Below are positions 1-64,000 of a stretch of DNA of 64,000 bases, piece after piece. Made by a program: the position numbers and the translations under genes. This DNA comes from Robertmurraya dakarensis (GTDB lineage Bacteria; Bacillota; Bacilli; Bacillales; Cytobacillaceae), in NCBI RefSeq assembly GCF_900156875.1, contig NZ_LT707409.1, positions 1,037,789 to 1,101,788 of the forward strand. The letters are read 5' to 3'. How positions within the stretch are numbered: the stretch's first letter is position 1; each line of letters begins with the position of its first letter. The notes below the pieces were generated by a model. That model did no database searches and was not told the origin of the DNA. It worked only from the letters and a program-made list of their open reading frames with translations.

Positions 1-175
1 AAGCCCAGTGGTAATATGTCAAGCACTAAAATTCAATGAATTGGAAATTAATATTGTCTTTCATTGAAAAGTGTTTAAAAAAGAGTATACCTAATAAACC
101 TCACACTATTTTCAATTTTTTACCAATACTTTCAAGTGTGAAGCTGGGTGTTTGAAAGGGTGTGAATGAGAAGTT

Positions 176-1420
176 TTAATCTCTCCTTTCGGGTGGTGTG
201 TACAACTGATTGGTGCGTAGTAGCGAAAACACCAATCGTACCAGTTTTCTTGCGGTTAAGACGAGAGCGCGTTTGTGTTTATGTTTTGGAACTTCATCGT
301 ACTTCTTTGTGTAAAAAGCTTTATATTCAGAGTCGTACTTTCGGATCTTATCGGCAGCTTGAATAAGGTAGTAACGCAGGTATTTATTACCTGTCCTCAT
401 TCTAGCCGTTTCCTGGGATTCGAATTCGCCTGATTGGTTCTGGTTCCATACCAAACCTGCATATTTCGCTAAGGCATGATGATCTTTAAATCGCTTTATA
501 TCGCTAATTTCAGCTATCAACCCTGCCGCATAAACGTCTCCAATTCCTTTTACAGACGTTAGGGTTTGCGGTATGCCTTTCATTAACTTGGCAATTTCTT
601 TATCCAGACGCTTTACCTGTGACTCGATATGTTGAATGGTACTTAAAGTAACAGACATCGAAATATTTACGGGGTCCTGCATAGCCTTATTCAGCCGGTA
701 AGATGATCTAGCCAACTTTTGAAGGTATTTTGCGATTTCCTCTGGCTTTTCAAATCGGTTTTTTCCTTTATCTTGCAGGAACTCGACGAGTTCCTCGAGG
801 CTCATTTCAGCGATCGTTTCGGGCTCTAGTTCCTCCATGACAGCCATACTCGTAGCTCCGAATTTATCTGAAAATGGATTATCCTGTCTCAGTCCACTGA
901 ACTTTAAAAAGAGCTGGTTAAGGAAATACGTTTTATTTCGGGCAATCTCCCGCATAAAATGAAACCTTGTTCGCGTTAAGCGCTGAAGAGCTTCATATTG
1001 TATGGCATCTTTCATTTGGGCTGGCAGTCGGCCAAAGCGCAAGTGGTCAGCGATGACCCAGGCATCTATGCGATCGTTTTTTACAAGAGAATCATACCCT
1101 TTTTTGAAACGAGCGACTTTTCTCGCATTTAGTACGTAGATAGAGGCTTGAAACTTAGGTTCATAGCCTTTCATTTGGTCTTGTAGATAATGGGCAAGGT
1201 GCCAACTGTAAAGATCAGTGGCTTCCATCCCAATCTTCAATTGGTTGGCCTGACTTTTTTCCGCAGTTTCTAGCATTCGTTTGATCAGGGTTTCGGCCCC
1301 GGTTTGATCATTAGAAACAGAAAAGTCGGCGAGTGTGGACCCGTCCTCCTTCATGAAATGGACATGATGGGACTTCAAGCTTACATCTACACCAACAAGC
1401 ATTTGTGACATACCAATCAC
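176..1420 (-). CDS. IS110-family transposase (DEDD recombinase)
   Basis: A 414-residue transposase that would act in the cytoplasm on its own element. The N-terminal half carries the RuvC-like DEDD acidic residues: Asp in GVDVS near residue 12, Glu in GMEATDLY near residue 84, and the Asp pair in NDRIDAW near residue 135. The C-terminal half is the Transposase_20 domain, with a helix-hairpin-helix-like stretch (SVKGIGDVYAAGLIAEI) followed by the region that holds the catalytic serine in IS110 enzymes. Length is normal for the family and there is no internal stop, so the gene looks intact. ATG at 1420 was taken from the reading frame, but a second ATG four codons in (1408) is equally plausible. 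Family assignment is confident; activity is not shown. Confidence 0.93.
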   Translation of the reverse strand: MIGMSQMLVGVDVSLKSHHVHFMKEDGSTLADFSVSNDQTGAETLIKRMLETAEKSQANQLKIGMEATDLYSWHLAHYLQDQMKGYEPKFQASIYVLNARKVARFKKGYDSLVKNDRIDAWVIADHLRFGRLPAQMKDAIQYEALQRLTRTRFHFMREIARNKTYFLNQLFLKFSGLRQDNPFSDKFGATSMAVMEELEPETIAEMSLEELVEFLQDKGKNRFEKPEEIAKYLQKLARSSYRLNKAMQDPVNISMSVTLSTIQHIESQVKRLDKEIAKLMKGIPQTLTSVKGIGDVYAAGLIAEISDIKRFKDHHALAKYAGLVWNQNQSGEFESQETARMRTGNKYLRYYLIQAADKIRKYDSEYKAFYTKKYDEVPKHKHKRALVLTARKLVRLVFSLLRTNQLYTPPERRD

Positions 1421-1560
1421 CTCCAGTATGTAAGTTAATCAAGAACGTTCAGACCTGGGTGCCCACGGGAATCATCGATGTCTTCCTCGTCATCAGCACT
1501 CAAAGAAAAGAAGTCCATCATGAGCGCTACACTCACTTCTTTTACGGCGGCGCAACCAGT
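1421..1560 (-). ncRNA. Candidate IS110 bridge-RNA region (LE leader)
   Basis: The non-coding DNA just upstream of the transposase start is where IS110-group elements encode their guide (bridge) RNA. A 9-bp perfect inverted repeat (aaaagaagt at 1506-1514, acttctttt at 1535-1543) encloses a 20-nt loop, and the region is more GC-rich than its surroundings. I could not assign target-binding or donor-binding loops. This is inference from family knowledge plus one visible stem. Confidence 0.3.
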
Positions 1561-1591
1561 GGTTAGACCTTCAATAATGAACCATGGGTAG

Positions 1592-1714
1592 CAGGCTTAT
1601 GAAGCAGTACACCAAAGTGTCCGCAAGGGGGAGAAGCAATATCCTGATACGATCCTGTCGGTTCCATTGTCCCATGAGCAGGTCTATGAACGCTATAAAA
1701 AAATGACGGAGTAA
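1592..1714 (+). pseudogene. C-terminal remnant of an unidentified gene
   Basis: An open stretch of 40 codons ending in TAA at 1712-1714 and preceded by an in-frame TAG at 1589, with no start codon or ribosome binding site. The peptide reads like the tail of a normal soluble protein (…ILSVPLSHEQVYERYKKMTE). I do not recognise the family. Its abrupt left edge next to the IS110 element suggests that insertion or a linked deletion removed the rest of the gene. Confidence 0.35.
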
Positions 1715-1849
1715 AACGCTGGAGCTTCCTCCATTCTCCGCCATTTCTCGATATTCAGTTAAAGGCATTTCAAAGAAGCAGTAGGGAAACTATCCCCCTG
1801 CGAAATAAGAACAACACATTAATCTATTATTGATAGTTTGAACTTTACC

Positions 1850-1913
1850 TCGGCTTCCCCATCAGGTGGGTGAAACAAGGGTAAAACTAAAATATTTAAG
1901 ATGGGGAAGCCGA
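1850..1913. repeat. 14-bp perfect inverted repeat upstream of rbsD
   Basis: tcggcttccccatc at 1850-1863 is exactly complementary to gatggggaagccga at 1900-1913, with a 36-nt loop between. There is no T-run after the right arm, so it is not a standard terminator. It could be a leader structure of the rbs operon, an operator, or ends of a small relic element. The 1715-2025 interval holds nothing else I can identify; no catabolite-repression (cre) site was seen. Confidence 0.5.
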
Positions 1914-2025
1914 AAGGCTAACCTTGATAACCTATAGGAATCTAGAGTGAATTTTAGAGGATCCGGATCAACTGGAAATTCTTCTAGAAAGAGCTCTTAC
2001 TAGTACTATACGAGGGGGGAGAGTA

Positions 2026-2421
2026 ATGAAAAAGCATGGTATTTTAAATAGTCCCATCGCAAACGTGTTATCTTCCTTAGGTCATACAGATACGATTGTC
2101 ATTGCGGATTGTGGACTGCCGATCCCTGATGGTGTGCAAAGAATCGATGTATCGCTGAAAAAAGGCTTTCCAAGTTTCTATGAAACTCTTGAAATTATTT
2201 TGGAAGATATGGAAGTAGAGAAAATTACGCTTGCTCATGAGATTAAGGAAAAGAATGCCCCTTTACATGAGAAGCTGCAAGAAACATTTGCAACAACTGA
2301 CGCCGACTATGTCTCTCATGAAGAGTTTAAAGCTTTAACGAAAAATGCGAAGGCGATTATTCGTACGGGAGAAATCACCCCTTATGCGAATATCATTCTC
2401 CATTCTGGGGTGATTTTCTAA
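2026..2421 (+). CDS. rbsD: D-ribose pyranase RbsD
   Basis: Converts beta-pyranose ribose to the furanose form used after uptake. The 131-residue length is typical. His20 in [19 protein letters not shown] matches the catalytic histidine of RbsD, and the C-terminal [19 protein letters not shown] is the standard family ending. A strong ribosome binding site (gaggggggaga) precedes ATG 2026. The last base of the stop codon is the first base of rbsA, indicating translational coupling. In Bacillus subtilis the order is rbsR-K-D-A-C-B; here rbsR and rbsK are absent and an IS110 element and gene remnant lie upstream instead, so the native promoter and repressor may have been lost or moved. Confidence 0.97.
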
Positions 2422-3938
2422 TGAACAAACAAGCGCTAGTAGAAATGAAGGGCATTAGTAAGGCATTTTCAGGAAACCAAGTTTTAACCAATGTTGATTT
2501 CGATTTATTGCCTGGAGAGATTCATGCCTTGATGGGTGAAAATGGTGCAGGAAAATCAACCATGATGAAAATCTTGACAGGAATATACGAACGAGATACC
2601 GGGACTGTTTTTAGCAAAGGACAAGAAGTCCAATTCAAGGATGCCAAAGAAGCGGAAAAAGCCGGGATTGCAGTTATCCACCAAGAATTAAATATTATTC
2701 CTTACTTAACGGTAACGGAAAATATGTTTCTTGGAAAAGAGCTGACTGTTGGAAAAACAGGAATTCTCCGTATGGCGGAAATGAAGAAAAAGACGGAAGA
2801 ATATTTAAGCCGCTTAGGGATTGATATTGATCCGAATATCGAAGCTAGAGAACTATCTGTCGGACAGCAGCAAATGATTGAAATCGCGCGCGCAATCGCA
2901 GCAGATACAGATGTACTAATTATGGATGAACCAACAGCTGCTTTAACGGACCGTGAAATTGAAGCCTTATTTAAGGTAATGCGCGGCTTGCAAGAGCAAG
3001 GGGTAGGGATTGTCTATATCTCTCACCGAATGGAAGAGATTTTTAAAATGTGTGATCGCATCTCTGTATTGCGTGACGGTGAATATATCGGAACGAAAGT
3101 GATTAAAGAAACAAATTTTGAAGAGATTGTCAAAATGATGGTAGGCCGTGATATTGGCGAAAGGTACCCAGAACGACATGTGGAACTTGGTCCTGAACGA
3201 ATTCGTGTGGACAAGCTAAGCCATGAGAAAAAATTCCGTGACGTCAGCTTCTCTGTACACCAAGGAGAGATTCTCGGAGTGTCTGGTTTAATGGGGGCTG
3301 GACGAACTGAAATTATGGAAACCATTTTTGGTTCAAGAAAAAAGTCTAGCGGTGAGATCTGGATTGATGAGAAGCAAGTGAATATCCGCAATCCTTATGA
3401 TGCCATCCAATTAGGAATCGGTTTTATCACAGAGGACCGTAAAGATGAAGGACTTGTCCTTGACCTTTCCGTAAGAGAAAACATTTCTCTTACCAATTTA
3501 AAGCGTATTTCCAGCCAATCGGTGATATCAAAAACAAAAGAAACAGAGCTTGTGTCAAAGATGATTGAAAAGCTTCGCGTGAAAACCAGCGGTTCTGAAC
3601 AAAGTGTGAAATCACTGAGCGGTGGTAATCAGCAGAAGGTCGTAATCGGAAAGTGGTTAGGGATAGATCCGAAAATATTAATTCTTGATGAACCAACAAG
3701 AGGGGTAGACGTTGGGGCGAAAAAAGAAATCTATCAAATTATGAATGAACTTACCGAACGTGGAGTCGCCATCATTATGGTGTCATCTGATCTTCCGGAA
3801 ATTCTCGGAATGAGTGATCGAATCCTAGTCGTCCACGAAGGTAAGGCCACAGCAATCCTTGACCGTCAAGACGCGAATCAAGAAATCATTATGCAAGCGG
3901 CAACGGGAGGTAACTCACATGAAAAATCAGGCTCTTAG
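2421..3938 (+). CDS. rbsA: Ribose ABC transporter ATP-binding protein RbsA
   Basis: A 505-residue double-cassette ATPase that powers sugar import at the inner face of the membrane. The first cassette has Walker [10 protein letters not shown], signature LSVGQQQ and Walker [12 protein letters not shown]. The second has the degenerate P-loop GLMGAGRTE usual for this class, signature LSGGNQQK and [12 protein letters not shown]. Length and domain order match RbsA/MglA-type CUT2 ATPases. The gene overlaps rbsD by one base and its 3' end overlaps the start of rbsC, so the operon is tightly coupled. Confidence 0.97.
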
Positions 3939-4860
3939 TCAAACGGTTCAGAAGTTAGGTCCATTATTAGGTTTAGGCGCGATTGTAATCATTTTGTCTA
4001 TCTTAAGTCCAAACTTTCTAGAACTAAACAACTTACTAAATTTATTGCGGCAAGTTTCAATTAATGCGTTAATCGCATTTGGAATGACCTTTGTTATTTT
4101 AACCGGCGGAATTGATTTATCCGTTGGATCGATGCTCGCATTAGGGGCAGCGCTTACAGCTGGTATGTTATCAAGCGGGTTTGACCCTATCCTAGCTATT
4201 CTGTTAGGTTTGATGGCAGGGGCAATTATGGGTGCACTGAACGGTTTTATTATTACCAAAGGGAAAGTTGCTCCTTTTATTGCAACTCTAGCAACAATGA
4301 CGATTTTCCGCGGTCTAACACTTGTGTACACTGAAGGCCGTCCTATTACTGGTCTTGGAGAGAGCGTTGCCTTTGAATTAATGGGTCGCGGTTATTTCTT
4401 CGGAATACCAGTTCCTGTAGTACTAATGATTATTTCTTATGGTGTTCTCTATTTTATTCTGAAAAAGACAACTTTTGGCCGCCGCGTTTATGCAATTGGC
4501 GGAAATGAGGAAGCATCACGTCTATCTGGTATTAAGGTCGATCGAGTGAAGGTAGCGATTTACTCTATTACTGGGATGCTGTCGGTTTTAGCAGGGATCA
4601 TCTTAACATCACGCCTGAATTCTGCACAGCCAACCGCAGGTGTCTCGTATGAATTGGATGCCATTGCAGCGGTAGTGCTTGGTGGTACAAGTCTTTCTGG
4701 AGGACGCGGATGGATTTTTGGAACATTTGTAGGCGCTCTCATCATTGGAGTATTAAATAACGGTCTTAACTTATTAGATGTTTCATCATTCTATCAACAG
4801 GTGGTTAAAGGTGGAGTTATTCTACTAGCTGTTATTCTTGATAGAAAAAAGGCGTCATAA
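3919..4860 (+). CDS. rbsC: Ribose ABC transporter permease RbsC
   Basis: A 313-residue polytopic permease of the CUT2 (BPD_transp_2) family, with about eight to ten hydrophobic segments and the family blocks [18 protein letters not shown] and [14 protein letters not shown]. The open frame extends further upstream, but ATG 3919 is chosen because gggagg sits at the right distance (3905-3910) and the product then starts with a normal RbsC N-terminus. The gene overlaps the last 20 bases of rbsA. It pairs with RbsA as the membrane channel of the importer. Confidence 0.96.
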
Positions 4861-4939
4861 CACATTGAAATGCCCTTCTCCGTAAACAATACGTGGAAGA
4901 TCATTAATAAAAATTAATTTATTATTAGGGGGATTTATC

Positions 4940-5878
4940 ATGAAAAAGTGGTTACAAGCTTTCCTTTTTGTAGCATTAAGTGCCATCCTTTTAGCCGGCT
5001 GTTCAACAGAGGCTCCAGGATCTAATTCAGACAGTGAAGGAGAAGCTTCAGATAGCAGTGAAGGAAGCGCTAAAATTGGACTTTCCATTTCAACTCTGAA
5101 TAATCCATTTTTCGTAACATTAAAGGATGGAGCTGAAGCAGAAGCTGAAAAGCAAGGAATTGAATTAACAGTAGTTGATGCACAAAACGATCCAGCGAAA
5201 CAAGTTAGTGATATTGAAGATTTAATTCAACAAGGTGTCGATGTTCTTTTAATCAATCCAGCTGACTCTGCTGCGATCGCATCAGCAGTAGAATCTGCGA
5301 ACAATGCTGGTATCCCTGTTATTACGGTTGACCGCAGTGCAGAAGGTGGAGAAGTTGTAGCTCATATTGCTTCTGATAACGTAGCAGGTGGAAAAATGGC
5401 TGGTGATTTCATTGTTGAGCAATTAGGCGGAGAAGGAAATATCGTTGAGCTAGAAGGAATTCCAGGTTCTTCTGCTGCACGTGAACGCGGAGAAGGTTTC
5501 CATTCAGCAGTTGATGGTGTAGAAGGTCTTGAAGTGGTAGCGAAGCAAGCAGCAGATTTTGACCGTGCAAAAGGGTTAACAACGATGGAAAATATCATTC
5601 AAAGCTCAAGCGATATCAAAGCTGTGTTTGCACACAATGATGAAATGGCACTAGGTGCTCTTCAAGCAATTGAAGCGGCTGGTTTAACTGATGTTCTTGT
5701 AGTTGGATTCGACGCAACTGAAGATGCAGTAAAAGCTGTAGAAGAAGGCCGTATGCAAGCAACAGTAGCTCAAAAGCCGACAGTAATTGGTGAAACAGCA
5801 GTAGCAACAGCTGTAAAACTTTCAAATGGTGAAGAAGTGGAAGCATTTATTCCAGTAGAGCTTGAATTAGTAAAATAA
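4940..5878 (+). CDS. rbsB: Ribose-binding lipoprotein RbsB
   Basis: A 312-residue periplasmic-binding-protein-like lipoprotein that captures ribose outside the cell and delivers it to RbsAC. The signal peptide ends in a lipobox LLAGC (Cys near residue 21), followed by an acidic Ser/Glu-rich linker and a type I sugar-binding fold starting around residue 45 (KIGLSISTLNNPFF). DRSAEGGEVVAHIASDN and AVFAHNDEMALGALQAIEAA are characteristic. A gggggattt ribosome binding site precedes ATG 4940. It is the last gene of the operon and is followed by a rho-independent terminator. Confidence 0.96.
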   Translation: MKKWLQAFLFVALSAILLAGCSTEAPGSNSDSEGEASDSSEGSAKIGLSISTLNNPFFVTLKDGAEAEAEKQGIELTVVDAQNDPAKQVSDIEDLIQQGVDVLLINPADSAAIASAVESANNAGIPVITVDRSAEGGEVVAHIASDNVAGGKMAGDFIVEQLGGEGNIVELEGIPGSSAARERGEGFHSAVDGVEGLEVVAKQAADFDRAKGLTTMENIIQSSSDIKAVFAHNDEMALGALQAIEAAGLTDVLVVGFDATEDAVKAVEEGRMQATVAQKPTVIGETAVATAVKLSNGEEVEAFIPVELELVK

Positions 5879-5891
5879 TGATGTATGATTA

Positions 5892-5920
5892 CCCCGGTCT
5901 TTTGGCCGGGGCTATTTATT
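5892..5920 (+). terminator. Terminator of the rbs operon
   Basis: GC-rich hairpin ccccgg (5892-5897) with ccgggg (5906-5911), then ctatttatt, 13 bases after the rbsB stop. Confidence 0.8.
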
Positions 5921-5936
5921 ATAAAAATAGCCCTTG

Positions 5937-6353
5937 TCACTTAACCTCTCTTAAACCCTTCCCATCTAAAATTTCCTGAATTCCTTCCTGGCAGACGCCA
6001 TAAGACCGCCACGAACAAGTTTCACAGACGTGAAGAATATCAGAAGGGTTGATATGTTTTTGGATGTGGTCCTCAATGTCCTTCCATGTGAGGATATCAC
6101 CGACTTTAAGGTTCATTTTTTTTAAAATAGCAGCATCTCTAGCATAGATATTTTCATTTTCACAATGGTATTCGCCCGAGTTCGGGTATTTCTCACACAG
6201 TTTATCTGGTCCATTAACAATTTGAACCCATGTCTCTGGATGATTTCTTAATGTTTGATGCCAAGCTGTCATATTTTCAACATATTCCTTTGAATAGCCC
6301 ATTCCTCGATACCCAGGCAGGCAAAAAAGGTGATGTCCACGCAATTTTAACAT
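5937..6353 (-). CDS. DUF1284 domain protein, cysteine-rich
   Basis: A 138-residue soluble protein of the DUF1284 family, opening with LKLRGHHLFCLPGYRGMGYS. Seven cysteines are spread as FC near residue 11, CEKYPNSGEYHC in the middle and CETCSWRSYGVC near the C-terminus; the family has been suggested to bind an iron-sulfur cluster or metal, which is not shown here. ATG 6353 is chosen over the upstream ATG at 6371 because gagggg lies just ahead of it. No functional partner is adjacent: it converges on rbsB and is followed on the other side by about 235 bp in which I see no gene. Confidence 0.85.
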   Translation of the reverse strand: MLKLRGHHLFCLPGYRGMGYSKEYVENMTAWHQTLRNHPETWVQIVNGPDKLCEKYPNSGEYHCENENIYARDAAILKKMNLKVGDILTWKDIEDHIQKHINPSDILHVCETCSWRSYGVCQEGIQEILDGKGLREVK

Positions 6354-6588
6354 AATTCGCCCCTCATACATGGATATTTGTTAACCTAAACTCATCTTCG
6401 GTTAACTACTTTCATCATATCATATTAAAGTTTATAAATTGGGAATTTTTTTAAAAAATAAGGGCTTGTATTGGAAGTGATGAATATCGAAGGTTTCATA
6501 AGCGAGCATCAAAGATACCATTTCATCACGCTAGGCATCGATGACGCTGCGGCGCTTTGGGTTATAAAAGGAATACTAGGATCTTGCA

Positions 6589-6783
6589 CTAGACATTATT
6601 TTTTCTCGCTTCTTGTAAAGCATCGATGGAAACTAGCTGCTTTTCCCCGTGGTTTCCCTGATTTGAAATAAGCGCCATACTTGACGTGTCCTCAATACTT
6701 TCAATCCATACTGGATCTCCATGATAGTGTACAGGGATTTCTTGATTAGAATTTAAAACTTCTTTGACACGGTTAAAATCCAT
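6589..6783 (-). CDS. sspH: H-type small acid-soluble spore protein (SspH-like)
   Basis: A 64-residue protein resembling the SspH family of minor spore core proteins: a start like MDFNRVKEVL, a central HYHGDPVWIESIEDTSSMALI matching the family NVTYNGTPVWI-type strand, and a C-terminal VSIDALQE. Such proteins are made in the forespore and packaged in the core. A good ribosome binding site (gaggtgat) precedes ATG 6783. No convincing SigG promoter could be read in the 227 bp up to the next gene. Confidence 0.75.
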   Translation of the reverse strand: MDFNRVKEVLNSNQEIPVHYHGDPVWIESIEDTSSMALISNQGNHGEKQLVSIDALQEARKNNV

Positions 6784-7010
6784 TTTTTTATCACCTCAAT
6801 ATATACTTTCCCCGAACAGCTGCTGTAAAATCATTTCAAAAATTAGCAATATGAGGCAGCATGAAACTTCCCATCTTCGTTTCGTACTGAGATGTGTGAC
6901 CCGGGTCTGAAAATAACCTTGGGTTGGACAGTTTAATGACTTTATTATCCAGAATAGAACCCTTCGCAAAAGCCATGATAGTTATTAGTAAAACAAAGGG
7001 AGTGAAGCAT

Positions 7011-7859
7011 GTGAAAAAAACTTGGGCAATTGCCGCATCTGCAGCATTATCACTAACTCTTGTTGGCTGCGGAGCTAATGATGATACCGCAATGAATAAC
7101 AATAACAACAACAACCAGAGTCAAGGTTTTAACACAGAGCAAGTCAGAACGAGAAATGTCAACAATAACAATAATAACAACCAAACTAACGATCGCAATC
7201 TTTCCGTTTCCGATCGAGCAGAGCTTCAGGTCGAGAGAATGAATGAAGTGGAAGAGGCTAACGTCATAATCTGGAACAATAACGCTTATGTAGCTGTCAG
7301 GCTAGCTAATCAGGGTGATAACAGAAACAATCGCAACGGTGGTATGAACGCTTCCGACGTTAACAATGGAGGGGACAATAACGGCAACGCTGTTGATCGT
7401 ACCCTTGATAACGGAGGAAATGCACTAAATAATGGGACTGTTAATCAATCTGACAACAGAAATGGGAATAACGGCATGATCGATGGACAAGGCGATGCTG
7501 GTAAGGGAAGTCAGCAAAACACAGGAAATAACAATAACTTGTTTGATGTAAACAATAACAATAACAATAATAACAACAATAATGAACAGAGCGGGGCTAC
7601 ACCAGATCACGTAACAACAGATTATGCCTCAAACTGGAACAACTACAGCCCTGTATCAAATGCTTTTGAGCAAAAAATTGCAGACAGAGTACGCCAAGCG
7701 GAAAATAAAATCCATAAAGTCTATGTTTCCAATAACCCTGATTTATACGGAAAAATGAGCACATACGCAGATGAACTCAGAACAAATGGAAACGGAAACG
7801 GGATCCTCGATGACTTTAATAATACAGTTAACAATTTCTTTGGAAGAAATAATGAATAA
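7011..7859 (+). CDS. YhcN/YlaJ-family spore lipoprotein, Asn-rich
   Basis: A 282-residue lipoprotein. The signal peptide ends with SLTLVGC (lipobox), and the C-terminal domain (from about residue 190: NNYSPVSNAFEQKIADRVRQAENKIHKVYVSNNPDLYGKM) is the YhcN/YlaJ sporulation domain found in forespore-membrane lipoproteins. Between them lie long asparagine tracts encoded by aac/aat runs, notably near 7540-7585, which are likely to be length-variable. GTG 7011 was chosen because aaaggga lies eight bases upstream and the product then begins directly with a signal peptide; the longer frame from 6924 would put the signal internally. A terminator follows immediately, then the large 52-bp repeat array. 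Confidence 0.88.
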   Translation: MKKTWAIAASAALSLTLVGCGANDDTAMNNNNNNNQSQGFNTEQVRTRNVNNNNNNNQTNDRNLSVSDRAELQVERMNEVEEANVIIWNNNAYVAVRLANQGDNRNNRNGGMNASDVNNGGDNNGNAVDRTLDNGGNALNNGTVNQSDNRNGNNGMIDGQGDAGKGSQQNTGNNNNLFDVNNNNNNNNNNNEQSGATPDHVTTDYASNWNNYSPVSNAFEQKIADRVRQAENKIHKVYVSNNPDLYGKMSTYADELRTNGNGNGILDDFNNTVNNFFGRNNE

Positions 7860-7877
7860 TTAACTAAAAAATAATCG

Positions 7878-7928
7878 CCCGTTTCCATGCAAAAGGCATT
7901 AGCTAAAGCAAGGAGACGGGTGGTTTTT
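7878..7928 (+). terminator. Terminator of the yhcN-like gene
   Basis: Stem cccgtttcc (7878-7886) with ggagacggg (7912-7920, one G-T pair), then tggttttt. The right arm and T-run (about 7903-7928) resemble part of a monomer of the adjacent array. Confidence 0.7.
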
Positions 7929-7943
7929 GATATTAAGGGATTT

Positions 7944-10900
7944 GGTCTTCATAAAGCCAATGAGGACCGCTTGGTTGGTATTTTAAAAGGACTATGGTCT
8001 TCATAAAGGCAATGAAGACCGTTTAATTGGTTTCTTACAAGGCCTATCGTCTTCATAAAGGCAATGAAGACCGTTTGTTCGGTATTTTATAAAGCCTTTG
8101 GTCTTCATAAAAGCAATGAAGACCGTTTGGTTGGTTTTTTAAGTGACTCTTGGTCTTCATTAAGCGAATGAAGACCGTTTGTTTGTATTTTTACAAAGCT
8201 CTTGGTCTTCATAAAGGCAATAAAGACCGTTTGGTTGGGTTTTCAAATGACTTTTGGTCTTCATAAAGCCAATGAGGACCGCTTGGTTGGTATTTTAAAA
8301 GGACTATGGTCTTCATAAAGGCAATGAAGACCGTTTAATTGGTTTCTTACAAGGCCTATCGTCTTCATAAAGGCAATGAAGACCGTTTGTTCGGTATTTT
8401 ATAAAGCCTTTGGTCTTCATAAAAGCAATGAAGACCGTTTGGTTGGTTTTTTAAGTGACTCTTGGTCTTCATTAAGCGAATGAAGACCGTTTGTTTGTAT
8501 TTTTACAAAGCTCTTGGTCTTCATAAAGGCAATAAAGACCGTTTGGTTGGGTTTTCAAATGACTTTTGGTCTTCATAAAGCCAATGAGGACCGCTTGGTT
8601 GGTATTTTAAAAGGACTATGGTCTTCATAAAGGCAATGAAGACCGTTTAATTGGTTTCTTACAAGGCCTATCGTCTTCATAAAGGCAATGAAGACCGTTT
8701 GTTCGGTATTTTATAAAGCCTTTGGTCTTCATAAAAGCAATGAAGACCGTTTGGTTGGTTTTTTAAGTGACTCTTGGTCTTCATTAAGCGAATGAAGACC
8801 GTTTGTTTGTATTTTTACAAAGCTCTTGGTCTTCATAAAGGCAATAAAGACCGTTTGGTTGGGTTTTCAAATGACTTTTGGTCTTCATAAAGCCAATGAG
8901 GACCGCTTGGTTGGTATTTTAAAAGGACTATGGTCTTCATAAAGGCAATGAAGACCGTTTAATTGGTTTCTTACAAGGCCTATCGTCTTCATAAAGGCAA
9001 TGAAGACCGTTTGTTCGGTATTTTATAAAGCCTTTGGTCTTCATAAAAGCAATGAAGACCGTTTGGTTGGTTTTTTAAGTGACTCTTGGTCTTCATTAAG
9101 CGAATGAAGACCGTTTGTTTGTATTTTTACAAAGCTCTTGGTCTTCATAAAGGCAATAAAGACCGTTTGGTTGGGTTTTCAAATGACTTTTGGTCTTCAT
9201 AAAGCCAATGAGGACCGCTTGGTTGGTATTTTAAAAGGACTATGGTCTTCATAAAGGCAATGAAGACCGTTTAATTGGTTTCTTACAAGGCCTATCGTCT
9301 TCATAAAGGCAATGAAGACCGTTTGTTCGGTATTTTATAAAGCCTTTGGTCTTCATAAAAGCAATGAAGACCGTTTGGTTGGTTTTTTAAGTGACTCTTG
9401 GTCTTCATTAAGCGAATGAAGACCGTTTGTTTGTATTTTTACAAAGCTCTTGGTCTTCATAAAGGCAATAAAGACCGTTTGGTTGGGTTTTCAAATGACT
9501 TTTGGTCTTCATAAAGCCAATGAGGACCGCTTGGTTGGTATTTTAAAAGGACTATGGTCTTCATAAAGGCAATGAAGACCGTTTAATTGGTTTCTTACAA
9601 GGCCTATCGTCTTCATAAAGGCAATGAAGACCGTTTGTTCGGTATTTTATAAAGCCTTTGGTCTTCATAAAAGCAATGAAGACCGTTTGGTTGGTTTTTT
9701 AAGTGACTCTTGGTCTTCATTAAGCGAATGAAGACCGTTTGTTTGTATTTTTACAAAGCTCTTGGTCTTCATAAAGGCAATAAAGACCGTTTGGTTGGGT
9801 TTTCAAATGACTTTTGGTCTTCATAAAGCCAATGAGGACCGCTTGGTTGGTATTTTAAAAGGACTATGGTCTTCATAAAGGCAATGAAGACCGTTTAATT
9901 GGTTTCTTACAAGGCCTATCGTCTTCATAAAGGCAATGAAGACCGTTTGTTCGGTATTTTATAAAGCCTTTGGTCTTCATAAAAGCAATGAAGACCGTTT
10001 GGTTGGTTTTTTAAGTGACTCTTGGTCTTCATTAAGCGAATGAAGACCGTTTGTTTGTATTTTTACAAAGCTCTTGGTCTTCATAAAGGCAATAAAGACC
10101 GTTTGGTTGGGTTTTCAAATGACTTTTGGTCTTCATAAAGCCAATGAGGACCGCTTGGTTGGTATTTTAAAAGGACTATGGTCTTCATAAAGGCAATGAA
10201 GACCGTTTAATTGGTTTCTTACAAGGCCTATCGTCTTCATAAAGGCAATGAAGACCGTTTGTTCGGTATTTTATAAAGCCTTTGGTCTTCATAAAAGCAA
10301 TGAAGACCGTTTGGTTGGTTTTTTAAGTGACTCTTGGTCTTCATTAAGCGAATGAAGACCGTTTGTTTGTATTTTTACAAAGCTCTTGGTCTTCATAAAG
10401 GCAATAAAGACCGTTTGGTTGGGTTTTCAAATGACTTTTGGTCTTCATAAAGCCAATGAGGACCGCTTGGTTGGTATTTTAAAAGGACTATGGTCTTCAT
10501 AAAGGCAATGAAGACCGTTTAATTGGTTTCTTACAAGGCCTATCGTCTTCATAAAGGCAATGAAGACCGTTTGTTCGGTATTTTATAAAGCCTTTGGTCT
10601 TCATAAAAGCAATGAAGACCGTTTGGTTGGTTTTTTAAGTGACTCTTGGTCTTCATTAAGCGAATGAAGACCGTTTGTTTGTATTTTTACAAAGCTCTTG
10701 GTCTTCATAAAGGCAATAAAGACCGTTTGGTTGGGTTTTCAAATGACTTTTGGTCTTCATAAAGCCAATGAGGACCGCTTGGTTGGTATTTTAAAAGGAC
10801 TATGGTCTTCATAAAGGCAATGAAGACCGTTTAATTGGTTTCTTACAAGGCCTATCGTCTTCATAAAGGCAATGAAGACCGTTTGTTCGGTATTTTATAA

Positions 10901-13143
10901 AGCCTTTGGTCTTCATAAAAGCAATGAAGACCGTTTGGTTGGTTTTTTAAGTGACTCTTGGTCTTCATTAAGCGAATGAAGACCGTTTGTTTGTATTTTT
11001 ACAAAGCTCTTGGTCTTCATAAAGGCAATAAAGACCGTTTGGTTGGGTTTTCAAATGACTTTTGGTCTTCATAAAGCCAATGAGGACCGCTTGGTTGGTA
11101 TTTTAAAAGGACTATGGTCTTCATAAAGGCAATGAAGACCGTTTAATTGGTTTCTTACAAGGCCTATCGTCTTCATAAAGGCAATGAAGACCGTTTGTTC
11201 GGTATTTTATAAAGCCTTTGGTCTTCATAAAAGCAATGAAGACCGTTTGGTTGGTTTTTTAAGTGACTCTTGGTCTTCATTAAGCGAATGAAGACCGTTT
11301 GTTTGTATTTTTACAAAGCTCTTGGTCTTCATAAAGGCAATAAAGACCGTTTGGTTGGGTTTTCAAATGACTTTTGGTCTTCATAAAGCCAATGAGGACC
11401 GCTTGGTTGGTATTTTAAAAGGACTATGGTCTTCATAAAGGCAATGAAGACCGTTTAATTGGTTTCTTACAAGGCCTATCGTCTTCATAAAGGCAATGAA
11501 GACCGTTTGTTCGGTATTTTATAAAGCCTTTGGTCTTCATAAAAGCAATGAAGACCGTTTGGTTGGTTTTTTAAGTGACTCTTGGTCTTCATTAAGCGAA
11601 TGAAGACCGTTTGTTTGTATTTTTACAAAGCTCTTGGTCTTCATAAAGGCAATAAAGACCGTTTGGTTGGGTTTTCAAATGACTTTTGGTCTTCATAAAG
11701 CCAATGAGGACCGCTTGGTTGGTATTTTAAAAGGACTATGGTCTTCATAAAGGCAATGAAGACCGTTTAATTGGTTTCTTACAAGGCCTATCGTCTTCAT
11801 AAAGGCAATGAAGACCGTTTGTTCGGTATTTTATAAAGCCTTTGGTCTTCATAAAAGCAATGAAGACCGTTTGGTTGGTTTTTTAAGTGACTCTTGGTCT
11901 TCATTAAGCGAATGAAGACCGTTTGTTTGTATTTTTACAAAGCTCTTGGTCTTCATAAAGGCAATAAAGACCGTTTGGTTGGGTTTTCAAATGACTTTTG
12001 GTCTTCATAAAGCCAATGAGGACCGCTTGGTTGGTATTTTAAAAGGACTATGGTCTTCATAAAGGCAATGAAGACCGTTTAATTGGTTTCTTACAAGGCC
12101 TATCGTCTTCATAAAGGCAATGAAGACCGTTTGTTCGGTATTTTATAAAGCCTTTGGTCTTCATAAAAGCAATGAAGACCGTTTGGTTGGTTTTTTAAGT
12201 GACTCTTGGTCTTCATTAAGCGAATGAAGACCGTTTGTTTGTATTTTTACAAAGCTCTTGGTCTTCATAAAGGCAATAAAGACCGTTTGGTTGGGTTTTC
12301 AAATGACTTTTGGTCTTCATAAAGCCAATGAGGACCGCTTGGTTGGTATTTTAAAAGGACTATGGTCTTCATAAAGGCAATGAAGACCGTTTAATTGGTT
12401 TCTTACAAGGCCTATCGTCTTCATAAAGGCAATGAAGACCGTTTGTTCGGTATTTTATAAAGCCTTTGGTCTTCATAAAAGCAATGAAGACCGTTTGGTT
12501 GGTTTTTTAAGTGACTCTTGGTCTTCATTAAGCGAATGAAGACCGTTTGTTTGTATTTTTACAAAGCTCTTGGTCTTCATAAAGGCAATAAAGACCGTTT
12601 GGTTGGGTTTTCAAATGACTTTTGGTCTTCATAAAGCCAATGAGGACCGCTTGGTTGGTATTTTAAAAGGACTATGGTCTTCATAAAGGCAATGAAGACC
12701 GTTTAATTGGTTTCTTACAAGGCCTATCGTCTTCATAAAGGCAATGAAGACCGTTTGTTCGGTATTTTATAAAGCCTTTGGTCTTCATAAAAGCAATGAA
12801 GACCGTTTGGTTGGTTTTTTAAGTGACTCTTGGTCTTCATTAAGCGAATGAAGACCGTTTGTTTGTATTTTTACAAAGCTCTTGGTCTTCATAAAGGCAA
12901 TAAAGACCGTTTGGTTGGGTTTTCAAATGACTTTTGGTCTTCATAAAGCCAATGAGGACCGCTTGGTTGGTATTTTAAAAGGACTATGGTCTTCATAAAG
13001 GCAATGAAGACCGTTTAATTGGTTTCTTACAAGGCCTATCGTCTTCATAAAGGCAATGAAGACCGTTTGTTCGGTATTTTATAAAGCCTTTGGTCTTCAT
13101 AAAGGCAATGAAGACCATTTGGTTGTATTTTTACAAAGCCTTT
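7944..13143. repeat. Satellite-like array: 100 x 52 bp in a 312-bp higher-order unit
   Basis: Exactly 100 consecutive 52-bp monomers with no unrelated sequence between them. Six monomer types (A-F) follow each other in fixed order, giving a 312-bp unit that starts at 7944 and every 312 bp to 12936. Sixteen full units and half of a seventeenth (A, B, C) appear identical base for base; monomer 100 (13092-13143) is a diverged variant. Each monomer has a 25-bp core, ggtcttcat, a 7-base loop such as aaaggca, then atgaagacc, forming a 9-bp inverted repeat; type A has G for A in the right arm, type C lacks the terminal pair, type F has A for G. The remaining 27 bp (g-t/c-ttggttgg, T-run, variable end) differ between types. 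52 is not a multiple of 3, and no reading frame longer than about 60 codons crosses the array. The 52-bp period equals five turns of B-DNA at 10.4 bp. Confidence 0.98.
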
Positions 13144-13320
13144 AGTCTTCATAAAGGCAGTACCATTTATTCCTACTGATCATTTTGCTTTTGTCCTTCA
13201 TCATAGCAATGAAGACCATTGCCAATTTCCAGCACCTTTCCGTAGGCCAAATGCAGATGTAACTGCCCCACTGTTTTCACTGAATTTGACCACCGCCCAT
13301 TTCTTCATAAAACCTATAGT
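13144..13320. repeat. Decayed monomers at the right edge of the array
   Basis: A 49-bp degraded copy (13144-13192, right arm damaged), a second (13193 to about 13245, gtccttcatcatagcaatg then aagacc), and a possible faint third near 13291-13312. This is the pattern expected when unequal exchange homogenises the interior of an array but not its edge. The rest of 13321-13432 holds nothing I can identify. Confidence 0.75.
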
Positions 13321-13432
13321 CCATTCTGCTTATAAAAACGATTCAGCTATAAGGGAGAACCTGGTAAACTAAACCGATTTGACCTGTCGAATAACATTTT
13401 TTAGAAAAGTTTCATTTTTTTAATAAAAGTGC

Positions 13433-13460
13433 TTGTATTAATACATGGTTGTGATATATT
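13433..13460 (+). promoter_or_regulatory. Likely SigA promoter of the aldolase-like gene
   Basis: ttgtat (13433-13438), 16-bp spacer, tatatt (13455-13460), 41 bp ahead of the start codon and just after the repeat region. A second -10-like tataat lies a few bases downstream. Confidence 0.5.
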
Positions 13461-13501
13461 ACTATAATATATTTCGTTTCAATAGGAGGGGGCAATAACA
13501 A

Positions 13502-14455
13502 ATGGAAAATCGCAGCAAGATTTTAGACTGTACCATTCGTGACGGAGGTTTAGTGAATAATTGGGACTTCAGCGTGGAATTTGTGCAAGATTTATATAAT
13601 GGCTTGAGTGCCGCTGGAGTTGAATACATGGAGATTGGTTATAAAAACTCTCCAAAGCTGCTTAATGCAACTGAGCCCAATCCGTGGAGATTTCTCGATG
13701 ACAATTTCCTTAAAGAAGTCATCCCTGAAAAGAAATTCACAAAGTTATCTGCTCTAGTCGATATTGGACGTGTAGACCCTGATGACATCTTGCCAAGAGA
13801 AGAATCAGTTCTCGATATGATTAGAGTAGCTTGCTATATTCGTGAAGTTGATAAAGGCTTAGAGCTTGTCAACATGTTCCATGACTTAGGATATGAAACA
13901 ACTCTGAACATTATGGCACTATCCAGTGTACCGGAAAGTCAACTGATCAAAGCATTTGAAATGGTGGAGAAAAGTCCTGTAGATGTCGTCTATATCGTTG
14001 ATTCTTTCGGCAGCTTAGATCCAGCTGATATCGAACATCAAGTGAAAAAATTCAAAAGCATGCTTCCAAACAAAGAATTAGGGATACATACACATAACAA
14101 CATGCAATTAGCTTTTGCAAACACATTAGCGGCTATGCGCAGCGGCGTAACTTACCTAGATTCATCTGTCTATGGAATGGGACGTGCGGCTGGAAATTGT
14201 CATACAGAGCTTCTTGTAAGCTGTATCCAAAAAACAAACTATGAATTAAAACCAATCCTTGGTGTCATTGAAAAACATATGCTGGAAATGCGTCAAAAGT
14301 GGGAGTGGGGCTATATCATTCCTTATATGATTTCCGGTGTCTTAAATGAACATCCACGTGTTGCGATGGCGTATAGAGCTAGTGACGACCGCGACAAATT
14401 TGTAGACTTTTATGACAAAGTAACGTCACCTGAAACGACTAATTCAAGTAACTGA
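13502..14455 (+). CDS. HMGL-type (DRE-TIM) aldolase-like metalloenzyme
   Basis: A 317-residue protein of the pyruvate-carboxyltransferase/HMG-CoA lyase superfamily, related to 4-hydroxy-2-oxovalerate aldolases. The N-terminal LDCTIRDGG holds the catalytic Arg-Asp pair, and GIHTHNNMQLAFANTLAA supplies the metal-binding histidines; YGMGRAAGNCHTELL is the usual strand-8 block. It is shorter than homocitrate or isopropylmalate synthases and lacks their C-terminal domains. No acetaldehyde dehydrogenase or meta-cleavage genes are nearby, so the substrate is unknown. A strong ribosome binding site (aggaggggg) precedes ATG 13502, and a terminator follows, so it is probably monocistronic. Family confident, reaction not. 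Confidence 0.85.
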   Translation: MENRSKILDCTIRDGGLVNNWDFSVEFVQDLYNGLSAAGVEYMEIGYKNSPKLLNATEPNPWRFLDDNFLKEVIPEKKFTKLSALVDIGRVDPDDILPREESVLDMIRVACYIREVDKGLELVNMFHDLGYETTLNIMALSSVPESQLIKAFEMVEKSPVDVVYIVDSFGSLDPADIEHQVKKFKSMLPNKELGIHTHNNMQLAFANTLAAMRSGVTYLDSSVYGMGRAAGNCHTELLVSCIQKTNYELKPILGVIEKHMLEMRQKWEWGYIIPYMISGVLNEHPRVAMAYRASDDRDKFVDFYDKVTSPETTNSSN

Positions 14456-14471
14456 ATTAAGAGCTAACCAA

Positions 14472-14500
14472 CCTAGATCATGCTGTGATCTAGGTTTTTT
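14472..14500 (+). terminator. Terminator after the aldolase-like gene
   Basis: cctagatca (14472-14480) pairs with tgatctagg (14486-14494), followed by six T. Confidence 0.9.
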
Positions 14501-14553
14501 CTATTTTTTTAAAAAGAGTTATTGTGCGCTGTTAAGCGATTTTTAGCTCCTTA

Positions 14554-14620
14554 TATGACATTTATCATACTCCACCTATGACACCTGCTACTTACATATG
14601 ACATTCTCCTTCTATATAAT
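14554..14620 (+). promoter_or_regulatory. des promoter with three tatgaca repeats
   Basis: Three direct copies of tatgaca (14554-14560, 14577-14583, 14597-14603) spaced 23 and 20 bp, close to two helical turns, end over a promoter ttacat (14592-14597), 17 bp, tataat (14615-14620). The position fits binding by a NarL-type activator such as DesR, which controls des in Bacillus subtilis. That link is inference. Confidence 0.5.
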
Positions 14621-14659
14621 TCAATGTAACGACGCAACACAGGAAGGGAATTCGAATTA

Positions 14660-15691
14660 ATGACCTTACAAAACACGAAAACTTTGAGAAAACAAGTAGC
14701 TCCATTTGAAAAATCAACGACAAAAGAAAGTATATGGCAATTGATTAACACAGTGCTGCCATTTATAGGATTATGGTTTATCTCGTATATAAGTCTTTCC
14801 GTATCTTATTGGCTGGCTCTGGTCCCGATTATCATCGCTGCAGGATTTTTAGTAAGAATCTTCATTATCTTTCACGACTGCACCCATCATTCCTTTTTTA
14901 AAAGCCGCCGTGCAAACCGTATCGTCGGAACTGCTATGGGAGTATTAACACTATTTCCATTTGATCAATGGGGACATGAGCATTCCATTCATCACGCGAC
15001 AAGCGGGAATCTTGATAAACGCGGAACGGGAGATATCTGGACGCTGACTGTTGAAGAATATTTAGCTGCACCATTAAGCATTCGTCTAGCTTACCGTTTT
15101 TACCGCAACCCTCTTGTCATGTTCGGTTTAGGACCATTTTATCAATTTCTTTTAATGAATAGATTCAACCGAAAAGGTGCCAAAAAGAAGGAACGTAATA
15201 ACACATATTTAACGAATATTCTAATCGTTGCTTTGGCTGCCCTGCTTTCTTGGGCTGTCGGCTGGCAGTCATTTCTGTTTATCCAAGGGTTCATCTTCTT
15301 TTTATCAGGATCAGTAGGGATTTGGCTATTTTATGTCCAGCACACTTTCGAGGATTCTTATTTTGAGGAAGACCAAGAGTGGGAATATGTGAAAGCAGCA
15401 GTGGAAGGAAGTTCTTTCTACAAACTTCCGAAGTTCTTTCAATTCTTAACAGGAAATATCGGCTTTCACCATGTGCATCATTTAAGCCCAAGGGTTCCGA
15501 ACTATAAATTAGAAGAGGCACACAAGAACACGCCTCCATTACAGAACGTTCCAACGATTTCCCTTTTAACAAGCTTGAAGTCACTTCGTTTCCGCCTCTG
15601 GGATGAAAAAAGTAAAAACTTTGTGAGCTTTAAAGAGGGCAGAGCATTAGCACAACAAAGTATTTCCGTAAAAGTGAAACCTGAACTGTAA
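14660..15691 (+). CDS. des: Membrane acyl-lipid desaturase (Des-like)
   Basis: A 343-residue integral membrane di-iron desaturase that introduces a cis double bond into membrane phospholipid acyl chains, a cold-adaptation function in Bacillus. The three histidine boxes are visible: HDCTHH at residues 72-76 region, HEHSIHH at about 106-112, and HHVHH near residue 273. Hydrophobic pairs lie around residues 30-70 and 185-225. The length is close to the 352 residues of B. subtilis Des. A gaaggga ribosome binding site precedes ATG 14660. The next gene is a DesR-like regulator as in the des-desK-desR locus, but no histidine kinase gene lies between them. Confidence 0.9.
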   Translation: MTLQNTKTLRKQVAPFEKSTTKESIWQLINTVLPFIGLWFISYISLSVSYWLALVPIIIAAGFLVRIFIIFHDCTHHSFFKSRRANRIVGTAMGVLTLFPFDQWGHEHSIHHATSGNLDKRGTGDIWTLTVEEYLAAPLSIRLAYRFYRNPLVMFGLGPFYQFLLMNRFNRKGAKKKERNNTYLTNILIVALAALLSWAVGWQSFLFIQGFIFFLSGSVGIWLFYVQHTFEDSYFEEDQEWEYVKAAVEGSSFYKLPKFFQFLTGNIGFHHVHHLSPRVPNYKLEEAHKNTPPLQNVPTISLLTSLKSLRFRLWDEKSKNFVSFKEGRALAQQSISVKVKPEL

Positions 15692-15756
15692 CTCCGTCAA
15701 CTATATGACTCCCCGCTGGAATGGGGAGTTTCTATTTTATCAAAGGAGAGACATAC

Positions 15757-16260
15757 ATGATACGAATAGTCATCGCTGAGGATCAAGAAATGATATTGGG
15801 GGTAATCGGTTCCCTGCTTAACCTGGAAGAGGATATGGAAGTGGTCGGCCACGCAAAGAATGGAAGAGAAGCCATTACTCTCGTTCAACGATTACAGCCT
15901 GACCTTTGTATGATGGATATCGACATGCCGGAAATGAATGGACTAGATGCGGCACATGTTCTAAGAACGGAAAAATGCAAAGTGATTATTTTAACAACCT
16001 TTGCTAAAAAGGGAAATACAGAACGTCTCTTAAATGCTGGCGTTAAAGGTTATTTCCTGAAGGATAGTCCGAGCGAAGAGTTGGTGTCAGCTATTCGCAG
16101 CATTATGAACGGTACTCAAATATACGCACAAGAACTTCTAGAGGAAAATAATGCTATGGACATATTAATCCATGATCTTCCTGCCAAAAGAAATACAGTA
16201 ACAAAGATAAGAAATTATTTTACAACCATAGTTGATAAAATAAAACAGCCGACCGGATAA
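15757..16260 (+). CDS. DesR-like response regulator with truncated DNA-binding domain
   Basis: A 167-residue protein whose first 120 residues form a receiver domain like DesR: acidic pair in IAEDQE, phospho-acceptor Asp54 in CMMDIDMPEMNG, Thr in IILTTFA and Lys in FLKDSP. Intact DesR is about 199 residues with a LuxR-type helix-turn-helix. Here, after YAQELLEE, most of that domain is missing; only a vestige resembling the recognition helix remains (NTVTKIRNYFTTIVDKI). The gene therefore looks internally deleted. ATG 15757 has aaaggaga at the right spacing; the in-frame ATG at 15721 has none. It lies 65 bp after des in the same direction, with no DesK kinase in the window. It may act as a receiver-only protein or be decaying. 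Confidence 0.8.
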   Translation: MIRIVIAEDQEMILGVIGSLLNLEEDMEVVGHAKNGREAITLVQRLQPDLCMMDIDMPEMNGLDAAHVLRTEKCKVIILTTFAKKGNTERLLNAGVKGYFLKDSPSEELVSAIRSIMNGTQIYAQELLEENNAMDILIHDLPAKRNTVTKIRNYFTTIVDKIKQPTG

Positions 16261-16298
16261 AGGGAGGCTCTTTTGAAAAACAGGTTAAATAACTTACG

Positions 16299-16333
16299 AA
16301 AAGCATGGCATAGAAAATTTGCCATGCTTTTTA
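16299..16333 (+). terminator. Terminator after the DesR-like gene
   Basis: aaaagcatggca (16299-16310) pairs perfectly with tgccatgctttt (16320-16331). Confidence 0.8.
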
Positions 16334-16336
16334 AGT

Positions 16337-16511
16337 GGAGAATTTCCCGCTATTGTCTAGAGGGGCGGCTTAAGAAGCAGATATAAGGGTAGAAATTCCC
16401 TTTATCCTATCTAATTAACGCAAAATCCAAAGATTTTGATCATATAACCGGAAAAACTCCCTCTATTTTTCAGCAAATCTGGGTATTTCCCTATATAGCG
16501 GGAATTTCTCC
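16337..16511. repeat. 175-bp segment bounded by 17-bp inverted repeats
   Basis: ggagaatttcccgctat (16337-16353) is complementary, with one mismatch, to atagcgggaatttctcc (16495-16511). Two related motifs, gggtagaaattccc (about 16387) and gggtatttccc (about 16481), lie inside. The structure resembles a small non-autonomous palindromic element; no transposase gene is inside and no target duplication is clear. Confidence 0.5.
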
Positions 16512-16673
16512 TTTTATTTTTCTAACACAATGAAAATCAATATTAGATCACTTTAATGTTAACATAATTAGATTATAGTTAAGTTAACTCTTAAAAATTG
16601 CAAAAGACTAGGAGTTTATAGGTATTTCAATTTTGAAATCTGAACGATATAATCAAGGATGGGAGTGAAATGA

Positions 16674-17831
16674 ATGAACAAAAATGACATCGCGAATATC
16701 AGAAAGCAATTTAAATTAAACAACGAACGCATGAGAATACGAGAAATCTTCAATGTTTATGTTAAGAAGGAATCAGGTGAAATTTACCATTATTTTAGTC
16801 AGCCGTTTCAAATGTTAGACATGGAAGCACAAGAGATATTTTTGCAAAACTTTAAAAAGATACTGACCGGAAATTTGGATGGTAAATTGTTTGAACTGAA
16901 ATTCAGGCGCGATGTAGAGGATAGCACGCAACAGATTCTTTACGAAGGCTTGCAAATGGATTCAGAAGATTGGAAGGAAAATATGCTTCAAATCGTTGAG
17001 AAAATGTATGCTCATAAGGTTTATGAGTTTGATACAGTGGTGACGTTTATTCGGGGAGAATACAGCAAATTCACCAAACCTCGGGATCATGAATCCGATT
17101 TCGGCGGGAATGATGAACGCTTTTCAAAGGAGTTTATTCTCTGCAGTCTTAATAAAACAGATCAGCCGAAAAAGGCACTGCTGTTTGATTATATTGAAAA
17201 AATCTTCAAACCTAATAATGTCATTGATCCGATTATCAATATGGCAGCGCCATTGTCAGGCTTTATGTTTCCTGCGTTCAACGACAACGCGGCCGACGTA
17301 AATCATATTCTTTATCGTGCCGGAAAAGAGAACGAGCCGGATGAAAGGTTTATTGAAGAAGTTCTCAATTGTGAAGACATCATCACCGCCATCGAGGATA
17401 AGGGCAGTTTCGAAATGGTCCTAAATAAGGTGATTGGCGACGAAGTAGAGCCAAGGGTCATTTCCAGCGTGTATGAAGAAATTGATAAACTGATCCAGGA
17501 GAACGAAGAAAGCGAAGAAAGTGAAGTTCCAAAACTAGATTATCAAGATGTCGAACGCATCCTAAAGGTCAGCGGCGTGGAGAATGTCGACACCGCCAAA
17601 GTAGAGCATGCTTTTAAAGATGTCATGGCGGACGAAAAACATGAATTCAAAGCAAGCAGCTTAGTTCCGAAAAACATCAAAATCAAAACAAATGTGGCTA
17701 GTGTAACGATCAACCCGAAAGATCTGAAAAATATAAAGTATATTACATATGAAGGAAAACGCTGCTTATTAGTCGAAATCGATGAAGATGTTGTGATCGA
17801 AGGTTTTCGCATAGAGCAGGAAACACTTTAA
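16674..17831 (+). CDS. DUF4317 family protein
   Basis: A 385-residue soluble protein of the DUF4317 family, recognised from its opening MNKNDIANIRKQFKLNNE and the following YVKKESGEIYHYFSQPF block. The family is widespread in Firmicutes and has no established biochemical role. The sequence is acidic, without signal peptide or membrane segments; the C-terminal part (residues 280-385) contains a region ending with ITYEGKRCLLVEIDEDVVIEGF. A ggatgggagtg ribosome binding site precedes ATG 16674. It is flanked by terminators on both sides and appears monocistronic. Confidence 0.85.
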   Translation: MNKNDIANIRKQFKLNNERMRIREIFNVYVKKESGEIYHYFSQPFQMLDMEAQEIFLQNFKKILTGNLDGKLFELKFRRDVEDSTQQILYEGLQMDSEDWKENMLQIVEKMYAHKVYEFDTVVTFIRGEYSKFTKPRDHESDFGGNDERFSKEFILCSLNKTDQPKKALLFDYIEKIFKPNNVIDPIINMAAPLSGFMFPAFNDNAADVNHILYRAGKENEPDERFIEEVLNCEDIITAIEDKGSFEMVLNKVIGDEVEPRVISSVYEEIDKLIQENEESEESEVPKLDYQDVERILKVSGVENVDTAKVEHAFKDVMADEKHEFKASSLVPKNIKIKTNVASVTINPKDLKNIKYITYEGKRCLLVEIDEDVVIEGFRIEQETL

Positions 17832-17842
17832 AGGGACAAGCC

Positions 17843-17879
17843 AAACAGGACGATTTTCTTGAAATCGTCCTGTTTTTTT
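17843..17879 (+). terminator. Terminator of the DUF4317 gene
   Basis: aaacaggacgattt (17843-17856) pairs with aaatcgtcctgttt (17862-17875), then a T-run. Confidence 0.92.
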
Positions 17880-17964
17880 ATTAAAAGAAGGGATGCTCAT
17901 TGGTGAAAGAGAATTAATGATAAAGGTGCTGCCATTAAAAATACAAATAAAAGGTGATTTAACG

Positions 17965-18429
17965 ATGAATAGAATTGAAGCTACACCTGAACAAAAAATA
18001 GAGGAACTAGGACTATTACTGCCTGCCCCGCGACAAGCAGCAGGAAATTACGTCGGCTGTGTCCGGACTGGGAACCTTATTTTCACGGCGGGTCAAGGTA
18101 CGAATGAATACCGTGGCAAGCTAGGTGAGGACGTCACGGTCGAAGTGGGCTATCAGGCGGCAAGACAGTGCATGCTCAACCTTTTAGCCGTCATCAAACA
18201 AGAAATTGGTGAACTAAGCAAAGTAAGAAGAGTTGTAAAAGTCTTGGGCTTTGTAAACAGTGCGCCTGGATTTACGGACCAGCCAAAGGTGTTGAATGGT
18301 TCCTCTGATTTGCTGGTGCAAGTTTTTGGAGAGAAAGGAAAGCATGCACGTTCTGCAGTCGGGATGGCTGAACTTCCGCTTAACAATGCCGTTGAAGTAG
18401 AAATGATTGTGGAAATTGATCCGTCATGA
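17965..18429 (+). CDS. RidA/YjgF-family protein
   Basis: A 154-residue member of the RidA/YjgF/YER057c superfamily, of the longer YjgH-like type. RidA proteins hydrolyse reactive enamine/imine intermediates, but this subgroup is less well characterised. Visible blocks include LLPAPRQAAGNYVGCVRTGNLIFTAGQ at residues 14-42 and a C-terminal GMAELPLNNAVEVEMIVEID, which carries the conserved strand before the ligand pocket. ATG 17965 has aaaggtga seven bases upstream; the longer frame from 17893 has no comparable site and adds a segment not seen in the family. Confidence 0.88.
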   Translation: MNRIEATPEQKIEELGLLLPAPRQAAGNYVGCVRTGNLIFTAGQGTNEYRGKLGEDVTVEVGYQAARQCMLNLLAVIKQEIGELSKVRRVVKVLGFVNSAPGFTDQPKVLNGSSDLLVQVFGEKGKHARSAVGMAELPLNNAVEVEMIVEIDPS

Positions 18430-18453
18430 TTAAGAGATAGAAGAAACAAAAAA

Positions 18454-18486
18454 GGGGACGGCACGAAGTATGCTGTCCCCATGTTT
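18454..18486. terminator. Bidirectional terminator between ridA-like and ECF genes
   Basis: ggggacggca (18454-18463) pairs with tgctgtcccc (18471-18480, one G-T). Flanking A- and T-runs allow use from both sides. Confidence 0.75.
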
Positions 18487-18496
18487 TGTTCTATAT

Positions 18497-19027
18497 TTAT
18501 TTAACTAATCTTTTTAAGCGTCCTGCAACAGGGATAACAATAATACCTGCTAGGAGAACCTGCATTAAGTTTCCTGGAATCGATCCAAATGGAAGAATCC
18601 AGTTACCGTAAAGAATTACTTCAGTAAAATAGTAACCTACAATTTTAATAACTAGTGCAACGGCAACCGCTAAAGAGTATACCAACACTCGATTGCCCGG
18701 TACCTTTTCCGCTATCAGCCCTGCTAAATAACCCATTGCTCCAACAATAACGAATGTAAACGGCGCCCATGCTGCCCAGCCCATGATCAAGTCAAAAAAC
18801 GCCATTCCGAAGGCACCAGCGATAGCTCCAGTTTTTTTCCCAAATACAAACGCGGCGATGAAGAGAGGGACGTTCCCCATATGGATTAAGCCACCGTTAC
18901 CCATGATCGGCAGCTTGATGTTAATGAACATCGTAGCTACTAAAGTAAAAGCAATAAAAAGTGCGTTGATGACTAAGCTCTTTGTTTTTGTCCTAGTCAC
19001 TTGTGTTGTTGACAAAGTTGAATTCAT
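18497..19027 (-). CDS. ECF transporter substrate-binding (S) component
   Basis: A 176-residue integral membrane protein with about six hydrophobic segments. The stretch IKLPIMGNGGLIHMGN after the first segment is typical of ECF-type vitamin transporter S components, which bind a vitamin or precursor and dock on a shared EcfA/A'/T module encoded elsewhere. The vitamin is not identifiable by eye. The divergent neighbour is a bluB-like gene for the lower ligand of vitamin B12, so a role in uptake of a cobalamin precursor is possible; alpha-ribazole uptake by an ECF S component (CblT) is known in other Firmicutes. I saw neither a B12 nor a TPP riboswitch in the 261-bp shared upstream region. Confidence 0.85.
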   Translation of the reverse strand: MNSTLSTTQVTRTKTKSLVINALFIAFTLVATMFINIKLPIMGNGGLIHMGNVPLFIAAFVFGKKTGAIAGAFGMAFFDLIMGWAAWAPFTFVIVGAMGYLAGLIAEKVPGNRVLVYSLAVAVALVIKIVGYYFTEVILYGNWILPFGSIPGNLMQVLLAGIIVIPVAGRLKRLVK

Positions 19028-19288
19028 ATGACAACCTCTTTCGTTTTTTTTAATATAATACTGCTAATATGACACTGATTGTAGACCCAATTCTGTTAAT
19101 TTTAATAGGGTCAGTTTTGTTAGCTAGCTATAATCTACTCATTTCATCGGGATGATAAGAAAATTAATGGTAAAATCATATTTAGATATGAAACTAGCAG
19201 TATATGTTGCAAGCAAAGTTAAGTAGCTCATCATATAAAGCTCTTAGACGGAACATTAACTCTATATGAAAAAGGAGAGAAAACTCAT

Positions 19289-19942
19289 ATGTTCACAAAC
19301 GAAGAGAGAGATGCCATCTATAAGGTCATTTATAACAGGAGGGATATTCGTACCTTTTTGCCAAAACCTGTACCAGAAAACAAGATCAATCGAATCTTAA
19401 ACGCCGCTCACCACGCACCATCTGTAGGATTTATGCAGCCATGGAACTTTATTCTTATTACATCGACTGAGGTAAAGGAAAAGCTGGCTTGGGCAGCGGA
19501 AAAAGAAAGAAAAGCGTTAGCCATTCATTATGATGGGGAAAAAGAAATGAAGTTTCTTGATTTAAAGATTGAGGGCTTAAAAGAAGCACCGCTGACGATT
19601 TGTGTAACATGTGATCCGACCAGGGGAGGTTCCCATGTGTTAGGGCGAAATTCCATCCCTGAAACGGATATTCTATCAACTGCCTGCGCAATTCAAAACA
19701 TGTGGTTAGCATCCTGTGCTGAAGGATTAGCGATGGGGTGGGTAAGTTTTTATAAAAAGAATGATATTCGAGATATATTAGGTATCCCTCCGCATATTGA
19801 CCCAACGGCACTTATTTCAATTGGATACACAGACGATTATCCAGAAAAACCTATTTTAGAACTAGCCAATTGGGAACAAAGGCGTTCATTAGAACATCTT
19901 ATTTTCGAGAATAAGTGGGGTAATCATAAAGATTCGAAATAA
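19289..19942 (+). CDS. bluB: BluB-like 5,6-dimethylbenzimidazole synthase
   Basis: A 217-residue flavoprotein of the nitroreductase fold. BluB fragments reduced FMN with oxygen to make 5,6-dimethylbenzimidazole, the lower ligand of cobalamin. Diagnostic blocks are YNRRDIRTFLPKPVPENKINRIL at the N-terminus (arginines that bind FMN phosphate), HHAPSVGFMQPWNFIL, and VTCDPTRGG with a later SVFYKK-like segment here written WVSFYKKNDI. These separate it from ordinary nitroreductases such as the one at 25635. A gaaaaaggaga ribosome binding site precedes ATG 19289. No other cobalamin genes lie in the window, so it probably serves salvage or a pathway located elsewhere. Confidence 0.85.
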   Translation: MFTNEERDAIYKVIYNRRDIRTFLPKPVPENKINRILNAAHHAPSVGFMQPWNFILITSTEVKEKLAWAAEKERKALAIHYDGEKEMKFLDLKIEGLKEAPLTICVTCDPTRGGSHVLGRNSIPETDILSTACAIQNMWLASCAEGLAMGWVSFYKKNDIRDILGIPPHIDPTALISIGYTDDYPEKPILELANWEQRRSLEHLIFENKWGNHKDSK

Positions 19943-19953
19943 AGCATACTTTC

Positions 19954-19975
19954 GGGCCCTCAATATCGAAGGCCC
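19954..19975. terminator. Weak hairpin between convergent bluB-like and VanZ genes
   Basis: gggcc (19954-19958) with ggccc (19971-19975) in the 36-bp gap between two convergent genes. Short stem, so only a modest case. Confidence 0.4.
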
Positions 19976-19978
19976 ATA

Positions 19979-20566
19979 TTACTTAATATCCAAGACTTTT
20001 TGAAAAACTGGCTGGACTAAATATCCAATCCATACACCTACTACATTTAGCAGCAAATCATCAATATCTAAACTTCCTCTTTTGGTGAAAAATTGCAACC
20101 CTTCAATTGTGCTTATCGTAAAAATGGTGATGATCAGCAATTCCTTCATTGAAGCTGGCTGCTTTATGTACCTGTAATACAATCCGAACGGAATGAATAA
20201 CCCAATATTTGCGCTTAAATTATAAAAAGCGATTAAAAATCCGACGTTACCAGACAAATAAAAATAGATGGTTTCAAAAGGGATAAGATTAACGCTTCCA
20301 TAGTTTGAGCCATTCGGTCTGAAAAATAATAAAATGAGCAATCCTGATAAATAAAGAAACGTGATGGCATGGAAAATTCGCTTTGGCAACTGTATTTTTT
20401 CTTCCCGAAACCAGCATACACATAATAAAACAAATACCGTAATACAGAACCACACAACTCCGATGACAACCTGGTGCAGATGCTCTGTTAACTCTATCCA
20501 TACTGGTAAAAGGATCAATAAAAAAGTTTGCGAATAAACGAGACTAATGATAATGTTTTTTTTCAT
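19979..20566 (-). CDS. VanZ-family membrane protein
   Basis: A 195-residue protein with about six hydrophobic segments and the VanZ signature: NLIPFETI, ANIGLFIPFG, TIEGLQFFTKRGSLDIDDLLLNVVG. VanZ of Enterococcus gives low-level teicoplanin resistance; the many chromosomal homologues in Bacillus have no firm function. There are no van-type resistance genes nearby. A hydrophobic extension of roughly 60 residues precedes the VanZ core. The stop lies 36 bp from the convergent bluB-like stop. The 226 bp upstream of the gene is AT-rich with no site I could name. Confidence 0.85.
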   Translation of the reverse strand: MKKNIIISLVYSQTFLLILLPVWIELTEHLHQVVIGVVWFCITVFVLLCVCWFREEKIQLPKRIFHAITFLYLSGLLILLFFRPNGSNYGSVNLIPFETIYFYLSGNVGFLIAFYNLSANIGLFIPFGLYYRYIKQPASMKELLIITIFTISTIEGLQFFTKRGSLDIDDLLLNVVGVWIGYLVQPVFQKVLDIK

Positions 20567-20792
20567 ACAGAAATTATAACAAGATTAAGGCAGTAAAGGG
20601 AAAATGAATCCTAGATTCTCAATTAGTTGTTTTTTCAACAGCCCCATTAAAAAAAACAACCTTTTAAGAAAATTTAGTTTATTATCTAGACGGTTCTAGT
20701 GTTAAGATATAGATAGATTATATTGTTTCTAAAAGAACAGCTGTCCCATTTTTAACACGACAGCGATCCTATAATCAAATGGGGAGGAAATC

Positions 20793-21338
20793 ATGAAAGA
20801 AAGTACAAAAAAAGAGATTTATTCATGGGTGAAATCAATTGCTTTTGCTTTTATTCTCGTATTTATTTGCAGGCAATTTCTTTTTTTACCATCTACTGTG
20901 CTGGGTGCATCCATGTTCCCAACTTTCGAAGATCATGATCGAGTAGTAGTCAGCAAAATTTCTGAAATTCAACGATTTGATGTGATTGTGTTTGATGCAC
21001 CGGATTCGGATGAATACTATATCAAACGAGTCATTGGTCTGCCGGGAGATTCAATTGAAGTGAAAGATGATGTTCTATATATTAATGGCGATGTATATGA
21101 AGAGCCTTATTTAGAAGAAAACAAAAAACAGACCCTGCAAAAAAGACTTACATATGATTTTACATTAGACGAATTGACGGGCGAGTCCACTGTTCCGCAA
21201 AACTCATTATTTGTCATGGGGGATAATCGCGCAAAAAGTACAGACAGCCGTGAATTCGGTTTTATTTCCGAGGACTCTATCATTGGAGAAGTGAGATTTC
21301 GATTCTATCCAATAAAAGCAATTGGCATCCCGAAGTAA
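20793..21338 (+). CDS. Type I signal peptidase
   Basis: A 181-residue membrane-anchored signal peptidase I that cleaves secretory signal peptides on the outer face of the membrane. One N-terminal transmembrane segment (residues 12-30) is followed by the catalytic serine in GASMFPTF (Ser40) and the general-base lysine in YYIKRVIGLPGD (Lys78); MGDNRAKSTDSREFGFI is box E. The single anchor and Ser-Lys dyad are those of prokaryotic-type SipS/SipT enzymes rather than the archaeal-like SipW. A ggggagga ribosome binding site precedes ATG 20793. Multiple Sip paralogues are usual in Bacillus; I cannot say which one this is. Confidence 0.93.
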   Translation: MKESTKKEIYSWVKSIAFAFILVFICRQFLFLPSTVLGASMFPTFEDHDRVVVSKISEIQRFDVIVFDAPDSDEYYIKRVIGLPGDSIEVKDDVLYINGDVYEEPYLEENKKQTLQKRLTYDFTLDELTGESTVPQNSLFVMGDNRAKSTDSREFGFISEDSIIGEVRFRFYPIKAIGIPK

Positions 21339-21347
21339 TAAAAGAAT

Positions 21348-21390
21348 GGAGCAACGTTCGTTTTAACAGCACGTTGCTCCTATTAATTTA
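21348..21390 (+). terminator. Terminator after signal peptidase gene
   Basis: ggagcaacgt (21348-21357) pairs with acgttgctcc (21371-21380); the downstream T content is moderate. Confidence 0.65.
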
Positions 21391-21413
21391 TCACAGGAAA
21401 AAATGGTGATTCT

Positions 21414-22151
21414 ATGGAAAAATATTTTCAAGCATACGGAAGTGAGGGCTTTGTTCTATTTTCATTGACGCATTTGTTAACGATAATTTTCTTGTTACTG
21501 CTAGTCGTCATCATGTTTCTCTCACGGAAATTTCTTAGAGAAACGAAAGCAAATACAATTTTTCGAATCGGTCTTGCATCTATATTAATATTATCGGAGA
21601 TCGCCCTGCATATTTGGTGGTGGGGGTATGATTTTTGGGATATTCGGCATTCTTTGCCGCTTCACTTAAGCAGCATATCCCTGTTATTATCGGCAGGATT
21701 ACTTATCACCAAAGATTTTCGTATTTTTGAGTTCACTTATTTTGCAGGACTGGGCAGTGCCATCCAGGCGATGATAACACCGGATATTAGTGCCTATTCT
21801 TTTCCACATTTCCGCTACGTTCATTTCTTTATATCCCATGGCGGGATCGTTCTTGCAAATTTGTTTTTTGTCCTAGTGGAACAGTACAGGCCAAGATTTA
21901 AAAGTCTGCTAAAAGCCTTTCTTTATTTGAATCTTTATGCTTTCATTGTATTTCTAGTTAATCTGATATTAAGTGGAAACTATATGTATATTTCAAAAAA
22001 ACCTGTCAATCCGTCAATAATGGATTATTTAGGACCATGGCCGTTTTATATTATCCCCTTAGAAATCATTGCATTTATAACTTTTATGATCCTTTATCTT
22101 CCATTTGGTCTTAAAAAATTTTTTAATAAAAGGATAAGAACCAGGGGATAA
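21414..22151 (+). CDS. YwaF-type TIGR02206 membrane protein
   Basis: A 245-residue membrane protein with about seven hydrophobic segments. The order of motifs (SEIALHIWWWGYDFWDIRHSLPLHLSSIS, then FRYVHFFISHGGIVLANLF, then YMYISKKPVNPSIMDYLGPWPFY) matches the TIGR02206/YwaF family. Conserved histidines at the membrane interface (HxxSLPLHLCS-like, FRYxHFFxSHG) are a family hallmark. Function is unestablished. A ribosome binding site is weak (aaaaaatggtga before ATG 21414). It stands alone between the signal peptidase terminator and a 348-bp non-coding gap. Confidence 0.8.
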   Translation: MEKYFQAYGSEGFVLFSLTHLLTIIFLLLLVVIMFLSRKFLRETKANTIFRIGLASILILSEIALHIWWWGYDFWDIRHSLPLHLSSISLLLSAGLLITKDFRIFEFTYFAGLGSAIQAMITPDISAYSFPHFRYVHFFISHGGIVLANLFFVLVEQYRPRFKSLLKAFLYLNLYAFIVFLVNLILSGNYMYISKKPVNPSIMDYLGPWPFYIIPLEIIAFITFMILYLPFGLKKFFNKRIRTRG

Positions 22152-22499
22152 GAAGAGCCCCAAACATGGGTTTTTCCTATTACAATTTTTTCCTAGTTTC
22201 CTTCGCAAGCGAGACTTCAAGTTAACATAACGAAAAAAGGCAAACACAATTGTGCTCACCCTTTTGTCAATGTGGAAATAATGATGTGCTACTATCTCGT
22301 TACGATAAAGGCTGCAGCCTCCATAAAGGGCGGAGTTGTTTTCTTAACATCTCCATTATGAATTTTACCCTAATCATTAAAGTGATGATTCTGTTAACGA
22401 GACTATATAGAGTATTCACATTCAATCCCCCCACATTGTTATTCGTGTACGGAAGAACCGACACTAAGTATAGTATCTTCTATAAACGGATAACCATAC
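22152..22499. other. Non-coding gap between ywaF-like and DUF3231 genes
   Basis: The two genes converge here. A short ccca…tggg hairpin followed by five T near 22159-22178 could end the ywaF-like transcript. An open frame at 22250-22519 has no ribosome binding site and no recognisable composition. I see nothing else. Confidence 0.5.
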
Positions 22500-23510
22500 T
22501 CATTTACCTTTTTGGATGATGTTCGGTCGATCCTCCATTTGAGGAGGCTCCTCAAACCAGCCGTTTTTTATCTTAATTTCAATGCCTTCCTGGGCGTAGA
22601 AGTAGATATCCTTAGCTAATAACATGGATTTCATTGCTAAATCATTTCTTAAACTAAAGAATGCACCAGTTCCTGATCCAACGAGACTAAATCCATTGAG
22701 AATATAGATACAATGCATCATAAGCTTGTCAGAAAAGGGAGGAGTGATTGATGGTGTAACCGTAGCACCAGAAGTCGCAGATAGTTGAACATTTTCTTCT
22801 AGCAGTACTTCTTCCATCATCTTGATCTGTTTCTTAGCCAGTTCCATTCCTTTTACAAAGTATTGTTTTACTTCTTCGTTTTGTGCGCATTGAGCAAACC
22901 CCGTAATCAATTGCATTCCAATATTATTTGCTTCCAAATTATGATGAAGAATTCCAATTTCAAGGTCATTCAATGCTCTTTTGTCACCGAAGAGCTTAAA
23001 TCCTTCCAAATACTTTTTAGACTTGATAAATTCAGTACTTTTTGGAATCGTGACTTTTGGCGGCAATGCCAGAATCCCTCTTTCTAGTAAGTAAAAGGTA
23101 GGGAGTTTGTAAATCTTCTGCGTTACAGTCGTAAGCCCCTCATAAATCGCCATTACATCTTTATTGTAGCTCATATTCATGCTGAGGGTATATAGACCCA
23201 TACTAACTTCCTTTAAGATACGGACAAACATGATATCAAATCCATTGTCATAAAGCTTTGGAGCATCCAAGTTAACATCCTCTGGCAGAAATCCAATTGG
23301 TTTTACCATACCGTGCTTGGAGAAAGTTTCTTCTATCTCTTTCACATAAAAGTTAAGCTCCTGCCACAATCCTCCCATAATATTTCTGGCTTCTTGGTCA
23401 TCTGCTTTCTCAATAAAATATTCCAAAAACCTCATGATCAACGTTTTCTCCTGGTATATCTGCCAGAGTGTTCCTATTTCTGATACATTAATAGGATTTG
23501 TTAAAATCAT
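22500..23510 (-). CDS. DUF3231 family protein (two-repeat, spore-associated type)
   Basis: A 336-residue all-helical protein formed of two similar halves, each about 165 residues, recognisable by matching starts (SEIGTLWQIYQEKTLIMRFLEYFIEKADD and LNDLEIGILHHNLEANNIGMQLITGFAQCAQ) and the inner KHGMVKPIGFLPEDVNLDAPKLY / ENVQLSATSGATVTPSITPPFSDKL. This is the DUF3231 arrangement, a ferritin-like family related to coat protein CotF and common in sporeformers. Biochemical role unknown. aggaggca precedes ATG 23510. It diverges from the glycosidase gene at 23704. Confidence 0.82.
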   Translation of the reverse strand: MILTNPINVSEIGTLWQIYQEKTLIMRFLEYFIEKADDQEARNIMGGLWQELNFYVKEIEETFSKHGMVKPIGFLPEDVNLDAPKLYDNGFDIMFVRILKEVSMGLYTLSMNMSYNKDVMAIYEGLTTVTQKIYKLPTFYLLERGILALPPKVTIPKSTEFIKSKKYLEGFKLFGDKRALNDLEIGILHHNLEANNIGMQLITGFAQCAQNEEVKQYFVKGMELAKKQIKMMEEVLLEENVQLSATSGATVTPSITPPFSDKLMMHCIYILNGFSLVGSGTGAFFSLRNDLAMKSMLLAKDIYFYAQEGIEIKIKNGWFEEPPQMEDRPNIIQKGK

Positions 23511-23685
23511 GGATCTGCCTCCTGATTCCTAAAGATTGTCATCTGCAAATTATGTACACACTAACCAAATTTCTTCATTATTATTTGTCAATTACAAGAA
23601 CATATGTAGTTAATATTCCGCCGAGGATCCTTTAATGCGTAAATCTATTCTCCAAACCCATACTAATAAAATGATCTTGAAGTAA

Positions 23686-25140
<1,455 letters not shown>

Positions 25141-25221
25141 TATTGGGATCAGAATTTTGAAACGAAATGACCATCTCTATCGACTAATTTATTACATGGA
25201 AATAAATAGGAGGTAGAGAGT

Positions 25222-25554
25222 GTGTTTAAATATGCTTTAATGATCATTTGTTTTGTTACAATTTCAACTCTAGCTGGATGCGGGGATCAACCTAAAATTA
25301 ATGAAGAGTCAACAGATGATATCACTGGAATTGTACTTGCTGGACAGGAAGCCCCCGAGCTAACAGGAGTGTTAAAAAGCATCCAGAATAATAATGAAGC
25401 TGTCCTAGTGATTGAAGGGAGAGATGTCGTTTATCATCTTTCTGAAGAAGCTAAAACTCAAATAAAGAATATTGATCTGGGTAGTGAGGTAGTCTTTACA
25501 ACCTTCTCAATCGGAGATAGCAAAGAAACTATAGCTGAGTTTATAGTCCGATAA
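25222..25554 (+). CDS. Small putative lipoprotein
   Basis: A 110-residue protein with a lipoprotein signal peptide (TISTLAGC; Cys about residue 20) and a short beta-rich domain (TGVLKSIQNNNEAVLVIEGRDVVYHLSEEA). I do not recognise the domain; small secreted lipoproteins of this kind are frequent in Bacillus. The start is GTG 25222, chosen because taggaggtagaga lies directly upstream and the signal peptide then begins at once. A terminator follows. Confidence 0.65.
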   Translation: MFKYALMIICFVTISTLAGCGDQPKINEESTDDITGIVLAGQEAPELTGVLKSIQNNNEAVLVIEGRDVVYHLSEEAKTQIKNIDLGSEVVFTTFSIGDSKETIAEFIVR

Positions 25555-25590
25555 AGATTGCTATCTAAAATAGGTTGAAAACGAAACAAA

Positions 25591-25627
25591 GTCCCCGCTG
25601 GCAGCATTTCCAGTTGGGACTTTATTT
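25591..25627. terminator. Bidirectional terminator between lipoprotein and nitroreductase genes
   Basis: gtccccgctgg (25591-25601) with ccagttgggac (25610-25620), then tttattt; an A-rich tract on the other side suits the convergent gene. Confidence 0.75.
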
Positions 25628-25634
25628 AATGTTA

Positions 25635-26264
25635 TTAGATGAAATCAATTAGTTCCACTGCAGGAATTCGCGTAGTCTTAAACGCAGGGGCAGCAGCTTT
25701 ACCAAGAGCAATTAACACCATTGGCATATAACGATCAGAAACCTGAAACTTGTCCATGAATTTTTGTTTGTCAAAGCCCGCCATTGGAACCGTGTCATAG
25801 CCTTTTGCTTTGGCAACCAGCATCAGCTGCATGGATACTAGTCCTGTGTCAAATGAAGCAATATTTTTAAGGACTTCTTCTGGTGCATGAGGGTACGTTC
25901 TGTTCGCGCTCTCGATTAGACGATGCATATTTGCTTCGTCCATAAAGCCCGCATCAAAACTGCTTCTGTACACCTTTTCAATATTTTTAAACATTTCCTT
26001 ATCCCCTAGAACAGCAATCACCGCTGAAGAAGTTTCAACCGGCTCTTGATTGTACGCAATCTGACGAAGTTCTTTCTTTGTTTCTTGATCATCAATCACA
26101 ATAAAACGCCATGGCTGAAGGTTACTTGAAGAAGGAGCAAGAGTTGCCTCTTCTAATATTTCTACTATTTCCTCACGTGAAATTTTTACATTTGTATCAT
26201 ATTTTCGAACAGAGTGACGTTCTCTGATTATATCGCTTATATTTTGTGAAGTTGCAGTTGTCAT
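25635..26264 (-). CDS. NAD(P)H-dependent nitroreductase (YodC/YdgI-like)
   Basis: A 209-residue FMN-dependent nitroreductase-fold oxidoreductase, likely to reduce quinones or nitro compounds. The FMN-phosphate motif RERHSVRKYD (residues 14-23) and the following LAPSSSNLQPWRFIVI are clear, as is KGYDTVPMAGFD in the C-terminal half. It is divergently transcribed from an HxlR-type regulator across two palindromes, the arrangement of quinone/aldehyde-responsive nitroreductases such as YodC with YodB in Bacillus subtilis. An aggtaaac ribosome binding site precedes ATG 26264. Family confident, substrate inferred. Confidence 0.88.
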   Translation of the reverse strand: MTTATSQNISDIIRERHSVRKYDTNVKISREEIVEILEEATLAPSSSNLQPWRFIVIDDQETKKELRQIAYNQEPVETSSAVIAVLGDKEMFKNIEKVYRSSFDAGFMDEANMHRLIESANRTYPHAPEEVLKNIASFDTGLVSMQLMLVAKAKGYDTVPMAGFDKQKFMDKFQVSDRYMPMVLIALGKAAAPAFKTTRIPAVELIDFI

Positions 26265-26289
26265 GTAGTTTACCTCCCAAGTTCATAAA

Positions 26290-26334
26290 CTTACTTAAAG
26301 TAAGCTCGAATTTAAGCTTACTATTAGTAAGCTT
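26290..26334. promoter_or_regulatory. Twin palindromic operators for the HxlR-type regulator
   Basis: cttacttaaagtaag (26290-26304) is a perfect palindrome around one central base, and 26314-26334 is a second, 21 bp long, centred on cttactattagtaag. Centres lie 27 bp apart between the divergent start codons. The TTACT-N-AGTAA form is that of operators bound by YodB/CatR-type MarR-DUF24 repressors. Confidence 0.8.
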
Positions 26335-26406
26335 GTCCGTCAAGCGAAAAAACTTTTATGCTATAATAAAAAATATTGGTAGAAATGAACAAATGAGGGT
26401 AATAAA

Positions 26407-26760
26407 ATGGATCAATTCCACGAAACGAACTGTAGTCATGACGAACAAGAGTTGAATAAAATTTGTAAAGATTTTCATGGAACAATCGAATTCATTGGTA
26501 AAAGGTGGATGGGTATGATACTCTATCAACTTTTGCAGGGACCAAAGAGGTACTATGAATTAGTTGAGAATATTCCCGGTATTTCTGACAGACTGCTAAC
26601 GGAACGATTGCGTGAACTAGAAAAAGAAGGTTTGCTGATTAAAACAGTGCTAATTCCGTCACAAAAGAAGGTTCAGTATGCGTTGACGCCAAAAGGCAAG
26701 GAGCTTGAGGCGGTGTTTAACTCCATTCTTGGCTGGATAAAATCTAAGCAAAATGAGTAA
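26407..26760 (+). CDS. HxlR/DUF24-family redox-type transcriptional regulator
   Basis: A 117-residue winged-helix regulator. The HxlR core runs from about residue 20: IEFIGKRWMGMILYQLLQGPKRYYELVENIPGISDRLLTERLRELEKEGLL. It resembles YodB and CatR, thiol-based repressors that sense quinones and diamide through an N-terminal cysteine. Cys9 and Cys20 lie before the helix-turn-helix (TNCSHDEQELNKICKDF), so a thiol switch is possible but the single conserved position must be checked by alignment. The gene diverges from the nitroreductase and shares the twin palindromes with it, implying auto-repression and control of the neighbour. Confidence 0.87.
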   Translation: MDQFHETNCSHDEQELNKICKDFHGTIEFIGKRWMGMILYQLLQGPKRYYELVENIPGISDRLLTERLRELEKEGLLIKTVLIPSQKKVQYALTPKGKELEAVFNSILGWIKSKQNE

Positions 26761-26789
26761 AGTTTTTACAAAACAAGGGGGAGAGGAAA

Positions 26790-27731
26790 TTGTTTGCAGA
26801 CATAAATAAACAACTGCAAGATGTAAAAGAAAATTTGCGAAAGAAAAAGAAGTATGAAGAGCATGTACAACGTGCAACAGCCGTTCTATTGGAGGAGAGA
26901 CAGAAACGAGATCAATTGAAAACAATATTAACAAAAGAAAAAGAAGATGTTGCAAGACTGGAAGGATTCTCTTTAACGAATATCTTTTATACATTGATAG
27001 GCAAAAAGCTAGAAAAACTAGATCAGGAACAGCAAGAGGTTTTATCAGCAAAATTAAAGTATAAGGAAGCGCTTCAAACCATTGAAGATCTAGAGGGGGA
27101 GATACGAGAGTATAAAGAAAAACTTGTGCTTGTCGTTGATGCAGACCATCAATATAAACAATTGCTTCAAAAAAAGGAGCTTTTGATTCACGATACTCAA
27201 TCTCCTTGGAGTGAAGAGCTTTTTGAGATCACCGAAAAAGAAGCTGAAATCTTTTCAAATATTGAGGAATACAACGAAGCGATTACAGCTGGGGAAGAGG
27301 CCGTAGAAATGCTTGATCTAGCCATTAAATCATTGGACTCTGCTAAAGGATGGTCTACATTTGATATGATTGGCGGCGGGATGATCTCAACAGCCATTAA
27401 GCATAGTCATCTTGATGATGCAGAAGAACATATTCATCAAGCACAAAAAGGATTGCGGCATTTTCAAGAGGAATTAGCCGATATAGAAAATCATTATAAT
27501 GGAAATTTAGACATTGGAGCAGTGCTAACCTTTGCAGATTATTTCTTTGATGGAATTATCTTTGATTGGTTCGTTCATGGCAAAATTGCCGATTGCTACG
27601 ATCAAACGTTCCAAACGAAAGAAGATGTAGCGGCACTGTTATCGAAATTAGCACATCAGAAAAAGAGTTTACAAGATGAGCTTGCATTGATAAAGAATAA
27701 AAGAACGGAAATATTGGAATCCGCAAGATAA
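26790..27731 (+). CDS. Coiled-coil protein of unknown function
   Basis: A 313-residue, charged, predominantly helical protein. Residues 1-120 are strongly coiled-coil (runs of Lys/Glu with heptad Leu/Ile), followed by a glycine-rich central block GWSTFDMIGGGMISTAIKH (about residues 190-210) and a second helical stretch after residue 215. No signal peptide or membrane span. The block around GGGMIS with following HLDDAEEHIHQAQ is a recurrent pattern in uncharacterised Bacillus proteins, but I cannot name a domain. The start is TTG 26790, supported by gggggagagga; the gene follows the HxlR gene by 29 bp in the same direction and may be co-transcribed. Confidence 0.7.
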   Translation: MFADINKQLQDVKENLRKKKKYEEHVQRATAVLLEERQKRDQLKTILTKEKEDVARLEGFSLTNIFYTLIGKKLEKLDQEQQEVLSAKLKYKEALQTIEDLEGEIREYKEKLVLVVDADHQYKQLLQKKELLIHDTQSPWSEELFEITEKEAEIFSNIEEYNEAITAGEEAVEMLDLAIKSLDSAKGWSTFDMIGGGMISTAIKHSHLDDAEEHIHQAQKGLRHFQEELADIENHYNGNLDIGAVLTFADYFFDGIIFDWFVHGKIADCYDQTFQTKEDVAALLSKLAHQKKSLQDELALIKNKRTEILESAR

Positions 27732-27826
27732 ATCTAGCGGGAAACAGTCTCTTTGTCCAAGCAGTATTATTATTAAAACATAAGTTAGTAAAACAGTAGA
27801 TCTCAATAAAGAAAGGAGGGTTTTAG

Positions 27827-28057
27827 TTGCCCGTTTTTATCGGGAAAGTTTATATTGGTTCTATAGAAGGCGGAACGGTACAATTTGGTGATACGAAATA
27901 TCATTCCCCTAAAAGCAGTACAGACTCGGTTAATGGTTCGGGGGCAGCAAATAACGGAGGTTTTGTGATTACAAATAATGGAATGAGTACAATCAATGAT
28001 TTTGGCACCGTTTTTGCCGACCAGCCGCCAGCTAATGGACAAACCTTAATTGATTAA
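27827..28057 (+). CDS. GerPA/GerPF-family spore germination protein
   Basis: A 76-residue protein of the GerPA/GerPF family, small proteins needed for germinant access through the spore coat. The pattern of a short strand (FIGKVYIGSIEGGTVQFGD), an SPKSS turn, the GSGAANNGGF repeat and TNNGMSTINDFGTVFADQ follows the family closely. The start is TTG 27827 behind the very strong gaaaggaggg; no ATG lies upstream. In most sporeformers these genes form a gerPABCDEF cluster; here the gene is alone and likely a paralogue. Confidence 0.8.
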   Translation: MPVFIGKVYIGSIEGGTVQFGDTKYHSPKSSTDSVNGSGAANNGGFVITNNGMSTINDFGTVFADQPPANGQTLID

Positions 28058-28098
28058 AGAATTTTATTAGCATCTATTATTGTATTGAATTTTGTTAT

Positions 28099-28136
28099 AG
28101 GCGTTTCTCCCGAATTAGGGGAACACGCCTTTTTTA
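28099..28136 (+). terminator. Terminator of the gerP-like gene
   Basis: aggcgtttctccc (28099-28111) against ggggaacacgcct (28118-28130), then ttttta. Confidence 0.8.
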
Positions 28137-28273
28137 TTTTTAAAATGATTATGGATCGTTTGATTTTGGGATACTGAATAAAATGCTATGATGAATTTGG
28201 AACAAGAATTCTCATGAGATTGTTAAATTAGGGTTCTATACAAGAAATGGTAAATGCTGAGGAGGAAAATAGG

Positions 28274-28657
28274 ATGAAAATCATTGTAACCAGTTTATTC
28301 GTAGAAGATCAAGATAAGGCACTGAAGTTTTATTCAGAAACCCTGGGTTTTGTTAAAAAGCATGATGTTCCCACAGGAGAATACAGGTGGATAACACTTG
28401 TTTCTCCCGAAGAACAAGGAGGGACCGAGCTTCTGCTTGAACCCAATAACCATCCAGCCGCCAAAGAGTATCAGAAGAAGATATATGATGAAGGCATCCC
28501 AGCAACAATGTTTGGCGTAGCAGATGTTCACAAAGAGTACGAAAGATTATTGAAACACGGCGTAAAATTCACAATGGAGCCGACGAAAATGGGTGACATT
28601 ACGTTAGCTGTCTTCGATGATACATGCGGTAACCTTATTCAGATAGCGCAGCAGTAA
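28274..28657 (+). CDS. VOC (glyoxalase/bleomycin-resistance) family protein
   Basis: A 127-residue vicinal-oxygen-chelate fold protein: VTSLFVEDQDKALKFYSETLGF starts the first beta-alpha-beta-beta-beta unit, and ITLAVFDDTCGNLIQIAQ closes the second, placing the usual metal-ligand positions at the N-terminal strand and the last strand (Asp/Glu-type in this case). Substrate cannot be inferred; members include lyases, dioxygenases and drug-binding proteins. ATG 28274 is preferred to 28247 because gaggaggaaa lies just upstream. It is followed by a terminator and appears to be a single-gene unit. Confidence 0.85.
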   Translation: MKIIVTSLFVEDQDKALKFYSETLGFVKKHDVPTGEYRWITLVSPEEQGGTELLLEPNNHPAAKEYQKKIYDEGIPATMFGVADVHKEYERLLKHGVKFTMEPTKMGDITLAVFDDTCGNLIQIAQQ

Positions 28658-28694
28658 AACTATCTTGGATTAAACTAAATTGAATATACATTCC

Positions 28695-28730
28695 AAAAAA
28701 CGCATGATAGAAAAATGTCATGTGTTTTTT
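28695..28730 (+). terminator. Terminator after the VOC gene
   Basis: aaaaaacgcatga (28695-28707) with tcatgtgtttttt (28718-28730). The rest of the 333-bp gap to 28990 is AT-rich and holds nothing else I recognise. Confidence 0.75.
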
Positions 28731-28990
28731 GCTGTTGAATATAATAAATCTGATAATGAGCAAAAAGAGAAGAGTAGAATATTACATAAACGATTCGGGC
28801 CCTATCTTTAATAAGGATCTAATTCTTATTGAAAATATGAAACAACCAGAAACTTAATAAGCAAAATATGGAAAGTTTTCTATTATATTTTTGTAAAGGT
28901 TATGAATAGTCATAATATTTGAAATATTTGTCCATATAGATTAATATAGGTTTAGTGGTAAAATATAACTTTTGAAAAGGGGTATGTTAT

Positions 28991-30415
28991 ATGCGTAACA
29001 GGTTACAACATTTTATTAATGGTGAATGGGTAGATTCAACTGGGTCAAAGACAATTGAAGTAATTAACCCGGCTACTGAAGAAGTTATTGGTCGAATTAG
29101 CGATGGAACACAAGAAGATCTTGATAAGGCAGTTGCAGCAGCACGTGCAGCGTTTCCTTCATTCTCACAAACATCAAAAGAAGAACGGATTGCAATGTTA
29201 AATCGAATTGCTGATGAATATGAAAAACGAAAAGACGAAATCGTTGAAGTCATTACACAAGAATTGGGATCCCCACTCTCAATAAGTGAGCAAACTCACT
29301 ATAACTTAGGCTTAGCTCATTACCGTCAAGCGGCAGTAGAGTTAGAAAACTTCGAATTCACAGAGAAACGAGGCGGCGCGGTCGTTCGTAAAGAACCAAT
29401 TGGTGTAAGCGGTCTTATTACACCTTGGAACTTCCCAACTAATCAGACATCTACGAAACTTGCAAGTGCTTTCGCAGCTGGATGTACGGTAGTTTTAAAA
29501 CCATCTGAACTTACACCATTTGCAGCGATTCTACTTGCAGAGATTTTCCAAGCCGCTGGTGTACCAAAAGGCGTCTTTAATCTTGTGAATGGTTATGGTG
29601 AAGTAGTTGGAAACGGAATCAGTTCTCACCCAGATATTGATTTTGTATCATTTACTGGTTCAGGTGCAGTCGGTCAAAAAATCACCGAAAATGCTGCAAA
29701 AACGATTAAAAGAGTGGCGCTCGAACTTGGAGGTAAATCCCCGCTTGTTGTACTCGATGACGCCGATATGAGTAAAGCAGCGCAAATTGCGATTTCTAAT
29801 GTTGTATTTAACTCTGGCCAAGTATGTGTAGCAGCTACACGGACACTTGTTCCAAAATCTAAACACGATGAATTCATTGCAGCTGTTAAGGCAATCTTGC
29901 CTAACATTGCGTATGGTGATCCACAAGATAAGAAAAATGTCTTTGGACCACTTGTTTCGGAAAAACAATACAACCGCGTTCAAGGTTATATCCAGAAAGG
30001 ATTAGAAGAAGGGGCAACACTAGTCTATGGTGGACCAGGTAAACCAGAAGGACTTGAAAAAGGATACTATGTAAAGCCAACTGTGTTTGCTAATGTAAAG
30101 AATGATATGACAATTGCTCAAGAAGAAATCTTTGGGCCAGTTATGTCAATCATTACTTACGAAGACCTTGATGAGGCAATTGAAATCGCTAACGATACCG
30201 TGTATGGATTAGCAGGATATGTAGTGGGAGAGGACAGCGAAAAAGTTCAGAAAGTTGCAAATTCTATCCGCGCCGGTCATATTACGGTTAATAACGCTTC
30301 CATGGAATTCTCTGCACCATTTGGCGGCTATAAACAATCCGGAAACGGCCGCGAGTGGGGAAGCTACGGTATTGAGGAATACCTAGAAGTGAAATCCATT
30401 GTTGGTATTGGATAA
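28991..30415 (+). CDS. NAD(P)-dependent aldehyde dehydrogenase
   Basis: A 474-residue aldehyde dehydrogenase of the classical superfamily, oxidising an aldehyde to its acid in the cytoplasm. Visible are the cofactor-binding TPWNFP and FTGSGAVGQ, the general-base Glu in ALELGGKSP (about residue 249), and the catalytic Cys in [11 protein letters not shown] (about residue 283), plus [15 protein letters not shown] near the end. The length matches. It stands alone between terminators; the substrate class cannot be read from the sequence, although broad-range aldehydes are usual for this subgroup. aaaagggg precedes ATG 28991. Confidence 0.93.
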
Positions 30416-30435
30416 TAATCATTAAGAAACATACA

Positions 30436-30487
30436 AAAGGACTGCCAGGAATTAGAGAGAAACTGATTCTTGGCAGTCCTTTTTTTG
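30436..30487 (+). terminator. Terminator of the aldehyde dehydrogenase gene
   Basis: aaaggactgcca (30436-30447) pairs with tggcagtccttt (30471-30482), then a run of T. Confidence 0.9.
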
Positions 30488-30533
30488 TTGCAAAAAGTAC
30501 CTGGTTTGTATGTAGGTCTTAACAATAGGATAA

Positions 30534-30674
30534 CTAGTTAACAAGCTCTTTTTCTTTATTGGCCAAACAAGAACATGTTTTGCATTTCTTGCATTGATCT
30601 TGTTTTAATTTTGGCTGTTCTTTAAGGGTGAACTCAATAGATTTCATCTTGTTTTTGCTTTCTGTATGTATCAT
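30534..30674 (-). CDS. 46-residue Cys-cluster protein downstream of tatC
   Basis: A short open frame, start ATG 30674, stop 30534, with a strong ribosome binding site (gaggaggaa) seven bases ahead. The product is lysine-rich and holds a compact cluster CKKCKTCSC, suggesting metal or cluster binding. It lies 38 bp after tatC on the same strand and no terminator separates them, so it could be the fourth gene of the phoX-tatA-tatC operon. I do not recognise the family. Confidence 0.6.
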   Translation of the reverse strand: MIHTESKNKMKSIEFTLKEQPKLKQDQCKKCKTCSCLANKEKELVN

Positions 30675-30712
30675 AAAAATTCCTCCTCGCGTTATACGGC
30701 AGTAAGTACAGT

Positions 30713-31447
30713 TTAAGAATGGTAAACCATGTTTTCCTCCACATTTTCTCTTTTTCGAAAAACGAATTTACTTAAGGTTATACTTAATTCGTAAAGCAGT
30801 AATAAGGGAATGATTACTAGAATATCAGAAATAAAATCTGGTGGTGTAATGAGTATGGATACCACGATTAACGAAAAATAAGAAATTTTCCTCATCTTCA
30901 CTAGTTTATGTGGATCGATGATTCCTAGTTTCGTCAAAAACATGATCACTGCTGGCATTTCAAATAAAAACCCAAAAGGCAGGGTAAGATTCAACATGAA
31001 TCTGAAATATTTCTCAGCTGTAAAGAATGCTTCAAAAGTATTTCCTGCCAGATTTTCTAAAAAGGAAAGTACGATAGGAAATAAAATAAAGTACCCGAAA
31101 GCAATCCCAAATAAAAATAGAAGAAAAATTCCGGGAATAAAGGCAAAAGTTACTTTTACTTCTGTTCCTGTTAAAGCCGGTTTAACAAACTTCCATACCT
31201 GATAGGCGGCAATCGGAAGGGTGACCGCAATCGCCATTACTCCAGATATCATCATATAAATCCAAATAATCTCACTAGGTCCTAATAGAGCCAGTTTGCT
31301 ATCTAAACCACGTACAAGAAAAAGATAAATTTCTTGTACAAAAACAAAAGCTATAATAAAAGCTGCCACGAATGAAATGACCGTAATAATAATTCTTTTT
31401 CTCAGCTCATCTAAATGCTCCATTAAATTCATTTCTGTCTGATCCAT
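30713..31447 (-). CDS. tatC: Sec-independent translocase TatC
   Basis: A 244-residue protein with six membrane spans that binds twin-arginine signal peptides and exports folded proteins with TatA. The cytoplasmic N-terminus MNLMEHLDELRKRI has the conserved LxELRxR, and F-P-G-[IL]F appears as FAFIPGIFLLFLFGIAFGYF; the glutamate of FLFEMP and DPHKLVKMRKISY are also typical. ggagttcaga precedes ATG 31447. It follows tatA by 70 bp with a hairpin in between. Together with the upstream PhoX-like Tat substrate it parallels the phoD-tatAd-tatCd locus of Bacillus subtilis. Confidence 0.95.
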   Translation of the reverse strand: MDQTEMNLMEHLDELRKRIIITVISFVAAFIIAFVFVQEIYLFLVRGLDSKLALLGPSEIIWIYMMISGVMAIAVTLPIAAYQVWKFVKPALTGTEVKVTFAFIPGIFLLFLFGIAFGYFILFPIVLSFLENLAGNTFEAFFTAEKYFRFMLNLTLPFGFLFEMPAVIMFLTKLGIIDPHKLVKMRKISYFSLIVVSILITPPDFISDILVIIPLLLLYELSITLSKFVFRKRENVEENMVYHS

Positions 31448-31470
31448 TTCTGAACTCCTTTTTACAAAGA

Positions 31471-31506
31471 AAGATGTAAGTAGGATGAGATCCTAGCCTA
31501 CATCTT
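31471..31506 (-). promoter_or_regulatory. Intercistronic hairpin between tatA and tatC
   Basis: A two-part stem: aagatgta (31471-31478) with tacatctt (31499-31506), and taggatga-type inner pair tagga (31481-31485) with tccta (31491-31495). A short U-rich tail follows on the transcript. It could act as a partial terminator or RNA-processing site that lowers tatC relative to tatA; inference. Confidence 0.5.
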
Positions 31507-31517
31507 TTAAAATATGT

Positions 31518-31745
31518 CTAACTTCCAGTTTTTTCAGACTTCTCTATCGTTACTACATTTTTCATATGCTCCGGTGAGTTATTTTCTTCCTTATCATTGC
31601 TCATCAAGTCATTCGTCGCTTTCTTAAATTCCTTTAATGTGTTTCCAAAAGCGCGTCCAATCTCAGGTAATTTGGATGGACCGAAAATAATTAACGCGAT
31701 GACGAGAATTAAGATAAGACCCGGTACACCAATATTGGATAACAT
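31518..31745 (-). CDS. tatA: Twin-arginine translocase subunit TatA
   Basis: A 75-residue protein with one N-terminal membrane span ([17 protein letters not shown]), the [14 protein letters not shown] hinge, then an amphipathic helix ([12 protein letters not shown]) and a charged tail. This is the TatA/E form that oligomerises into the export pore; in Gram-positives a single TatA works with TatC without TatB. The phenylalanine-glycine before the hinge and the Pro are conserved. ggaggg lies just ahead of ATG 31745. Gene spacing to the upstream phoX-like stop is 30 bp. Confidence 0.93.
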
Positions 31746-31775
31746 TTATTTTCCCTCCTAGGAGCTAATTCATTA

Positions 31776-33221
31776 TTATAAAATCGGCATTCCGTGACGT
31801 TCTAGAGCAGCTGCTTCCAAGATAGACATACCTTGTTCTTCAGCAAAAGCCGTTAGTTTCCCAGATGCAACAGGAGCCAGTCCAGCTGGCGGTGCAGCAT
31901 GGTTCATTGCACGTCTGCGAGTAGAATTATGTCTTGCAAACGGCCCCCAAATCGCAAATGTAATACCAGGTGTTTGCATATTTACAAAGAACGTTTTTCC
32001 ATCCGGAGAGAAGGTAGGTCCGGCAAATTCAGAACCATTCATTTTATTTTCAGCAAAGGTATATACATTTCCCTCCGGTGTTAATCCGACAATTCGATCA
32101 TTTCCACCGCCATCTTCTGCGATCCAGAGATCACCCCAAGGAGTGATGGTAATATTATCTGGCATTTCTAAATCATTTTTGTCAGTAGACTCATAGAATA
32201 GTTCTAATGTATTAGTAGAAGGCGTGTAACGATACACACGACCGAGATTTTTAGAACCCGCGCTTGTATCATCAAACCAGAAAGTACCTTCAGAGAAATA
32301 TGCTCCTTCTAGGCGGCTAAATTGGATACAGCCTAAATCTTTTGCATCCTGCTGCGCTCGTTCAGGGTTTACTTTTTTCCAAACTACGCCAAACGTTTGG
32401 CCGGTATGGAACTGGCTTGCTTTATTGCTTGGTAATTCCTCAATTGCCAGGGCTTCAAGTGTTCCTCCTTTTTGAAGCGATCCAAGTGTTTGGCTGCGAT
32501 CATTAGGAGTAAATCGATATAAGAAGCTTGGGCTGGCATCTTCTGTTAAGTACCAAATTCCTGTTGAAGGATCAACATGTCCAGCTTCATGAGAGAAGTA
32601 ACCCATATCACGTATAGGTGTTTTAGACATTTCATTTTCAGGATCTAAAGGATTTACTTCAAATACAAAACCATGTCCCATATTTCGAGTTTCTTCCATT
32701 GTTAACCAAGTACCCCAAGTCGTTGCGCCGCCAGCACAGTTACGGATTGTTCCTGAACTTGATACATAATGATCAACAAGCTCTCTATCTGGTCCCACTA
32801 TCAACGTAGTAGTACCGCCGGCAGCACCATTGCTCCAAGGGTTTTTTCCGTTAACCGGATGATCAGAGTTTGTACTATTTTCATGATTTCTGACAAGGAT
32901 TGTCGTATTTTTTTCACCTTGAAATGCCGCCATTCCGTCATGCATTGCAGGAACTTTGTCACCGTTTGACATAAGATCTCCTGTTTGAGATAGCATTTTG
33001 TAATGAAACCCTCTTGGCAGATCAAGAATTCCATTCGGATCCTTTACGAGAGGTCCAAAACCTCCAAATCCACTAACAGGATTATCTTTCGGAGATGCAA
33101 AGCTTTTCGTAGCTCCAGCAAGAGAATAAACCCCTGTTGTCCCGAGTGTTAACGCCAATGTACTCATGCTGCCAACCTTTAAAAAATCACGTCTGTTCAT
33201 ACCATTACTACTAGATTTCAT
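31776..33221 (-). CDS. phoX: PhoX-family (DUF839) Tat-exported phosphatase
   Basis: A 481-residue secreted protein. The signal peptide has a textbook Tat motif, NRRDFLKVGSM (Arg10-Arg11), followed by a hydrophobic stretch and an Ala-X-Ala-like SFA site. The mature part matches DUF839/PhoX: RNHENSTNSDHPVNG, AGGATTWGTWLTMEETRN, YFSHEAGHVDPSTG and PDNITITPWGDLWIAEDGGG, the loops that in PhoX enzymes bind calcium and iron at a beta-propeller centre. PhoX removes phosphate from organic phosphomonoesters outside the cell. It is shorter than the roughly 600-residue Gram-negative PhoX. First gene of an operon with tatA and tatC; a Pho-box-like array lies upstream, implying induction in phosphate starvation. 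Confidence 0.85.
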   Translation of the reverse strand: MKSSSNGMNRRDFLKVGSMSTLALTLGTTGVYSLAGATKSFASPKDNPVSGFGGFGPLVKDPNGILDLPRGFHYKMLSQTGDLMSNGDKVPAMHDGMAAFQGEKNTTILVRNHENSTNSDHPVNGKNPWSNGAAGGTTTLIVGPDRELVDHYVSSSGTIRNCAGGATTWGTWLTMEETRNMGHGFVFEVNPLDPENEMSKTPIRDMGYFSHEAGHVDPSTGIWYLTEDASPSFLYRFTPNDRSQTLGSLQKGGTLEALAIEELPSNKASQFHTGQTFGVVWKKVNPERAQQDAKDLGCIQFSRLEGAYFSEGTFWFDDTSAGSKNLGRVYRYTPSTNTLELFYESTDKNDLEMPDNITITPWGDLWIAEDGGGNDRIVGLTPEGNVYTFAENKMNGSEFAGPTFSPDGKTFFVNMQTPGITFAIWGPFARHNSTRRRAMNHAAPPAGLAPVASGKLTAFAEEQGMSILEAAALERHGMPIL

Positions 33222-33283
33222 CTACATTCCCTCCAACTATTTTTGAGGTTGCCACTATTGTTAGCGAACTCTAGTAATAAAGG

Positions 33284-33322
33284 TAACAATTTAACTTAAA
33301 TGCACTGTTAAGAAATTGTATA
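33284..33322 (-). promoter_or_regulatory. Candidate PhoP binding site (four 11-bp-spaced boxes)
   Basis: Read on the minus strand: tataca (33317-33322), ttaaca (33306-33311), tttaag (33295-33300) and ttgtta (33284-33289), each start exactly 11 bp from the next. Bacillus PhoP binds direct repeats of a TT(A/T/C)A(C/T)A hexamer at this spacing. Two boxes match well, two are weaker. The remaining parts of 33222-33734 are AT-rich with no other site identified. Confidence 0.65.
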
Positions 33323-33734
33323 TTTCTCCCGTTTATTGAAAAACAAACCAATAGTCTTGTTCAATTGTTATCAAAACGGCTCGAAATGTAACGTAAGTAG
33401 TATGAATATGATAAAAAATGAAGATTATTTGAACAATTTGAAGAATGATTGCTATCTTTTAGCAATAAATACCTACAAAAAATATTAAGTTTTTTAAATG
33501 TTTGTAAAGGGCTTGTGTAACCTAAGACGAGAAGCTAAAAAAAGGAAGGGGTTTTACTAAAAAAATTTGTTATTCCTATTATGCCCATTAGAATTATATA
33601 GTTTGGACACAAAAGAAATGTTATCCTATAATAACATTATAAAAAGGATTTCAAGTGTATATTACTACCAAAAAAGTATGTTTAACGATGAAATCACTAA
33701 CATTAGTATCAACCAGTGAAAGGGGATAACAACC

Positions 33735-34709
33735 ATGAAAAAAGTATTTGTAGCAGGAAAAATCCCGGAAATAGGCTTAAAAATGCTTCAAAAAGAATTT
33801 CATGTAGAAGTGTATGACAAAGAAGAACTAATCAGTGAAGCGGAATTAAGAGAAAGAGTTAAAGACAAAGATGCTTTACTAAGTTTACTATCTACTCCTG
33901 TAAATAAGGAAACCATTGACAATGCCAAGAATTTGAAAATCATTGCGAACTTTGGAGCAGGATTTAATAATATTGATATTAATTATGCTGGAGATAAGGG
34001 GATTCCCGTCACAAATACTCCACAAGTTTCTACTGCAGCAACAGCTGATTTAACTTTTGCATTGGTACTATCAGTTGCCAGAAGAATTGCAGAAGGAGAC
34101 CAATTATGCCGAACAAAAGGCTTTAATGGCTGGGCACCATTATTTTTCCTTGGAAGAGAAGTTAGCGGAAAAAAATTAGGAATTGTTGGTCTTGGAAATA
34201 TCGGAAAAGCAGTTGCACAGCGGGCAAAAGGATTTGAAATGGAAATTCTCTATACTGGTAACACACGAAAGTCTCCCGAGGTTGAAAAAGAGTTAAACGC
34301 TACTTTTGTATCTTTTGAGGAACTGCTGCAGCAATCTGATTTCATAACGATTAATTGTGCTTATACTCCTGAGTCGAAACATATGTTCAGCACAGAACAA
34401 TTCAAGATGATGAAACCAACCTCTTATCTAGTGAACGCTGCCAGAGGACCAATTGTCGATGAACAAGCGTTAGTAGAAGCGTTGAAAGCAAAAGAAATTG
34501 AAGGAGCTGCCCTGGACGTATTTGAATTTGAACCAAAAATTACAGACGAATTAAAGTCCATGGATAATGTTGTTCTTACTCCTCATATTGGGAATGCAAC
34601 AATTGAAACAAGAGACGCAATGGCTGAAATGGCTGTTCAAAATATTATCAGCGTGTTGAATGGAAAGGAAGCAATCAATCCAGTTAATAAGGTAGCGGTC
34701 ACAGTCTAA
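33735..34709 (+). CDS. D-2-hydroxyacid dehydrogenase family protein
   Basis: A 324-residue NAD(P)-dependent D-isomer-specific 2-hydroxyacid dehydrogenase, of the glyoxylate/hydroxypyruvate reductase or phosphoglycerate-dehydrogenase-like group. The Rossmann motif GIVGLGNIGKAVAQRAKGF (residues 154-172) and the catalytic set are visible: Arg in NAARGPIVDE (about residue 238), Glu in DVFEFEP and His in VVLTPHIGNAT (about residue 285). No regulatory ACT domain is present, which argues against SerA proper. The exact 2-oxoacid is unknown. A gaaaggggataac ribosome binding site precedes ATG 33735. Confidence 0.9.
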   Translation: MKKVFVAGKIPEIGLKMLQKEFHVEVYDKEELISEAELRERVKDKDALLSLLSTPVNKETIDNAKNLKIIANFGAGFNNIDINYAGDKGIPVTNTPQVSTAATADLTFALVLSVARRIAEGDQLCRTKGFNGWAPLFFLGREVSGKKLGIVGLGNIGKAVAQRAKGFEMEILYTGNTRKSPEVEKELNATFVSFEELLQQSDFITINCAYTPESKHMFSTEQFKMMKPTSYLVNAARGPIVDEQALVEALKAKEIEGAALDVFEFEPKITDELKSMDNVVLTPHIGNATIETRDAMAEMAVQNIISVLNGKEAINPVNKVAVTV

Positions 34710-34718
34710 CAATTCAGC

Positions 34719-34755
34719 GCTTGTCCTGGGATAAAGCAGGACAAGCCTTTTTTTG
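34719..34755 (+). terminator. Terminator of the hydroxyacid dehydrogenase gene
   Basis: gcttgtcct (34719-34727) pairs with aggacaagc (34738-34746), then seven T. Confidence 0.92.
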
Positions 34756-34862
34756 AATCTATTTTTTTGAATATTCACATCTTTTCTTGCAAATTTACCT
34801 TAAGGCGATATACTTACAGTTAGGACATGATTTATTACATAAGTATAGAAAGGATGAGTGTT

Positions 34863-35669
34863 GTGACATTCCAAAAAGTTGCTTCCATTTGGAGATACCC
34901 TGTAAAGTCAATGATGGGCGAGGAATTAAACGCATGCGTCATTACGGATAAAGGGTTAGCAGGAGACAGGGCCTATGGTGTAATTGATCAAGAAACAGGG
35001 AAACTTGCTAATGCAAAAAATCCTAAGAAATGGCCCAATATGTTTCAGTATCAGGCAGCATTTATAGACACGCCGCAGGAGGATGCCGCAATACCACCAG
35101 TAAGAATTACTACCCCGGATGGAAGGATGATAAGAAGTACAGACGAGAATAAAAATAACATGCTTTCCGCAAGCTTTCATCGAAATGTCTATTTGTCTAC
35201 TCCATCATTTGAAGATGTACAGTTTGAAGGATACATCCCCGAAGAAATTGAAGAACTTGACGACAAAGGCTCAATTTTCACAAGAACCTCACCTAAAAAC
35301 ACTTTCTTTGACATAGACATGGTTCATATTATTACAACCTCAACAATTAATTACTTAAGAAAACTAGCGCCCGAAAGCAGAATAGAGGCACGCCGATTCA
35401 GACCCAATTTGATCCTTGAAGTACCGGATACGGAAGGTTTTATAGAAAATGATTGGGTGGGAAAAACCCTAAAGATAGGTGATGTGAAACTCAAAATCTC
35501 TCAAGAAACGAAACGCTGCGTGATGACAACATTAAATCAAGGCGACCTTCCAAAAGACCCCAATGTTTTAAGATCTATTGTGAGGAATAACGCTGGAAGC
35601 TTTGGTGTCTATGCTTCCGTCGTAAAACCGGGAAAAGTGAGTATCGGGGACAGGATCGAAATAGAATAG
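34863..35669 (+). CDS. MOSC-domain (molybdenum cofactor) protein
   Basis: A 268-residue protein with an N-terminal MOSC_N beta-barrel (WRYPVKSMMGEELNACVITDKGLAGDRAYGVID) and a C-terminal MOSC domain (RRFRPNLILE, then ETKRCVMTTLNQGD with the conserved cysteine thought to bind molybdenum cofactor, and FGVYASVVKPGKVSIGD). Relatives include YcbX and mARC N-hydroxylamine reductase components; no redox partner is adjacent. GTG 34863 is chosen because aaagga lies eight bases upstream, whereas upstream ATGs at 34827 and 34854 are poorly placed. Confidence 0.88.
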   Translation: MTFQKVASIWRYPVKSMMGEELNACVITDKGLAGDRAYGVIDQETGKLANAKNPKKWPNMFQYQAAFIDTPQEDAAIPPVRITTPDGRMIRSTDENKNNMLSASFHRNVYLSTPSFEDVQFEGYIPEEIEELDDKGSIFTRTSPKNTFFDIDMVHIITTSTINYLRKLAPESRIEARRFRPNLILEVPDTEGFIENDWVGKTLKIGDVKLKISQETKRCVMTTLNQGDLPKDPNVLRSIVRNNAGSFGVYASVVKPGKVSIGDRIEIE

Positions 35670-35682
35670 AAAAGCTGTTCTT

Positions 35683-35713
35683 AATTCATGAGTGTTCTCA
35701 TGAATTTTTTTGT
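35683..35713 (+). terminator. Terminator of the MOSC gene
   Basis: aattcatgag (35683-35692) pairs with ctcatgaatt (35698-35707), followed by T6. Confidence 0.88.
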
Positions 35714-35900
35714 ATTCATAAAAAAATTGTTTTAAAGCGATTTTACGTAATCCAATTCCTGTAAAAATATGTTATGATTTTATTATTATTTGAATGTACA
35801 AGGTAATTCACGTTCAAGAAATAATGAAGTATTATCAAAAAAAGAGCCGTTGTATTTGATGTGCATCGCGTCTTTTGTCGTGTCCAAGGAGGTTAACAAT

Positions 35901-36773
35901 ATGGAAAAAACGGGACTTGTTCTAGAAGGCGGTGGAATGAGAGGCGTCTATACGGCAGGAGTACTGGAATTCTTTATGGAACAGCAGTTATTTTTCCCTT
36001 ATATTATAGGGGTCTCAGCGGGTGCATGTAATGCAGCATCCTATGTTTCAAGACAAAAAGGCAGAAACCAAGAAGTGACGATCGGGTATGCCAATCATCC
36101 GGAATATATATCGTATAAAAATCTTTTCTTAAAAAAAGAGCTCTTTGGAATGAATTTTATATTTGATAAAATTCCAAACGAACTCGTTCCATTTGACTTT
36201 AACCGTTTTGCAGCAGCAAATGAAAGATTCATAGTTGGAACAACCGATTGCCATACAGGCAAGCCAGTGTATTTTGATAATCATAAGCATGCCAAAGATA
36301 TTTTAACAATCATCAGGGCTTCAAGCTCACTGCCATTTATGGCCCCAGTCATCCAGTACAACGGAAAATCATTAATGGATGGGGGAATATCAGATCCTAT
36401 TCCTATTAGAAAGACTATAGAGGACGGCATGGAAAAAAGTGTCATCATTCTTACTCGGAACAAAGGCTACCGTAAAAAGAAATCCTCTCTTACTAAACTT
36501 ACTCAATATTTTTATAAAGAGTATAGTGGTTTAGCAGCTTCGTTGGAAAACCGCTATAAAGTATATAATGACACTTTAGATTATATTGAACAGCTAGAAG
36601 CGGAAAATCAAGTATTCATTATCAGGCCCCAGCAAGAGTTAAAAGTAGGAAGAGTGGAACGAAATCAACTAAAACTGACACAATTATATGAACAAGGCTA
36701 TGAAGATGCCAGCAGATTATATCATGAGCTAGTAAACTGGATTCAAACTAATCGAAAAAGCGCCTTGATTTAA
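35901..36773 (+). CDS. Patatin-like phospholipase
   Basis: A 290-residue serine hydrolase with a Ser-Asp dyad. The oxyanion-hole GGGMRG (residues 10-15), the nucleophile elbow GVSAG (Ser39) and the catalytic Asp in LMDGGISDP (Asp160) are all present, so the enzyme should be active as a lipid acyl hydrolase. It has no signal peptide, pointing to a cytoplasmic or membrane-peripheral role. It resembles the YjjU/RssA-type bacterial patatins in size. ATG 35901 is supported by aaggaggttaac; the longer frame from 35790 would add 37 residues of unlikely sequence. Confidence 0.9.
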   Translation: MEKTGLVLEGGGMRGVYTAGVLEFFMEQQLFFPYIIGVSAGACNAASYVSRQKGRNQEVTIGYANHPEYISYKNLFLKKELFGMNFIFDKIPNELVPFDFNRFAAANERFIVGTTDCHTGKPVYFDNHKHAKDILTIIRASSSLPFMAPVIQYNGKSLMDGGISDPIPIRKTIEDGMEKSVIILTRNKGYRKKKSSLTKLTQYFYKEYSGLAASLENRYKVYNDTLDYIEQLEAENQVFIIRPQQELKVGRVERNQLKLTQLYEQGYEDASRLYHELVNWIQTNRKSALI

Positions 36774-36788
36774 TTTTATAGAACAATA

Positions 36789-36836
36789 AAAGAGCCCGAT
36801 GTCGTAGAATTTTTTAGACACATCGGGCTCTTTGTT
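36789..36836. terminator. Bidirectional terminator between patatin and pbuE genes
   Basis: aaagagcccgatgt (36789-36802) pairs with acatcgggctcttt (36820-36833); a T-run flanks both sides. Confidence 0.9.
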
Positions 36837-36851
36837 TATGTTTTCCCATCT

Positions 36852-38045
36852 TTAAATCTTTGAACTTTGCATAGAATTCGTTGCCAATTCCTTTTTGCGA
36901 GTCATGCTCGGTCTCGTTAACGAAAAGACAGCAAATAATAGAGAGATGACAACAACAGCACTTCCAACCCAAGCCATATTGGTAACTGTGCCTGTTTGGT
37001 TTAAGACAAGGCCGCCAATTCCTGAACCAAGTGAAATCCCAATTTGTAATGCCGAATTATTAAAACTTTGCTGGATATCAGAGGTAGCTGGATCTGTTTC
37101 AATCAAATAGCTTTGCAGCGGAGGTGATAGACTCCAGCTTAATGCTGCCCAAATCATCATCACCGGAATGAATAAAGCAAGTGATACAGTTGTGAAAGGC
37201 AATAATAACAGGACAGCTGCAAATGCGCTTATGACAATCATGATACTTTTTGGTGCGCCAATTCGGTCGGAAAGAGCACCACCGAATGCACCTCCGCTAA
37301 CCGCTGCAATACCAAAAATAAAATAGATGACACTGACCCAATTTGAACTTAGCCCAAGATTGCTTTCTAAAAAGGGGGTGAAATAAGCATATAACGTATA
37401 GTGGCCAGCAAGCATAAACATCATGGCAAGATGAGCACTGCCGATTTTGGCGCTTGCTACTGCTTTTAATTGCTTGGTAAGCGGAATTGTTTTTTCTCCA
37501 GGAATACGTTCTAAAAACAACGAAATCAGGATCATTGATCCAACTGATAACAGTGCGATTCCAAGGAAAATCACGCGCCAGCCAAAGAAATCAGATATTA
37601 GGATTCCAAGTGGAACACCAAGCACAAGGGATGAACTGATTCCCATGTAAATGAGGCCTAATGCCTTAGCACGGTGAGCAGGCGCGACCACTTTTGCAGC
37701 AATAGTCAACGATAAAACAACGATTAACGCTGTACTTGCAGCAGACAAAACTCGGGCAACCATCATAAAAGTAAAATTAGGACTAAAATAAGTCATCAAG
37801 TTTCCAATTAAAAACACGAACAAGGATGTTAAATATAATTTCTTCCGCTCCACTTTGCTTGTCATGACAAGCAGAACTGGTCCAGCAACAGCATAGATCA
37901 AAGCAAACACGGTAATAAGCTGTCCAGCGGAGCTTATCGATATACCAAAATCGTCAGCAATCGTCGGTAAAATTCCGCCAACAATTAATTCAACCAATCC
38001 AACTGCGATTGTGGATAACGCCAATATAAAAACTTTTAAATTCAT
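36852..38045 (-). CDS. pbuE: Purine efflux pump PbuE
   Basis: A 397-residue twelve-span MFS carrier that exports hypoxanthine/adenine-type purines. It follows Bacillus subtilis PbuE closely from the first residues ([64 protein letters not shown]) to [15 protein letters not shown] and [23 protein letters not shown]. It lies directly downstream of an adenine-class purine riboswitch with terminator, exactly as in B. subtilis, which independently supports the assignment. The start ATG 38045 has a gaaaggacga ribosome binding site. Confidence 0.95.
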
Positions 38046-38114
38046 AATCTAGCTCTCGTCCTTTCTAGTCAAAAGTTATATCAATAGGCTTAAGGGATTT
38101 TTTCAGAGAAAAAC

Positions 38115-38222
38115 AAAAAATCCTGATTACAAAAAACGAATGCATGTTACTTTCATTTTCTGTAATCAGGATTTTAAGGTTCCTGGTAGAGACCCTCAAG
38201 CCATATTCTTGAGGTTATACAG
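38115..38222 (-). promoter_or_regulatory. Adenine riboswitch with intrinsic terminator (pbuE leader)
   Basis: On the minus strand the aptamer spans 38222-38160: P1 ctgtataa / ttacag, P2 cctcaag…cttgagg with loop aatatgg, P3 with the conserved ctaccagg loop, and the junction base ahead of tacag is T (cctgattacag), which specifies adenine; guanine aptamers have C. The P1 3' strand also belongs to a 13-bp terminator hairpin (38161-38173 with 38119-38131) that ends in T6. Adenine binding should break the terminator and turn pbuE on, as in B. subtilis. Confidence 0.93.
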
Positions 38223-38458
38223 GTTTATATAGTTTTAAATAATCACTTTGAAAATTTTACTACGATACATTTTATATTTCAAGTGTAAATTTTTTCTGAG
38301 ATGTGATTTAGTTCATTGTAAACGTTTCACAATTCGATATAATACTAAAGGTATGGTTGGTTTATTAGGAGAAAAGAAATATTTTATAGCTGTTCACAAT
38401 GGATGTTCCTGAATGAAACACTAACTACATACATCAAATAATAAAGGAGACAACAGAT

Positions 38459-40426
38459 GTGAAACACTTCTTTAGAAACATCAAAACGAAATTAATACTG
38501 GCTTTCTCTTTCATTCTTATTATTCCATCACTTTTGATTGGAACAGAAGCCTATATCACAGCAAAAGATGCTGTAGAACACGAAATATTAGCTAGTATTG
38601 ATGAAAATATTAATCTATTAAACTCCATCATCGATAACTCCATTAAGCCGAAGATGCATGATGTTGAATTTCTGTCTACAAAGATCCATGCTGATTTATA
38701 TGACGGGGAAGATAGTCCTGAAATCAGAAGGATTCTCGACCAGTATGCCAAACTGCATCCAGAAGCCCAGAGCGTCTATGTCGGTACTGAAACAGGTTTG
38801 TTTGTTCAGGAACCAAAAGTAGACATGGCTGATGATTACGACCCAAGAAAAAGAGATTGGTATGTCGAGGCTATGGAGCAAAAAGGTAGTGTGATGATAT
38901 CAGATCCTTATATTTCCGCAGGGACAGACGATATGGTCATTACTGTTTCAAAAATCACTGAAGATGGAACGGGTGTTTTGGCCGTAAATATCTTTTTGAC
39001 TCATATTCAACAACTAACCAATACAGTAAAAATAGGGGATGAAGGTTACGCTCTTCTTTTAGACAAAGAGAGAAAATTTATCGCTCACCCAACAGAACCA
39101 ATTGGCAGCGATGCAGCGGAAGAATTCTATCAAGAAATGTACACAAAGGAAAAAGGGCAATTTGATTATCTCCTTAATGGAGAAAATAAAGTCATGAGCT
39201 TTGCGACAAACGAGTTAACGGGCTGGAAAATCGGAGGAAATATGTACTCTTCTGAAATTAGCCAGGCGGCTGCACCGATATTAAAAAATACCACCATCGT
39301 TATTGTCATTGCCTTTATGGCAGGAGCGCTGCTTGTTTTCTTCATACTCAAATCGGTAATGAAGCCAATTAAGGAACTAAAGGAAAAAGCGTTGACAATT
39401 AGCCAAGGCGACTTGACTCAAGGAGTCATTATAAAATCTAATGATGAAATAGGTCAATTGGGCAGGGCATTCAATGAAATGCAGGTAAGTCTTAAAGATG
39501 TAGTAAAGCAGGTTGATTTTAATGCTGACCAAGTGGCGGCCTCTGCAGAAGAATTGACAGCAAGTGCAGAAATGACCACCAGTGCAAGCGAACAAGTCGC
39601 ATCCTCCATTCAAGAAGTAGCCGGAAATGCAGACAAGCAAACAAGTGGAGTAGATCAAAATGCTCAATCTCTGGATGAAATTTCTGAAGGAATTACGTTA
39701 ATTGCCAAAAATTCAATGAGAGTGGCAGAGTTATCTCAACAAACAACAGAGCAAGCGGAAGTTGGCGGAGTGGCTGTTAAAAATACGGTCAATCAAATGA
39801 ATTCCATACAGGTATCAGTTTCTGAATCAAACACCATGATTCATTCTTTACATGAAAGCTCTAGGAAGGTTAGTTCTATTCTAGACGTGATCACAGGAAT
39901 TGCTGATCAAACTAATCTATTATCATTAAACGCTGCCATTGAAGCAGCCAGAGCTGGGGAACATGGAAAAGGCTTTGCAGTCGTAGCAGATGAGGTCCGA
40001 AAGCTAGCGGAGCAATCACAGCAATCCGCAAAGGAAATCTATGATATCATTCAAAGGATCCAGAAAGATACAGAGAACTCAGTTAGCATTATGGCAAAAG
40101 TTTCAGATGATGTGCAGGCAGGGGTTCAAATATCCAATGAAGCAATTGAGAAATTCACACAAATCCTAATGAGCACGAAAGAAATGACACCGCAAATGGA
40201 GGATATTTCAGCAACTGCTCAACAGATATCATCTGCCGTACAAGAAGTAGCAGCAACCGCAAATGAGCTGGCCATTATTGCCAAAAATAATGCCACGACT
40301 TCTGAAGAAGTTGCAGCTTCAACAGAAGAACAGTTAGCTTCAATGGAAGAAATTTCAGCATCAGCTAATGCTTTATCCACTATGGCTGAAGATTTAAAAG
40401 GATTAATTTCAAAATTTAAATACTAA
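38459..40426 (+). CDS. Methyl-accepting chemotaxis protein with dCache sensor
   Basis: A 655-residue transmembrane chemoreceptor. Membrane span 1 at about residues 11-32, a dCache extracellular sensor to about 275, span 2 at about 280-305, HAMP ([21 protein letters not shown]) and a signalling hairpin whose tip is [38 protein letters not shown]. It would control CheA at cell poles. The sensor has the RxWY (132-135) and Tyr151 parts of the amino-acid-binding dCache motif, but the position expected to be Asp is Asn177 (VLAVNIFL), so amino-acid binding is uncertain. The start is GTG 38459 with aaaggagac upstream. In the upstream gap only the pbuE leader is recognisable. Confidence 0.95.
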
Positions 40427-40475
40427 TATAGACTTTCCTGCAATAAACAGGGAAAGAATTCGGAGGAAACATCAG

Positions 40476-40631
40476 ATGAGCAGATATTCACACCATAAAA
40501 ACTTAAAGGACTTAATAAAGAAAAACATTCGGGATTTACAACAGGATTCAAAATTACTAGACAAGATTGAAGAAAGAATCGAAAGCAAATTTATGAAAGA
40601 ATCTGCTAAAATAGCTGGAATGGAAAAGTAA
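40476..40631 (+). CDS. FbpB-family small basic protein
   Basis: A 51-residue lysine-rich protein too short for usual gene calls. LKDLIKKNIRDLQQDSKLLDKIEERIESK has the pattern of the Fur-regulated basic protein B family (short helix, LVKKNI-like, then IE+RIE), small proteins which in Bacillus subtilis assist the FsrA iron-sparing sRNA response. A strong cggagga ribosome binding site precedes ATG 40476. It follows the chemoreceptor stop by 49 bp in the same direction. I could not find a Fur box directly upstream, so regulation by iron is not shown here. Confidence 0.65.
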   Translation: MSRYSHHKNLKDLIKKNIRDLQQDSKLLDKIEERIESKFMKESAKIAGMEK

Positions 40632-40657
40632 TTTTCTTCATTCGTGATTTGAAAAAT

Positions 40658-40690
40658 GGGCCAATTCTCAGTTTATGAGGACTGGCCTCT
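40658..40690. terminator. Bidirectional terminator before the ger operon end
   Basis: gggccaattctca (40658-40670) against tgaggactggcct (40676-40688) with two wobble pairs, lying between convergent genes. Confidence 0.65.
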
Positions 40691-40707
40691 TAATATTAAA
40701 ACAGCTT

Positions 40708-41820
40708 TTATTCGATTATCCCTGTACTCATAATTGAAACATTAACGTTCACGTCAAAAGCCAATTCAGGATAAAGTTCTTCCCATTCCTTAAAGGTATC
40801 TCTTGTATGCAGTCTCGTCGCCTTATAACGAAGACCAAAACCAATAGGATCCGCATCATATTCCTGAAGCTTCTTTAATAATTCGGTTATCTCTTTTTTT
40901 GCCATTTCGCTTGCGTACTTGCTATAGGTAGATAATTGACTAGGATCCATTTGCTTATTGGATTCCTCAATAATTCCTTTTACCGAAACATCCAGTTTTA
41001 TGCCGGGTTTGTTTTTGGTATTTGTAACTAACTTGTACTTTGTCTTTGCTGTATCAACAGCAATGGTATAAATTAGGTCATCTCTATTTACAATTAAATC
41101 TAGCTTTTGAGTATTATTTGCCAACAGATTATAAAATTTAGTCTCCCTAGGGCTCAGCTTGAAAGGATGTTTATTTTTAGCAAAAAGGATTGAGCTATTT
41201 ACAACAATTTTCTTTTTGTCATTACTAGAGCTTAAAACAGGTAAAATAGGGTCAAATCCCGTCTCTATCATCCTCCGCCGGAAGTCGAATAGATAAGTTG
41301 AGACAATATAGGCACTTTCCACACCGTTTTGATCAAATAAATTAAACAACGCAGAACCAGCTTTTTCGGAAGAGGGTTGTGTCTTTAATACCCCCTCTGC
41401 ATTGGGACTTCCTACCGCAACCCACGATACTCTTTGGATATCTCTTCTCCGTACAAAGAAGTCTGCTATCTCGGTTAAATCGTGATGGAGAAGGTCCTCC
41501 CCAAAGACGATAACTTTCGCATGTCCAAAATCTAATTCCTTATCAGCATGTGTCTTTAGTAAGCGAATTGCCGATGCAATCGATTCACTTTCCTTTGTTA
41601 AATAAGTAAACTCAGTTCCTGATTCCCTGAGAGATCCAGTTGGAATGGCAAGCTTTAGGATTACCTTATAAGGTCTTTCTTCATTATCAGTATGGTCAAC
41701 TCCTATTGACAGGACGAAGACTCTTTTATCAATGTCTTTAAATCCGCATCCAGACTGAAGGATAAGAGATAGTGAAACGATGATAGCCATCAACCGTCTA
41801 CCTGTACATATAACACTCAT
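40708..41820 (-). CDS. Germinant receptor C subunit (GerAC-type lipoprotein)
   Basis: A 370-residue lipoprotein of the GerA-type receptor in the spore inner membrane. The signal peptide has a lipobox SLILQSGC (Cys about residue 25), followed by the family opening FKDIDKRVFVLSIGVDHTD and GHAKVIVFGEDLL, and a Spore_III_AC-like C-terminal half with FKEWEELYPELAFDVNVNVSI. The start overlaps the B-subunit stop by four bases. Third gene of the operon, ending at the terminator near 40658. Confidence 0.92.
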   Translation of the reverse strand: MSVICTGRRLMAIIVSLSLILQSGCGFKDIDKRVFVLSIGVDHTDNEERPYKVILKLAIPTGSLRESGTEFTYLTKESESIASAIRLLKTHADKELDFGHAKVIVFGEDLLHHDLTEIADFFVRRRDIQRVSWVAVGSPNAEGVLKTQPSSEKAGSALFNLFDQNGVESAYIVSTYLFDFRRRMIETGFDPILPVLSSSNDKKKIVVNSSILFAKNKHPFKLSPRETKFYNLLANNTQKLDLIVNRDDLIYTIAVDTAKTKYKLVTNTKNKPGIKLDVSVKGIIEESNKQMDPSQLSTYSKYASEMAKKEITELLKKLQEYDADPIGFGLRYKATRLHTRDTFKEWEELYPELAFDVNVNVSIMSTGIIE

Positions 41821-42911
41821 ACCTTCGCCCTCCTTTTAATAAACAAAAAAAGGCTGAACATAACGACAAATGAACAGAGCAGAAAATTCAAGAAGTAACT
41901 TGAATACTGAATAAGATGGTATTCTGTGAGATAGGAGACAGCGATCAAGCTTGCAACCCAAAAAAAGCTAAGGAATAGATAGGGAGTCAGATTACGCTTT
42001 TTCAATTGAAACTTCTTAAACCAAATAATGCTTTTCAATAATTCCAACGTGACATGCCAGTGAATTAAAACACTCAGAAACGAAATCGCCAAATACAGGA
42101 GGAGGAAGATGTAAATCACTCTTTCCACAATAAAAAATTCTAATCGCAGCGAGTCACTGGTTGTAATCCAGGGATAAACGACGTCGCCGACAGCATCAAA
42201 GCCAAGCATTCCAATGGGGATAAAATAGGTAGTCACAAGCGCTGTACCGCCAATAAGCGCAATGAATAGCATGTTCTTCCAATTAATTTGCTGCTTCTTT
42301 TTAAAAAGACGGTTAAAAATGATGAGATTAAAACCACCCAACAATAAATAGGCAGAAGCAGATATAGCTGTAAAACTGGGCGGGTTATGGATATACATCA
42401 ATGATTCTCCGATAAAATCCCAATTAAGTTCATGGGATGTGTAAGCTTTAATAGTAATGATAAAGACAAACGGTAAACTGCATATCAGAACGAACTCAAC
42501 CGTATAAAGAACACTCTTACTATTCAACAAAATTCCATAGGTGAGAAATAGCAAAAAAGTAATGGTGATCCAGGATAAGGGCATATCTGGTGTTAAAAAT
42601 CTTTTTAATAAAAAAGAAAATGTTACTAACGTAATAAGCCCTGCGATGTACCAAGTAACTGCTATAACGAATAAAATAACAAAAGAAAACCAGCGCGGCA
42701 TGTATTTCTTTGTCAAGTCAGGCAGTCCCTCGCCAGGGAATAAGTTAAAAAATCGAGCGCAAAGATAGCAGAAAACGAGTCCTAAAATGTAGGAAATTAT
42801 CATAGAAAGGAGGGCACCCTCTGATCTTTGTGATATGAGAATTTTAGGAACAGACGCAACAACATTGGCCACCATATTAACAAAAACAAGGTAAATAAAA
42901 TAACGGTTCAT
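41817..42911 (-). CDS. Germinant receptor B subunit (GerAB-type permease-like)
   Basis: A 364-residue integral membrane protein with about ten hydrophobic spans, of the amino-acid-permease-like GerAB family that forms the likely nutrient-binding subunit of the receptor. The opening YLVFVNMVANVVASVPKILI and GEGLPDLTKKYMPRW match the family; the span SAYLLLGGFNLIIFNRL is the conserved middle part. It overlaps the A subunit by four bases and the C subunit by four, so the three are translationally coupled. Which nutrient it senses is not predictable. Confidence 0.92.
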   Translation of the reverse strand: MNRYFIYLVFVNMVANVVASVPKILISQRSEGALLSMIISYILGLVFCYLCARFFNLFPGEGLPDLTKKYMPRWFSFVILFVIAVTWYIAGLITLVTFSFLLKRFLTPDMPLSWITITFLLFLTYGILLNSKSVLYTVEFVLICSLPFVFIITIKAYTSHELNWDFIGESLMYIHNPPSFTAISASAYLLLGGFNLIIFNRLFKKKQQINWKNMLFIALIGGTALVTTYFIPIGMLGFDAVGDVVYPWITTSDSLRLEFFIVERVIYIFLLLYLAISFLSVLIHWHVTLELLKSIIWFKKFQLKKRNLTPYLFLSFFWVASLIAVSYLTEYHLIQYSSYFLNFLLCSFVVMFSLFLFIKRRAKV

Positions 42912-44275
42912 GATGATGTTTTCTCCGTTTCTGCCCTCTTGCTTTGAAGGTAAATCTTAAAATAAGGTTCTCCAAAGCTGTTTAATTGTGTTAAATACAT
43001 GAGGAATCCAATTAATCCGAATACCAGACCTGCCAGTCCAGCGAAACTAGCGAATACTAGGAGGATTAAGCGGACGACTCGTATGCCAAAGCTCATCTCA
43101 TTAATGGGGATGACAAAGGTTGAGATTGCCACAGCTCCCACAATAATAATCATGATATTGGAAGCAAGGGCTGCTTCCGTTGCAGCTTGTCCTAGAATTA
43201 ACCCTCCAACTGTAGTTGCGGCACCTGTTACAGCCTTAGGCAGCCGTATACTGGCTTCAGTCAGGAGTTCCATGAAAACCAGCATAAAAAGTACTTCAAC
43301 AAACGAAGGATATGGTACGCCGATTCTGCTGCCAGCAATCGATAGGGCAAGCTCCACACGGAACACCTCAGGATTATAGGAGGTAGCCGCAACATAGATT
43401 CCTGGCAGAGTTAAGCATGCAAATAATCCAAAATAGCGAAGTAATTTTAAGAATCTTGTGATCCAATAGGATCCGTATATGTCATCCATAGAAGTCATGA
43501 AATCAAAAAAGACGACGGGTGCAATAACGGTTGTATGACTGCCATCCAATAAAAGAACAACTTTTCCGCCGGCGAGGTTAAAGACAACCCTGTCCGTACG
43601 TTCGGTCATCATCATAATCGGCATTAGGGAGCGTTTCTTATCGTTCAATAACCGGTTGAGTTCAGTTGTTGATTGGATGATAGGAGGATTAAGGGCACTT
43701 AGCTTTTTTTTAATGTTTTCTAGAACATCGCTAATAACCAATTCTTCATCATAAATGATCGCCAACGACTGATGTGTGTTTTCACCTAACTCCATCATCT
43801 CTACCGTAAGAGAAGGCTTATGGTAGCGTTGGCGGATAATATTAATATTTGTCGCAATATCTTCACTTAGAGAATATTGCGGGCCTTGGATGGTCGGTTC
43901 TATACTAGTTTCCAATACTGCTTCCGTGTTGCTTTTTTTTATATCCAGCAGCAAGAGTTGGTCTCTGACCTCAACAACAACACTTCCCTTAGTCAATTCA
44001 AGCAGCATTTGCTCCCTTGGCTGGTTTTCTTGCAGGTTAGGGAGGGAGTTTAGGTAAGCTTCCACATGCTCAAGGCTTTCTAATTCAAAGAAAGGCTTAA
44101 TGACAAGCTGCTGGAGTTGTTCTCCATCCACAACAGTTTTGATATACAATAGCTCTACGTGTTTTTCGCCAACATGTAATGGTTTGTTTACCAAATCAGA
44201 AGTTGACTTTAATTCTTCAAATAACCATTCCAAAGTCTCGTGGGAGGTCGATATTTTGTTTGTAAATGAACGCAT
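42908..44275 (-). CDS. Germinant receptor A subunit (GerAA-type)
   Basis: A 455-residue membrane protein: a soluble N-terminal half (residues 1-270) and a C-terminal half with about five spans. Diagnostic blocks include VFFDFMTSMDDIYGSYWITRFLKLLRYFGLF and GVPYPSFVEVLFMLVFMELLTEASIRLPK, plus GAATTVGGLILGQAATEA. The N-terminus is shorter than in many GerAA proteins, which often carry an extra 30-80 residues, so this receptor may be a reduced type. A gagagg-type ribosome binding site precedes ATG 44275. The 306 bp upstream (to 44581) holds no element I could name; a SigG promoter is expected but not clear. Confidence 0.92.
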   Translation of the reverse strand: MRSFTNKISTSHETLEWLFEELKSTSDLVNKPLHVGEKHVELLYIKTVVDGEQLQQLVIKPFFELESLEHVEAYLNSLPNLQENQPREQMLLELTKGSVVVEVRDQLLLLDIKKSNTEAVLETSIEPTIQGPQYSLSEDIATNINIIRQRYHKPSLTVEMMELGENTHQSLAIIYDEELVISDVLENIKKKLSALNPPIIQSTTELNRLLNDKKRSLMPIMMMTERTDRVVFNLAGGKVVLLLDGSHTTVIAPVVFFDFMTSMDDIYGSYWITRFLKLLRYFGLFACLTLPGIYVAATSYNPEVFRVELALSIAGSRIGVPYPSFVEVLFMLVFMELLTEASIRLPKAVTGAATTVGGLILGQAATEAALASNIMIIIVGAVAISTFVIPINEMSFGIRVVRLILLVFASFAGLAGLVFGLIGFLMYLTQLNSFGEPYFKIYLQSKRAETEKTSS

Positions 44276-44581
44276 CCAAACCTCTCCTAACCGGATTTAT
44301 CATCAGTCAATTTCCACCAAGGAAATTTTAGGTATATCTTTACCTGAATCACAAACATCATACATATAACTGTTAATCAGAGGTAATTCATTTACTAAGA
44401 TCTAGTTGGCTTTACATAAATCTAAGTTCAGTGAAATGTTTATTCACAACGAACAAAGTAGAGGTAAATTATGTTATTTTATATATAGAGGTTTAATATC
44501 GTGTTTTAGGTTTCAGCTAGGGTTCTAACGCAGGATTCATCACGAATTGACGGCTATCTATTTTACGAAAGGGGTGATAAC

Positions 44582-44851
44582 TTGGAAGAAACAATGGGTT
44601 TTTTGCTTGGTACATTAGATTTATTTTATCCCTTACTGATCGCATCAGTCTTTACCTTTTTATATGCTCTGGTTATGCGTTCTTGGGTTTGGATGTTAGT
44701 AAGTGCAATATTACTCTATCCTGAAGCTTGGCTTTTCAGCGGCTATCCCCCGTATCCTTGGGCGAAGTTCGTTCCCTTTATACAATTGATATTAGCCATC
44801 ATTTTTTATTTTAAGAAAACCAGTAAACTAAAGTCCCGCGAATTAAAGTAA
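44582..44851 (+). CDS. Small membrane protein, unknown function
   Basis: An 89-residue hydrophobic protein with two or three membrane spans (residues 12-32, 38-52 and 62-80) and a lysine-rich cytoplasmic tail. A SGYPPYPWAKFVPF loop lies between the spans. No family is recognised. The start is TTG 44582, supported by gaaaggggtgat immediately upstream. It diverges from the ger operon. Downstream, 44852-45176 (325 bp) shows no gene, repeat or convincing terminator. Confidence 0.6.
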   Translation: MEETMGFLLGTLDLFYPLLIASVFTFLYALVMRSWVWMLVSAILLYPEAWLFSGYPPYPWAKFVPFIQLILAIIFYFKKTSKLKSRELK

Positions 44852-45176
44852 TACATTCAATCGTCTCTACCTGATGGACACCATCGTCTAGACTGCAACA
44901 TATAATCTTATAGAAGTAATCGTCTGGTAACATTGTAGGTTAGTTGAATTCTTATTTGAAATCATGTAAGGATTCATCATTCTTTTTCCTTTTAATCGAC
45001 CTCCATTCCGCAAAGTCCCCGGGTTATATACCTTTTAAAAACAATAAACTTTACTATATTTTGATATCTTACGCATGATGGGTATTCATGTTAAAATAAA
45101 AAGACTATTTCTAACTCTTAGAAAAGGCTTTTAATGAAACTAATAATCTATCATAAATGGCAGGTGTGGCTTCAAC

Positions 45177-46220
45177 GTGAAGAGACAGAAAGCAATGATC
45201 ATGTTTGCTGGTCTGCAAGTGGTATGCTTTCTGCTATATCTAGTATTTTTTGATTTCAAACAGACAGAGGAAGTAAGTGTGATCACTAAAACCCAAACGT
45301 CGATGGCGTATCTACAAAAAGAAAATTTCCCTAGTGATGCTCACGCTTCTGCAAATGATGAAATGACGGTGGCAGCAGACGGGAAGGAATCTAGAGAGAA
45401 CATTTCAGATGATACTCAAGCTATGGCAGAGGAACAACTAGAAGCAGATGGCGGGCATGAAACACTAACAATAAAAGAAGAAATTAAGGAAAAAGTTAGG
45501 GAAGTGTTAGAAGGAACCCTTAATTTATTCAAAAAAGATTTAAAGGTTGTGTCAATTGGGGACTCTCTCACTCAAGGGATAGGCGATGAGACTGAGAGCG
45601 GCGGTTATGTTGGGATACTAAACCATACATTTGAAGCGAATAGCTTAAATATTAGTATCGAAAACTACGGAAAAAGAGGAAACCGCTCGGACCAATTACT
45701 AAAACGTTTGGAAGAGAAAGAAATTGCTTCATCAATTAAGAAAGCAGATGTGGTATTAATCACGATTGGTGCCAACGATATAATGAAGGTATTTAAAAAT
45801 AATTTTACAAACCTCCAATTAGAACCCTTCGAGGAAGAAAGACTAAGATATATTGAAAGATTAAAAGAGATTTTTAATAAAATTCATAAATTGAACCCGG
45901 ATGCTAAAATTTATTTAATTGGTTTTTATAATCCATTCGAAAAGTATTTTAGTGACATTGAAGAGTTAGAAATGATCATTACTAGTTGGAATGAAACAGG
46001 TCGGTCTATAACGGAAGAGTTGGGTTATGCTGAGTATATCCCGATTGCAGATTTATTTGCAGATCCTAACATGAATTTGCTTGCTGATGATTATTTCCAC
46101 CCCAACACAAGTGCTTATAAGTTAATTGCCAAGCGTGTCTTAGAAACTATAGAAGAAATTAGCGTAGTGCCAGAGGTCACCACAGAGAGTGAAACAGTAA
46201 AAGATCCAGATTCTGAATGA
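45177..46220 (+). CDS. Membrane-anchored SGNH/GDSL hydrolase (YpmR-like)
   Basis: A 347-residue extracellular esterase or lipase-type hydrolase. A single N-terminal anchor (residues 8-24) precedes an acidic linker and the SGNH fold from about residue 122: block I VVSIGDSLTQGIG (nucleophile Ser), block III ITIGANDIMK (Asn), block V DYFHPN (Asp and His). A further block II glycine is in NYGKRGNRSD. The catalytic set is complete. Substrates are unknown; homologues act on cell-envelope acyl groups. The start is GTG 45177 with an ggcaggtg-type site. It is followed by a strong terminator. Confidence 0.88.
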   Translation: MKRQKAMIMFAGLQVVCFLLYLVFFDFKQTEEVSVITKTQTSMAYLQKENFPSDAHASANDEMTVAADGKESRENISDDTQAMAEEQLEADGGHETLTIKEEIKEKVREVLEGTLNLFKKDLKVVSIGDSLTQGIGDETESGGYVGILNHTFEANSLNISIENYGKRGNRSDQLLKRLEEKEIASSIKKADVVLITIGANDIMKVFKNNFTNLQLEPFEEERLRYIERLKEIFNKIHKLNPDAKIYLIGFYNPFEKYFSDIEELEMIITSWNETGRSITEELGYAEYIPIADLFADPNMNLLADDYFHPNTSAYKLIAKRVLETIEEISVVPEVTTESETVKDPDSE

Positions 46221-46253
46221 ATCATGCCTATTATGATCTTTTAAAAATAAAAG

Positions 46254-46297
46254 CCCATCATTCCAGTCAATGAACGAATTGGAATGATGGGTTTTTA
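46254..46297 (+). terminator. Terminator of the SGNH hydrolase gene
   Basis: cccatcattcca (46254-46265) pairs with tggaatgatggg (46280-46291), then five T. The remainder to 46588 is AT-rich without recognised sites. Confidence 0.92.
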
Positions 46298-46588
46298 TTC
46301 ATATGATGATGTTTTGTTGTTTTGTTCAGTTGTTACAGGGGTAATGTATAAAGAGGTTATTGTTATTATCCGTTGAATTGAAAAGTTTCAAATTGTAACG
46401 ATAAATGTACCATTAAATCTTTTTTGAATGATAAGTTTCATCTATAATAGAAATTACGATTTAGTTTTCACTATAAGCGTAGTGTAAACTAAGAGCTTCT
46501 TAGAGGAATCTTTCGGAGGAAGTCGAAATGTTATTATAGGAAAAATAATTTCGCACAACATACTATGTAGAAAAGGGGAATTGCCTGG

Positions 46589-47422
46589 ATGGATTGGACC
46601 TTTCAAAAACGTTCAGATATTACATTATTTATCAATAACAACAAAGAAAGTTTTGAAAAAAGACTTTTATCAGAGGCAGTTAATGTGGCATCTAATATAC
46701 AACAGATTCTGAAAAATGGGAATATTAATCTTCTAGTCAATGCACAGAAGTTAGTTTTCTATATCATTCAGGAAAAAGAACATGAACTCATTGAATTCGC
46801 GAAGCAAGAAGGGATTATTTGGGCAAAACATTCGCTCACGCTTGCATTTAAATTAGAGTGGGTTCAAGCTATAAGACGAACACTATGGCACTTTCTGTAT
46901 GAATACAATGAAAAAGCCGCAAGTATCAGCAATATTGATGATTTCTTTGTTCTGGAGAAGAAGATTAACGATCAAATCGATAGTTTTCTCAATTATTTCT
47001 TCCTTAGCTATTCCAATTATAAGGATGAGTTAATTGAAACTCAAAGAAAGACAGTTGAACATTTATCAGTTCCCATTATCCCTGTTAGTCCAACTGTAGC
47101 TGTTCTTCCTTTAATTGGAATGGTTGATTCCTTCAGAATCTCGACCATCGAAGAAAAGGTTTTGTTAGAGATAGATAGACTCAAGCTTCATACACTTGTT
47201 ATTGATCTTTCAGGAATCATCTCTATGGATGAAGACATAATCGATCATTTTAAAAGAATTATTTCTGGAGTTACTATGATGGGTTCTAAAGTCATTCTTA
47301 CCGGGCTGCGTCCTGATTTAGTTAAATATATGGTTCACACCGGCATTACTTTTGATAACAATGTCGTCACCGAGGGAACGCTTCAGCAGACAATAAAAAA
47401 GTATCTAGTGATTGACCAGTAA
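46589..47422 (+). CDS. RsbR-family stressosome protein (STAS domain)
   Basis: A 277-residue RsbR paralogue: an N-terminal globin-like helical sensor (residues 1-155) and a C-terminal STAS domain (about 165-277). RsbR paralogues form the stressosome with RsbS and release RsbT to start the SigB stress response. In RsbRA, two STAS threonines (Thr171, Thr205) are phosphorylated by RsbT. Here the first position aligns with Glu215 in DLSGIISMDEDI, a possible permanent phospho-mimic, while the second is kept as Thr238 in VILTGLRP. rsbS and rsbT are not adjacent. aaaagggg precedes ATG 46589. Confidence 0.88.
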   Translation: MDWTFQKRSDITLFINNNKESFEKRLLSEAVNVASNIQQILKNGNINLLVNAQKLVFYIIQEKEHELIEFAKQEGIIWAKHSLTLAFKLEWVQAIRRTLWHFLYEYNEKAASISNIDDFFVLEKKINDQIDSFLNYFFLSYSNYKDELIETQRKTVEHLSVPIIPVSPTVAVLPLIGMVDSFRISTIEEKVLLEIDRLKLHTLVIDLSGIISMDEDIIDHFKRIISGVTMMGSKVILTGLRPDLVKYMVHTGITFDNNVVTEGTLQQTIKKYLVIDQ

Positions 47423-47488
47423 GATAGCTCGTCTCAAAATCAATGTTTTATTAGCAGCTTGAGACTTGTGGTACATTCACAATACAAA

Positions 47489-47541
47489 GAAGATGAACGA
47501 TGGAAGATTGCATAAAATCTTCTATCGTTCATCTTCTTATT
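47489..47541. terminator. 21-bp stem hairpin after the rsbR-like gene
   Basis: 47489-47509 pairs with 47516-47536 (core gaagatgaacgatgg / ctatcgttcatcttc) with one G-T pair and a 6-base loop, then ttattta. Unusually long stem for a terminator. Confidence 0.7.
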
Positions 47542-47594
47542 TAGCTACCATTAATTAATATTGCAGTTATTTAGATTCTTAGCTTAGAAATATT

Positions 47595-47774
47595 CTATTT
47601 GATCACTTTAAGATGCCCGCGTGACTGAATTGTTTTCCTCCTGCGCTTTTTCCTGCCGATAGAGTTGCTGCCTTTGAGATTTTCTGTTTTATCAAGGCAA
47701 TTAATATCTCCGTACAACGAATTTGCATACATCGTCATCCCAGCCTTGAATGATTGAATTATCTTCTTCAACAT
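47595..47774 (-). CDS. 59-residue basic small protein, unknown
   Basis: An open frame with start ATG 47774 and stop at 47595, supported by a good ribosome binding site (aaaggga) seven to eight bases upstream. The product is strongly basic at its C-terminal half (GRKKRRRKTIQS). I do not recognise it; a DNA-, RNA- or spore-associated role could be imagined but is not supported. It lies in the 717-bp gap between the rsbR-like gene and the 126-residue gene. Confidence 0.4.
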   Translation of the reverse strand: MLKKIIQSFKAGMTMYANSLYGDINCLDKTENLKGSNSIGRKKRRRKTIQSRGHLKVIK

Positions 47775-47991
47775 TTCCTAACTCCCTTTCACTGTTATTT
47801 TCTATGCTGAATTGACACAAATAAATAGTGAACAGTTTGGCGTACGGCCAGACAGTTTTTAGGTATATGGGAGTATTCTTGATTGGACAATGTGAATCCT
47901 TCAACTATACTAGTATACTTATTTGGTTTTTTCTGGATCAAATCAGCTGTTCATATTATACATGAGAGTAAATAAGGGGAAAGGAGGATTA

Positions 47992-48159
47992 GTGGAATAC
48001 TTAATCGTTTTGACAGTCTTAGAATCTAAACTCTTTGGGGACGATCACACATTTTGCTCCAAAATGGTCATCTGCCGTGACATGCTTGTCTTTATTGCAT
48101 CTCCTATAATGTACAAAAAAATTAAGGAGGACCAGCAGCATGGGATGTATTCGAGATGA
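47992..48159 (+). CDS. Possible 55-residue leader protein
   Basis: An open frame with GTG start at 47992 behind a very strong site (gggaaaggagg). It runs 20 bases into the next gene, which would couple translation. Composition is unremarkable and no family is recognised, so this is a doubtful gene supported mainly by the ribosome binding site. Confidence 0.3.
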   Translation: MEYLIVLTVLESKLFGDDHTFCSKMVICRDMLVFIASPIMYKKIKEDQQHGMYSR

Positions 48160-48520
48160 TTTTAGTCAATCGGTTTGTTTAACCCTTGTTTACAATATCT
48201 ACACAGGAGCGCTAATTTCTTCTACAGTAGAAAATAACGAGTGTGAACTATCCACTGAGTTTGATTCCGAAAGTAAGAACCTGACGATTAGAGTTCCATT
48301 TACAGTGGAAGGTATTCTTAGAATTAATGATCATTTCCAAGCTAATTATATGACTAGTAATATTTTTCTGACAGACAATCACCCCCCTAACGAGCAAACC
48401 ACAACTGAGACCCCCTTAGAAAGTGTTAATCGAACAGAAACCAACACTGTCGCAGCTGATAATAATAGGCCTCACGAAAGAAGAGTTAAAACGAAGAGAT
48501 CTTCACGATCAAAGAAGTAA
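48140..48520 (+). CDS. Unknown 126-residue protein with Arg/Lys/Ser tail
   Basis: A soluble protein with an N-terminal region of beta character (LVYNIYTGALISSTVENNECELSTEFD, VPFTVEGILRINDHF) and, from about residue 82, a low-complexity Thr/Asn-rich segment ending in a basic RVKTKRSSRSKK. Such Ser/Arg/Lys tails occur in spore coat and cortex-associated proteins, but I cannot assign this one. Its aaggagga site gives a clear ATG 48140. A terminator follows. Two cysteines (Cys3, Cys13) lie near the start. Confidence 0.6.
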   Translation: MGCIRDDFSQSVCLTLVYNIYTGALISSTVENNECELSTEFDSESKNLTIRVPFTVEGILRINDHFQANYMTSNIFLTDNHPPNEQTTTETPLESVNRTETNTVAADNNRPHERRVKTKRSSRSKK

Positions 48521-48546
48521 ATAGGATTGTTGGTTACTACCGACAC

Positions 48547-48580
48547 AGAACCTACATTCACCTGAATGTGGGTTCTTTAT
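48547..48580 (+). terminator. Terminator after the 126-residue gene
   Basis: agaacctacattca (48547-48560) pairs with tgaatgtgggttct (48563-48576), then tttat. Confidence 0.8.
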
Positions 48581-48691
48581 GTTATTCGCTTCGCTTTCCC
48601 CTTAATTTTTCCCGCTTTAGAATGATGGCCTGCGTAAAGCAATATATTTAGATGTGAGACGTAATATTTAATTTGAAAAGAGGGAAGAGAA

Positions 48692-49993
48692 ATGAATCCT
48701 TATGAAAAAAGACGGGAAGAGTTGGCGGAGCTAGATAAAAGGCATTTCTTGCATCCAACTTCTCCAATCAAGCAACAGCAGGAACAAGGGCCAGCGTTTA
48801 TTTTTGTAAAAGGAGAAGGAGTATATCTAGAAGATATAAATGGAAAGCGATTGATAGACGGCATGTCCTCTCTCTGGAATGTCAATATTGGTCATGGGAG
48901 AGAAGAGTTAGCTCAAGCAGCGGCAGAGCAAATGAAAACATTGGCATTCAGTTCTTGCTTTGCCACTTTTAGTAATGAACCAGCGATTAACTTAGCAGCA
49001 AAGTTGGCTAAGATTTCTCCTAAAGACTTAACCACCACTTTTTTTACTTCTGGCGGCTCCGAAGCAAACGACACTGCCTATAAATTAGCCCGGCATTATT
49101 GGATATTAAAAGGTAGACATGAAAAAAAGAAGATTATCTCCCGCCACAGATCGTATCACGGGGTCGCGATGGGTTCTACGAGTGCTACAGGCTTGAAGCC
49201 ATTCAGAGATTTTACCAACTCAATCGCTCCTGATTTTTATCATGTGGAAAATTTATCAGCAGAAGCATTGCGTGAAGTAATCGATCAAGAAGGTCCCGAC
49301 ACAATTGCAGCTTTTGTAGCAGAGCCCGTACAAGGAGCAGGCGGCGTTCATATTGCACCCGATGATTATTTTAAAAAGGTGCGAAAAATCTGTGATGATC
49401 ATGATATTTTATTTATTGCCGATGAAGTGATTACCGGCTTTGGGCGGACTGGAACATACTTTGGGCTGAATCATTACGGAGTCACGCCTGATTTAATGTG
49501 TTTTGCGAAAGGGGTGACAAGCGGATACGCTCAGCTTGGCGGCGTGATGTTATCTCAATCTATTTTTGATGACTTGAAGAAACATTCAACCGGTACACTT
49601 CTACATGGTTACACATACAGCGGCCACCCCATGGCGTGCGCAGTCACTTTGAAAAATATTGAAATTATTGAGAACGAAAAATTGATCGAAAATGCACAAA
49701 AAATGGGAGAGGAGATGTTAAAAGGCTTCAAATGGTTGCAGGATAAGCATGATCTGATCAGTGAAGTAAGAGGAATCGGCTTAATGGGAGCGATTGAATT
49801 ACATTCTTCAACGAAACAAGCCGCCCCAATGATTGTTAACAAAGCTGCTGAACTTGGGCTCATTTGTCGTTCAGTTGTGTTTGATCATATGGATATTCTT
49901 GTGTTTTCACCGCCATTAATCATAACGAAACAAGAAATGGATAAGATGATTGATATTCTCGATCATGCAATCTATTCAGTTGAGCAAATCTAA
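48692..49993 (+). CDS. Class III omega-aminotransferase (taurine/beta-alanine:pyruvate type)
   Basis: A 433-residue PLP enzyme that moves an amino group from an omega-amino compound to a keto acid. The PLP-binding lysine is in MCFAKGVTSGYAQLGG; FTSGGSEANDTAYKLAR, RHRSYHGVAMGSTSATG and LFIADEVITGFGRTG are the other conserved sites. The N-terminal DKRHFLHPTSPIKQQQEQG is close to taurine:pyruvate and beta-alanine:pyruvate aminotransferases. The adjacent aldehyde dehydrogenase, starting 22 bp after its stop, would oxidise the resulting semialdehyde, implying a two-step route: taurine to sulfoacetate, or beta-alanine to malonate-level products. Candidate substrates remain inference. agagggaaga precedes ATG 48692. 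Confidence 0.88.
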   Translation: MNPYEKRREELAELDKRHFLHPTSPIKQQQEQGPAFIFVKGEGVYLEDINGKRLIDGMSSLWNVNIGHGREELAQAAAEQMKTLAFSSCFATFSNEPAINLAAKLAKISPKDLTTTFFTSGGSEANDTAYKLARHYWILKGRHEKKKIISRHRSYHGVAMGSTSATGLKPFRDFTNSIAPDFYHVENLSAEALREVIDQEGPDTIAAFVAEPVQGAGGVHIAPDDYFKKVRKICDDHDILFIADEVITGFGRTGTYFGLNHYGVTPDLMCFAKGVTSGYAQLGGVMLSQSIFDDLKKHSTGTLLHGYTYSGHPMACAVTLKNIEIIENEKLIENAQKMGEEMLKGFKWLQDKHDLISEVRGIGLMGAIELHSSTKQAAPMIVNKAAELGLICRSVVFDHMDILVFSPPLIITKQEMDKMIDILDHAIYSVEQI

Positions 49994-50015
49994 AGAAAGG
50001 GGGTTCGTATTTTTC

Positions 50016-51443
50016 ATGCAAAAAAAACGCTTATATATAAATGGCAAGTGGATCGACTCACAGCATCATTCCTTGTTATTATCCCCTTATACTCGAGAGG
50101 AAATAGCAGAGGTGCCAAGGGCTACAGTAGAAGAAGTAGAATTTGCGATAAAGGCAGCCTATGAAACCAGAAACAAAATGGCTGACATGCCGAAACATCA
50201 ACGCGCAAAGATTCTCGAACAATTAGCCTGTAAACTGGAACAGAGATCGGAAGAAGCGGCTAGGATAATTGCCTTAGAGGCCTCAAAACCTATTAAGGAT
50301 GCCAGAATAGAAGTGGCGCGAACAATCCAAACGTATAAGTTCTCAAGCGAAGAAGCGAAAAGAATTAACGGTGAAACTATCTCAATGGATGCAGCTCCAG
50401 GCGGAGAAGGAAAGATCGCTTTTACAACTAGAGAGCCCTTAGGAGTTATTGGAGCGATTACTCCATTTAACTTTCCGATGAACCTAGTTGCGCATAAGGT
50501 GGGACCAGCGCTAGCATCTGGAAATACAATTGTACTGAAACCTGCCAGTCAAACCCCTTTATCAGCCTATTTTCTTGCTGAGTTGCTCCACGATACAGAC
50601 TTGCCAGCTGGTGCTTTTAATGTCGTATCAGGAAGCGGCGCTGTCATTGGAGACAAACTTGTACAAGATGAGAGAGTCAAGAAAATTTCTTTTACAGGCA
50701 GTCCTGAGGTTGGAATTGGAATCCGTAATAAAGCAAGGTTAAAGCATGTTACCCTTGAATTAGGATCCAATTCTGCACTGATTGTTGACGGTAACGTTGA
50801 TGTTGATAAGATTATCGATCGCTGTGTAACCGGTGCTTTTAGTTTCCAAGGGCAGGTTTGTATTTCATTACAGAGAATTTACGTTCATGGTAACGTTTAT
50901 GATCTTTTCGTTGAGCGTTTTATAAAAGCAGCGAAGAGTTTGAGGGTTGGAGATCCTTTAGATCCAAATACAAATGTTTCAGCATTGATTCATCCAAATG
51001 AAGTTAGCCGTACTCTAGATTGGATTAAAGAAGCGGAACAAAGAGGAGCAGTTCTTGCTGCTGGCGGAACAAGGCAAGGAAATATTCTAATGCCGACTGT
51101 TTTACTTGAAGTGGACCCTTCCGCAAAAGTTTCCTGTCAGGAGGTTTTTGCTCCAGTTGTCCTCATCAATAAAGTGTCATCCATAGAGGAAGCCATCGAC
51201 TGCGTCAATGATTCAGACTATGGTTTGCAAGCAGGAATATATACAGAGAACATCCATCATGCCATGCTGGCTTCGAAAAAATTACAGGTTGGCGGTGTCC
51301 TTATAAATGATATCCCAACCTACCGTGTCGATCATATGCCCTATGGAGGAGTAAAAGACAGCGGCGTGGGGCGTGAGGGAATAAAGTACGCTATTCAAGA
51401 GATGACGGAACAAAAATTAATCATCATAAACTCTATGGTATAA
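50016..51443 (+). CDS. Aldehyde dehydrogenase (phosphonoacetaldehyde/lactaldehyde-like)
   Basis: A 475-residue aldehyde dehydrogenase. GVIGAITPFNFPMN and FTGSPEVGI bind the cofactor; HVTLELGSNSAL carries the general-base Glu and FQGQVCISLQRIY the catalytic Cys. The GQVCISxQR form and LGSNS are more like lactaldehyde, sulfolactaldehyde or phosphonoacetaldehyde dehydrogenases than classical ALDHs, in keeping with a charged C2/C3 aldehyde. It follows the aminotransferase closely (operon). ATG 50016 is the first that begins with a family-like KKRLYINGKWI; the site (gaaaggggg) is 12 bases away, slightly long. Confidence 0.88.
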   Translation: MQKKRLYINGKWIDSQHHSLLLSPYTREEIAEVPRATVEEVEFAIKAAYETRNKMADMPKHQRAKILEQLACKLEQRSEEAARIIALEASKPIKDARIEVARTIQTYKFSSEEAKRINGETISMDAAPGGEGKIAFTTREPLGVIGAITPFNFPMNLVAHKVGPALASGNTIVLKPASQTPLSAYFLAELLHDTDLPAGAFNVVSGSGAVIGDKLVQDERVKKISFTGSPEVGIGIRNKARLKHVTLELGSNSALIVDGNVDVDKIIDRCVTGAFSFQGQVCISLQRIYVHGNVYDLFVERFIKAAKSLRVGDPLDPNTNVSALIHPNEVSRTLDWIKEAEQRGAVLAAGGTRQGNILMPTVLLEVDPSAKVSCQEVFAPVVLINKVSSIEEAIDCVNDSDYGLQAGIYTENIHHAMLASKKLQVGGVLINDIPTYRVDHMPYGGVKDSGVGREGIKYAIQEMTEQKLIIINSMV

Positions 51444-51525
51444 AGAGGGTTTGATCAAGCAAAGGTCAAGCAATTTTGAAAATATGTAAAATAAATTTTT
51501 TACTCTGCAGGGTAAAATGTTGAAG

Positions 51526-51552
51526 TGGATAGGACCTATCCATTTATTTTTA
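51526..51552 (+). terminator. Hairpin after the aldehyde dehydrogenase gene
   Basis: tggatagg (51526-51533) and cctatcca (51535-51542), then ttattttta. The rest of 51444-51756 holds no other identified site. Confidence 0.55.
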
Positions 51553-51756
51553 TTTTACTTAAACATAATTATCTAGACTCCATTTTTAGTTATGATCGCG
51601 GTTAGCTAACATGAATAGGGTACTCTAGTCATTGATCTTTATTATAGCTGTTCCTCCTATTTTTATTAAATATAAGATTTGGGATTGTATACTCATCAAT
51701 TAGGGGAATACTAGCAAGGTGCGCACTCTGCATATTTAATACGAGGGGGCTATAAT

Positions 51757-51969
51757 ATGGCAGAAGATAACAATGACAAGCAGACAGTAAAAAAAGCAAA
51801 TATTGGAGATACCATCCAAATCAGTAAAGGAGAAGAAAAGGGTAAAAAGGGGACCGTAGTTGTAATAAGAGATAACTCAGTGATTGTCGAAATTGGCAGG
51901 AACCCTAAAAAAGATGAACCGCTTAAAACAGTAGTTAACCATAAAAATTATAAAATTATTAGCGGATAA
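51757..51969 (+). CDS. DUF2187 (KOW-like) small protein
   Basis: A 70-residue protein whose core NIGDTIQISKGEEKGKKGTVVVIRDNSVIVEI has the KOW-type beta barrel turn of the DUF2187/YkvS family; KOW motifs usually bind RNA or ribosomal partners, but this family has no settled role. An acidic, Asn/Asp-rich N-terminus precedes it and NHKNYKIISG ends it. cgaggggg lies directly ahead of ATG 51757. It is followed by its own terminator. Confidence 0.85.
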   Translation: MAEDNNDKQTVKKANIGDTIQISKGEEKGKKGTVVVIRDNSVIVEIGRNPKKDEPLKTVVNHKNYKIISG

Positions 51970-51978
51970 AAATGTAAG

Positions 51979-52023
51979 TGCCTGACCTTTTGTATGCAAA
52001 GGCTAAGGGGTTAGGCATTTTTA
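51979..52023 (+). terminator. Terminator of the DUF2187 gene
   Basis: tgcctgacc (51979-51987) pairs with ggttaggca (52009-52017, one G-T), followed by tttttaa. Confidence 0.85.
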
Positions 52024-52046
52024 ATTATGATCAAAACGAAGGGATG

Positions 52047-52077
52047 GGAAAAAGCACAGGTAACAAATCACCTGTGC
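52047..52077 (-). terminator. Terminator of the GGDEF-EAL gene
   Basis: gcacaggt (52054-52061) pairs with acctgtgc (52070-52077); on the minus transcript this is followed by TTTTTCCC. Confidence 0.8.
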
Positions 52078-52093
52078 CTCATCTCTTTTTATG

Positions 52094-54175
52094 CTAGATG
52101 TTAATGCATCTTTTCGATAATATTTCGAGAATTTCCTCGCCTGGAAGCGGTTTACTAAATAAGTAGCCTTGACCCTCTGAACAATGGAGATTTGATAAGA
52201 ACCGCAATTGACTCTGTGTTTCTATTCCTTCCGCAATAACATTCACGTTGAGATGTGTTGCCATGTTCAATATGGTTTTAACCATAATTCCATTATCTTT
52301 TTTAATATCTTCCATAAAGGAACGGTCAATTTTTAAGCAATCTATCGGAAAATCTCTTAGGGAAGCGAGAGAGGAGTATCCTGTTCCAAAGTCATCGATC
52401 GATAACCTCACCCCTAAAGCACGCAGCTGTTGAAGAACAGGAATGGTTCTACGCTGGTTCTGCAAGACCCCTTCGGTCATCTCAAGCTCTAAAAAGGAAG
52501 AGGGGAGATTCCATTTTTTTAAAGTCCGTGTAATCAATGAAACTAAATCTTCATGGAAAAAATTAGGGGAAATATTGACGGCTATTCTAATCGATTCCAT
52601 TCCATTACTCAGCCAATACTGATAGTTACGGCACACAGTTTCAAGAACCCATTCCGTAATAGGAGTTATTAAGCCTGTTTCTTCTGCTATCGGAATAAAT
52701 TCAGAAGGTGGTATATTGCCCCATTTCGGATGCTTCCAGCGAATCAAAGCCTCTAAACCAACAATTTTCTGCGTACGTAAATCTACTTGAGGCTGGTAAT
52801 GTAGATGAAAGGATTTCTCCTCGATTGCGCCCCTAAGTTCCCTTTCCATTTCCATCATTTTCGATAAGCTTTCATACATTTCCGATGTAAAATACTGTAC
52901 CTCGTTTGTGTTGCTTTTCTTTCCAATATACATCGCACTATCCGCTTTTTTAACCAAGTTCTCAAGATCTGTCCCATCCTTTGGGTAAAAGCTGACACCT
53001 ATGCTAGTGCTTAAATAAATTTTTTCACTATTATAATGGAAAGGAGTAGAAAATAGGTTGTTAATTTTCGATGCCATCTGTTCTGCACAAGAACCTGAAC
53101 AGCCTTTCATTACAGCAATAAATTCGTCACCACCGAAACGATATAAATCTACTTCATTTTTGAGGTGAGTAGATAATCGATTTGCAACCACTTTTAGCAC
53201 TTGATCACCACTATCATGACCCAATGTATCATTAACATGTTTGAAACGGTCCAAATCTATGAAATAAAATGCCATTTCTTCATCTTTGTTTTGTTGAATT
53301 GATTTATTGATCTCATAATTAAAACAACGGCGATTCCGCAGACCTGTTAACTCATCATGGTAAGCGTTATAGAGGATTTTTTCTTCTATTTCTTTTTGAT
53401 TCGTAATGTCATGACGGATAGAAATGTATTGATATGGAACTCCAGCTTCGTTCAAAAAAGGAACAATCGTCGTTTTAACCCAGTATAAAGACCCATCCTT
53501 TGCTTTATTTCGTAACACACCATTCCATACTTTCCCACTGCCAATCGTCGCCCACATGTCTTTAAAGAAATTTCTAGAGTGATAACCTGAATTAACTAAA
53601 CTGTGAGTGCTGCCCATTAATTCATCTCTGCTATATTGAGATAACTCACAAAATTTATTATTTACATAGGTGATTTTTCCTTTATTATCTGTGATCGCTA
53701 CAATCGAGGATTGATCAAGAGCAAACTGAATATCCCGCAGTTCCTTAATCTTATTAGCAAGCTTCAACTGACTCACTGTTCCGACTGTTTTATCCTTGCC
53801 GAAAACTAATAAACCTTTGCGACTTCCATTTTCATAAAAAAGAGGCAGCTCTATAATATCAAAGATTTTAGTTTGGTCACCAATGCTATATATATGTTCC
53901 CGATTGGTGGTTAATTTTCCATTTGTCCAGGTGTGTTCATCAGTAGCGGAGAGATTATCAAAAAAACTCTTTAAAAAGGGGAAATGCAATGATAATTCTT
54001 CATCCTTTTTTCCAATCAATTCGCACTTATTTATATGTAAGTATTCATGTATTTTTCCGCCGACACGAATATAACGGCCTTCTCCATCTTTCAGAAAAAA
54101 GATATCATTAAATGAATCTATAAGATCTAAAATGGAGTCCATATCACTTGCAAATTCTTGAAGTAGTTCATTCAT
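52094..54175 (-). CDS. PAS-PAS-GGDEF-EAL cyclic-di-GMP protein
   Basis: A 693-residue cytosolic signalling protein. Two PAS domains (about residues 15-125 and 150-275; the second has the PAC tail GSLYWVKTTIVPFLNEAG), then GGDEF (about 285-445, with intact YRFGGDEF) and EAL (about 455-690, with VGLEALIRWKHP, DDFGTGYSSL, KIDRSFM and VIAEGIE). Both active sites are intact, so it could both make and break cyclic-di-GMP, switched by PAS ligands or redox. No membrane span. ATG 54175 has aaaaggaga at a good distance; an upstream ATG at 54220 lacks a site. Confidence 0.95.
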   Translation of the reverse strand: MNELLQEFASDMDSILDLIDSFNDIFFLKDGEGRYIRVGGKIHEYLHINKCELIGKKDEELSLHFPFLKSFFDNLSATDEHTWTNGKLTTNREHIYSIGDQTKIFDIIELPLFYENGSRKGLLVFGKDKTVGTVSQLKLANKIKELRDIQFALDQSSIVAITDNKGKITYVNNKFCELSQYSRDELMGSTHSLVNSGYHSRNFFKDMWATIGSGKVWNGVLRNKAKDGSLYWVKTTIVPFLNEAGVPYQYISIRHDITNQKEIEEKILYNAYHDELTGLRNRRCFNYEINKSIQQNKDEEMAFYFIDLDRFKHVNDTLGHDSGDQVLKVVANRLSTHLKNEVDLYRFGGDEFIAVMKGCSGSCAEQMASKINNLFSTPFHYNSEKIYLSTSIGVSFYPKDGTDLENLVKKADSAMYIGKKSNTNEVQYFTSEMYESLSKMMEMERELRGAIEEKSFHLHYQPQVDLRTQKIVGLEALIRWKHPKWGNIPPSEFIPIAEETGLITPITEWVLETVCRNYQYWLSNGMESIRIAVNISPNFFHEDLVSLITRTLKKWNLPSSFLELEMTEGVLQNQRRTIPVLQQLRALGVRLSIDDFGTGYSSLASLRDFPIDCLKIDRSFMEDIKKDNGIMVKTILNMATHLNVNVIAEGIETQSQLRFLSNLHCSEGQGYLFSKPLPGEEILEILSKRCINI

Positions 54176-54338
54176 TGTTAGATCTCCTTTTTCGAAATAA
54201 CTAGACAGCATGATACACATCTTTAAGTTGTGACAAACTTCACAGAATGCTTTGCCCTATATTATACAAAATCACTAAGTGTTTGACTGTGGATATATTA
54301 TGACAGTTTTTCTTTAAAACCGTTGTAATAAGAGAATG

Positions 54339-54370
54339 AAAAAAAGGAAGACAGTAGAACTCTGCCTTCC
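54339..54370 (-). terminator. Terminator of the MFS gene
   Basis: ggaagacag (54346-54354) and ctgccttcc (54362-54370, one G-T); on the minus strand it ends with seven T. Confidence 0.85.
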
Positions 54371-54393
54371 TTCATAAATTATAAGCCAAGTGG

Positions 54394-55758
54394 TTAACCT
54401 GCATTCTCTGGTATAACAACCGCGTTTCTAGCTTCCTCAGCTTTTTTCTTTGTCCAGTAGCCACTCATGCCAAATACAAATGGGATGAATACGATGGCTC
54501 CTGCCATACAGATCTTCCACCAAGTTCCCCATCCTTCTGGAGTTCCGATGATATGCGGCATAAGAAGACCCTGTGCAACAACAACCCAGCGGATGAGAGA
54601 ACCCCAAATTGCCACTCCAGTTGCTACAAAGGAAGGGTTGATATCTTCAACGGTCTCAGTGTAACTAGCCATCCAAGGGGCGTAAGTAAGACCAATCATC
54701 AACGCCATAAAACTAAGCAATAATGACATTGAAAGAACGGTTGCAGGCTGCCCGATATTGGCAATAAAGAACCCGATGCCGACAGCCATGCCAATAGCTC
54801 CAACGATCATAAAAGGCTTACGTACTTGCAGTTTGTCAGAAATCATCCCGAAAGTGACTAACCCCACCGCTTCAGCCAGCCAGAAGAGAGTCATCATCCC
54901 GTTTGCTTGTTCTAGCGTAAACGTATAGATCGTGGTTAAGTATAGCGGGAAGTAACCGACGGCTGAGTAATAGAGCAAAAGAAAAACACTGATGGCAAAA
55001 GCGCTGCCGATCAATCGTCCGCTAAGCATTTGTGTCCAAGTTCTCTTTTGCGGCGCCTCTGTATCATTTCCATTCAATTGAGCTTCTACTTTCGCTGACT
55101 CTTCAACGCTAACCATGATTTGATTCCGAATAGCTGGTGATAGCTCTTTTAACCCAAACAAACTGATGAAAAAGACAATAACGCCAAAAATCGTACAGAT
55201 GATAAATTGTGATTCCCAAGTTCCATAAATAGGTAATGTTTGATTAGCAAAAAACGTAGTTAATAAACTACCGCCAACAGGTCCGATTGACCAGAAGGCC
55301 ATCGCTGTTGCACGTCCTAATCTCGGAGAAAAATCCCGAACAAGTGCAGGAGTGGCTACGAGAAGGACACCCTCGACGAATCCCAGCATACAAAACAGAA
55401 TACTGAATGACATTACAGACGAAGTAAATATTAATGAAAAGGTTAAAATAGCACTAACTAAAACACCATAGACTACAAAATTTGCCCGCCCGATTTTGTC
55501 TGCTAATCCACCAATTAAGGATGATATGGCTCCGAGACCATTTGCAACTACCCAAAGATAAGCATACCAATCTATGGACATTTGCAAATCTTCCATGACA
55601 AGCGGCGCAACAGCAGCAAGAACGTAATATTGGTAATACAAAACAATAGTAACTAAGACCGATACACATAAATACCAAATTCGTTTACGATTTTCAGGAT
55701 AATAATCCAAATTACGATTCCAGAAGGACTTGGTTCCAGCAACAGAATTTGAGCTCAT
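54394..55758 (-). CDS. MFS transporter
   Basis: A 454-residue MFS carrier with twelve predicted spans and a cytoplasmic loop of about 40 charged residues between the halves (ELSPAIRNQ…PQKRTWTQ). The GGLADKIGRA and SDKLQVRKP segments are the inter-span motif A. It has the aromatic N-terminal start YYPENRKRIWYLCVSVLVT common to carboxylate/sugar-acid carriers, but the substrate is not predictable. aggaagc-type site before ATG 55758. It is monocistronic and ends in a terminator. Upstream, 55759-56000 is AT-rich without recognised sites. Confidence 0.82.
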   Translation of the reverse strand: MSSNSVAGTKSFWNRNLDYYPENRKRIWYLCVSVLVTIVLYYQYYVLAAVAPLVMEDLQMSIDWYAYLWVVANGLGAISSLIGGLADKIGRANFVVYGVLVSAILTFSLIFTSSVMSFSILFCMLGFVEGVLLVATPALVRDFSPRLGRATAMAFWSIGPVGGSLLTTFFANQTLPIYGTWESQFIICTIFGVIVFFISLFGLKELSPAIRNQIMVSVEESAKVEAQLNGNDTEAPQKRTWTQMLSGRLIGSAFAISVFLLLYYSAVGYFPLYLTTIYTFTLEQANGMMTLFWLAEAVGLVTFGMISDKLQVRKPFMIVGAIGMAVGIGFFIANIGQPATVLSMSLLLSFMALMIGLTYAPWMASYTETVEDINPSFVATGVAIWGSLIRWVVVAQGLLMPHIIGTPEGWGTWWKICMAGAIVFIPFVFGMSGYWTKKKAEEARNAVVIPENAG

Positions 55759-55998
55759 ATCAGCTTCCTCCTAATAAATTTTTTATCCACTAATAACTTG
55801 TTCTCCTTTCTTATTAAAAAATTCTATAGACACCCTCGTAATGGGGGGGACTACTCCAATGAAAAGGTAAGGTATGTAAAGCTAAACATGCTTTTAATGG
55901 TAAAAATATGAAATCTATAAAGATCATAATCTGCTTATTGAATATTGTCAATATTCTGAAAATAAAATAAGCACTTTTTTATCTAATCTTTTATTACA

Positions 55999-56030
55999 AG
56001 AAAAGGAGCTGCATCTGCAGCTCCTTTTCT
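55999..56030 (-). terminator. Terminator of the sda-like gene
   Basis: agaaaaggagctgca (55999-56013) pairs perfectly over 15 bp with 56016-56030. It lies 45 bp past the sda-like stop and ends in TTTTCTT on that strand. Confidence 0.8.
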
Positions 56031-56074
56031 CTAAGTCACCCTATATCATGACCTTAATAGTTTCATTTTTATTT

Positions 56075-56209
56075 TTATGATGTTTTAGAAATTTTTAAGT
56101 TTCTTTTAGATATTTCTTTTTCCAGTAATCTGATAAACTCTTTATCCAATTGCAGGTTTATGGCTTTTTTTCTTGTCTCAAGCAATAAATCATCTTGTAA
56201 TTGTCTCAA
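56075..56209 (-). CDS. sda: Sda-like sporulation checkpoint protein
   Basis: A 44-residue frame, too short for normal gene calling. LQDDLLLETRKKAINLQLDKEFIRLLEKEI follows the helical hairpin of Sda (LSDELLIES…KATELNLNRDFIELIENEI), which blocks the sporulation kinases when DNA replication is disturbed. Leu21 and Phe25, equivalent to Sda positions implicated in kinase contact, fall at the same numbers. The start is TTG 56209 preceded by aaggtgg; no ATG is available. A terminator follows. The 12-15 region differs (ETRKKA for ESYFKA), so it may be a paralogue with altered target. No clear DnaA boxes were seen upstream. Confidence 0.7.
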   Translation of the reverse strand: MRQLQDDLLLETRKKAINLQLDKEFIRLLEKEISKRNLKISKTS

Positions 56210-56430
56210 ACCATTCTGTCCACCTTGGAAGTTTACGATGCTATCAGCTCCTTATTGCTTTCATATATATAAATAACACAAATTAATAGTTGCTAAACAT
56301 ATAATCTAAAAATGCAGTTCTAAGTAGAAGAGATAACGCATGTATTCGTCCATAATGTTTTGGGCTCTAATCCAAAATTTAACTTAAATACAACACATTA
56401 ATACCTAACATATATTTTCAAAATAGTTAA

Positions 56431-56470
56431 AAGGCCAGGTCTCTATAAGTAGAGCCCAGCCTTTTATTTG
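56431..56470. terminator. Imperfect hairpin beyond the LysR gene
   Basis: aaggccaggtctct (56431-56444) against agagcccagcctt (56451-56463) with mismatches, flanked by T-rich ends on both strands. The gap 56210-56614 contains nothing else recognised. Confidence 0.5.
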
Positions 56471-56614
56471 TTGTTATTCAAATAACTAGTAATGAATGCG
56501 AAATCTCTTTATTTCCTTTAATAAATTTATTTTTCCGGAAGTACATACGAACATCTGAAACGAGAATAGTTAGATAGCGCTCACTTACTCCTTATCTAAT
56601 GGTTACTTATTAAG

Positions 56615-57556
56615 TTATAGGTCAGCAAGGGCAAATCTTCTTCGAAAAGCATCTAATATGTCATCATTCTCCCGGCTTTTTGAATAAATGATGTGGATAT
56701 GGCCAAGTGCTGCTTGGTCTCCTAATCTAGTGACCGTAAATGGAAGATTGTCGTTAAGGCTTCTTATATTCCTCTCTATAGAATAACAATTCATTTGATC
56801 AATTGACGTATTCGGAATGAAAGACAACGGAAGGATCGCGTATCCTAAACCACAAGAAATCATGCTGATTAAGGCAAACGTATCATTCACTTCTTGAACT
56901 TTTTCTGGTAATCTTCCAAATCGGTCTAAAAGAATCTCGATAATGTTACTTCGGAAAGGAATGGAAGAGTCATATAGAAAAAATGGCTCTGATAAAAATG
57001 ATCCAGTATTAAAAGGGTTTCCCGTTGTAAATTCATTTTTTGGTCCTGCCATCACCAGCTCATCTTTATACAAAGGAAGGTAGACCAGATCATCAAGATA
57101 GCTATTTGCTCTAATTATTCCCATGTGCAGTTCATTAAATAACACTAAATCAATAATCATCTCATTGAATTCCACTGTAATATCGTATGTGATACTTGGA
57201 TCACAGTGTGATAGTAAAGAAGATAGAAGCAATGGTGCCAGCGGTCTAGTGATCCCAATTTTAAATTTTTCATTAGTTAGAGAGGTGCTTAAATCGTATG
57301 GCAGAATGTTGTTTTCCTGGTTCACCCCAGCGAATTCCCGTGTCATTCTCAGGGCTTTTATTAAGAAATATCCACCTTCCTTTGTGAGTTCAACCCCTTG
57401 TCGACTCCTTTTAAAAAGCTTTGCCCCAATTTCATTTTCCATTTGCTTTAGCTTTGATGTTAGAGCTGGCTGGGTAATATGTAATAAATGTGAAGCTTTC
57501 GTGATACTTTTTTCTCTTGCTATCGTAATAAAGCAGTTAATAGAATTTAAATCCAT
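56615..57556 (-). CDS. LysR-family transcriptional regulator
   Basis: A 313-residue LysR regulator: an N-terminal winged helix (INCFITIAREKSITKASHLLHITQPALTSKLKQMENEIGAKLFKRSRQGVELT) and a periplasmic-binding-like effector domain from about residue 95. It diverges from the amidase/ABC operon with 239 bp between the start codons, the classical position for a LysR activator of that operon. The effector may be the transported amide or its product. Its own site ahead of ATG 57556 is agagggga. Confidence 0.9.
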   Translation of the reverse strand: MDLNSINCFITIAREKSITKASHLLHITQPALTSKLKQMENEIGAKLFKRSRQGVELTKEGGYFLIKALRMTREFAGVNQENNILPYDLSTSLTNEKFKIGITRPLAPLLLSSLLSHCDPSITYDITVEFNEMIIDLVLFNELHMGIIRANSYLDDLVYLPLYKDELVMAGPKNEFTTGNPFNTGSFLSEPFFLYDSSIPFRSNIIEILLDRFGRLPEKVQEVNDTFALISMISCGLGYAILPLSFIPNTSIDQMNCYSIERNIRSLNDNLPFTVTRLGDQAALGHIHIIYSKSRENDDILDAFRRRFALADL

Positions 57557-57722
57557 CTTACATACTCCCCTCTAAAATGAAAATGTCACAGAACTTATTT
57601 GTAAGAAAACCTACCGAGACTTGCCAAAAACCACATTTATAAGACATATATTGAACAAGTATAAAGGTCCATGTTAAAAAAATCACAATCTTCGTCAGAA
57701 AATATTACATATTTTTTTACTA

Positions 57723-57737
57723 TTACCACTTTAGTAA
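57723..57737. promoter_or_regulatory. Candidate LysR operator
   Basis: ttac-N7-gtaa (57723-57737), a T-N11-A dyad typical of LysR boxes, lies between the divergent regulator and amidase starts. One match of a loose motif, so the case is modest. Confidence 0.35.
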
Positions 57738-57795
57738 AAAATGCCTTTATAGTTATTACCAAGAAACAAAACAAAATTTTACGAGGAGGAAGACG

Positions 57796-59214
57796 ATGGG
57801 AAAATTAATTGGCAATACCATTAAAGATTTAGCAGCCCTTATCCAGAAAAGAGAGATATCTCCAGTTGAACTGGTTGATCAGACTTTGGAGCGAATTGAG
57901 GAAACCGAACCATCCATCAATGCTTACATTACCGTTTTAGCTGACGAAGCGAAAGAGGAAGCAAAACAAGCAGAGAAGGAAATCATGGATGGCAATTATC
58001 GAGGTGTACTACACGGAATTCCTTATTCCGCAAAAGACTTATATACAACAAAAGGAATCGTAACGACAGCAGGTTCGAAAGTGTTGCGTGATTATATACC
58101 AGATTATGATGCCACTGCTATTGAACGATTGCGGAAGGCAGGAGCGATACTAGTTGGGAAGAATAATTTACATGAATTTGCTTATGGAGGAACAAATGAA
58201 AATGAATATTTTGGACCTACCGGAAACCCAGTCAACTCAGATTATATCCCAGGAGGGTCTAGTGGAGGATCAGGAGCCTCTGTTGGTGTATCTAGTTCAA
58301 TCTTTTCCTTAGGTACAGACACAGGCGGTTCCATCCGGATGCCTGCCGCCCTATGCGGAGTCGTTGGGATCAAGCCAACTTATGGACGAGTGAGCCGCTA
58401 TGGTGTATTGCCGCTTAGTTCTTCATTAGATCATGCTGGTCCATTAACGAAAACAACTTGGGATGCCGCAGCCGTACTTTCCGTTATCGCCGGATTTGAC
58501 CCCCATGATCCTACTTCTTCAAAAGAAGAAGTTCCGAATTATTTTGAAGCGTTTGATGAAGAAAACCTCTCACTAGAAGGATTAACCATTGGCATTTGTG
58601 AGAAGTATTATTTTGAAAATTTAGATCCTGAAGTGGAGAAATCCGTTCGTGATTCAATCGAAGTGTTTAAAAAGATGGGAGCAAATATTGTAGAAATAGA
58701 CATTCCTTCCATTGTAGAAGCCACTTATTATCAAATGATCATTACCGCCTCTGAAGCATACAGCTATCATGCAGATTTCCTAAAAGAAAAATATGAAGAT
58801 TACGGGTTAAATGTTCGCACAAGGTTGGAACCCGGTCAATTCACTCCTGCCTGGGCATATATACAAGCACAGCGATTAAGAGAAACGATGCGCAGGGAAT
58901 GGCTGGAAGTCTATAAAACAATTGATCTACTTATTGCACCGACAACAGCCATTCCTGCATTTCCGATCAATTGTAAAAGTATTAATCTCGGCGGAAAAGA
59001 TGTAAACCCGAGAGATCTTGGAATTTTATCCCGCACCTCCCCAAGTAATTTCAATGGATTCCCATCCATTTCCGTGCCATGCGGGGTGACAGCAGCAGGT
59101 TTGCCGATCGGATTACAAATTCAAGGAAGGCCATTTGAAGAGGGATTAGTATTTAGAGCAGCCAACGCTTATGAACATTCATCCATGTTAGTAGGTACAG
59201 AAGAAAATGCGTAA
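57796..59214 (+). CDS. Amidase-signature hydrolase (GatA-like)
   Basis: A 472-residue amidase with the full amidase-signature triad: Lys80 (GIPYSAKDLY), cis-Ser155 (GGSSGGSG) and nucleophile Ser179 (GTDTGGSI). It resembles GatA in length and motifs, but no gatB or gatC is adjacent and the tRNA amidotransferase is expected elsewhere in the genome. Position as first gene of an operon with a peptide/nickel-type ABC importer suggests it hydrolyses the imported amide or peptide in the cytoplasm. cgaggaggaaga gives ATG 57796. Substrate inferred, not shown. Confidence 0.9.
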   Translation: MGKLIGNTIKDLAALIQKREISPVELVDQTLERIEETEPSINAYITVLADEAKEEAKQAEKEIMDGNYRGVLHGIPYSAKDLYTTKGIVTTAGSKVLRDYIPDYDATAIERLRKAGAILVGKNNLHEFAYGGTNENEYFGPTGNPVNSDYIPGGSSGGSGASVGVSSSIFSLGTDTGGSIRMPAALCGVVGIKPTYGRVSRYGVLPLSSSLDHAGPLTKTTWDAAAVLSVIAGFDPHDPTSSKEEVPNYFEAFDEENLSLEGLTIGICEKYYFENLDPEVEKSVRDSIEVFKKMGANIVEIDIPSIVEATYYQMIITASEAYSYHADFLKEKYEDYGLNVRTRLEPGQFTPAWAYIQAQRLRETMRREWLEVYKTIDLLIAPTTAIPAFPINCKSINLGGKDVNPRDLGILSRTSPSNFNGFPSISVPCGVTAAGLPIGLQIQGRPFEEGLVFRAANAYEHSSMLVGTEENA

Positions 59215-59237
59215 TAAAGAGGAGGAGAGGTGGCTTA

Positions 59238-60218
59238 ATGAGCAATGTGTTAGAACTCATAGACTTGGTTACACAGTTCTCAACGAAAAAAGGCATGGTG
59301 CCCGCAGTGCGAGGTGTGAATTTATCAGTAAAAAGAGGGAAAACACTGGTGATTCTCGGGGAGTCCGGCTCCGGAAAGAGTGTCACGCTTCGTTCTATCT
59401 TACGGATTACCCCACCTGGTGCAAAAATTCTAGGGTCCATTCTATTTAATGAAGAAGAAATTCTGACTAAATCCAATAATGAAATTCAAGCATTGCGTGG
59501 AAACCGAATTGCAATGATCTTCCAAGATTCCCTATCCGCCTTTGATCCTCTTTATAAAGTAGGAAAACAAATAGAAGAAACAATCATTTCTCACCAAAAA
59601 GTAACTAGAAAACAAGCTAAAGAGCTAGTGATCGACTTATTCCGGAAAGTAGGGATACCGTCTCCGGAAGAACGCGTGAAGGTATATCCTCATGAAATGA
59701 GTGGAGGGATGAGGCAGCGGGCTGTTATTTCAATGGCCCTTGCCTGTAAGCCAGAAGTGCTGCTGGCAGATGAACCTACAACGGCGCTCGACGTAACCAT
59801 ACAGGCTCAAATACTTAAGCTTTTCAAACAAATTCAAACAGAATTCGGCATGTCGATCGTACTTGTTACTCATGATATCGGTGTAGCGGCTGAAATGGCA
59901 GATGACATTGCCGTCATGTATGCGGGAAAAATTGTCGAGTATGGAGAAGCAAAACAAATTCTCTTTTCTCCTGAACATCCCTATACAAAGGGTCTAATCG
60001 CCGCCACACCAAAAAAAGGGCAAAAAGGAGAATTAATTACCATTCCCGGCCAGCCTCCGCTTATTACCAATATGCCAAAAGGTTGTGCGTTTGCAGATCG
60101 ATGTTCTGATGCTATCTCATCATGCCATTCAGAAAATCCTGAATTAAAAGAGGTGAAACCTAAACAGCATGCCGCTTGTTTTTTAGTAAGACAAAAGAAA
60201 GAGATGATAACGATTTGA
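59238..60218 (+). CDS. Oligopeptide-type ABC transporter ATPase (OppD/DppD-like)
   Basis: A 326-residue ABC ATPase: Walker A LGESGSGKSV, Q-loop IFQDSLSAFDPL, signature EMSGGMRQR, Walker B LLADEPTTALD, and the oligo_HPY C-terminal cysteine-containing extension CAFADRCSDAISSCHSENP found in OppD/DppD partners, where it binds an iron-sulfur cluster in some members. It would pair with the truncated ATPase at the window end. gaggagagg precedes ATG 59238, which follows the amidase by 23 bp. Confidence 0.95.
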   Translation: MSNVLELIDLVTQFSTKKGMVPAVRGVNLSVKRGKTLVILGESGSGKSVTLRSILRITPPGAKILGSILFNEEEILTKSNNEIQALRGNRIAMIFQDSLSAFDPLYKVGKQIEETIISHQKVTRKQAKELVIDLFRKVGIPSPEERVKVYPHEMSGGMRQRAVISMALACKPEVLLADEPTTALDVTIQAQILKLFKQIQTEFGMSIVLVTHDIGVAAEMADDIAVMYAGKIVEYGEAKQILFSPEHPYTKGLIAATPKKGQKGELITIPGQPPLITNMPKGCAFADRCSDAISSCHSENPELKEVKPKQHAACFLVRQKKEMITI

Positions 60219-60240
60219 TAGAAAAGAAGGGGGTTTGTAT

Positions 60241-61836
60241 ATGACATCTATATTAAAATTAAAAGCTTTTATCCTACTTATGATTACTGCTGTATTCTTA
60301 GCAGGATGCAATAATAACAGTTCCTCAAGTACTTCTGATAGTAAAACTCTAGTTATCGCTATGTCCGCATCTAATATCCCGAGCACGGATACAACCCCTA
60401 CCGAAGGCTATGAAGGCTATCGATTTGTAGGGCATCAACTTTATGACGGACTCGTCAACTGGGATCTAAGCAAAGAAGACACACCTGCAGATGTAACGCC
60501 AGGTCTCGCTGAATCTTGGGAAGTATCACCTGATGATCCGACTATTTGGACATTTACACTGCGCCAGGATGTCAAATTCCATGACGGAACACCATTTACA
60601 GCAGATGATATCATCTTCAACTTTGATCGAAATAAAAATCCAGATTCAGAATACTACAATGCTAGTGTAGCTGGCGGAGTTTTATCTTACTTAAAGTATA
60701 TTGAAAGCTATGAGAAGATCGACGACTTTACGATTCAAATTAAAACGACTGAACCATATAGCTTTTTGCCATATGATTTGACTTTTATTAAGATTGCTAG
60801 TCCTAAAGCTATCAAAGAACACGGCGAGGATTATGTCAGTCATCCTATTGGGACCGGTCCATTTAAATTCGTTAATATGACTCAGGGACAGGAACTGACT
60901 TTAGAAGCAAACCCTTCTTATTGGGGAAACAAACCAAAAATTGATCAGCTCATTTTACGTCCAATGCCAGATTCTTCTGCAAGGCTAGCAGCGCTGCAAT
61001 CAGGTCAAGTACATTGGGCAGAAATTCCTCCTACTGAATCGATTGGAAAACTCAAAGCTGATGGCTTTCAAGTGCTACTAAATGAATACCCTCATGTATG
61101 GCCATATGTTTTGAACACGAAAGAAGGACCATGGAGTGATGAAAGAGTCCGTCAGGCGGCAAATTTCTCCATCGATCGGGAAGCACTATCTAACTCCCTA
61201 TTAAATGGTGTTGCAAAACCCGCTACACAAGTACTTTACCCAGGTCACCCATGGTTCAATGAAGAAGTCGATCCATACACCTATGACCCTGAGAAAGCAA
61301 AGGAATTATTGGCTGAAGCCGGGTATCCTAATGGCTTTGATACCACCTTCATTGTTCCGACAAGTGGATCTGGGAATATGTGGCCGCTACCGATGAATGA
61401 ATTTATCCAAAAGAACTTTAAGGAAGTGGGAATCAATGTCACGATTGAAGCGATTGAATGGCAAACGTTAATTACCGAATACCGTGCTGGATTCCCTGAT
61501 GATAAAGAAGTGGGTGCCTATAACATCTCGCTGGCACCAATTGCCCCTTGGACCTTTGATCGTTATTTTGCAACCAGTTCGTTTAAGCCCAATGGGGTTA
61601 ATATTGGAGAATACTCAAATGCAGAACTTGATGAATGGTTGAAAAAGGCACGTGAATCTTTTGACACCGCTGAAAGAGACAGATATTTAAATGAAGCTGC
61701 AGGTATTGTCGCTGAAGAATCTCCATGGATTTACGTGGTTCATGATCTAAATTTAAGGGTTCTTAGTGAAAATGTAGAAGGGTTTGTCCAGCCGCAATCA
61801 TGGTTTGCTGACTTAACCACCATCAGTCTTGAATAG
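60241..61836 (+). CDS. Peptide/nickel-type ABC solute-binding lipoprotein (family 5)
   Basis: A 531-residue extracellular lipoprotein of the SBP_bac_5 family (OppA/DppE/NikA). The lipobox is VFLAGC; QLYDGLVNW, FTLRQDVKFHDGTPFTADDIIFNF and HPIGTGPFKF mark the family, and RVRQAANFSIDREAL lies in the second lobe. It likely binds short peptides, amides or related compounds. ATG 60241 is used because aagaaggggg then lies eight bases upstream; a TTG six bases earlier is too close. It sits between the ATPase and permease genes. Confidence 0.93.
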   Translation: MTSILKLKAFILLMITAVFLAGCNNNSSSSTSDSKTLVIAMSASNIPSTDTTPTEGYEGYRFVGHQLYDGLVNWDLSKEDTPADVTPGLAESWEVSPDDPTIWTFTLRQDVKFHDGTPFTADDIIFNFDRNKNPDSEYYNASVAGGVLSYLKYIESYEKIDDFTIQIKTTEPYSFLPYDLTFIKIASPKAIKEHGEDYVSHPIGTGPFKFVNMTQGQELTLEANPSYWGNKPKIDQLILRPMPDSSARLAALQSGQVHWAEIPPTESIGKLKADGFQVLLNEYPHVWPYVLNTKEGPWSDERVRQAANFSIDREALSNSLLNGVAKPATQVLYPGHPWFNEEVDPYTYDPEKAKELLAEAGYPNGFDTTFIVPTSGSGNMWPLPMNEFIQKNFKEVGINVTIEAIEWQTLITEYRAGFPDDKEVGAYNISLAPIAPWTFDRYFATSSFKPNGVNIGEYSNAELDEWLKKARESFDTAERDRYLNEAAGIVAEESPWIYVVHDLNLRVLSENVEGFVQPQSWFADLTTISLE

Positions 61837-61862
61837 AAACAAAGAGGAGAGGTGATGATTGA

Positions 61863-62810
61863 ATGTTCCAATTTATCTTAAAAAGATGTCTATTAATGAT
61901 CCCAACTTTGTTGGGGGTAACAATTATCGTATTTCTCATGCTGCAAATTGTACCAGGAGATCCTGTTAATACTATTCTTCCTGCTGACGCAACGGAGGAA
62001 GACCGCTTAAGAGTTGAACAAGAGTTGGGGCTCGATCAGCCCCTCGTTGTTCAATATTTAAGCTGGTTAGGGCGCACGCTTGAAGGAGATTTTGGCAGGT
62101 CGATTATTAAGCAGCTGGAAGTAGGAACCTTACTATTTGATGCGATGAAAAATACGTTCATTCTAGCGATTGGAGCTGCTTTTTTCTCCTTTATCTTAAG
62201 CTTAATAATCGGGGTATACAGTGCCTATCATCCGAAATCATGGATTGCTTCATTTGGAAATATGATTGGCCTGACCGGTGTAAGTATTCCGAATTTCTGG
62301 GCCGCTCTTCTGTTAATTGGTCTATTCTCCGTAATCTTAGGATGGCTCCCCTCTACAGGAATGTCTGGTGTGGGGGGTGGAGGAGGCAGCTTTGATATGC
62401 TGAAACATATGATTTTGCCGTCCATTGCTGCAGGCATGACTACACTCGGTGTTATGACGAGAATGATTCGGAGTACTGTGATCGATTTGCTGCAAAAGGA
62501 TTTTGTGATTACTCTCAAGGCCAAAGGAGCCAGTTCTTACATTATATTGATGCATGTCTTAAAAAACTGCACACCGACGATTCTAACCGTTGCAGGTTTG
62601 CAGTTTGGCTATCTAATTGGAGGTTCCGTTCTTGTTGAAACCGTCTTTTCATGGCCGGGTGTCGGACAGTTAATTTATCAGGCGATTAGTCAACGAGACT
62701 TCCCGATTATCCAAGCAGGTGTACTGATGGTGTCCATTGTGTTTGTACTGCTGAATTTAATGGTTGATTTATTACATGCTGTCATTGATCCAAGGGTAAG
62801 ACACGCATAG
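61863..62810 (+). CDS. Peptide-type ABC permease (DppB-like)
   Basis: A 315-residue permease with six spans. The N-terminal FILKRCLLMIPTLLGVTIIVFLMLQIVPGDP, the QLGLDQPLxxQY-type element (here RVEQELGLDQPLVVQY) and the EAA loop (VITLKAKGASSYIILMHVLKN, C-terminal of the binding-protein-dependent domain) identify the DppB/OppB group. gaggagagg site before 61863. Forms a heterodimer with the next gene product. Confidence 0.94.
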   Translation: MFQFILKRCLLMIPTLLGVTIIVFLMLQIVPGDPVNTILPADATEEDRLRVEQELGLDQPLVVQYLSWLGRTLEGDFGRSIIKQLEVGTLLFDAMKNTFILAIGAAFFSFILSLIIGVYSAYHPKSWIASFGNMIGLTGVSIPNFWAALLLIGLFSVILGWLPSTGMSGVGGGGGSFDMLKHMILPSIAAGMTTLGVMTRMIRSTVIDLLQKDFVITLKAKGASSYIILMHVLKNCTPTILTVAGLQFGYLIGGSVLVETVFSWPGVGQLIYQAISQRDFPIIQAGVLMVSIVFVLLNLMVDLLHAVIDPRVRHA

Positions 62811-62823
62811 GAGGGTGATTGAT

Positions 62824-63723
62824 ATGATTACTGAAAATACTGGGCAACTATCAAATCCGGTTATTTTGAATAAGGAAGAAAAAGAGGATTCAAGATTCAA
62901 AGAGTTTTCTAGGAGATTTTTAAAAAATCGGCCTGCATTCTTGGCTTTAATCCTGTTAGGGATCATTGTTATTTCTACTATAATGGCACCGATTATTGCA
63001 CCGTATGATCCCTATGAGGGCGAAATTACGAATCGCTTGCAAGTGATTGGAGCCGAGGGCCATATTTTAGGAACTGATGAACAAGGACGCGATATATTAT
63101 CACGAATTCTATATGGAGGTCAACTTAGTCTACTAGCAGGTATAGTACCAGTTCTGATTGCTGGTTTAATAGGTGGGTCTTTAGGAGTAATGGCAGGTTA
63201 TTTTGGCGGAATGATCAATACAATCATCATGCGGACACTCGATATCTTTTATGCATTCCCTGCCATTTTACTCGCAATTGGAATTTCAGCCGCTTTAGGG
63301 CAAGGTATCGATAACATCATCATTGCGATATCGATTGTCTTTATCCCGCCCGTGGCTCGGATCGCTGAATCTGCCGTAAAGGAGGTGAGGGAAGAAGAAT
63401 TTATTGAAGCGGCAAGAACGACCGGTGCAAAAAACTTTTCGATTATCCGCTATCACATCCTCATGAATATTTTCAGCAGAGTGTTTGTCTATTGTACGAC
63501 TCAAATCAGCATCAGCTTAGTGCTTGCTTCTGGCTTAAGTTTCTTAGGATTAGGAGTATCTCCACCAACAGCAGAATGGGGCGTCATGCTGAATAACTTA
63601 AAAGAACAGATCTTTATTAACCCTTTAGTGACGGTAATTCCAGGTTTATTTATCTTCATTTCTGCCTTAACGATTAACTTGGTAGCAGACGGCTTTCGAG
63701 ATGCCCTTGAAATCAAACAATAA
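62824..63723 (+). CDS. Peptide-type ABC permease (DppC-like)
   Basis: A 299-residue permease of the DppC/OppC group: a cytoplasmic N-terminus, first span (FLALILLGIIVISTIMAPIIAPYDP), the HILGTDEQGRDILSRILYG block and an EAA loop (EFIEAARTTGAKNFSIIRYHIL). ATG 62824 is preferred to the GTG at 62815, which overlaps the ggaggg site. It lies 13 bp after the DppB-like gene. Confidence 0.94.
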   Translation: MITENTGQLSNPVILNKEEKEDSRFKEFSRRFLKNRPAFLALILLGIIVISTIMAPIIAPYDPYEGEITNRLQVIGAEGHILGTDEQGRDILSRILYGGQLSLLAGIVPVLIAGLIGGSLGVMAGYFGGMINTIIMRTLDIFYAFPAILLAIGISAALGQGIDNIIIAISIVFIPPVARIAESAVKEVREEEFIEAARTTGAKNFSIIRYHILMNIFSRVFVYCTTQISISLVLASGLSFLGLGVSPPTAEWGVMLNNLKEQIFINPLVTVIPGLFIFISALTINLVADGFRDALEIKQ

Positions 63724-63737
63724 GAGAGGTGAAACAA

Positions 63738-64000
63738 GTGGAAAACATACTAGAAGGAGTCAATATAAGCAAATCATTTCCAATTAAAGGCTTTCTTGGT
63801 AAAACAAAAGGGACTGTATCCGCAGTCCACGACGTGTCTTTTTCACTTAAAGAGCAAGCCACCCTTGGTATCGTCGGTGAATCTGGATGCGGGAAGTCAA
63901 CTCTAGCAAGATTGATCATGCGCTTGATCCAAACTGATGAAGGGAAGGTGAATTATCGGGGAGAAAATATTCTTAACCTTACAGGAAGCAAGCTTCAAGA
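63738..64000 (+). CDS. ABC transporter ATPase (OppF/DppF-like), cut by window end
   Basis: The first 87 codons of a second ATPase of the same transporter; the gene continues beyond base 64000. GTG 63738 follows gagaggtgaaac. Walker A is GESGCGKST at about residues 51-59, preceded by VHDVSFSLKEQATLGIVG, usual for the OppF/DppF partner. It lies 14 bp after the permease gene and is presumably the last core gene of the operon. Confidence 0.88.
   Translation, partial: MENILEGVNISKSFPIKGFLGKTKGTVSAVHDVSFSLKEQATLGIVGESGCGKSTLARLIMRLIQTDEGKVNYRGENILNLTGSKLQ

Follow-up and report, generated by a model that had tools for sequence, protein, structure and literature searches.

What kind of element is a run of one hundred 52-bp repeats in the chromosome of Robertmurraya dakarensis, and which protein, if any, acts on it? 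The array was found in a 64,000-nucleotide stretch of DNA, referred to here as the window, and its position relative to its neighbours is given in Table 1.

Architecture of the array

When the window is cut into 52-mers from 7944, the monomer order reads ABCDEF sixteen times, followed by A, B, C and a variant monomer, G. No base differs among the 16 full 312-bp units (52-mer comparison). An earlier note on this DNA had counted 100 monomers of 52 bp in a six-type order with 16 identical units, which is exact by this cutting; the half unit it described consists of A, B and C plus the divergent fourth monomer G. TRF calls a period of 52 with 100.4 copies and a period of 312 with 16.6 copies, and the self-identity of the array is 0.998 at lag 312 versus 0.77-0.80 at lags 52-260. 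In the first 312-bp unit, all monomers contain a version of the dyad GGTCTTCAT-N7-ATGAAGACC, joined to a 27-bp linker. A decayed 101st monomer follows the array, the TRF call extending to 13159, and a degenerate dyad, GTCCTTCAT-N7-ATGAAGACC, is legible at 13193-13217. As described before, the array is non-coding and occupies 8 percent of the window (8.1%); an ORF scan with a minimum length of 80 aa found none inside it.

Table 1. Features of the array and its surroundings (positions in the window)
Feature	Position	Strand	Basis
YhcN/YlaJ-like sporulation lipoprotein gene (PF09580), start codon tentative	6924..7859	+	ORF list, domain scan
Terminator-like hairpin with T run, between upstream gene and array	7873..7930	+	fold z -6.4
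Array of 100 tandem 52-bp monomers	7944..13143	+	TRF, 52-mer cutting, lag identity, sequence reading
First 312-bp higher-order unit, ABCDEF	7944..8255	+	sequence reading
Decayed right edge: partial monomer, then further degenerate dyad	13144..13217	+	TRF, sequence reading
HMGL-like gene (PF00682)	13502..14455	+	ORF list, domain scan

The array begins directly after the terminator-like hairpin, which is missing from a simple terminator scan because its loop exceeds the limit of that scan. In a comparison aimed at an empty site of the window locus, the HMGL-like flanking gene had only matches of 23-33% identity in the six genomes of the same genus. An Rfam scan of the window returned a single match, a riboswitch outside the array.

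Alphoid satellites consist of near-perfect multi-monomer units of diverged monomers. The window array likewise combines monomers of about 79% identity into such units; unlike alphoid repeats, it is bacterial, intergenic and based on dyads. The parallel with eukaryotic centromeres drawn earlier holds for organisation and for nothing beyond it. The suggestion of recent amplification or homogenisation with a satellite-like higher order is supported, and other arrays of the genome also have higher-order units: one of 104 bp at L009 (lag identity) and a 208-bp order that recurs at C11:1.191 Mb, among the matches listed. The count of units is taken from the genome assembly, and N runs do occur in some other stretches of that assembly. 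An artefact behind the sixteen perfect units is nonetheless highly improbable: the array contains no N, the contig around it measures 3.6 Mb, and many independent assemblies have comparable arrays, most of them shorter.

A published repeat class and its shared dyad

Tandem repeats of 52 nt were described in 2021 by Subirana and Messeguer (PMC8161180); in those Bacillus species where they abound, they constitute the majority of tandem repeats, whereas B. subtilis 168 is reported to lack them. Their signals are short and conserved inside species, with no sequence conservation between species, and 37 repeats were named as a particularly long case. Neither function nor partner protein was found, and nucleoid stabilisation was proposed (PMC8161180).

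The window array belongs to this functionally unexplained class of Bacillus and other Firmicutes, with which it has in common a period fixed at 52 nt, the co-existence of several families in a genome, a non-coding location and short signals often accompanied by their reverse in one repeat. Of the 221 dyad spacings up to 60 bp in 14 stretches from the window's genome, 203 are 52 (the class spans 51-53 nt), and several repeat families of this genome share one length but differ in sequence. The arrays are intergenic, only 10 of 111 overlapping an ORF of at least 90 aa, and the 117 stretches all carry Bacillales names except one labelled Chryseobacterium. The earlier note regarded such an array as very unusual in bacteria and could name no element type that fits. 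The class was described in 2021, and a search for monomers elsewhere in the genome, which the same note had suggested, gave hundreds of additional matches spread over many other arrays; 98 of 193 genomes of the window's family have at least five paired-dyad matches.

Two observations go beyond the published account: a shared dyad core and a 52-bp array at the 3′ end of genes of one NERD subfamily. The core common to many of the repeats is the dyad TCAT-N7-ATGA inside longer covarying arms. At 52-bp spacing it occurs thousands of times in one family and is also seen in many other Bacillales, and a TTCAT...ATGAA core is present in the published consensus repeats of coagulans (8_52_18) and litoralis (42_52_9) (PMC8161180). 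Unlike the repeats as published, those analysed here have a core common to several genera, a linked NERD subfamily and, in the window, 100 copies organised in higher-order units of six monomers. Across 144 arrays (142 distinct cores, a few arrays being duplicates), the dyad arms covary in Watson-Crick fashion at seven pairs, with z of 5.8-9.9 against shuffles that ignore relatedness and with no wobble excess on either strand. Many dyads in the window's genome carry uncompensated arm differences (GGTTTTCAT, GGTCATCAT).

Linkage to a NERD subfamily

The subfamily is defined by a profile, A1, because this was built from six array-adjacent proteins; array sequence was absent from the query. The linked protein has about 300 aa and a PD-(D/E)XK-like NERD domain (PF08378), and it has both the residue set typical of PD-(D/E)XK and a motif of four cysteines; NERD with D...ExK was found in 3/3 proteins scanned. 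The catalytic-type residues are conserved across 70 NERD proteins (E42 in 69, D74 in 70, E87 in 63, K89 in 70, Q116 in 70), as are the four Cys, kept in 69-70. The structure model is weak (pLDDT 63.5), with no structure match in PDB at E 0.001, and a sequence search of PDB returned no relative, just two nanobody chains (E 0.4-0.6). PglW and MAD6, which are defence-system proteins, have the NERD domain in common with the array-linked proteins, but their models are much longer and the weak matches, located in or around the NERD part, fall far under the NCBIfam cut-off. A search with one NERD query through 72,556 plasmid records and 50,697 phage records found no relative, and viral contigs searched with A1 gave no confirmed one.

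Arrays were scored as linked when TRF called a period of 49-55 within 1.5 kb of the gene. In the window's family, 70 loci were compared, 30 from profile-search output and 40 hand-picked, non-randomly, from the matches listed (L259 and L116 are one gene). A 3′ array is present at 58 and an array at the 5′ side only at one; six of the 11 array-less loci stop at a contig break 47-182 bp beyond the gene, while five have full flanks (L279, L300, L307, L310, L326). For a second family (18 genomes), all 73 listed matches were taken: 3′ arrays occur at 44 of the 44 with at least 240 bits and, among the same listed matches, at none of the 29 lower-scoring NERD paralogues (60-90 bits). Other control loci have an array in 1 of 29 cases. 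Overall, 102 of 114 loci carry a 3′ array and eight a 5′ array, seven of which also have the 3′ one. A rule that arrays flank the gene on both sides was tried and rejected, since likeness to the own unit appears in the 5′ flank at 9 of 87 loci, eight of them in the second family, where 7 of 44 loci have a 5′ array additional to the 3′ one.

The first 87 linked arrays lie at a median of 60 bp from the gene; their period is 52 in 77 and 51 in 10, and nine have fewer than three copies. A strong dyad (above the 99th percentile of shuffles) is found in 32 of 59 and 10 of 29 NERD-linked units. Genomes contain 1-9 copies of the NERD gene in many contexts, and the first 99 loci, grouped by their 5′ flanks, form 60 groups; a 3′ array occurs in 57 of these. 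In the window's genome, the NERD gene at C11:432990-433895 (minus strand) ends 91 bp from an array, and about 0.6 Mb separates the window array from the placed NERD match (one of two, among the matches listed). Another recurrent array neighbour is one group of six genes, ABC-transporter-like by eye, from a large paralogous family.

Could the arrays be passive satellites, generated by replication slippage and unequal crossing-over beside an incidental NERD neighbour? Unequal exchange does yield higher-order units and identical copies, and near-identical NERD loci differ in copies (3.0 at L281 versus 12.3 at L291). Such a process, however, predicts neither that many Bacillales keep the same fixed period and a conserved dyad nor that 57 of the 60 flank groups show the gene linkage; it is already disfavoured and appears very unlikely.

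Dispersed arrays, including that of the window, tend to resemble the NERD-linked array of their own genome. Their mean percentile of likeness is 0.86 in 14 genomes (Wilcoxon p 0.0009), the exceptions being Ureibacillus chungkukjangi (0.18), which fails, and G078 (0.54), which is neutral. Array identity also tracks NERD identity, between genera too (rho 0.46, 0/2000 permutations). On the NERD tree only the TCAT core label is clustered, and the three other core labels are unclustered. At least five paired-dyad matches are found in 97 of 180 NERD-positive versus 1 of 13 NERD-negative genomes (p 0.0011, phylogeny ignored); one genome, G047, has 22 such matches and no NERD match at E ≤ 1e-20 among the 12 of its 15 candidates that were scored.

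A proposed DNA-level target and the competing readings

The NERD subfamily is a candidate for the partner protein that the 52-nt repeats lacked. It is rather likely that this dedicated subfamily owns the phased dyad arrays and acts on them in trans, a previously undescribed system that would explain the 52-nt tandem repeats, the 100-copy array included. The window array itself is probably a dispersed member and DNA-level target of this two-part chromosomal system of Bacillales. One part would be the NERD gene, in most cases with a 52-bp array no more than about 100 bp behind it; the other, additional intergenic arrays with the same type of dyad, at scattered sites. The protein would recognise the dyad as DNA, either as a palindromic duplex or as a hairpin or cruciform, and 52 bp, as five helical turns at 10.4 bp, would align all dyads along one side of the helix. 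Cuts or nicks made at the dyads could then lead to repair between copies, which would lengthen, shorten and homogenise arrays and seed new ones; the sixteen identical 312-bp units are proposed to stem from this homogenisation. What the sequences show is that the array is of the 52-nt class, that the core is shared and its arms covary, that arrays are intergenic and linked to NERD genes with conserved catalytic-type residues, and that dispersed and linked arrays of a genome are alike; NERD binding, cleavage, array amplification and any benefit to the cell are inferred. With a conserved core and a gene family bearing the same arrays, the 52-nt repeats become a testable system whose DNA target is defined. 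Should the nuclease act on them, bacteria would possess a system, neither CRISPR nor RAYT, for making or policing satellite DNA, and this would bear on the stability of Bacillales genomes and on their assembly.

Readings based on RNA, RAYT/REP, CRISPR or a terminus organiser fit worse. Transcribed hairpin RNAs could serve as a terminator train, a sponge, small RNAs or a ToxIN-like antidote of a NERD ribonuclease, which we consider quite unlikely. In ToxIN, a type III toxin-antitoxin system, the RNA repeat array is on the 5′ side of the toxin gene; the arrays here are mostly 3′ (102/114 loci, 5′ at 8/114). The RNA fold of one 312-bp unit is strong on both strands (z -6.8, -6.0), 50 array dyads are terminator-like on the plus strand (53 in the scanned region versus 6.7 expected from shuffles), and the NERD-linked array lies directly downstream of its gene. 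RNA-seq of B. coagulans is reported to contain 52-nt repeat reads (PMC8625621). Against a role as RNA, the arms covary with no excess of wobble pairs, the strand of dispersed arrays is inconsistent relative to codirectional genes (40 versus 32; by loop 42 versus 30), and a terminator-like hairpin stands right before the window array. A fixed loop orientation relative to the NERD gene, seen at 47 of 59 loci in one family but at 14 of 29 in the second, was dropped.

REP palindromes are likewise intergenic and scattered in the genome, and the nuclease-type RAYT gene has the same palindromes beside it. The NERD arrays resemble REP/BIME with RAYT (TnpA-REP) in these respects, but the protein is NERD/PD-(D/E)XK rather than HUH Y1, and the repeats are head-to-tail 52-bp tandems mainly on the 3′ side. 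A GGT dyad has at least two hits in six of 41 genomes, and in all six there is a Y1 gene that resembles RAYT in size and score (by reading). Yet none of 14 RAYT-type genes is flanked by a 52-bp-period array (flanks to 5 kb, two shortened), the nearest repeat being a 2.1-copy, 50-bp one about 3.3 kb off in L059, and genome G008 has 70 paired-dyad matches and no Y1_Tnp match. Mobilisation by a Y1 transposase is rejected on these two grounds, as exceedingly improbable.

CRISPR-Cas arrays, too, are regular, are built from constant and variable segments and have a nuclease gene close by. Here, in contrast, the linkers are not unique but recur with the six-monomer unit, and the loci are many; none of the 10 window proteins scanned is a cas product.

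Finally, NERD or another protein might coat the phased dyads without cutting, for nucleoid or chromosome organisation or protein titration. The spacing of five helical turns and the nucleoid stabilisation already proposed (PMC8161180) are consistent with such a platform, as is the distribution in the window's genome, where arrays were found in 4 of 7 systematic samples around the terminus (C11 0.6-1.8 Mb) and in none of the 8 towards the origin (2.0-3.4 Mb). The conserved catalytic-type residues of NERD argue against it, and we hold it unlikely. A matS/MatP-like concentration of sites near the terminus is suggested in the window's genome and in G056 but not in G059 or G010, and the bias is not general: with the terminus taken as opposite dnaA (G016 left out), the terminus quarter has 6 of 10 arrays in G056, 2 of 11 in G059 and 0 of 6 in G010, among the matches listed. 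A terminus organiser is not favoured. A loop strand that follows replication was also set aside, being weak elsewhere by eye; in the window's genome it is strong, with 126 versus 17 pattern matches among those listed, three of the 17 being ambiguous, and the array at 1.191 Mb does not fit.

The window array and its published relatives

Cut at 52-bp intervals from its first base, the window array yields one hundred monomers: sixteen ABCDEF units, identical base for base, followed by A, B, C and, in fourth place, a variant monomer. Self-identity reaches 0.998 at a lag of 312 bp and 0.77–0.80 at lags of one to five monomers, and the TRF result is consistent with both periodicities. The earlier note's description of 100 consecutive 52-bp monomers in a six-type order with 16 identical units is thus borne out; of its closing "half unit", A, B and C are present, while the fourth monomer departs from the order. 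Two more degenerate monomers decay at the right edge. No ORF of at least 80 aa was found in the array, in line with the claim that it is non-coding.

The statement that no known bacterial element type fits has to be given up. Subirana and Messeguer (2021; PMC8161180) found tandem repeats of 52 nt in some 30% of the Bacillus species that they studied. The length of these repeats is constant and short signals are conserved inside a species; the authors state that there is no sequence conservation overall, that the function is unknown to them and that there is no evidence of an interacting Cas-like protein (PMC8161180). The window array is therefore a large member of an already published class and not a new kind of DNA. 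In the accessible, largely non-subscription parts of the literature searched (PMC8161180, PMC8625621 and PMC6749651 among it), neither a cross-genus core nor a link to NERD-domain proteins was found.

Features of the window and of other loci (C11, contig of the window's genome; L051 and L239, other loci; RAYT, Y1-transposase gene type)
Feature	Location	Strand	Remark
Window	C11:1037789-1101788		in the window's genome
Window array	window 7944-13143		
YhcN/YlaJ-like lipoprotein gene			precedes hairpin and window array
AAC/AAT microsatellite	window 7551-7588		short; within the YhcN-like lipoprotein gene
Terminator-like hairpin	a few bases before window array start		behind the lipoprotein gene
HMGL-like gene			downstream neighbour of window array
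Purine riboswitch	window 38143-38242	-	Rfam RF00167, 76 bits
NERD gene	C11:432990-433895	-	window's genome; one of two A1 matches; array 91 bp away
9-bp tandem repeat	L051 990-3227		window's genome; TGTTGCCGT, about 248 copies, 2.2 kb; near RAYT-type gene
Tandem duplication	L239 813-8157		perfect, 3.7 kb; several genes and a 52-bp array

A dyad core common to many Bacillales

The common monomer of the window array consists of a dyad, GGTCTTCAT-N7-ATGAAGACC, and a 27-bp linker. With up to three mismatches, the dyad has 744 forward-strand matches in the 5.48-Mb genome, against 3 for the reversed pattern. These matches include many further 52-bp arrays, with differing linkers and loops. Some have an order of their own, for instance a 104-bp higher-order unit in L009 and a recurring 208-bp order at C11:1.191 Mb. 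Across 14 fetched stretches of this genome, 203 of the 221 dyad spacings of at most 60 bp are 52 bp. Other repeats (GGGACGG-type, units of 59 and 67 bp) flank RAYT-type genes of relatives (L053, L063) and are unlike the 52-bp arrays.

A search of the 193 genomes of the window's family for two TCAT-N7-ATGA dyads at any period of 37–67 bp returned 4,790 forward matches versus 6 for the reversed pattern, with at least one match in 147 genomes and at least five in 98. At 30 loci from this search, 50 of the 68 spacings up to 66 bp are exactly 52. Three dyads at exactly 52 bp are found in at least 117 stretches of genome_contigs, all but one with Bacillales names in their titles. A contig titled Chryseobacterium sp. 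ISL-80 (L210), which bears a 52-bp array of the dyad type, perhaps comes from a mislabelled or contaminated assembly.

The consensus of 144 arrays is about AAAATG(T/G)(C/T)CTTCAT-N7-ATGAAG(G/A)(C/A)C-AAAA, followed by some 16–18 weakly conserved bases; the search pattern itself dictates its TCAT/ATGA, and its A-rich flanks are partly due to the orientation rule used. The same core lies within the published repeats coagulans 8_52_18 and litoralis 42_52_9 (PMC8161180).

A NERD-domain gene beside the arrays

Among 219 array-flanking proteins, two groups recur in at least six rows. One resembles ABC transporters. The other comprises orthologues from six loci in six organisms, each time with the array beyond the 3′ end; its members are NERD-domain proteins, PF08378 being matched at E 3e-18 to 2e-13 by the three scanned. 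Further NERD genes occur at array loci L156 (3′ array) and L143 (5′ array). Searched with a profile of the six proteins (A1) at E <= 1e-20, 180 of the 193 genomes contain relatives, with one to nine matches each.

Linkage in this family was scored at 30 loci of the A1 search (3′ array 24, 5′ array 1, cut by a contig end 4, no array 1) and at 40 hand-picked among the matches listed (3′ array 34, cut 2, no array 4). In a second family, represented by 18 genomes around G034, a 3′ array accompanies each of the 44 matches listed at 240 bits or more; of the 29 listed at 60–90 bits, none has an array on either side. Among Y1 and HMGL-like control loci, 1 of 29 has an array. Seven of the 44 have a 5′ array as well (L340, L351, L352, L353, L380, L381, L382). 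Among the first 87 linked arrays, the gap to the gene has a median of 60 bp and stays within 200 bp in 84; 77 have a period of 52 and 10 one of 51, and nine have fewer than three copies. Single linkage on 1.5-kb flanks, which makes these counts estimates, sorts the first 99 loci by their 5′ flanks into 60 groups; on the other side, the 84 loci with a flank ORF form 52 groups. As 3′ arrays occur in 57 of the 60 five-prime groups, the association is not a single inherited neighbourhood. Ten genomes have a NERD-linked array despite lacking a TCAT pair (G009, G063, G094, G122, G126, G135, G141, G144, G153, G156), several of them with a different inner core (TCAA...TTGA and TAGA...TCTA are examples); the class therefore extends beyond the dyad of the window array.

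Protein and array also vary together. The more alike two NERD proteins are, the more alike their units tend to be, both over 59 loci (rho 0.47) and in comparisons between genera (rho 0.46), a correlation reached in 0 of 2000 permutations in either case. Of the core labels mapped on the NERD tree, TCAT is clustered (13 changes vs 19.2 shuffled; as low in 1 of 500); the three others are not (18 vs 19.0, 6 vs 6.7, 3 vs 3.0). In 14 genomes with both kinds, arrays away from a NERD gene are nearer to the NERD-linked array of their own genome than to the NERD-linked arrays of others (mean percentile 0.86; Wilcoxon p 0.0009), with U. chungkukjangi (0.18) and G078 (0.54) as exceptions. Uncorrected for phylogeny, five or more paired-dyad matches are present in 97 of 180 genomes with a NERD match versus 1 of 13 without one (Fisher p 0.0011), and gene copies correlate with matches (rho 0.42). 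A counterexample is G047, with 22 matches and no NERD-subfamily match at E <= 1e-20.

In 70 NERD proteins (L260 numbering), E42 is kept in 69, D74 in 70, E87 in 63, K89 in 70 and Q116 in 70, and four cysteines in 69–70. We take these residues to be a PD-(D/E)XK pattern and the cysteines a likely zinc ribbon. Since 20 of the 21 lower-scoring NERD proteins examined have cysteine pairs as well, these do not mark the array-linked subfamily. With a weak AlphaFold model (pLDDT 63.5), Foldseek gave no match at E 0.001 or better, the top hits being an R2 retrotransposon protein (E 0.0037) and a Holliday-junction resolvase (E 0.023). No relatives were found among plasmids, phages and viral contigs.

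The likeliest mechanism is that the NERD protein recognises the dyad at the DNA level, with the sites in phase at intervals of 52 bp. Its enzymatic action is inferred from the gene–array linkage: it would cut or nick at dyads, and repair between copies would then move units about, so that arrays expand and become homogeneous. Alternatively, the arrays may be a binding platform without cutting, or passive satellites.

Level of action and chromosomal placement

An RNA-level system is another alternative. Fifty dyads of the window array score as terminator-like on the + strand, and B. coagulans RNA-seq contains 52-nt repeat reads (PMC8625621). Against this, seven arm pairs show Watson-Crick covariation (z 5.8–9.9, from shuffles that ignore relatedness) with no wobble-pair excess on either strand, and no strong dependence of array orientation on codirectional neighbours is seen (40 vs 32; by loop 42 vs 30). 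The 101 arrays without ORF overlap lie between codirectional neighbours in 72 cases, convergent in 22 and divergent in 7. Together, these observations favour a dyad that acts at the DNA level and avoids promoter regions.

The terminus of the window's genome lies near C11 1.1–1.2 Mb (GC skew and dnaA). Systematic 20-kb samples contain arrays in 4 of 7 at C11 0.6–1.8 Mb and 0 of 8 at 2.0–3.4 Mb, and the longest arrays seen (100 and 63 copies) are both near the terminus. Closer to the origin there are arrays at C10:153 kb and, with 2.6 copies, at C11:3.54 Mb. The terminus quarter holds 6 of 10 arrays in G056, a similar tendency, versus 2 of 11 in G059 and 0 of 6 in G010, so that a terminus bias does not hold across genomes. 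On C11 and C10 the purine-rich loop strand mostly coincides with the leading one (pattern matches 126 vs 17, with exceptions), an agreement that is weak in other genomes.
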